25,706 bases of DNA from a virus. The stretch covers positions 1-25,706 of IMG/VR virus record IMGVR_UViG_3300042542_001416; one strand, written 5' to 3'. Under the pieces are notes generated by a model. That model had not been told where the DNA came from, searched no databases, and saw only the letters and a list, made by a program, of their open reading frames with translations. The position numbers were made by a program, and so were the translations under genes. Positions 1 through 25,706 of the stretch are shown one piece after another; the stretch's first letter is position 1; the number at the start of each line of letters is the position of its first letter.

Positions 1-2
1 GA

Positions 3-176
3 GGCAGCCGGGCGCAGATCGATGCGGGTCAGTCCTCCGCTCTCGCAGCCGTCTCCACCACAGCAGCAGCGTGCGAGAACCCCGGCAACGAGCACCAGGC
101 CCCGCTTACTGGTCTCGTTGCCGGCGCGCGGCTGCGGCAGGCGAAGCAAATCATCGGGCAGAGGTCGCTTCTGTGA
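3..176 (+). CDS. C-terminal end of an unknown phage protein (5' partial)
   Basis: An open frame enters from the left edge and runs 57 codons to a TGA at 174-176. Its stop overlaps the GTG start of the next gene in a GTGA arrangement, the same junction used throughout this gene cluster, which is the main reason to believe it. Third codon positions are rich in G and C, as expected for coding DNA here. The visible peptide is alanine-rich and ends in a basic stretch (around RLRQAKQIIGQRSLL). No domain is recognisable and the function is unknown. The other two forward frames over this stretch are also open, so the assignment is moderate. Confidence 0.5.
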   Translation, partial: GSRAQIDAGQSSALAAVSTTAAACENPGNEHQAPLTGLVAGARLRQAKQIIGQRSLL

Positions 177-1417
177 CGCTGAACCGCTGCATTCAGGGGG
201 ATTGTAGGGACGTGATGCGCCAACTGATCGCCGACGGTGTGCGAGTGCAGACCATCGTCACCAGTCCTCCGTACTGGAACCTCCGGGACTACGGTGTCGC
301 CGGCCAGATCGGCATGGAACGGACGCTGCAGGAGTTCGTCGCGACGATGGTCGACGTGTTCGATCTGGCGCGCGAGCTGCTGGCTGATGACGGCACGCTC
401 TGGCTGAATCTTGGCGATAGCTATGCGGCGAACAGGGGGTATCAAGTCCCATCAACGCTGATGAATGGCGATGCCACAAATCAAGCACAAGCCGGTTCCG
501 GGCGAGGAATGAAGGCCAGTGATATTGGGCTGAAGCCGAAAGACCTCTGCGGCGTGCCGTGGCGCGTTGCATTTGCCCTGCAAGATTCCGGCTGGTATCT
601 CCGTCAGGACATCATCTGGGCGAAGCCGAACCCCATGCCCGAGTCGGTGCGCGATCGCTGCACCAAGGCGCATGAGTACCTGTTTCTGCTGACCAAGAGC
701 CCGAAGTATTACTTCGACCAGGAGGCGATTCTTGAGCCGTGCAGTCCCGGCACGCATGCTCGGTTGTCGCAGGACGTGCAGAACCAGATCGGCAGCGAGC
801 GCGCCAACGGCGGCGCCAAGACGAACGGGAACATGAAGGCTGTGGCCAGAAAGCCCGGCAACGTGAATCCCCCGAAGGGGCAGCTTGCCTACGAAGCCGG
901 CGACGATAGACACCGCACCAAGGCTGGACTTCTCGCTTACGCCGAGAAGCAGAGGCTTCCGGCAGGATGGGCGACAGGAACCGAGCGGCGTGAGCATCGC
1001 AACCTCAGAGGAAATTACACCGAGGAACGCAAGGTGTATCCCGGTACCGGTGTTGGATTTGGGCGCGGTACCGATGCAGAACAGCGAGGTCGCGGCCGGG
1101 TGAAGAACAACGAGAGTTTCGATGCTGCGATGGCGATCATGCCGACCAAGCGCAATCGTCGCAGCGTCTGGACGATCCCCACGCAAAGCTACAGCGAGGC
1201 GCATTTCGCCACCTTCCCCGAAGCGCTGGTCGAGCCGTGCATCCTTGCCGGATCCCGCCCCGGCGACATCGTTTTCGATCCATTCATGGGCTCGGGCACC
1301 GTTGCCCAGGTAGCGCAGCGTCTTGGCCGCAAGTGGCTTGGAAGCGAACTGAACCCTGAGTACATCGAACTGCAGGGCGATCGAACGCGCCAGGCCGGAC
1401 TGGAGTTTGCAGCGTGA
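173..1417 (+). CDS. Phage DNA methyltransferase (N4-cytosine/N6-adenine, beta-type motif order)
   Basis: This 414-residue protein is an S-adenosylmethionine-dependent DNA methyltransferase of the N6/N4 family (Pfam PF01555). The catalytic motif IV, TSPPYW, is at residues 30-35, and the AdoMet-binding motif I, FDPFMGSGT, is at 368-376 near the C terminus, which is the beta-class order. SPPY is more typical of N4-cytosine enzymes than DPPY, but the base cannot be fixed from sequence. Between the motifs lies a long G/R/K-rich stretch (about residues 190-325) that probably holds the target-recognition region. The GTG at 173 was chosen because GAGG at 161-164 is well spaced and the start overlaps the upstream stop. 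There is no nearby restriction enzyme gene, so it is probably an orphan methylase protecting phage DNA or tuning regulation. Confidence 0.9.
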   Translation: MTLNRCIQGDCRDVMRQLIADGVRVQTIVTSPPYWNLRDYGVAGQIGMERTLQEFVATMVDVFDLARELLADDGTLWLNLGDSYAANRGYQVPSTLMNGDATNQAQAGSGRGMKASDIGLKPKDLCGVPWRVAFALQDSGWYLRQDIIWAKPNPMPESVRDRCTKAHEYLFLLTKSPKYYFDQEAILEPCSPGTHARLSQDVQNQIGSERANGGAKTNGNMKAVARKPGNVNPPKGQLAYEAGDDRHRTKAGLLAYAEKQRLPAGWATGTERREHRNLRGNYTEERKVYPGTGVGFGRGTDAEQRGRGRVKNNESFDAAMAIMPTKRNRRSVWTIPTQSYSEAHFATFPEALVEPCILAGSRPGDIVFDPFMGSGTVAQVAQRLGRKWLGSELNPEYIELQGDRTRQAGLEFAA

Positions 1418-2580
1418 ATCAACAATTACCAGATCCGCTTGTTCCGGCCGAGGTCGATTTGACCGACTTCCCATTTATGCCGCTGGACGTTCGCCGGCTG
1501 CGTGACAGCGATCTTGCCTCACTCGAATCACCGGAGGCATGCTGGGCGGCCGTTCTGCTTTGGGCGGCGTCGTGGCATCAGGTTCCGGCGGCAAGCCTTC
1601 CCGACGACGACCGCGTGCTGTCGCAGCTGGCCGGCTTCGGTCGTGTCGTAAAGGAATGGATGCGTGTTCGCGAGGGTGCGCTACGCGGATTCGTGAAGTG
1701 CTCTGACGGCAGGCTTTACCATCCCGTCGTGGTGGAGAAGGCCGTCGAGGCATGGAACGGCAAGCTGCGGCTGCGCTGGAAGCGCGATTGCGAGCGAATC
1801 AAGAAGTACCACCAGCGCCACAAGACAGATGCGACCTATCCACTGTTTGAAGAATGGAAGGCCTATCGGGCTGAAACAGGGTCTGAGCAATGGCCCGTAG
1901 TCCCGCAAATGTCCCAAGGGACATTAAGCGATAGTCCCAAGGGACAACAGGCGGAAGTCCCAAGGGACAGCGGCACCATGTCCCCGCCATGTCCCCCCCA
2001 AAACCCCGTAGACAGTAGACAGGGGATAGTGGACAGGGGACAGGGGACAGGGGATAGGGGACAGGGAGAAGTAAACCCTAAACCCAAAAAGACGACGTCG
2101 ACGACGGGCACACCCAACTCCGATCAGCCGCCGAATTCGTCGTCGTCGTCGAAATCGGCTGAAGCCGGGCAAAGCCAAAGGCCTCTGTCCCGGGCGGTCT
2201 TCGAATGGGAAAAGGCAAGGGGCAAGGTCGCCAAGACCTTCATCGGGAAAAGCGATCAGGTTGCGGCATGGATGGCAGCAGGTCTCACCGAGCTCAGGCT
2301 ACGCGAAGCCTACGATCTCGCCGTCGCCCAACGCATCGCAGACAGCGACCCGACCCCGATCAATCCCAAGTTCCTCGACGTGTTTGTGGCCAAGGTGCTG
2401 AACCCGAAAGAGGCGGGAAGCGCGGTCAAGGTCAAGGCCTGGCACGAGACGGCAAGCGGCATCGAAGCGAAGGGCAAGGAGCTTGGAATCGACCCACCAA
2501 GCCCGCGTACCGGTGGCTTTCCGGCCTTCAAGGCGAGGGTATTCGAAGCCGCCGGCATGACGACGGAGACTGTCGAATAA
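1414..2580 (+). CDS. DUF1376 replication-type protein (lambda O-like position)
   Basis: This protein has 388 residues from a GTG start that overlaps the methylase stop (GTGA). Residues about 15-115 match the DUF1376 pattern: FPFMPLDV, then LLWAASWHQVPAASLPDDD, then RGFVKCSDGRLYHPVV. DUF1376 proteins commonly occupy the replication-initiator position in phages and prophages. A low-complexity linker follows (about residues 165-250, rich in P, Q, G, D, S and T) and is encoded by repetitive DNA. The C-terminal part (about 255-388) has a helical region with a INPKFLDVFVAKVL-like motif. The two-domain layout with a repetitive middle recalls lambda O, where the origin lies inside the gene. Initiator function is inferred from the family and position; the DUF1376 call is firm. 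Confidence 0.8.
   Translation: MNQQLPDPLVPAEVDLTDFPFMPLDVRRLRDSDLASLESPEACWAAVLLWAASWHQVPAASLPDDDRVLSQLAGFGRVVKEWMRVREGALRGFVKCSDGRLYHPVVVEKAVEAWNGKLRLRWKRDCERIKKYHQRHKTDATYPLFEEWKAYRAETGSEQWPVVPQMSQGTLSDSPKGQQAEVPRDSGTMSPPCPPQNPVDSRQGIVDRGQGTGDRGQGEVNPKPKKTTSTTGTPNSDQPPNSSSSSKSAEAGQSQRPLSRAVFEWEKARGKVAKTFIGKSDQVAAWMAAGLTELRLREAYDLAVAQRIADSDPTPINPKFLDVFVAKVLNPKEAGSAVKVKAWHETASGIEAKGKELGIDPPSPRTGGFPAFKARVFEAAGMTTETVE
1910..1969 (+). repeat. Three 13-bp iteron-like repeats with 23-bp period inside the replication gene
   Basis: The 13-mer GTCCCAAGGGACA occurs exactly three times, starting at 1911, 1934 and 1957, so the period is exactly 23 bp. Each unit contains a perfect inverted repeat (GTCCC, AA, GGGAC). 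Because 23 is not a multiple of 3, the three copies are read in three different frames and encode different peptides (SQGT, SPKGQ, VPRDS). What repeats is therefore the DNA, not the protein. Extra half-sites (GTCCC) flank the cluster at about 1900 and 1980-1996. Such repeats inside an initiator-type gene resemble origin iterons. Confidence 0.75.
2009..2069 (+). repeat. Purine-rich 7-bp tandem repeat (ACAGGGG-type)
   Basis: A run of GACAGGGGA/ATAGGGG units with a basic 7-bp period fills this stretch. The + strand is almost entirely purine apart from the recurring C and T. It lies 40 bp after the 13-bp repeats, shares the GGGACA half-site with them, and encodes the low-complexity peptide around DRGQGTGDRGQG. 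It is followed by an A-rich stretch (2068-2092). It could be part of an origin, or simply a slippage-prone linker. Confidence 0.65.
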
Positions 2581-2604
2581 TGGACAACCAAAGCCAAATA
2601 GCCC

Positions 2605-2808
2605 ATGGCACAGCGCTCGATCGAGGAACACCTGACGGATTTTCTGTTGCTGCAGCGGGATCCACGGCTGAAGGATTACCGCCGGCGATGCCTGGAGCAC
2701 TGGCGCGAGCACTACGGCCCGGCTACCGTGGCGAAGGTCGAGGCGGTGGCTCGGGAGCGCTGGAAGGTCAAGAGCGGTATGCCGAAGCGCACCGCGTCCG
2801 AATCGTGA
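2605..2808 (+). CDS. Small DUF7696-like phage protein
   Basis: This is a 67-residue, strongly helical and charged protein with the pattern of the small DUF7696-type proteins often found beside phage replication genes: IEEHL near the start, then LKDYRRRCLEHWREHYG, then VAKVEAVARERW. Its function is unknown. It begins 24 bp after the replication-type gene without an obvious Shine-Dalgarno sequence, and its stop overlaps the GTG of the RusA gene (GTGA), so the two are probably translated together. The family name is from memory of its pattern and should be checked by profile search. Confidence 0.7.
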   Translation: MAQRSIEEHLTDFLLLQRDPRLKDYRRRCLEHWREHYGPATVAKVEAVARERWKVKSGMPKRTASES

Positions 2809-3203
2809 TCATCGGAGAGCCGGCCAGCAAGGCGAACAGCCGGCAGATCGTGATCATTGCCGGTAGGCCGAAGGTGATCAAGTCCGAGAAGGCGAGGAAC
2901 TACGAGCGCGATGCCTTGCTGCAGATCCCGGCCGCGGCAAAGGTCATGTTCTCGGGTCCGCTGCGCGCCACCATCCGCATCTGGTACGCGACCGAGCGCC
3001 CCGACCTCGACGAGTCGGTGATTCTCGACGTGCTGCAGGCGAAGACGGAAGGCACCGGCAAGGACCGCAAGATCATTCGGCGCGGCGTGTATCTCAATGA
3101 CCGTCAGGTGCGCGAGAAACATGTGTTTCATGCGATCGACAGGATCCAGCCGCGCGCCGAGATCGAGATCGAGCGGATCATCGAGCAGGGGAGTTTGCTT
3201 TGA
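2805..3203 (+). CDS. rusA: RusA-family crossover junction endodeoxyribonuclease
   Basis: This 132-residue protein matches RusA, the phage Holliday-junction resolvase that acts as a dimer on branched DNA during recombination and before packaging. The N terminus has the GEPASKANSR pattern (RusA: GxPxxKxRxR). The acidic active-site region is RPDLDESVILDVL at residues 65-77 (D67, D69, D75), and a second conserved segment, VYLNDRQV, contains N98 and D99. The length is close to lambdoid RusA (about 120). Start GTG 2805 overlaps the preceding stop; an upstream in-frame ATG at 2205 would add about 200 out-of-context residues and is rejected. Confidence 0.9.
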   Translation: MIIGEPASKANSRQIVIIAGRPKVIKSEKARNYERDALLQIPAAAKVMFSGPLRATIRIWYATERPDLDESVILDVLQAKTEGTGKDRKIIRRGVYLNDRQVREKHVFHAIDRIQPRAEIEIERIIEQGSLL

Positions 3204-3445
3204 GCTCCTTCGGATGTGGTGTTGTGAAACGCAAGTCGAAGATGCGCGACAGCGTGCTGCTGCGCGCGCGCTCGGTAGGCATCGCGGGCGACGTCGAGTC
3301 GATGCAGCTGGCTCTGGCGGCAATGGTTGGAGGATTCGATAAAGCGATGGAGACCTTGCCCGAGGGAAGCCAGGCACGCGGGATTGTTGAATCCGCGTTC
3401 GGGAAAAGTGCCGTTGTGGCGCGCGCGATTCTGGAGGCCGTATGA
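3200..3445 (+). CDS. Small orphan phage protein, 81 aa
   Basis: This ORF has 81 codons. The likely start is TTG 3200, which overlaps the RusA stop in a TTGA junction and is preceded by a GGGGA box at 3188-3192. The N terminus is basic (VKRKSKMRDS) and the rest is alanine-rich and helical (MQLALAAMVGGFDKAMETL). Its stop overlaps the next ATG (ATGA). I do not recognise a family. Placement between RusA and other nin-type genes suggests a minor role in the middle phase of infection. A downstream GTG at about 3224 is an alternative start. Confidence 0.6.
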   Translation: MSSFGCGVVKRKSKMRDSVLLRARSVGIAGDVESMQLALAAMVGGFDKAMETLPEGSQARGIVESAFGKSAVVARAILEAV

Positions 3446-3657
3446 CGACATCAACAGCGGCGCTTTATCGCGGCGAAATCGGAATCTACCGCGGCGTCGA
3501 GATTAAGCGCTCGGTGACGAGGCCCGGCGTCATGAAGATGATCGACTCGGCGCGGTGGATATACCGGAACCCGCGGTTTGTGGAGGGCTTGATCGACAAG
3601 GCGGAAGTGGAGCCGTGGATTGCGCTGGGGCGGTTCGTTGAGACGGGAGTTGTGTGA
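3442..3657 (+). CDS. Small orphan phage protein, 71 aa
   Basis: This 71-residue protein starts at an ATG that overlaps the previous stop (ATGA). The sequence is mixed alpha/beta with a basic, aromatic middle (RSVTRPGVMKMIDSARWIYR) and a tryptophan near the C terminus. No domain is recognisable. The gene is kept because it sits without gaps in a chain of overlapping genes and its codon use matches its neighbours. Confidence 0.6.
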   Translation: MTTSTAALYRGEIGIYRGVEIKRSVTRPGVMKMIDSARWIYRNPRFVEGLIDKAEVEPWIALGRFVETGVV

Positions 3658-3995
3658 TGGGTGAACACGGAACGTGCGTCGGTGATGTAATGCCGATCGA
3701 GGTCATGGCGCGACGCGAGCAATGGTCTGCAGGCGTGTCGCTGTACATGCGAAAGCGCATCGTTGGCGTGAGTGTGGCGTTCGCCGAGCCGATCGTGTTC
3801 AAGCCCGTGGCTGATGACCAGTCGGCCCCCTGTCCGGCCCTTCACTTGAGTATCCAGTCGGCGCAGCAGCTGATGGACGAGCTCTGGCAATGCGGACTGA
3901 GGCCAACCGAGGGCGCCGGAAGCGCTGGCGCGTTGGCGGCAACGCAGAAGCACCTGGACGACATGCGCAAGTTGGTATTCGAGACGCCGAAATGA
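3657..3995 (+). CDS. Conserved hypothetical phage protein, 112 aa
   Basis: The ATG at 3657 overlaps the previous stop by one base (TGATG) and follows a GGGAG box; a GTG at 3654 would add one residue. The first half looks beta-rich. The C-terminal half carries the motif LMDELWQCGLRPTEG (about residues 75-90) followed by GSAGALAATQKHLDDMR, which I recall as a recurrent ending in small phage hypothetical proteins. It contains no catalytic motif that I can name. The gene ends in an ATGA overlap with the next. Confidence 0.7.
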   Translation: MGEHGTCVGDVMPIEVMARREQWSAGVSLYMRKRIVGVSVAFAEPIVFKPVADDQSAPCPALHLSIQSAQQLMDELWQCGLRPTEGAGSAGALAATQKHLDDMRKLVFETPK

Positions 3996-4507
3996 GCGCC
4001 ATCAACATCATGCGGACCGACAAGGCGATGCCGGAGAACTTGGACGCGGCGAGTGAATTTCTGTTCAGCGTGTTCGATGGATTCAACCGGCAGGACCGGG
4101 CTGCATGGCGCCGATTCTGGAAGCGACTCAGGAACATGGAGCCGGGCGAAATGGCGCTGATCGAGGCGAAGTTGCCGCGGTCCGGTCCCTACCATCGTCG
4201 GCACATGAAGATCGAGCAGACCGTGTTCGATGCCCAGGAGAGGTTCCAGCACTTCCGCGCCTTCAGGGACTGGCTGAAGATTGGATCCGGGCATTGCGAG
4301 TGGGTACCTGGCCCCAAGGGCGCAATCATCCCGATACCGGACTCGACCAGCTACGCATCGATGGACGATGAGGCCTTCCGGGTCTTCCATGAAAACGCCG
4401 TCAAGTTCCTGCGCGGAGATCGCGCGGCGGACGTGCTGTGGCCTCACCTGAAGGGCGCGAGGGCGGCGGAAATGATGGATGCTGTGCTGGTGGAGTTCAA
4501 CGAGTGA
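3992..4507 (+). CDS. DUF1367-like phage protein
   Basis: This protein has 171 residues from ATG 3992 (ATGA overlap). The central part matches DUF1367, a family common in lambdoid and other phages: YHRRHMKIEQTVFDAQERF, then FRAFRDWLKIGSGHCEWVP, then PDSTSYASMDDEAF and a helical end. The function of the family is unknown. Its usual company is nin-region genes such as RusA and YbcO, as seen here. An upstream ATG at 3890 in the same frame would overlap the previous gene by about 100 bases and is rejected. Confidence 0.8.
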   Translation: MSAINIMRTDKAMPENLDAASEFLFSVFDGFNRQDRAAWRRFWKRLRNMEPGEMALIEAKLPRSGPYHRRHMKIEQTVFDAQERFQHFRAFRDWLKIGSGHCEWVPGPKGAIIPIPDSTSYASMDDEAFRVFHENAVKFLRGDRAADVLWPHLKGARAAEMMDAVLVEFNE

Positions 4508-4833
4508 CTATCCGCTCCCGCCAACTACTCGACCATGCGCGCGGGCAGCCCTGCCAGAACTGCGGCATCGAGGACGGGACAATCGTTGCAGCGCACGCCA
4601 ACAGGCAAAAGCTGGGAAAGGGCATGGGCACCAAGGCGCACGATCTTTTTCATGCCTGGCTGTGCCATCGATGCCATTCGTGGCTCGACCAAGGCGGAAC
4701 TGGCACCGATCCGACTGGCCGCTTTCAGCCAACGCGCGCCGACAAGTGGGAAATGTTCTGCGATGCCATGCACAAGACCTGGGCGCGACTGTGGGCGCTG
4801 GGCATCATCGGCCTGAAGGATGAGCGCAGATGA
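4504..4833 (+). CDS. YbcO-like HNH-fold nuclease (DUF1364)
   Basis: This 109-residue protein starts at GTG 4504, which overlaps the upstream stop (GTGA). Its pattern fits DUF1364/YbcO, a small DNA endonuclease of the HNH/beta-beta-alpha-metal type. The putative metal ligands are C17-x2-C20 and C54-x2-C57, with H58 directly after; H31 lies in the AAHAN segment that corresponds to the family's H-containing strand. The rest of the domain includes HDLFHAWLCHRCHSWLDQG (residues 46-64). Nuclease activity is inferred from the family. Its partners in the cluster (RusA, DUF1367) suggest recombination or DNA processing. It ends in an ATGA overlap. Confidence 0.82.
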   Translation: MTIRSRQLLDHARGQPCQNCGIEDGTIVAAHANRQKLGKGMGTKAHDLFHAWLCHRCHSWLDQGGTGTDPTGRFQPTRADKWEMFCDAMHKTWARLWALGIIGLKDERR

Positions 4834-5039
4834 CCGCACCGAAGCCACCGCGCTGCACCCTGGCCAGATTCATCCCCAACGAAATGGATGTGGAGGAAAT
4901 AAAGCATGACGGTTGGAATAATCACCGCATTCTCGTGGTCAGCGCCGACGATCCGCGCATTGGATGGATCGAGCGCCAGGTCATCGAGCAGATCGGAGAC
5001 AAACTCTACCGCAGCGACAGGAGGCCGTCGCGTGGCTGA
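4830..5039 (+). CDS. Small orphan phage protein, 69 aa
   Basis: This 69-residue protein starts with an ATGA overlap and an AAGGA box at about 4816-4820. It is acidic in the middle, with the segment VSADDPRIGWIERQVIEQIGD, and basic at the end. No family is recognised. Its 3' end overlaps the next gene by 8 bases and contains that gene's strong ribosome-binding site (5019-5024). Confidence 0.6.
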   Translation: MTAPKPPRCTLARFIPNEMDVEEIKHDGWNNHRILVVSADDPRIGWIERQVIEQIGDKLYRSDRRPSRG

Positions 5040-5421
5040 TGTCTTCGCCTCGGCCTGGGTTGAATTCGAACGGCTGCGAAAGTTGATCGCGGAACGCCCG
5101 GATTGGCACTTGCACAATTGGGGTGTGTGGCGCCGCGGCGAGCAATTGACCGATGGTTATGACTCGAAATCTGCCGGTCTCAGTTGTGGCGGGATCTCCG
5201 GCGTCGATGCCTTCGCGCATCTATGCGAGCCCGTTGATGAATGGGCCGCTCATGTCAGCGACGCGATCATTGACGAAATGCCCCAGCTATACCGGATGGC
5301 GATTTCGAATGTCTATGAGGCCAGCGTCTGGCAGTTCCGGAGCACGGCGATACTGGAGAAGGCGCTGGTTGATGGCGCGGCCGCGTTCTGGGTGGAGGCG
5401 CTGAAGCGGGATCTGACGTGA
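5032..5421 (+). CDS. Hypothetical protein, candidate Q-like late antiterminator
   Basis: This 129-residue protein starts at GTG 5032, just after a perfect AGGAGG at 5019-5024. The N-terminal part is tryptophan-rich (WHLHNWGVWRRGEQL). The C-terminal half has a helical layout VDEWAAHVSDAIIDEMP, then LYRMAISNVYEASVWQF, then LEKALVDGAAAFWVEALKR. This resembles the short antitermination proteins that end in a degenerate helix-turn-helix-like region. Position supports the idea: it is among the last middle genes, about 1.8 kb before a promoter-terminator region and the lysis genes. The match is weak, so the role is an inference. Confidence 0.55.
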   Translation: MADVFASAWVEFERLRKLIAERPDWHLHNWGVWRRGEQLTDGYDSKSAGLSCGGISGVDAFAHLCEPVDEWAAHVSDAIIDEMPQLYRMAISNVYEASVWQFRSTAILEKALVDGAAAFWVEALKRDLT

Positions 5422-5466
5422 AAGTCGGCGCTGGTGACACGGCGCTATAACAGGAGGAATAGAGAA

Positions 5467-6000
5467 ATGAACGCACCAAATGAAAAAATCAGATTCAAGT
5501 CGCTGGATGATGCGGTAAAGGCGGCGTGTGATGTCGAGCCAGTTGATACCGAAAAGGCAGCGGCTGTGCTGTCGGCCTATCTGGCGCAAGACGAAAGGCT
5601 TTACCGTGTGGCGCACGACTACCTGATTAACAGGGCCGTGCGGGCATTGGTCGGCGAGCAAATCGCCTCGTTTCGCAGCAGCTTGTTTGCAGTCAGGAAT
5701 TCAAGCGGCGCCGACCGTGGACGTGCGAGGTTGTCCGCTGTGGTTGATGAGCAGCAGAAGACACTGCTCGATTACGCACTCAAGAACTTCGGCAAGCGTC
5801 TGGCCGATGCAACGCTCGCCGACATCAACGAAACCGCGAAGATGCACCGGATCATGGCAGCGGGAAATCTCGCCAAAGCCAAGTGGTTCGACAGCATCGC
5901 CGAATGGATGAAGAAGAAAGGCGGCAGCACGGTTGGCGCTTGTCTTGATGATACCGATCTGCGCGGACTGGCGATGAAGGCCGGCGTGCGGGATATTTAA
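5467..6000 (+). CDS. Conserved hypothetical phage protein, 177 aa
   Basis: The start ATG 5467 has an AGGAGG at 5452-5457, nine bases upstream. An in-frame ATG at 5434 lacks such a site. The 177-residue protein is almost wholly helical and charged. A notable segment is DEQQKTLLDYALKNFGKRL, followed by INETAKMHRIMAAGNLAKAKW and a WMKKKGGS turn. I do not recognise its function. The strong ribosome-binding site and 45-bp gap separate it from the overlapping chain before it, so it may be expressed more strongly than its neighbours. Confidence 0.7.
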   Translation: MNAPNEKIRFKSLDDAVKAACDVEPVDTEKAAAVLSAYLAQDERLYRVAHDYLINRAVRALVGEQIASFRSSLFAVRNSSGADRGRARLSAVVDEQQKTLLDYALKNFGKRLADATLADINETAKMHRIMAAGNLAKAKWFDSIAEWMKKKGGSTVGACLDDTDLRGLAMKAGVRDI

Positions 6001-6027
6001 GTTTCACGATGGTCGGCCGCATACAGC

Positions 6028-6271
6028 GTGTTACCCATATGAGGCGTGCCGGCCATCACCCAATACCAGGAGGATTTATGAACCAAGTTTCGAGCGGAGG
6101 CCCCGATTGCCATGTTACCCAGCAGGCGCTTGCCGACGCTCACCTTTTCGGAAGTGGTGGTCATCATAGACGTGTTACCCAATCAGCCATTACCACTACT
6201 TCCGCCCCTTCATGCGCGGGAGGCCATCCATGTCGCGCCACCCAATCAACAATTGCCGCCCGCGCTACCCA
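6028..6271 (+). repeat. Dispersed in-frame TTACCCA-type repeats
   Basis: The core GTGTTACCCA or close variants occur at 6028-6037, 6112-6121, 6172-6181, 6235-6244 and 6262-6271. Spacings are 84, 60, 63 and 27 bp, all multiples of three, so each encodes a (R/H)(V/A)T(Q/H) tetrapeptide in the frame of the following protein. The first copy lies upstream of the ATG chosen for that protein, which leaves open a longer start at 6009. Confidence 0.6.
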
Positions 6272-7043
6272 AGTCGATGCCATCCGAGAGAACTACCACC
6301 AGTTCAAAGACCTTCAGCGCGCCGAGGTTCGGTTGACGCTGCAGATCAAGGCGCTGTGTCGCCGGGCTTGCGATGGTGACGCCAAGGCGGCCGATGCCGT
6401 CTATCGTGAAGTCGATGCGTTGTTTGACGATAACGGCGCCGGCATTGACAGTGCCGGACGTGAAGCGCAGATCGTGGCGCAGGTAGCCCTTCCGTTGATG
6501 ACGGCGCGCGCAGGAGTGCATCGGGCAAGCCTGACCCCGAAGAAGGCGGCCGAGAAGCTGGCGAAGCGATTGGATCACTGCAAAGAGTTTCTGGAATCAA
6601 CCATGGGATTTGGCTATGGCGGCCTCGCAATGATCGTCGGCGAAGCCGGAGACCTCGGGAACTATGCAAACCCAGGGAAGCTCTGGAAGCGCATGGGCAT
6701 GGCGCCGGTCAATGGTCAGTGCTGCGCGACGTGGCGCGCCAAAGGTGGTCTGTCGGCCACCGAGTGGGAAGCCGCCGGCTATTCGCCAAGACGAAGGTCT
6801 GTGATGTACCAGATCACCGACTCCATGCTGAAGAACAAGGCCTGTCCGTTCTATGCTGTGTATATCGACCGCAAGGCCTACCTTGCTGCCCGAGAAGAGG
6901 CGAACGGTAAGTTGATTCTTCCGGCGAAGAAGATCACGAAACAGAATTCCAATGTCGCGATCAGCCTCGGTCATATCGACAACATGGCTCGACACTACGC
7001 CGCGAAGCGTCTGCTGCGCGAACTGTGGAAGTGCTGGCGGTGA
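6078..7043 (+). CDS. Phage protein with IS110-type Transposase_20-like domain and N-terminal VTQ repeats
   Basis: This protein has 321 residues from ATG 6078, which follows AGGAGG at 6068-6073. Residues 1-65 are a disordered-looking S/T/H/Q-rich region with repeated VTQ/ATQ tetrapeptides. A helical stretch follows (about 75-165). The C-terminal part resembles the helix-hairpin-helix region of IS110/IS116/IS902 transposases: GFGYGGLAMIVGEAGDLGNY, then LWKRMGMAPV, then YSPRRRSVMYQITDSMLK, then HYAAKRLLRELWK. The N-terminal RuvC-like DEDD catalytic domain of true IS110 transposases is missing, and there are no visible element ends, so this is not an insertion sequence. Similar proteins occur in phages at this position; the function is unknown. 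DNA or RNA binding is a reasonable guess. Confidence 0.75.
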   Translation: MNQVSSGGPDCHVTQQALADAHLFGSGGHHRRVTQSAITTTSAPSCAGGHPCRATQSTIAARATQVDAIRENYHQFKDLQRAEVRLTLQIKALCRRACDGDAKAADAVYREVDALFDDNGAGIDSAGREAQIVAQVALPLMTARAGVHRASLTPKKAAEKLAKRLDHCKEFLESTMGFGYGGLAMIVGEAGDLGNYANPGKLWKRMGMAPVNGQCCATWRAKGGLSATEWEAAGYSPRRRSVMYQITDSMLKNKACPFYAVYIDRKAYLAAREEANGKLILPAKKITKQNSNVAISLGHIDNMARHYAAKRLLRELWKCWR

Positions 7044-7207
7044 GAACCAAACTCTCCAACTATCAGCGCCGATGGGAGCGCTCCAAAGCGGATCAACAGC
7101 GCCGTGCCGCGCGCATTGTTCGCCGATGGAACGAGCATCGCTGCCGGTGGGCGGATCGTCCAGCGTGGCTGAAGGAAAGGCTTAAACGGAGCCGAAGAAG
7201 GAAATAG
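7040..7207 (+). CDS. Small, very basic orphan protein, 55 aa
   Basis: A GTG at 7040 overlaps the previous stop (GTGA) and opens 55 codons. The product is rich in arginine and tryptophan (RRWNEHRCRWADRP, then WLKERLKRSRRRK at the C terminus), so it probably binds nucleic acid. It is the last gene before the control region. No family is recognised, and the short length keeps confidence moderate. Confidence 0.5.
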   Translation: MRTKLSNYQRRWERSKADQQRRAARIVRRWNEHRCRWADRPAWLKERLKRSRRRK

Positions 7208-7233
7208 GGGAGGAAGACCATTCAATTCAACTA

Positions 7234-7263
7234 TTGACATTCGGAAACCGATAGCCTTATCAT
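7234..7263 (+). promoter_or_regulatory. Sigma70-type promoter, candidate late promoter (pR'-like)
   Basis: A perfect -35 box TTGACA (7234-7239) and a -10 box TATCAT (7258-7263, five of six consensus bases) are separated by 18 bp. This is the best promoter match I noticed in the window. It faces the lysis and head genes. Confidence 0.7.
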
Positions 7264-7293
7264 CCCTCCCGACGAGTTGCGCCCAGAGAAAAC

Positions 7294-7336
7294 GAAGCCC
7301 TGCCACCGAATAGACGGTCGCGGGGCTTCTTGCTTT
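7294..7336 (+). terminator. Terminator-like hairpin shortly after the promoter
   Basis: GAAGCCC (7294-7300) pairs with GGGCTTC (7323-7329). The inner part extends the stem through GC..ACC and GGT..GC with one mismatch. The hairpin is followed by TTGCTTT, an imperfect T tract. It lies about 25 bases after the expected transcription start. Confidence 0.55.
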
Positions 7337-7588
7337 ACGTCCGCGCCGGACGAGGCCGCAAGTAGGGCAGGCGACGAAGGGCCGGTGAATACGAATCCGG
7401 CGGAGTGGGCAAATCAGGGTGTAGGTGCTGCCGGACCCGCGGGCGGTATATCGAACCCGAATACACAGAAGGTTACGCTAAGTATCGCCAGCCGGCCCTG
7501 ACTGCAAACAGGGGCTTTGAACACGGCGCCGGACGCTGCAACCGGCAAGTCTCCTCCTCCAGCGCTCAACACCACGGCGCTGGCTTCT

Positions 7589-7615
7589 GCCCGCTTCGGC
7601 GGGCTTTTTCTTTTT
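7589..7615 (+). terminator. Strong Rho-independent terminator with TTCG loop
   Basis: GCCCGC (7589-7594) pairs perfectly with GCGGGC (7599-7604) around a TTCG tetraloop, and is followed by TTTTTCTTTTT. It stands just before the lysis-side genes, so read-through must be allowed for late expression, as with lambda Q. Confidence 0.85.
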
Positions 7616-7627
7616 GAAGGATTCGAC

Positions 7628-7873
7628 ATGCACTACCGAAACGGCCGCGAGGCCAAGAACGGCGATGTGGTTGTGCAGCTTGGCATGGACGGCAAGATCA
7701 CCGCGCTAGGTGTGCTGCACGGTGCGACGCCGGGCAACGATTACTGCAATGGCTTCGTCGCTGCGGGGTATTTCCCCGGCGTGATGGCCTGCATGTGCGA
7801 CTGCCTGCACGTCGATGATGTGACCGCACTGCTGGCTGAAAAGGGTCTCGACAAGCGCCCGGCCGGGATGTAA
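7628..7873 (+). CDS. Small conserved phage protein, 81 aa
   Basis: ATG 7628 has GAAGGA at 7615-7620. The 81-residue protein begins HYRNGREAKNGDVVVQLG, a short beta-rich pattern, and contains GATPGNDYCNGFVAAG and a cysteine pair (MACMCDC). I recall small proteins with a similar start beside phage lysis genes, but no function is known. It is the first gene after the strong terminator and is followed 14 bp later by the DUF5675 gene. Confidence 0.65.
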   Translation: MHYRNGREAKNGDVVVQLGMDGKITALGVLHGATPGNDYCNGFVAAGYFPGVMACMCDCLHVDDVTALLAEKGLDKRPAGM

Positions 7874-7887
7874 CAGGGAGATTCCAG

Positions 7888-8286
7888 GTGCTTCCGCTGA
7901 TCACAGTCAAGCGCGTGGCCAAGCTCGACGAGGGCGTGTTCGGGGTGCTGTTGCACCTTGGTGTGCCGTTCGCCGTGACGCTGGAGCGCAGCTTTGGCCT
8001 GGAGCCGATCATTCCTGCGGGCACCTATGACTGCCAGGCCCGGCGCTACAACCGCGGCGGCTACGACACCTTCGAGATTACCAGCGTCGCTGGCCACAGC
8101 CTGTTGCTGTTCCACAAGGCCAATTGGGAAACGGACCTCGAGGGCTGCGTCGGCGTCGGCGAGTCCTTCGCGGTGCTCGCCGGCAAATTGGCAATCGCGC
8201 AGTCCGGCGACGGCTTTGCCGAGTTCATGCGCAAGGTCGGGCACCTTCCCAACTTCCCGGCCACTTTCGAGGATTGCTGCTCATGA
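7888..8286 (+). CDS. DUF5675 family protein, possible cell-wall-acting lysis protein
   Basis: This 132-residue protein starts at GTG 7888 after AGGGAG (7875-7880). The pattern fits DUF5675: a TLERSFG segment near residue 32, then IIPAGTYDCQARRY, then LLLFHKANWETDLEGCVGVG (about 72-91), and a C-terminal helix with FAEFM. The family is found in phages and prophages and includes invariant H, N and C positions compatible with a small hydrolase, but its reaction is not established to my knowledge. Because it sits directly before the holin and there is no ordinary lysozyme in the window, it may supply the endolysin role. That is an inference. Confidence 0.75.
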   Translation: MLPLITVKRVAKLDEGVFGVLLHLGVPFAVTLERSFGLEPIIPAGTYDCQARRYNRGGYDTFEITSVAGHSLLLFHKANWETDLEGCVGVGESFAVLAGKLAIAQSGDGFAEFMRKVGHLPNFPATFEDCCS

Positions 8287-8819
8287 AATGGTCTGACGTA
8301 GGCGAATGGCTGAAGGAGAACGCCGGCCCAGGCGCCGCACTGGTCGGCTCCCTGCTGACCGGGAACATTCACGGCGCTGTAGCGGCCGGAGTGGCGCTGG
8401 TCAGTTCGGCCACCGGCACAACCAACCCCGCCGCGGCGCTTGCCAACCTCCAGCAGGATCCCGCCACCCTGTTGCGCCTGCGCGAACTGGCCGTACAGGA
8501 AGAGGTGAGCATTCGCGACCATGTGCGCGCCCTGGAGGAACTGCGCCTCAACGACGAGCAGGCGGCGCACCGTGAGCAGCAGCTGACTATTCGCAGCGGC
8601 GACAACGCGGAAGATGAATATGTGCGACACACCCGCCCGATGATGGCCAGGCACTCGTGGTACGCCACGATGGGCTATGTGATTGTGTTCGAGGCGCTCA
8701 AGGTATTCGGGATAGTCAAGACGGGTGCCGTTCTTGAACTCGCCATGTTGCTGGTGGCGCCGGCCGGTGCCTACATCGGGTTTCGCACCTGGGATAAGAC
8801 CAAGGTGATGAAAAAATGA
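8283..8819 (+). CDS. 3TM-type phage holin
   Basis: This protein has 178 residues, with its start ATGA-overlapping the DUF5675 gene. It fits the Holin_3TM type: a weakly hydrophobic glycine/alanine-rich N-terminal segment (about 16-43), a charged helical middle (LLRLRELAVQEEV, then REQQLTIRSGD), and two clear membrane segments near the end (about 122-145, WYATMGYVIVFEALKVFGIV, and 149-168, LAMLLVAPAGAYIGF). Holins open the inner membrane at the timed end of infection. The position between DUF5675 and another membrane-anchored protein supports a lysis cassette. An upstream ATG at 8124 is out of context. Confidence 0.82.
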   Translation: MKWSDVGEWLKENAGPGAALVGSLLTGNIHGAVAAGVALVSSATGTTNPAAALANLQQDPATLLRLRELAVQEEVSIRDHVRALEELRLNDEQAAHREQQLTIRSGDNAEDEYVRHTRPMMARHSWYATMGYVIVFEALKVFGIVKTGAVLELAMLLVAPAGAYIGFRTWDKTKVMKK

Positions 8820-9187
8820 GCTTCGACGTCGCCGCTGAACTGAAGTCCAAGATCGCCAAGGAAAACGACGAGGACCGGCGCACGACGCTGATGCTACTGC
8901 TTGGCGTTTTCGAGGCCAACATGATCGGGATCGACAAGATCAGCAAGAAGATCGATGCGCTACTGACGGACGAACAGAGCTTGCGTCAGGCGGTGCTCAA
9001 TGGCCATGAGGGCGTTCATCATGGGCACCATGAATGGATCGCTAAAAAGATAGAGCGGGAAGCTGAGGCGGCTATCGATGCCAAGGCAGACAAGCGCGCG
9101 GCGCGCGACGCGCTGATCCGTCAGGCAGTGACCATCGCTGTCGGTGTTCTGGCCGGCGCCACTGGCGTGCTGTGGGTGGTTCGGTGA
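8816..9187 (+). CDS. Coiled-coil protein with C-terminal membrane anchor, lysis-associated
   Basis: This 123-residue protein has an ATGA-overlapping start. Residues 1-95 are charged and helical, with a coiled-coil look (ISKKIDALLTDEQSLRQAV). A histidine cluster, HEGVHHGHHEW, lies near residue 64. A single hydrophobic segment ends the protein (about 102-122, VTIAVGVLAGATGVLWVV). The layout (coiled coil, then C-terminal membrane helix) recalls XhlA-like holin partners more than spanins, whose anchor is N-terminal. Its role in lysis is inferred from position. Confidence 0.65.
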   Translation: MSFDVAAELKSKIAKENDEDRRTTLMLLLGVFEANMIGIDKISKKIDALLTDEQSLRQAVLNGHEGVHHGHHEWIAKKIEREAEAAIDAKADKRAARDALIRQAVTIAVGVLAGATGVLWVVR

Positions 9188-9804
9188 GTGCCATCACCAA
9201 GGGCCGCCCGCATTTCAGAGGCGGGACATCCATGCCGGTGCGCGAGCAGTTGTTTGCCGAGGCGTACCTGGCCAATGGCGGCGTCGGCAAAGCTGCGGCG
9301 ATTGCTGCCGGCTACGCCGAATCCAATGCGTCCGCGCAGGCGGTGAAGATGTTGAATCGGCCGAGTGTGAAGTTGATGATCCGCGAGCGCCAGGATGCGC
9401 TGGCCAAGACGCATCGCCTGACGACGGACTCGGTTATCGCCGAACTCTCCAAGATCGTGCATGCGGATCCACGGCGTGCTTTCGACGACAACGGCGCGCT
9501 TCTACAGGTCAAGGATTGGCCCGACGACCTGGCTGGCGCGATTGCCTCTGTCGAGGTCGAGGAACTATTCACTGGCGCCGGCAAGGATCGGACTTGGATC
9601 GGCTACACCAAAAAGGTCAAGTTCTGGGACAAGAACAGCGCGATCGACAAGGCCATGAAGCATCTTGGGCTGTTCGCCGAGGACAACAAACAGCGCCTTG
9701 GCGCCCTGTCGGATCTGCCGCGCGAGGTCTTGCAGTTGATCGTCGCCAAGTTGCAGCAGCAGACGGGCGGCAAGGTCATCGATGGACAATACACCCGGGC
9801 TTGA
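9184..9804 (+). CDS. Terminase small subunit
   Basis: This 206-residue protein from GTG 9184 (GTGA overlap) matches the Terminase_2 type small subunit, which recognises phage DNA and recruits the large subunit. The DNA-binding part is at the N terminus: REQLFAEAYLANGGVGKAAA, then IAAGYAESNASAQAVKMLNR, a helix-turn-helix. The oligomerisation part follows, with TTDSVIAELSKIVHADPRRAF, and then a beta-rich region and KAMKHLGLFAE. It overlaps the large-subunit gene by 23 bp. A start at ATG 9232 is possible and would drop 16 residues. Confidence 0.88.
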   Translation: MSAITKGRPHFRGGTSMPVREQLFAEAYLANGGVGKAAAIAAGYAESNASAQAVKMLNRPSVKLMIRERQDALAKTHRLTTDSVIAELSKIVHADPRRAFDDNGALLQVKDWPDDLAGAIASVEVEELFTGAGKDRTWIGYTKKVKFWDKNSAIDKAMKHLGLFAEDNKQRLGALSDLPREVLQLIVAKLQQQTGGKVIDGQYTRA

Positions 9805-11257
9805 ATGGATAGACGCGCTTCCAGAAGACGCCAAGGCGGCGCTCCTGATCGAAGCCATCGCTGAACTATCCCGCGACAAGCTCAAGGATTACCGGCCGTA
9901 CCCGAAGCAGAGTGAGTTTCACCGGCTGGGCAAGACCATGCGCGAGCGGCTGTTGCGCGCCGGGAATCAGAACGGAAAGACTTACTGCGTCGCGGCGGAA
10001 GCGGCGTTTCACCTGACCGGAGAGTACCCCGACGATTGGGAAGGCCGGCGCTGGACGCGGCCTGTTGTGGTCTGGGCATCCGGCGAAACCGCCGAGACGA
10101 CGCGGGATAACCCGCAGCGCGCACTGATCGGCATAGTGGGCGAGGTCGGCACTGGCGCTGTCCCGGCGCGCTGCATCGGCGATACGGGCCTGGCTACCGG
10201 CGTGGCCGATCTGTTCGACTATGTGCGCGTCAAGCACTACACGAACGGCAAATTCGACGGTTGGTCGCTGCTGCGCTTCAAGTATTACGCGCAGGGCAAG
10301 AAGAAGTGGATGGGCCCGCCGGTTGATTTCGTCTGGTTCGACGAGGAACCGCCGGAAGACATCTACGACGAAGGCCTGGCGCGGACCATTGCGACGGGCG
10401 GCATGGCGGCACTGAGCTTCACGCCGCTGCAGGGCATGTCCGAGGTCGTGCGCAGGTTCATGACCAACCCGACGCCTGACCGCGCCGACACGAACATGAC
10501 GATCCACGATGCCGCGCACATTCCGCTGTCCGAGCGGGAGCGGATCATCGCCAGTTTCCCGGCGCATGAACGCGATGCACGGTCGAAAGGTGTTCCAACG
10601 CTGGGCTCGGGCCGGATATTCCCGGTCGACGAAGAGTTGATCAAGGTCGCGCCGTTCAAGATTCCGGATTACTGGCCGCGGCTGTGCGCGGTCGATTTCG
10701 GGTATGACCACCCATTTGCGGCGGTCTGGCTGGCGTTCGATCCCGATGCCGGCATTTGCTATGTCTTTGACTGCTACAAGATCAGGGAATCAACGCCGGC
10801 GACGCACGTCGATGCGATGAAGCCGCGCTGTGGATCCGGAGAAAAGCCGTGGATGCCGGTTGCCTGGCCACATGACGGCCACCAGCACGACAAGGGCAGC
10901 GGCATCATCCTGCAGCGCCAGTACGGCGAGCGCGGCCTAAACATGCTGCCGCAGCACGCACAGCACGCGCCGGAGGGCACGCCGGACGAGACCAAGGCGA
11001 TCCGGCAATCCGTCGAGGCCGGAGTGCTCGGGATGCTCGACGACATGCAGGGTGGGCGCTTCAAGGTGTTTGCGCACCTGTCGGACTGGTTCGACGAGCT
11101 CCGGCTGTATCACCGCAAGGACGGAAAGATCGTGGCCGAGTACGACGACGTGCTCTCGGCAACGCGCTACGGCTGGATGTCCAAGGATTACGCAGAGGTC
11201 GCGCCGGTGGAAGAGCGCGCGGCCAAGCCACGAACCTACAACTGGAAACTCATGTAA
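9782..11257 (+). CDS. Terminase large subunit (packaging ATPase and nuclease)
   Basis: This protein has 491 residues. The ATPase half has a Walker A loop GNQNGKT at 61-67 and a Walker B DFVWFDEE at 182-189. The nuclease half has the RNase H-like acidic residues: VDFGYDHPFA with D305 and D309, the WPHDGHQHDKGSG segment at about 360, and DDVLSATRYG with D455 and D456. This is the Terminase_6 type arrangement. The protein docks on the portal, pumps DNA into the head and cuts it. Its stop at 11255-11257 is followed at once by the portal start. Length and motif order are normal for the family. Confidence 0.93.
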   Translation: MDNTPGLEWIDALPEDAKAALLIEAIAELSRDKLKDYRPYPKQSEFHRLGKTMRERLLRAGNQNGKTYCVAAEAAFHLTGEYPDDWEGRRWTRPVVVWASGETAETTRDNPQRALIGIVGEVGTGAVPARCIGDTGLATGVADLFDYVRVKHYTNGKFDGWSLLRFKYYAQGKKKWMGPPVDFVWFDEEPPEDIYDEGLARTIATGGMAALSFTPLQGMSEVVRRFMTNPTPDRADTNMTIHDAAHIPLSERERIIASFPAHERDARSKGVPTLGSGRIFPVDEELIKVAPFKIPDYWPRLCAVDFGYDHPFAAVWLAFDPDAGICYVFDCYKIRESTPATHVDAMKPRCGSGEKPWMPVAWPHDGHQHDKGSGIILQRQYGERGLNMLPQHAQHAPEGTPDETKAIRQSVEAGVLGMLDDMQGGRFKVFAHLSDWFDELRLYHRKDGKIVAEYDDVLSATRYGWMSKDYAEVAPVEERAAKPRTYNWKLM

Positions 11258-13351
11258 ATGGGCGATATGAGCGAATCGGCATTGATCGAAGGCGGACGCA
11301 TCGTTTCAGCGTCATCGCCTGCCGCCGCCGTTACCGAAGTCACGTCCACCGAGTTCGCCAACATCCTGCTGGAGATACAGGAACAGCCGGCATGGCGCCG
11401 GCAGGCCGACATCGAGGCCGACTACTACGACGGCAACCAGCTGGACTCCGACACGCTGCAGGCGATGAAGGATCTGGGCATGGCGCCCATCATCGAGAAC
11501 CTGATGGCGCCGACGATCGACGCCGTGCTCGGGCTCGAAGCCAAGACGCGGCTGGACTGGAAGGTAGCGGCCAATGCCGGCGAGGACTTCGCCGAGGTCG
11601 CCGAGGCCATGAACTACCGCATGAAGCAGGCCGAGCAGGAATCCACGGCCGATCGTTCCTGTTCCGACGCCTTCGCCGCCCAAGTCAAGGCCGGTTTGGG
11701 GTGGGTGGAAGTGGCGCGGGAACATAACCCGTTCCGCTATCCTTATCGCGTCGAGTTCGTTCATCGCAATGAAGTGTTCTGGGACATGCGCGGCAAGCGT
11801 GCCGACACGACTGATTGGCGCTACCTGGTGCGCAAGCGCTGGCACGATACCGATGTGCTGGCAAAGGTGTTCCCGGACAAGGCCGAGATCATTGACACGT
11901 CTGGCCGTGGCTGGTCAGGATTTGATCCGACGATGCTGATCGAGGGCGGGCGCAGCACCGGCCTGGCTATGGACTACGGCCGCGAGCGCAGCTGGACCAT
12001 CGAAGAACAGGAGTGGCGAGATACCTACCGTAGTCGCCTGTGCCTGTCTGAAGTCTGGTATCGGCGCTGGGTGCGGACGCACGTCATGAAGACTCCCGAC
12101 GGCCGCGTGATCGAGTTCGATCGCAAGAACCGCGAGCACGTCGAGGCCGTGGCCTACAACCTCGTGAACGTGCAATCAGCGCTGGTGACCAAGGTCAGGC
12201 TGGCGTGGTTCATCGGTCCGCACAAGTTGGCCGACATGGCGACGCCCTACAAGCACGACAGGTTCCCGTATGTGCCGTTCTTCGGCAAGCGCGAGGACAT
12301 GACCGGCGTGCCGTATGGTCTGGGGCGCCCGATGAAGCCGCTGCAGGACGAGATCAACGCCCGCACCACCAAGCAGGTATGGCTGCTGGCGGCCAAGCGC
12401 ATCACGATGACCGAGGGTGTGACGAAGGACTCGCCAGAAACGGTCAGGCGCGAGGCGGCGCGACCGGATGCGATGCACGTCCTCAACGCCAAGGAAATGC
12501 AGAAACCCGGCGCCATATTCAAGGTCGAGACTGACTTTCAACTCAACAACCAGCAGTACCAGTCCCTGCAGGACAAGCGCCAGTCACTGAAGAATGTTGC
12601 TGGCGTCTATGCCTCGTTCGAAGGCAACGCCAAGGGCAACATTTCAGGGATTGCCGCCAATACGCTGGTTGAGCAATCAACGCAGACGCTGGCCGAGATA
12701 TTCGACAACTACCAGTTCGCGCGCCGGCAGGTCGGCGACCTCCTGCTGTCGCTGATCATTGAAGACATCGGCGACCGCGAGCAGGAAGTCAGCATCGACA
12801 ACGAGATCAACGGCACCAAGACCGTGAGGCTCAACGTGCCGGGCGAGAACGGCATGCTCACCAACGACGTGCAGCGCGCGCGCCTGAAGGCGGCGCTTTC
12901 GGATGTTCCCAGCACATCGAGCTACCGCAACCAGCGCCTGATGGCCCTGACCGAGATCACCAAGAGCCTGCCGCCGCAGTATCAGGGGCTGGTGCTCGAC
13001 TTTGTGATGGCTGCCACCGATCTGCCGGAGCGCGCCGAGATCGTCAAGCGGATCCGCAAGGCCCTGCAGTTGGGCGATGCCGAGCCACCGAAGACCGAAG
13101 AAGAAGCTGCGGCACTGGCAGCGGCGCAGACCCAGCAGGAAGAAGTTGAGGCCATGCAAAGGCGCGCGGCCGATCTGGACTTGGCCGAGAAGGAGGCCAA
13201 GGTCGGCAAGACCAATGCCGAAGCCGCCCGGGCTCAGGCGCAGGCCGATTCCGCGGCAGCCGGGCCGATCGATGCCGCCATGATCAAAGACCTCACCGAG
13301 CAGGTTGCCGCACTGACCGAGATCGTCGGAATCATCGGCGCCCGATTGTAA
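11258..13351 (+). CDS. P22-like portal protein
   Basis: This 697-residue protein starts directly after the terminase stop. Its size and features fit the P22 gp1-like portal family (PF16510; P22 gp1 is about 725 residues). These include an early RRQADIEADYYDGNQL segment, then PIIENLMAPTIDAVLGLEAK, then a middle with RPMKPLQDEINARTTKQVWL. The C terminus is a long alanine/glutamate-rich helical region (about 600-690), reminiscent of the helical barrel of P22 gp1. The portal ring holds the packaging motor and later the tail. The ATG at 11258 could be replaced by ATG 11267, three codons on. Confidence 0.9.
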   Translation: MGDMSESALIEGGRIVSASSPAAAVTEVTSTEFANILLEIQEQPAWRRQADIEADYYDGNQLDSDTLQAMKDLGMAPIIENLMAPTIDAVLGLEAKTRLDWKVAANAGEDFAEVAEAMNYRMKQAEQESTADRSCSDAFAAQVKAGLGWVEVAREHNPFRYPYRVEFVHRNEVFWDMRGKRADTTDWRYLVRKRWHDTDVLAKVFPDKAEIIDTSGRGWSGFDPTMLIEGGRSTGLAMDYGRERSWTIEEQEWRDTYRSRLCLSEVWYRRWVRTHVMKTPDGRVIEFDRKNREHVEAVAYNLVNVQSALVTKVRLAWFIGPHKLADMATPYKHDRFPYVPFFGKREDMTGVPYGLGRPMKPLQDEINARTTKQVWLLAAKRITMTEGVTKDSPETVRREAARPDAMHVLNAKEMQKPGAIFKVETDFQLNNQQYQSLQDKRQSLKNVAGVYASFEGNAKGNISGIAANTLVEQSTQTLAEIFDNYQFARRQVGDLLLSLIIEDIGDREQEVSIDNEINGTKTVRLNVPGENGMLTNDVQRARLKAALSDVPSTSSYRNQRLMALTEITKSLPPQYQGLVLDFVMAATDLPERAEIVKRIRKALQLGDAEPPKTEEEAAALAAAQTQQEEVEAMQRRAADLDLAEKEAKVGKTNAEAARAQAQADSAAAGPIDAAMIKDLTEQVAALTEIVGIIGARL

Positions 13352-13372
13352 TAACGAGAAGGACGACATCAC

Positions 13373-13987
13373 ATGAACCCGAAGACCATCACTTGCACCC
13401 CGACCGCTGTCGATGCTGACGGGATCTGCGCATCGCAGTCGCCCGGCGCCGGCGCGATCACCATCAACGGCGCGCTGGCGGTGGGAGGGGCGGTTACGCT
13501 CGGCGCTGCCCAGTTACTGCGGTTGACGTCGGGCGGAGACGACTCCGGCATCACCTTCACTTTCAATGGACCGGACGCCGATGGGTATGCCATCAGCGAG
13601 ACCGTCGCCGGTACCAACGCCGGCAACTCGGACACGACCAAGCATTTCGCCGGGATCACCAGCATCACCAAGTCTGGCGCTACTGCCGGCACGATCATCG
13701 TCGGCAACCTGATCGAGTCGGTATCGCCGAAGCTGGCGCTGGATCACCAGAAACTGCCGTTCTCTGTGGGCATTGGCTGCGTCAAGACCGGAACTGTGAC
13801 GTTCGGCCTGCAGCACACCTACGACACAGGCGTGCAAAGCGACGGCACCTGGTTTGATCACGCCACCATCACCGGGAAAAGCGCGAACTTCGACGGCAGC
13901 ATCACCGCCCCGGTCGCCGCCTGCCGCCTGCGCCTGACGGCATCTACGTCGGGATCCGTCACCGCGTCTGTCATCCAGGCCGGCTAA
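13373..13987 (+). CDS. Beta-rich structural protein, probable head decoration protein
   Basis: This 204-residue protein follows GAGAAGGA (13358-13365). It is rich in G, T, S and A, with alternating hydrophobic residues typical of an all-beta virion protein (AITINGALAVGGAVTLGAAQ, then LRLTASTSGSVTAS at the end). Its position between portal and scaffold suggests a decoration, cement or minor head protein. I cannot name a family. The gene ends just before a strong hairpin terminator. Confidence 0.65.
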   Translation: MNPKTITCTPTAVDADGICASQSPGAGAITINGALAVGGAVTLGAAQLLRLTSGGDDSGITFTFNGPDADGYAISETVAGTNAGNSDTTKHFAGITSITKSGATAGTIIVGNLIESVSPKLALDHQKLPFSVGIGCVKTGTVTFGLQHTYDTGVQSDGTWFDHATITGKSANFDGSITAPVAACRLRLTASTSGSVTASVIQAG

Positions 13988-14030
13988 ACCAGTTTTCACG
14001 CACGGCCAGCGATAAGGCCACCAAGAGTAG

Positions 14031-14051
14031 GCCGCCTTCGGGCGGCTTTTT
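14031..14051 (+). terminator. Rho-independent terminator between decoration and scaffold genes
   Basis: GCCGCC (14031-14036) pairs with GGCGGC (14041-14046) around TTCG, followed by TTTTT and CATTT. It sits 44 bp after the upstream stop and 70 bp before the scaffold start. Confidence 0.85.
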
Positions 14052-14120
14052 CATTTCCAACATCCTCCTACGCAGCCCAGCGATACGGGCCGCGGCGAAT
14101 ACCCGCGACGGAGAACAGCG

Positions 14121-15206
14121 ATGCAAACCCAAGACGCAGCAACCGCAGCACCGGGCTCAACGAACTACGCGGCAAACCCGGAACTTCTGGCCAACATGAC
14201 CGACGATCAAATCGACGCGCTGGCCGGTAACACCGGAGATCCTGGCACCAAGACCACCGAGGGCGATACCGCGGGCGCTGCTGCGCCTGCCAGCGCAACG
14301 CCCGGCGCTGATGACAAGAAGGTCGAGGCAGCCAAGGAAGAACCCGCCGCAACCGGATCCGCCGCTCCCGCGGCAGAGCCGGAGAAAGTCGTTCAGACCA
14401 AGGACGGGCAACACGTTATCCCGTATTCCGTTCTGGAACGCGAGCGCGACCGCGCCTTGCGTGCGGAATCGACGGCGGCAGCCCTGGCCGAAGAGGTCAA
14501 GCAGCTGCAAGCCGGCAAGGCTCCCGCGGAAAGCGCTGCAATCGCGCTGTCCGAGGAAGACCTGATGCAACTCGATACTGATCTGCCTGGTGTGGCGAAA
14601 GCCATTCGCGCGCAGATGGCGATGATCGAGACGCTGACCGGCACCGTCAAGACGCTCCAGAAGGGTCAGGAAGTGACCGAAAGGTCGGCCGAGCAGGTAC
14701 GGATCGACGCCGAGGAAGCCGCAATCGCGGCCAACCCGACGCTGGTCGCACTGCGCGACGCCATGCAGGCCAACGATCCGAAGGCGCAAGCCCGATGGAA
14801 TCGCGTGGTCGACGCCTACTCAGCGCTGTGTGATGACCCCGAATTCGTCGGGGCCGACACCGCGGAACTGATCAACAAGGCAGCGGCCGGAACCATGGCG
14901 ATCTATGGCGACCTCCTGGCTGGGATAGCGACGAAACCCGCAGCTGCCGCACCCGCGGCGCCTGCTGCAACGGCTGCATCGCCGGCAACACCCGAAGCAT
15001 TGAAAGCCAAGGCCGAAGCGGCACTCGCCGCAGCGGATCAAGCCGGCGCCTCTGCGCCTCGTTCGTTGGGCGACATACCGGGCGGCTCTGCCCCCGCTGT
15101 CGATGAAGCGGCTGCGATTCTCAGCAAGGGACCGCAGGAGCTTCAGGCGTATTTCGACGCCATGACCCCCGACCAGATCGAGGCAAAGCTGAACCGACTC
15201 CGCTAG
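14121..15206 (+). CDS. Scaffolding protein
   Basis: This 361-residue protein has the composition of a capsid scaffold: rich in A, E, K and Q, with no cysteine in the parts inspected. Its N-terminal and C-terminal A/P/T-rich regions look disordered, and a long coiled-coil middle (about 100-200) includes LERERDRALRAESTAAALAE. It sits between portal and major capsid, as in P22 (gp8). Scaffolds direct coat assembly and then leave the head. The C-terminal end has a small basic helix (QIEAKLNRLR), suitable for coat binding. GGAGA at 14113 supports the start. Confidence 0.8.
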   Translation: MQTQDAATAAPGSTNYAANPELLANMTDDQIDALAGNTGDPGTKTTEGDTAGAAAPASATPGADDKKVEAAKEEPAATGSAAPAAEPEKVVQTKDGQHVIPYSVLERERDRALRAESTAAALAEEVKQLQAGKAPAESAAIALSEEDLMQLDTDLPGVAKAIRAQMAMIETLTGTVKTLQKGQEVTERSAEQVRIDAEEAAIAANPTLVALRDAMQANDPKAQARWNRVVDAYSALCDDPEFVGADTAELINKAAAGTMAIYGDLLAGIATKPAAAAPAAPAATAASPATPEALKAKAEAALAAADQAGASAPRSLGDIPGGSAPAVDEAAAILSKGPQELQAYFDAMTPDQIEAKLNRLR

Positions 15207-15230
15207 ACCCGGCCTTTCACCCCACTGAAG

Positions 15231-15252
15231 ACCCGCCCTGTGCGGGTTTTTT
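15231..15252 (+). terminator. Rho-independent terminator between scaffold and capsid genes
   Basis: ACCCGC (15231-15236) pairs with GCGGGT (15242-15247) around CCTGT, and is followed by TTTTT. It ends 18 bp before the major capsid start codon. Confidence 0.8.
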
Positions 15253-15270
15253 CATTCTAGGAGAAGGCAA

Positions 15271-16578
15271 ATGTCTCAAACCAATGTAGCCAGCGGCTCC
15301 AGTCAGGCCGCACTGATCTACGGCGCCGCGCTCTTCGCGCAAGCTCAGAAGAAAGCCGGCACTTTCCGCAACATGGTCGGTGGCAAGCCCACCATGGCCG
15401 AAGTCGACGGCAAACTGTCCAAGCTCCAGACGGACCCCGGCATGCCGATCGTCGAGATCATGGACCTGACCAAGACGGCCGGCGACCAGGCCCGAATGGA
15501 CTGCATCGACATCGCAACCGCGAAGCCGATCATGGGCGACCGCAACGCCGAAGGGCGCGGCACGCCGATGTCCTTCAGCAACATGGACGTCAAGATCGAC
15601 CAATGGACCTTCCCGGTGAATGCCGGCGGGCGCATGTCGCAGCAGCGTGTCATCCATGATCTGCGCCGTCTGGCGCGTTCGCAGGCCGTGGGCCTCACCG
15701 CCCGCTACTTCGAACAGCGCACGCTCTGCCATCTGGCAGGCGCTCGCGGTCAGGTCGACGGTAACGATTGGGTGGTTCCGCTGCAGTTCGCTTCCGGCGC
15801 TTCGTCCGGCGGTGATGCGGACTTCGCCGACATCATGGTCAACCCGATCCTGGCGCCGACCTACAACCGTCACTACGTCGTCAATGGCACCGACCTGACC
15901 CAAGGCGGCGCGCAACTGGCATCGATCGCCTCGACCGACGACCTGCTGCTGGATCACATCGACCAGATCCGCAACATCATCGACAACCTGGAACTGACTT
16001 TGCAGCCGGTCCGGATTCCCGATGATCCCGCGGCCAACGACGAACCGATGTGGGTCATGCTGGCGCCGCCGAACGTGTATTCGCAACTGCTGCGCGCGGG
16101 CTCCCTGCGCTCGTTCCAGCAGAACGCGATCAACCGCGCGGCCTACGGCAGCAAGCACCCGCTGTTCCGTGGCGAGGTCGGCATGTGGAACGGCATCCTG
16201 GTCAAGAAGATCAGCCGTGCCGTGCGCTTCCTGCCCAGCGACTACGCCAAGATCATCACGTCGGCCAACGCGGCGACGGCGACCGAGACGGCGCAGCAGG
16301 TCAATACCGGCCTGACGTCTGGTTACGGCGTCGAACGCTGCATCGTGCTGGGCGCCCAAGCTCTGGCCAATGCCTACGGCAAGGATTCCGCCAGCGGCAC
16401 GCACTACTCCTGGGCCGAGAAGCTGCACAACTTCGAGCGCGAGCCCGAGTTCGCAGTCTTCGGCGTGGAGGGTGCGACCAAGGTGCGTTTCAACGTGCCC
16501 GACTCGACCGGCGCCAAGATCCCGACCGATCACGGAACGCTCGTGGTCGACGTCGCGGTTAAGTTGTCGGCCTCCTGA
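15271..16578 (+). CDS. Major capsid protein, N4-gp56/DUF4043 type
   Basis: This 435-residue protein is preceded by AGGAGA at 15259-15264. It fits the N4-gp56/DUF4043 major capsid family. The N-terminal arm is followed by KPTMAEVDGKLSKLQTDPGM, then TPMSFSNMDVKIDQWTFPV, a helix RLARSQAVGLTARYFEQRTL, the segment MLAPPNVYSQLL, and HPLFRGEVGMWNGILVKK with a C-terminal GVERCIVLGAQALA. The subunits build the icosahedral shell. The gene stands alone between two hairpins, consistent with strong separate expression. It follows the scaffold as expected. Confidence 0.87.
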   Translation: MSQTNVASGSSQAALIYGAALFAQAQKKAGTFRNMVGGKPTMAEVDGKLSKLQTDPGMPIVEIMDLTKTAGDQARMDCIDIATAKPIMGDRNAEGRGTPMSFSNMDVKIDQWTFPVNAGGRMSQQRVIHDLRRLARSQAVGLTARYFEQRTLCHLAGARGQVDGNDWVVPLQFASGASSGGDADFADIMVNPILAPTYNRHYVVNGTDLTQGGAQLASIASTDDLLLDHIDQIRNIIDNLELTLQPVRIPDDPAANDEPMWVMLAPPNVYSQLLRAGSLRSFQQNAINRAAYGSKHPLFRGEVGMWNGILVKKISRAVRFLPSDYAKIITSANAATATETAQQVNTGLTSGYGVERCIVLGAQALANAYGKDSASGTHYSWAEKLHNFEREPEFAVFGVEGATKVRFNVPDSTGAKIPTDHGTLVVDVAVKLSAS

Positions 16579-16596
16579 TCTGACCCACCGCAGTAA

Positions 16597-16623
16597 GCGG
16601 CCGGCGTAAGCCTCGCCGGCTGC
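16597..16623 (+). other. Intergenic hairpin after the capsid gene, no T tract
   Basis: Bases 16597-16606 pair with 16614-16623 (ten pairs, one G-T) around a seven-base loop. There is no following T run, so it is less likely to be a terminator and more likely to act as an mRNA 3' end or stability element for the capsid message. Confidence 0.55.
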
Positions 16624-16648
16624 AACACCTTCTACAAGGAGCATCACC

Positions 16649-17098
16649 ATGGGAACTGTAAAAAGCACCAGCAAGGGGCCTGCCTACTCCAGCGATGGCG
16701 GCAATGCGTCCGTGTTCTGTGATTCCGTCGGCGTCACCAATGCCGACATCGACGCCGCCGACATCATCAAGTTGGTTCGCGTTCCTGCCGGTACCGATGT
16801 GCATCGCGTCACCGTCAAGACCACCGAGCTCGACAGCCACGGAACGCCGACACTGACCGCCAAGATCGGCTTCACACCGATTGACGGCAGTTCGGCAGTG
16901 TCCGGTGCAGACACGGCCGTATCGGCGGATGCCGCATGGGGGCAGAACGCCGAAACGCTGACCTTCAACGTCTTCCCGCCCTATCGGGTCGAGGTTGATT
17001 CCTGGCTGACCTTCGTGATCGGCACTGGCGCGGCGACGGAGGCCGCCACCGGCACCGTCTACGCCAAGGTTGAGGGCGAAGCGCTTGGCGTCCAGTAA
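16649..17098 (+). CDS. Beta-rich structural protein, probable head accessory
   Basis: This 149-residue protein has AGGAG at 16636-16640. It is beta-rich, with strand-like alternation (VHRVTVKTTELDSHGTPTL, then SWLTFVIGTGAATEAATGTV). Its place directly after the major capsid and its small beta-rich form suggest a decoration or head-completion protein. I do not recognise a family. It lies between two hairpins, like its neighbours. Confidence 0.65.
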   Translation: MGTVKSTSKGPAYSSDGGNASVFCDSVGVTNADIDAADIIKLVRVPAGTDVHRVTVKTTELDSHGTPTLTAKIGFTPIDGSSAVSGADTAVSADAAWGQNAETLTFNVFPPYRVEVDSWLTFVIGTGAATEAATGTVYAKVEGEALGVQ

Positions 17099-17117
17099 TA
17101 CCGGCGCCTAGCACCAC

Positions 17118-17154
17118 AAACGGGCGGCTCCTCTGGGCCGCCCGTTTCATTTTC
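17118..17154 (+). terminator. Long-stem terminator after the 149-residue gene
   Basis: Bases 17118-17128 (AAACGGGCGGC) pair perfectly with 17137-17147 (GCCGCCCGTTT) around an eight-base loop, followed by CATTTTC. It is an eleven-pair stem 20 bp after the upstream stop. Confidence 0.8.
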
Positions 17155-17168
17155 AGGAGAACCACCAG

Positions 17169-17966
17169 ATGAACAACGAAATCGTCGGGATCCGCTACGT
17201 CGGCAAGAAGCCCCGGCAGGAGGACACCGTTTGCAAGACTGGCGCGGTCTGGTTGCCCGGGCAAGTCCACAACTTCAGCGCCGTCATGGCGAAGGCCCTG
17301 CTGGTGCATACCGACTCGTTCGCCAAGGCGCCGATCTCGATGGATGGTGGAACCTTCCTGACGCAAGGCAAGGGCCGGGCCATGAACAAGAGCCATGACG
17401 TCGCCGCCTTCGTGAATCTCAACGGCATGGGCATCGATCAACTGGTGCTGTTCGCGCGCCGCGAGCTTGATCGCGTGGTGCAGACCGATGGCAAGGACGA
17501 GGCCACGATTCGCCGCGAGGTTCATTTCCTGATGACCAATCACTCACTGGATCAGGAAGCCGAGCGCAAGCAGGAAGAGCAGGCCGAGGGCGGTCGTATT
17601 GCGGTGATGTACCAAGCCACCGCCGAGGAATGCGCCGCACTAAGGGATGGCACCGTGCGCCTCGCCATTGTTCCGGTCGAGGTAATGATGGCGGCAACCG
17701 ATGGCGAGCCGCAGACGGCGATCGGCGGCAGCACGGAAAACGCCGGTGCTGACGCAGCGGAGGCCAACGGAAATGCAGGTAGCGGTGATCAGGCCGTCCC
17801 GCTCGATACCCTGCTGGCCAGCCTGGAAAAGAAGGAGTTGATGGAGTTCGCCAGGCAGGAGGGCGTGAGTTTCAGCAACAACATCACCGCCGAGAAGCTG
17901 CGCGAGCGCCTCTTCGAAGAACTGACGGCGCGCTCTGCCGCGGCAGAACAGCAGGGGACCACCTAA
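17169..17966 (+). CDS. Phage structural-module protein with C-terminal SAP/HeH-like segment
   Basis: This 265-residue protein has AGGAGA at 17155-17160. The first 60 residues look like a small beta domain (IVGIRYVGKKPRQEDTVC, then WLPGQVHNFSAVMAKALL). The middle is helical. The last 55 residues contain PLDTLLASLEKKELMEFARQ and ITAEKLRERLFEEL, a helix-extension-helix pattern like SAP/HeH/Rho-N modules that bind nucleic acid or act as protein docks in phage head genes. It ends 3 bp before the adaptor gene. Its role is uncertain; head completion is a reasonable guess from context. Confidence 0.65.
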   Translation: MNNEIVGIRYVGKKPRQEDTVCKTGAVWLPGQVHNFSAVMAKALLVHTDSFAKAPISMDGGTFLTQGKGRAMNKSHDVAAFVNLNGMGIDQLVLFARRELDRVVQTDGKDEATIRREVHFLMTNHSLDQEAERKQEEQAEGGRIAVMYQATAEECAALRDGTVRLAIVPVEVMMAATDGEPQTAIGGSTENAGADAAEANGNAGSGDQAVPLDTLLASLEKKELMEFARQEGVSFSNNITAEKLRERLFEELTARSAAAEQQGTT

Positions 17967-17969
17967 GTC

Positions 17970-18599
17970 ATGGCCGCATTGACCGCGTTGAGGCCGAAGG
18001 TGCAGCCGCACGTTCCAGGCTGTCCGTTGGCGATTGTCGACGACGCCATCCTCGACGCGGTGATCGACTTCTGCAACCGCTCCCGGGCCTACCGCTTTAC
18101 GCCCGCTGAGATAACCGTTGTGGCCAGTACCGCCAATTACACGGTGCCTGGGCTTCCGGCAGAAACGGAAGTCGCGTGGCTGCTGGCGGCAGAGTACGAC
18201 GACCGGCCGATCGATACCCCAGATACCGGGTCAATTCCGCAGTCTTGGGCGACGGAAGAGGGCGAGGTCACCGCGGCCGTGATGTACTCGGCAACGCAGA
18301 TCGGGCTGCGTAAGGTTCCCGACGAGGCATCGACGCTGAACGTGCGCCTGGCGCTGCGCCCGACCTTGAGCGCAACCGCCTTCCCCGACGAGTTCAACAC
18401 GCTGTACCGGGAACAGATCGCCGCCGGCGCCCTGGCGCGCTTGTACGCTATGCCAAAGAAAGAATGGTCGGCGCCGGACCTTGTAGCGCTCAACGAGGAC
18501 AAGTTCGAGGGTGGCATCAAAGCCGCCGAGTACCGCGCTGACCGCGGTAGCGCCAATGCACCAGCCCGCACCACGTTGAGCCTGATTGGGGGTCACTGA
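17970..18599 (+). CDS. Head-tail adaptor-like protein
   Basis: This 209-residue protein has a helical start (PGCPLAIVDDAILDAVIDFC, then NRSRAYRFTP) followed by a beta-rich part (ITVVASTANYTVPGLP) and a long C-terminal helix region (EQIAAGALARLYAMPKKEW, then EDKFEGGIKAA). This order matches the adaptor or connector proteins that sit under the portal in short-tailed phages. The predicted role is to bridge the portal and the tail. The family assignment rests on pattern and position only. It overlaps the next gene by one base (TGATG). Confidence 0.7.
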   Translation: MAALTALRPKVQPHVPGCPLAIVDDAILDAVIDFCNRSRAYRFTPAEITVVASTANYTVPGLPAETEVAWLLAAEYDDRPIDTPDTGSIPQSWATEEGEVTAAVMYSATQIGLRKVPDEASTLNVRLALRPTLSATAFPDEFNTLYREQIAAGALARLYAMPKKEWSAPDLVALNEDKFEGGIKAAEYRADRGSANAPARTTLSLIGGH

Positions 18600-19033
18600 T
18601 GCCCCGCTCCATCGGCTTCAACGTCATCGGCTGGAACGAGGCGCCGTGGGCGAAGAGCGGGTATTACGCCGTTTCTGACACCCAGGCGGCAGCCTTCGAC
18701 GTGACGAATCAGGTAGCCGATACCCAAGCCGCGGCGTTCGACGTGACCAACCCTGTCGGAGACACGCAGGCCGTCGGCTACGAGGTCCGGCAGATCGCCG
18801 CTGACGCGCAGTCGGCGGCCTTCGATGTCTGCAACCCGGTGATGGACAGCCAGATCGTCGTGTTCGACTTCTGCCGGACGGTCGGGCCGGCTTACGCGAG
18901 CGTTCTCTACAAGGTCGGGATGGCGCGGCCCGATGCCAATGCACGGCTTACCCGGACGGCCGGGAACGGAGCGCTGCTGCGCAAAGGCGGCAATGCGGTG
19001 CTGACGCAAATCGCCCCACCCCCACAAGGATAA
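18599..19033 (+). CDS. Phage protein with five 14-residue repeats
   Basis: This 144-residue protein starts one base into the upstream stop. Residues 25-94 are five consecutive repeats of exactly 14 residues with the consensus V-x-D-T-Q-A-A-A-F-D-V-T-N-P. The first two are nearly identical and the last three have diverged (VGDTQAVGYEVRQI, AADAQSAAFDVCNP, VMDSQIVVFDFCRT). The C terminus is basic (LTRTAGNGALLRKGGN). The alternating pattern suggests a small beta-solenoid or stacked hairpins, perhaps a spike, plug or neck element. The function is unknown. It lies in the joining-gene cluster. Confidence 0.7.
   Translation: MPRSIGFNVIGWNEAPWAKSGYYAVSDTQAAAFDVTNQVADTQAAAFDVTNPVGDTQAVGYEVRQIAADAQSAAFDVCNPVMDSQIVVFDFCRTVGPAYASVLYKVGMARPDANARLTRTAGNGALLRKGGNAVLTQIAPPPQG
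18671..18880 (+). repeat. Five tandem 42-bp coding repeats
   Basis: The DNA encoding the five 14-residue repeats, each 42 bp long. DNA identity between copies is much lower than protein similarity, so the array is old and kept by selection on the protein. The D-x-Q and F-D-V positions are the best kept. Confidence 0.75.
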
Positions 19034-19036
19034 ATC

Positions 19037-19543
19037 ATGGCCATTGTCGCCTCCGACATCGATTTCCGCCTATCGGGCGGCGCCTCCAATGCAGACGGCA
19101 ATGCCGCGCTGGGGGGGGTGATTTCGTCAAACGCCGTTTCGGCGGCGGTCAATGCCTTGTTTGACCGGGTGACAGGCGCCGAAGCCCTGGTCGGTGGAGT
19201 GGAGTACCGCTGCGTCTACGTCAAGAACAACCACGGCAGCCTGACGCTCTACGGCGCAACGGTATGGCTTTCAGCGAATACGCCATCCACGGACACGACG
19301 GTCGACATCGGCTTGGGCACGGCGGCGATCAACGCGACAGAGCAGACCGTCGGCAACGAATCCACAGCGCCTTCCGGCGTTTCGTTCTCGGCGCCGGCCA
19401 GCTACGGCGCGGGCCTGGCGATCGGCGACATTCCGGCCGGGCACTACAAGGCGGTGTGGATCCGGCGCACCACGTCCGCTTCTGCGGCGGCCTACAACAG
19501 CGACGGCTTCACCCTGGCGGTGCAAGGCGACACCGGGGCCTGA
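19037..19543 (+). CDS. Beta-rich structural protein, 168 aa, with a G8 tract
   Basis: This 168-residue protein follows AAGGAT (19029-19034). It has the look of a tail or neck structural protein: DIDFRLSGGASNADGNAALG at the start, an immunoglobulin-like middle (YRCVYVKNNHGSLTLYGATV) and a beta-rich end (AGHYKAVWIRRTTSAS). Bases 19111-19118 are eight consecutive G. Loss or gain of one G would bring an early stop within a short distance, so the tract could act as an on/off switch or simply as a mutable spot. No family name is certain. Confidence 0.68.
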   Translation: MAIVASDIDFRLSGGASNADGNAALGGVISSNAVSAAVNALFDRVTGAEALVGGVEYRCVYVKNNHGSLTLYGATVWLSANTPSTDTTVDIGLGTAAINATEQTVGNESTAPSGVSFSAPASYGAGLAIGDIPAGHYKAVWIRRTTSASAAAYNSDGFTLAVQGDTGA

Positions 19544-19545
19544 TC

Positions 19546-20139
19546 ATGGGATTCAAACTCTCTTCCGCCATCGCCATCGCCCGCGGGGTGCTGAACGACA
19601 CCACGCCGGACTACCGCTATTCGGATGCCGATCTGCTGGAGTACGGCAACGGCTGCCTGCGTTCGCTGCCGAACATCAAGCCCAGCCTGCTCTACACCGA
19701 AGGCGAACTCGAATGCGAGGCCGATCAGGCGCTGCAGTCGGTTTCCTTCGATGACGCGCATTCGCTGGTCAATGTGCTGCGGATCAAGAACGGCGCCGCG
19801 CTGACACCCTTCGACAAGGCCGCGCTCGACGCCTTCATGCCGGGCTGGATGGCGGCTACCAGTGCCGCTGCCCAGCAATGGGCACCGAACGCCGACGACC
19901 CGGTGCGCTTCTACCTGAATCCTCCGGCGCCCACTGGCCAGGTGCTGATCGTCCTCTATGTCCGCATCCCCGGTCCCTTCACCGCGAGCGAGGACACCGG
20001 CCTGCCGGAAACCATCACGGAAGCCGTGGCCGATTACATGGTGGGGATGGCCGAGTCACGCAACGACGAGAGCGTGGTTTCAGCGAGGGCAACGCAATTC
20101 ATCAATCAATTCGCCGCCCGGCTGGGCGCCAAGGGGTAA
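19546..20139 (+). CDS. Adaptor/tail-joining protein, 197 aa
   Basis: ATG 19546 lies two bases after the previous stop. The N terminus is helical (AIAIARGVLNDTTPDYRYSD, then DLLEYGNGCLRSLP), a pattern that I recall in short-tailed phage adaptor or gp11-like proteins. A beta-rich middle follows (RFYLNPPAPTGQVLIVLYVR), and then a C-terminal helix (ETITEAVADYMVGMAESRND, then RATQFINQFAARLG). The role is likely to join the neck to the tail hub, ahead of the receptor-binding gene. An in-frame upstream ATG (19264) reads through the previous gene and is rejected. Confidence 0.72.
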   Translation: MGFKLSSAIAIARGVLNDTTPDYRYSDADLLEYGNGCLRSLPNIKPSLLYTEGELECEADQALQSVSFDDAHSLVNVLRIKNGAALTPFDKAALDAFMPGWMAATSAAAQQWAPNADDPVRFYLNPPAPTGQVLIVLYVRIPGPFTASEDTGLPETITEAVADYMVGMAESRNDESVVSARATQFINQFAARLGAKG

Positions 20140-20142
20140 GCC

Positions 20143-21870
20143 ATGTCCTATGTCGCAAAAAACAACGCCTACAGCACGCTGGCCGCCGGAATTACCGATA
20201 CCGATGTCAGCGTATCCGTTCAGGCTGGCAAGGGCGCTCTATTCGCCGTTACCGCGCCGGACTACACCTACGCCACGCTGGAGGATTCCAGCGGGAATAT
20301 CGAGGTCATCAAGGTAACGGCCAGATCAACCGACTCGCTGACAATTGAGCGCGGCAAGGATGGCACGACGGCCCGATCATGGAATATCGGTGACATCATC
20401 GAGTGCCGGCCCTGTGCGGCGGCGATGAACGACTACGCCGTAGCGCCACAAATTGCAGGGGCGACCGCCAAGGCTACGCCGGTAGATGCGGACGTGTTCG
20501 GGTTCATTGATTCGGCGGCATCATGGGCGCTGAAGAGCTTTACATGGGCAAACTATAAGGCGGCGCTGAAGACGTACTTCGACACGCTTTACCCAGGCAA
20601 AGCAGAAATTCAGGGCCAAGCGCTGATTGCCTTCACTACTGCCGGCACCAGCACTGCCTACACGCTGACGCCATCGCCGGCCATTGCTGCGCTGGCAGCA
20701 AACCAGTTGTTCCGCGTTACCTTCCATACTGCCGCTGGCGCGACGCCGACACTGGCAGTTTCCGGGCTTGCTGCCAAGTCGCTGAAATACCGTGATGCCA
20801 CCGGAGCCAAGCAGGCGGTGACAGTTTCGCAAGCTCCGTCTGGCTGGGTAACAGATGTCGAGTATGACGGCACCGATTGGGTGCTGGTCAATACACCAGG
20901 CTCTGCTGGTGGCTCCGATGGCCTTTTCTACAAAACCGACCCAACCGCCGTTGCCTTTACCAAGACTGGAGCGGGCACGGCACAGATCAAGGCCGGCACC
21001 AAGCTCGATGTGGGCGGTACGCTGGTGACGTTTGTTTCGGCGACCTCGATCACCATGCCCACGCTTACCGCTGGCACGGACTACGCGATATGGGTCAAGA
21101 CGGACGCCACCATTCAGGCGACGACCGATTTTGCCTCTGCACCGGGTGCTGGCACGTGGCGCAAGATTGGCGGCTTCCATTACGCGCCGGGGGGCAATGC
21201 GACCGGCACCACGGGCGGTGATACCACGCCGGCCATTAACGAGTACAGCTTGTGGGATGTGAAGTTCCGCCCTGCGTGTTCTGATCCGCGCGGTATGGCG
21301 CTGGTGGCGGGCAGTTTCTGGACGGACATTTACCTGCTGGGTGTGGATCACCTGACCAACGGCACCAGCAAGTACAACGTGACGATTGCCGATGGCAGCA
21401 GCCCGCCGAAGATACCGACCAAGTTCGGCGGCAATGGCTCGACGGCCTACAGCACGCTCAACTGGTGGGAAGCCAACGAAGTTCTGCAATCGTGGGGCAA
21501 ACGCTCGCCGACCTATGACGAATTCGCGGCGCTGGCCTATGGCACCACCGAGGCCAGTTCTGGCGGAACCGATCCGACATCGACCATCCTGCGCAATGCC
21601 TACACCAGCAAGTGGGGCGCGATGCTGGCGGCAGGGAATATGTGGATATGGGGTGCCAACTTCGGCGGCGGCGCAGCCGGCGCTGCATGGACGGCCAATA
21701 CCGTTGGCCGTGGCTCCACGTATCAGATGGAAAACGCCGTGCTCTTTGGGGGCGGCTGGGGCAGCGCGTCGGACTCCGGTTCGCGTTGTTCGAGCTGGGG
21801 CAACTCGCCCACGAACTCGCTCAGCAACATCGGGGCGCGCGGCGTCTGTGACCACCTGATTATTGACTGA
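20143..21870 (+). CDS. mtd: DGR-diversified receptor-binding protein (Mtd-like tail fibre/tropism determinant)
   Basis: This 575-residue protein is the target of the retroelement. Residues 1-95 resemble a tail-fibre attachment module ([19 protein letters not shown], then [20 protein letters not shown]). Residues about 155-250 are a second fibre module ([20 protein letters not shown], then [17 protein letters not shown]). Residues about 370-575 look like the C-type-lectin domain of Bordetella phage Mtd ([19 protein letters not shown], then YNVTIADGS, then [10 protein letters not shown] at the end). The variable repeat covers residues 530-570. From memory BPP-1 Mtd has 381 residues, so this protein carries a much longer N-terminal part. 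It probably sits at the tail tip and binds host receptors, with its binding face changed by the DGR. Confidence 0.9.
21731..21851 (+). repeat. DGR variable repeat (VR)
   Basis: These 121 bp align without gaps to the template repeat at 22277-22397. There are 13 differences and all 13 fall at template adenines: 11 A to G, one A to C, one A to T. The changes give nine amino-acid differences (four N/D to G or T to A, three N to S, one N to D, one N to L) and one silent change. The template has 30 adenines, so 17 are unchanged. This pattern is the direct mark of adenine-specific mutagenic reverse transcription. Confidence 0.97.
21831..21865 (+). promoter_or_regulatory. Initiation of mutagenic homing site (GC block plus IMH)
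   Basis: Bases 21831-21844 are 14 consecutive G/C bases. They are followed by a 21-bp element (21845-21865) that matches its template-side counterpart (22391-22411) at 15 of 21 positions, with mismatches that are not limited to adenine. The order and lengths, a 14-bp G/C block then a 21-bp IMH, are the same as I recall for Bordetella phage BPP-1, where they set the 3' limit of transfer. Confidence 0.85.
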
Positions 21871-21886
21871 GGCGGCGACAGCCGCC
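21871..21886 (+). promoter_or_regulatory. DGR target-recognition hairpin downstream of the VR
   Basis: GGCGGC (21871-21876) and GCCGCC (21881-21886) form a perfect six-pair stem around the loop GACA. It begins right after the target-gene stop and five bases after the IMH. In BPP-1 a hairpin or cruciform with a GRNA tetraloop in this place is needed for efficient homing; GACA fits GRNA. There is no T tract, which argues against a terminator. No equivalent lies at the TR. Confidence 0.8.
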
Positions 21887-21896
21887 GGGGATAGAC

Positions 21897-22277
21897 ATGG
21901 AGCCTGAAAAGGATGCAGTGCAGTCGTATGAGCAAATGCTGATCGTTGAGAAATACGAGACAGTGATTGCTTATCTGTATCCCATCGCCAACAACATCAA
22001 GCGTTGCCACGGCACGGCGCGCGACATGTTTATCCAGTGCCTGCTGGGGCAGGTGCAATTGATTGTTGAGGCGGGGAAGTCAAGCCAGATTTCCCGCCTT
22101 TACATCGCGGATGCGGGTTTGTCGCATCTGCGATTCTGGCTGCGGTTTCTGTCGACCGAGAAGGTACGCGGCATAACGCCTCACCAGGTGCAAACAGCGC
22201 AGGTGCTGATTGCCGAGGTGGGCCGATTGCTGGGTGCATGGATCGTGAAACAGAAGCGTAGGGGGCAACATGGGTAA
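21897..22277 (+). CDS. avd: Accessory variability determinant (DGR RT partner)
   Basis: This 126-residue, mostly helical basic protein matches Avd, the four-helix-bundle protein that forms a pentamer, binds the reverse transcriptase and template RNA and is needed for mutagenic homing. Recognisable segments are QMLIVEKYETVIAYLYPIAN near residue 14, then ARDMFIQCLLGQVQLIVEAG, then LYIADAGLSHLRFWLRFLS, and TPHQVQTAQVLIAEVGRLLG near the end, followed by a basic tail (KQKRRG). From memory the BPP-1 protein has 128 residues with similar segments. Its TAA stop (22275-22277) overlaps the first base of the TR. Confidence 0.93.
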   Translation: MEPEKDAVQSYEQMLIVEKYETVIAYLYPIANNIKRCHGTARDMFIQCLLGQVQLIVEAGKSSQISRLYIADAGLSHLRFWLRFLSTEKVRGITPHQVQTAQVLIAEVGRLLGAWIVKQKRRGQHG

Positions 22278-22397
22278 AAACGCCGTGCTCTTTGGGGGCA
22301 ACTGGGACAACACGTCGAACTCCGGTTCGCGTTGTTCAAACTGGAACAACTCGCCCACGAACTCGAACAACAACATCGGGGCGCGCGGCGTCTGTGA
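22277..22397 (+). repeat. DGR template repeat (TR)
   Basis: This 121-bp master copy of the variable region has many AAC codons placed where substitution of the first two bases yields a wide range of amino acids. In the target frame it would read GGNWDNTSNSGSRC, then NWNNSPTNSNNN, then IGARGVC. It starts at the last base of the avd stop codon and ends where similarity to the VR drops. The short open frame across it (22270-22584) is probably not a gene. Confidence 0.97.
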
Positions 22398-22411
22398 GGA
22401 CAGGAATTTTG
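22391..22411 (+). promoter_or_regulatory. IMH*-like element at the 3' end of the TR
   Basis: These 21 bases correspond to the IMH of the variable repeat with six mismatches (positions 8, 9, 12, 13, 16 and 18), at least four of them not adenines in the template. Such a partner that differs from IMH keeps the TR from acting as a recipient, which explains one-way information flow from TR to VR. Confidence 0.75.
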
Positions 22412-22576
22412 CAGTTTTTTCGCTCTGCCGACGTTACGGCGCGGCAGGCCGGCCTTCTTTCCTGTGGTCAGCCATGGTGTCCTGCTTCGGCGAATACCTT
22501 TGGGGGTCTGGCATAGCGCCTAGTAGCCACCGTGTTGTGGCGAATGGCGCGGCCAGCGTTTTTCGGGTGTCCGGTT

Positions 22577-23563
22577 TTGCCTAAACGGCACGGACACTTG
22601 ATCGAGCGGATTGCCGATATGGACAATCTGCGCGATGCCTATGTCAAAACCGCACGCGGCAAGCGGCAGACATGGGGCTTTCTGGAATTCAAGGAATACG
22701 CGGACATCAATCTGCGGGCGATGCGCGAGCAGATTCTGGATTCCGGCTGGGTGCAGGGTGCGTACCGCGAATTTACGGTGTATGAACCCAAGCCGCGCCT
22801 GATTTCGGCACTGGATTTCAAAGACCGGCTGGCACAGCACGCACTGGTGAATGTGATCGGCCCGATCTTTGACCGCGCCCTGCTGCCGGGAACCTTTGCC
22901 TGCCGCACCGGCAAGGGCACGCATGCCGGGGTGAATCATGTCCAGGCAGAGCTACGCCGTACCGGGGCGACGCACTTTCTGAAGACGGATTACCGTAAAT
23001 TCTTCCCGTCGATCAACCGGCCGATTCTGCACGCGCTGATCGCGCGCAAGATCAAATGCCGCCCAACGCTGCGGATGATTACGGCCATGGTGCCGGCCAC
23101 CGGCTGCGGCCTGCCGATTGGTAGCCTGACCAGTCAGCTTTTTGCCAATGTGTATGGCGATGTGATTGACCGCAGCATCCATTTCGATCTGGGCGCGCGT
23201 AGCTGGGCGCGGTATATGGACGACATCGTGATTCTGTCGTCCAACCCCTACGAGCTGCGCGGCTGGTTTGAGGACATCGAGCGGGTCAGCCTGGCGCGGC
23301 TGCACCTGGGCATCAGCAAGTGGCAGGTGTCGCCCGTGGCACGCGGGGTGAACTTTCTGGGCTATCGCATCTGGCCGCGTCACAAGCTGCTGCGCAAGGC
23401 GTCGGTCATCAGTGCAAAACGCAAGATCACGCGCTATCAGGCGCATGGCGAGACGGCCATTCTGGGCCGGTTTTTGGCGTCATGGCGCGGACACGCCATG
23501 CACGCGGACACGTGCAATTTATTCAATCATCTGGAGAAAACTCATGGGATCACCTGTCATTAG
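22577..23563 (+). CDS. brt: Diversity-generating retroelement reverse transcriptase
   Basis: This enzyme makes error-prone cDNA from the TR. It contains the first catalytic aspartate in LKTDYRKFFPSI (D138), the DGR-type motif GLPIGSLTSQ at 178-187 and the active site YMDD at 213-216. These are followed by GVNFLGYRIWPRHKLLRK and a short thumb ending in HLEKTHGITCH. I chose the TTG at 22577, giving PKRHGHLIERI at the N terminus and 328 residues, the length I recall for the BPP-1 enzyme. ATGs at 22532 and 22544 would add 11-15 residues with no family support, although the TTG has only a weak ribosome-binding site. Confidence 0.93.
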   Translation: MPKRHGHLIERIADMDNLRDAYVKTARGKRQTWGFLEFKEYADINLRAMREQILDSGWVQGAYREFTVYEPKPRLISALDFKDRLAQHALVNVIGPIFDRALLPGTFACRTGKGTHAGVNHVQAELRRTGATHFLKTDYRKFFPSINRPILHALIARKIKCRPTLRMITAMVPATGCGLPIGSLTSQLFANVYGDVIDRSIHFDLGARSWARYMDDIVILSSNPYELRGWFEDIERVSLARLHLGISKWQVSPVARGVNFLGYRIWPRHKLLRKASVISAKRKITRYQAHGETAILGRFLASWRGHAMHADTCNLFNHLEKTHGITCH

Positions 23564-24023
23564 TACCCGCGCCGATCTGGACGCGCTCGCCGGCACACCG
23601 GCTCACGCCGAATTCATGAGCATCCTGCGCGGCTCATTGTGGCGGCTGGAGAAAGACGACGTGGCGGCAACGTGGCGTGCCGTGGCGGATGATTCAACCA
23701 TCGCACGCTTCGGATTTGTGCGGGCGGATTTTCCGGGGGCGGTGGCGCCGGAATTGCCGGAATACGTGGCCCCGCCATCCGACGTGCCCAAGTCGGTGAC
23801 GATGCGTCAGGCACGGCTGGCCCTGCTGGCCGCCGGCATGCTGGCCGATGTGAATGCGGCCGTGGCCGCTATGCCCGGCACCGAAGGCGATGCGGCGCGG
23901 ATTGAGTGGGAATTTGCCGCAACGGTAGATCGCACCAGTCCGCTGGTGCAGGGGCTGGCGGTGGCGCTCTCGATGACCGAGGCGCAACTGGACGGGCTGT
24001 TTGTGGCCGGGGCGGCGCTGTGA
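23544..24023 (+). CDS. Small tail-associated phage protein, 159 aa
   Basis: ATG 23544 lies inside the 3' end of the reverse transcriptase gene (20-bp overlap) and follows CTGGAGAA. The protein has a loop-rich first half with PELPEYVAPPSDVPKSVTMR and a helical second half: QARLALLAAGMLADVNAAV, then EWEFAATVDRTSPLVQGLAV, then MTEAQLDGLF. I recall this C-terminal pattern at the end of many small phage proteins next to tail-fibre genes. Its function is not known; a chaperone or assembly role is possible. The longer frame from 23412 reads the RT region out of frame and is rejected. Confidence 0.75.
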   Translation: MGSPVISTRADLDALAGTPAHAEFMSILRGSLWRLEKDDVAATWRAVADDSTIARFGFVRADFPGAVAPELPEYVAPPSDVPKSVTMRQARLALLAAGMLADVNAAVAAMPGTEGDAARIEWEFAATVDRTSPLVQGLAVALSMTEAQLDGLFVAGAAL

Positions 24024-24349
24024 TTGCGCTATCCCTGCTGCTGTACCTGTGGGGATTCTGGGCGGCCTACGTGCTGACGATGGGCATTTATCGCGCGCAC
24101 CTGGCCAAGCGGCTGACGGGCGTCAATCTGGCGCTCGCGCTGCCGCTGGTGGCGCTGGCGTACCTGATGGACATCGCCACCAACCTGCTGATCGCTCCGC
24201 TGGTGTTCGCCGATCTGCCGCGTGAGTGGCTGGTGACGGATCGCCTGGTGCGGTACAAGGCAGGCGGCGAGGGCTGGCGGTATAAGCTGGCCAGCGCGAT
24301 CTGCGAGGGGCTGCTCGATCCGTTTGATCCTACGGGGGATCATTGCTGA
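24020..24349 (+). CDS. Small phage membrane protein, 109 aa
   Basis: GTG 24020 overlaps the previous stop (GTGA). The 109-residue protein has an N-terminal membrane segment (residues 2-20, LSLLLYLWGFWAAYVLTMG) and a second hydrophobic region (about 34-60, LALALPLVALAYLMDIATN). A soluble tail ends in REWLVTDRLVRY and LLDPFDPTGDHC. Proteins with this ending recur in phages near tail genes, but the role is unknown. It might modify the envelope during infection or serve in DNA entry. Confidence 0.7.
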   Translation: MIALSLLLYLWGFWAAYVLTMGIYRAHLAKRLTGVNLALALPLVALAYLMDIATNLLIAPLVFADLPREWLVTDRLVRYKAGGEGWRYKLASAICEGLLDPFDPTGDHC

Positions 24350-24350
24350 C

Positions 24351-25706
24351 ATGGGAGCTATCCGGCTGACTTCCTTTGGCGGCATAATCCCTCGGGCTTC
24401 CGAGCGGCTGATTCCTGACAACGCGGCCCAGGTCGCGGTCAACTGCCGGCTGTCGTCTGGTGAGTTGATCCCGTTCAATGCCGGAGCCAAGCGCTACACC
24501 AGCGCCAAGGCCGGTCCATTGCTGGCGATTCATCGTGTCGAGGATGGCGGCAGTGATGCCTGGCTGGCATGGCCGCATGACGCCGATGTAGTCAAGGCAT
24601 CGCTTTACGGTGCCGCGCGATGGTGTATTACCGGCGACGGCGAGCCGCGCATTACAACGCTGGCGTCAGCGGTTTCCGGGTCCGGCAACGATTACCCGCA
24701 TACCGCCTACACGCTGGGCACGCCGAAGCCTGTCACGGCACCTACGGTTGCGCCTACCGGTGGCGTCAGCGCAACCACGGTGGATCGGTTCTATGCCCAT
24801 ACCTTCTATGCCGAGTGGGATGGCGTGGAGTTCGAGGGGGCGGTATCGCCTGTGTCTGCTCTGGTCAGCGGCAAGGTCGATGCGACATGGCAGATCACCG
24901 GCATGGACACGACGCCGCCGAACAGCGGCACGGTGATGGGCACCTTCGCTTCGAGCAAAACCGAATTCACGGATACCGTCGATACCTTCCTGCGGGTGGG
25001 TGAGCAAGTGGTGATTGCCGGCGACACGCTGACCGTGACAGACATCACCGGAAGCAAGACATTCAAAGTGGCCGGCGACTACCATCTGGCGACGACATGG
25101 GCGCGCAAGGCGGCATTCCCCGGCACGATCTACAAGCGCCTGTACCGCAGCACCGGCACAACCGGACAGTTTCAACTGGTGGTCGAGGGGCTAACCGGAA
25201 CGACCTACAACGACACGCTGACCGACTCGCAGATCCTTGGCGACGAACTGATCACGGCTTCATGGGAAATGCCGCCCACCGGCCTGACCGGACTGTTCGC
25301 ATTGCCTTCGGGCTCGATCGGCGGCTTCATCGGCAACAAGGCGTGTTTCAGCGAGCCCGATCAGCCGCATGCCTGGCCGCCCGAGTACCAGATGCAGGCC
25401 GATTACCCGATTGTCGGCGCCGAATGCTTCGGATCGGGCGTGGCGCTGCTGACGACCTCCTGGCCGTTCATCATCCAGGGCATCGAGCCGGGCCAGATGA
25501 GCGGGCAATCGTGGAAAGAAGCCTTGCCCTGCCAGTCGAAGCGCGGGGTATGCAGTCTCGGCGATATGGTGGTCTTTCCCTCGACATCCGGCATCAAGGC
25601 TGCCAGCGGTGCCGGCGTGGTGGATTGGTCGCTGCCTTACTTCACCGAGAAGGAATTCAAGACCTACATGCCGGAGACGATGGTTGCGGCCATGGTCGAG
25701 CGCCGG
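24351..25706 (+). CDS. Large tail/nozzle-like structural protein (3' partial)
   Basis: An uninterrupted frame starts at ATG 24351, one base after the previous stop, and runs 452 codons off the right edge. The start RLTSFGGIIPRASERLIPDN followed by ANQ-like AAQVAVNCRLSSGEL resembles short-tailed phage tail tube or nozzle proteins (T7 gp12-like role). The body is beta-rich with repeated strand patterns (YKRLYRSTGTTGQFQLVVE, then FIGNKACFSEPDQPHAWPPE), consistent with a beta-propeller-type structural protein. The missing C-terminal part prevents a firm assignment. Confidence 0.75.
   Translation, partial: MGAIRLTSFGGIIPRASERLIPDNAAQVAVNCRLSSGELIPFNAGAKRYTSAKAGPLLAIHRVEDGGSDAWLAWPHDADVVKASLYGAARWCITGDGEPRITTLASAVSGSGNDYPHTAYTLGTPKPVTAPTVAPTGGVSATTVDRFYAHTFYAEWDGVEFEGAVSPVSALVSGKVDATWQITGMDTTPPNSGTVMGTFASSKTEFTDTVDTFLRVGEQVVIAGDTLTVTDITGSKTFKVAGDYHLATTWARKAAFPGTIYKRLYRSTGTTGQFQLVVEGLTGTTYNDTLTDSQILGDELITASWEMPPTGLTGLFALPSGSIGGFIGNKACFSEPDQPHAWPPEYQMQADYPIVGAECFGSGVALLTTSWPFIIQGIEPGQMSGQSWKEALPCQSKRGVCSLGDMVVFPSTSGIKAASGAGVVDWSLPYFTEKEFKTYMPETMVAAMVERR

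Follow-up and report, generated by a model that had tools for sequence, protein, structure and literature searches.

The diversity-generating retroelement (DGR) of Bordetella phage BPP-1 (mtd-avd-TR-brt, NC_005357) is the described system that served as reference for the locus presented here. In BPP-1, the reverse transcriptase (RT) and Avd copy the RNA of the repeat TR inaccurately at adenines; guided by the IMH and by a hairpin, the resulting cDNA takes the place of the repeat VR (PMC3240598, PMC12875486). Specifically, this GC-rich hairpin is located downstream of VR, is characterized by a stem of 7-10 bp and a 4-nt GRNA loop, and is reported to be required for efficient retrohoming (PMC3240598).

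The DNA analysed, hereafter the window, is a single assembled viral fragment of 25,706 nucleotides (IMGVR_UViG_3300042542_001416, positions 1 to 25,706). Almost certainly, it carries a functional DGR of the BPP-1 type that would act on the tip of a tail fibre, in a phage with a P22-type head in which, less certainly, the distal fibre has been replaced. The kind of system and its mechanism are already known; what is new is this member with its fused target. An earlier, sequence-only reading had recognized the retroelement, while the target fusion, the hairpin, the DGR RNA and the swap seen against contig L045 go beyond it. For the comparisons, use was made of L003, L004 and L005, IMG/VR contigs carrying related DGRs, of L045 (IMGVR_UViG_3300037484_000017) and of L051 (IMGVR_UViG_3300025012_000101).

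The starting point of the sequence-only reading was a pair of gap-free repeats of 121 bp that differ at 13 sites, each of them an adenine in TR, and realignment returned the same result. In particular, no gap is needed to align VR (21731-21851) with TR (22277-22397), and an adenine of TR stands at every one of the 13 mismatches (A>G at 11, A>C at 1 and A>T at 1), an outcome with a chance probability of p = 1.2e-9 given the 30 A in the 121 bases of TR. An unbiased scan of the whole window found no further repeat pair with mismatches at A only. The claimed length of 121 bp holds for the A-only part of the repeats and falls short of their full extent: by homology to BPP-1, with its annotated 134-bp repeats, the natural ends lie about 14 bp farther, at ~21865 for VR (21731..21865, + strand) and at ~22411 for TR (22277..22411, + strand). 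The order target, avd, TR, RT was found on the + strand, as claimed and as in BPP-1.

The additional bases belong to the IMH, whose remainder occupies 21852-21865 in VR, and to the IMH* of TR (22391-22411). As defined for BPP-1 (PMC3240598), an IMH of this type comprises a (GC)14 stretch and a mismatched 21-bp element, and both are found in the window. The IMH (21831..21865, + strand) is composed of the (GC)14 CGGGGCGCGCGGCG (21831-21844), a feature shared with BPP-1 and present as the same sequence in VR and TR, followed by a 21-bp element (21845-21865) in which VR and TR differ at 6 of 21 bases. Non-adenine differences are among these six, as expected for IMH versus IMH*. Immediately 3′ of the target stop codon, a hairpin or cruciform (21871..21886, + strand; GGCGGC-GACA-GCCGCC) begins 19 nt beyond the A-only repeat, the same distance as in BPP-1. 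Its loop, GACA, is of the GRNA kind, and its stem of 6 perfect pairs is 1 bp below the published range. No other site on the + strand of the window combines a stem of at least 6 bp with a GRNA loop. Moreover, the position of the hairpin is kept, with small shifts, across 14 related elements, among which the stem varies by compensatory pairs; 11 distinct hairpin sequences occur, and 10 of the 11 have GRNA loops.

In BPP-1 as in the window, TR is followed by a structured RNA. The DGR RNA spacer (Sp; 22422..22557, + strand) matches the Rfam model RF03022 Phage_DGR over its full length (1-127) with 99 bits, the gathering cut-off being 50, and displays covarying helices. In the alignment of related elements 94.3% of the cells are paired, a value that leans in favour of the structure because this was derived from that same alignment, and 23 of 33 pairs show changes on both sides; the match to RF03022 is independent. 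As controls, none of 500 shuffles scored as high, and slid partners were paired in at most 45% of cells. The covariation of hairpin and RNA across the 14 elements argues for a functional DGR.

The two protein components claimed earlier, an Avd and a YMDD reverse transcriptase, could be matched to known families. The avd gene (21897..22277, + strand; 126 aa), the last base of which is also the first of TR, so that its stop codon reaches into the repeat, matches PF22296 bAvd (6.6e-29) and Bbp7 4dwl (1.5e-51). The RT (22577..23563, + strand; 328 aa) matches RVT_1 (1.5e-17) and 8ub7_A (3e-132), contains the motifs IGSLTSQ and YMDD, in agreement with the GxxxSQ and YxDD patterns of DGR-type enzymes, and is 60% identical to BPP-1 Brt. 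Its mechanical open reading frame begins at GTG 22532, whereas alignment to Brt places the start at TTG 22577; the latter, which gives a protein of the length of Brt, is most likely the start in use and would distinguish the gene from that of BPP-1. With respect to L003, dN/dS is ~0.17 for RT and for Avd, so that both appear to be under purifying selection, which argues for function. A search of genome contigs for relatives of the RT returned distant matches only, in an Opitutaceae MAG (50%) and in a betaproteobacterial MAG (36%). The end of the RT gene is overlapped by a bbp4-like gene (23544..24023, + strand; phrog_6034), which also follows RT in BPP-1 and carries no annotation as a DGR part. 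This gene was found in 21 DGR loci, including that of BPP-1 (bbp4), and in 0 capsid-related loci. Its N-terminal ~63 aa are conserved across Mtd-type DGR loci, the C-terminal part being common to some of them only; perhaps it is a fibre assembly factor.

The target gene (20143..21870, + strand) encodes a protein of 575 aa that comprises an anchor (residues 1-149), a shaft-like region (~150-260) and the Mtd second and C-type-lectin domains (261-575), the last two shared with BPP-1. Residues 6-121 match the tail fibre protein 8jov_1 (phmmer, 6e-12), the shaft-like region corresponds to phrog_8469, and a match to phrog_11262 was found as well. Residues 261-574 align to Mtd 1yu4 with an E-value of about 1e-114 (phmmer), and 271-372 represent the beta-sandwich domain mtd_2nd of Pfam. 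VR falls in the C-terminal C-type-lectin domain, where sequence comparison aligns it without gaps to the variable region of Mtd, and the segment of VR in which codons are altered is the one also affected in BPP-1 and L003. Judged from these matches, the target is a fusion of the phage's own tail-fibre anchor with an Mtd body. In BPP-1, by contrast, the fibre protein bbp9 is separate from the 381-aa Mtd; in the window, anchor and shaft stand in place of the N-terminal domain of BPP-1 Mtd. The folds are those of the solved Mtd, Avd and Brt, sequence similarity being sufficient to settle them. With its Mtd-type target, an Avd related to Bbp7, an RT related to Brt and the full-length RF03022 RNA, the element is complete and of the BPP-1 type, in agreement with the earlier claim. 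Among relatives, the N-terminal part fused to the Mtd body is phrog_29834 in L003, a long-tail-fibre-like part in L017 and, in L008, a phrog_1640 anchor, a family that BPP-1 has on bbp9. As the Mtd body is carried on such differing N-terminal parts, fibre anchors appear interchangeable.

Evidence of diversification comes from two of the sister contigs L003, L004 and L005. All three resemble the window in RT (78%), Avd (83%), Mtd body (77%) and hairpin, the sequence of which is identical, and differ from it in their fibre anchor, which is phrog_29834, and in lacking head genes that match. L004 and L005, which derive from different metagenome records, have 9867 bases in common out of 9871. VR contains three of the four differences, each at a site where TR has an adenine, and the TR is identical in both contigs, a coincidence with a chance of about 1e-7. 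Diversification in a natural population bears this signature, which here belongs to a sister element (RT 78% identical) and not to the window's own phage. From these adenine-site differences it follows that a BPP-1-type element diversifies in nature, and the sister contigs provide natural evidence of such elements diversifying in the environment.

In the window, the element is complete and probably working, and would diversify the receptor-binding tip of the tail fibre. From the TR-Sp RNA, the RT-Avd complex would make cDNA carrying errors wherever adenines of the template are miscopied; directed by the (GC)14/IMH and by the GRNA-loop hairpin, this cDNA would replace VR in the 3′-terminal part of the target gene. 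The replacement would in turn change surface residues of the C-type-lectin receptor-binding domain of the tail fibre. We infer that retrohoming takes place in the window's own phage and that it changes host range.

Two other explanations bear on this function. One is that the DGR has decayed, VR being a relic of earlier activity and homing having been lost. It would fit with the result that a pattern scan of the viral contigs, with N at adenines, found 0 second variants of VR or TR of the window's phage, and hence no variant VR in a collection that may lack near-identical records. Nevertheless, RT and Avd are open with motifs intact and dN/dS of ~0.17, hairpin, IMH and RNA are all intact, and every part is retained despite an amino-acid divergence of 22% between the RT and that of L003; decay is thus very improbable. 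Even less credit, in fact next to none, is given to the explanation that the frame containing TR, from ATG 22270 to TAA 22584, represents a genuine gene, and that the repeat arose by duplication of a gene end and subsequent divergence under selection. The frame is indeed open in the window all the way between avd and RT, but a duplication would leave mismatches not confined to adenines. As a candidate gene, it was rejected: in L015, L017, L018 and L021 a stop codon ends it 5-17 codons past TR, and the stretch instead covaries as RNA and matches RF03022. A functional DGR of the BPP-1 type remains the preferred reading.

A further difference from BPP-1 concerns the spectrum of changes in VR, which in the window are mostly A>G. 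The share of A>G is 11/13 in the window, 10/12 in L003 and 4/17 in BPP-1, and against 74/174 in other clade members the share of the window gives p=0.004, a nominal value from a test chosen after seeing the data. These figures are suggestive only: the RT lineage of the window may have a bias towards C misincorporation (A>G) unlike that of BPP-1. A changed RT is not claimed, because each VR is one selected haplotype with sites that are not independent, the test is post hoc, the VR differences between L004 and L005 include A>T and A>C, and the error profile of BPP-1 itself varies with sequence context (PMC12875486).

The head genes of the window encode a P22-type portal and a PF13252 capsid, and neither was found among the DGR relatives tested, BPP-1 included; the head module is thus different from that of BPP-1, as the sequence-only reading had it. 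Relatives of the phage were found via the capsid, the N-terminal half of the target having given none as a query in viral contigs. In L045, the capsid is 93% identical to that of the window, the virion genes show 77-84% DNA identity and the fibre anchor 72%. DNA homology with L045 runs to position 20568 of the window and resumes from 24375; between these points, L045 lacks a DGR and encodes a distal fibre of ordinary type, then a small protein of 92 aa and a small membrane protein. Since L045 has the same head and anchor but a fibre that is ordinary in its distal part and is not accompanied by a DGR, it would appear, less certainly than the function of the element, that a block made up of the Mtd body, avd, TR, RT and the bbp4-like gene took the place of the distal half of such a fibre, the phage keeping its own anchor.

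Exchange of the distal fibre together with the DGR is the simplest reading of these data. Alternatively, and as a rival to this evolutionary part only, a working DGR could have been inherited vertically in the phage family and lost in L045. In L019 (RT 59%) the same anchor family is joined to the Mtd body and followed by the same downstream genes, an arrangement that may predate the window's phage. We regard vertical descent as unlikely, given that the Mtd body is present in 0 of 80 capsid relatives though 51 of the 80 have the anchor, that RT relatives at 78% (L003) come without matching head genes, and that L051, of the same head family (capsid 66%), has the same fibre-anchor family and, at the same spot, a different DGR with its own Avd, TR/VR and RT (34%). 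A more general proposal can be made, for and against which the balance is even: the half of Mtd that binds the receptor may constitute, along with avd, TR, RT and the bbp4-like gene, a transplantable block that is spliced onto anchors of unrelated virions, and the P22-headed family may have captured DGRs at this anchor more than once, of the BPP-1 type in the window and perhaps in L019, and of a different RT lineage in L051. The window and L045 form a near-pair that differs at the fibre tip by presence or absence of a DGR, so that the exchange of a module for adaptive diversification can be tested directly, as can the anchor junction that it needs.

Some additional observations concern the contigs and the rest of the window. 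The second DGR lineage in L051 (14941-18211; RT 34%) has TR at 16935-17049 and VR at 16381-16495, and its 18 VR changes are 11 to G, 7 to C and 0 to T. L003 and L004 show 12 differences in 9203 bp and lose alignable similarity before ~1785 (region 1-1891), upstream of the target gene, which suggests a breakpoint due to recombination or to assembly. At its left end the window encodes a DNA N6/N4 methyltransferase (182-1417; PF01555), and in its left half a 344-aa protein (6009-7043) with a weak, below-cut-off match to Transposase_20 of the IS110 family. Finally, two separate genes (17970-18599 and 19546-20139) each match the SU10 adaptor family, and on this basis the window's phage appears to have two adaptor-like proteins.
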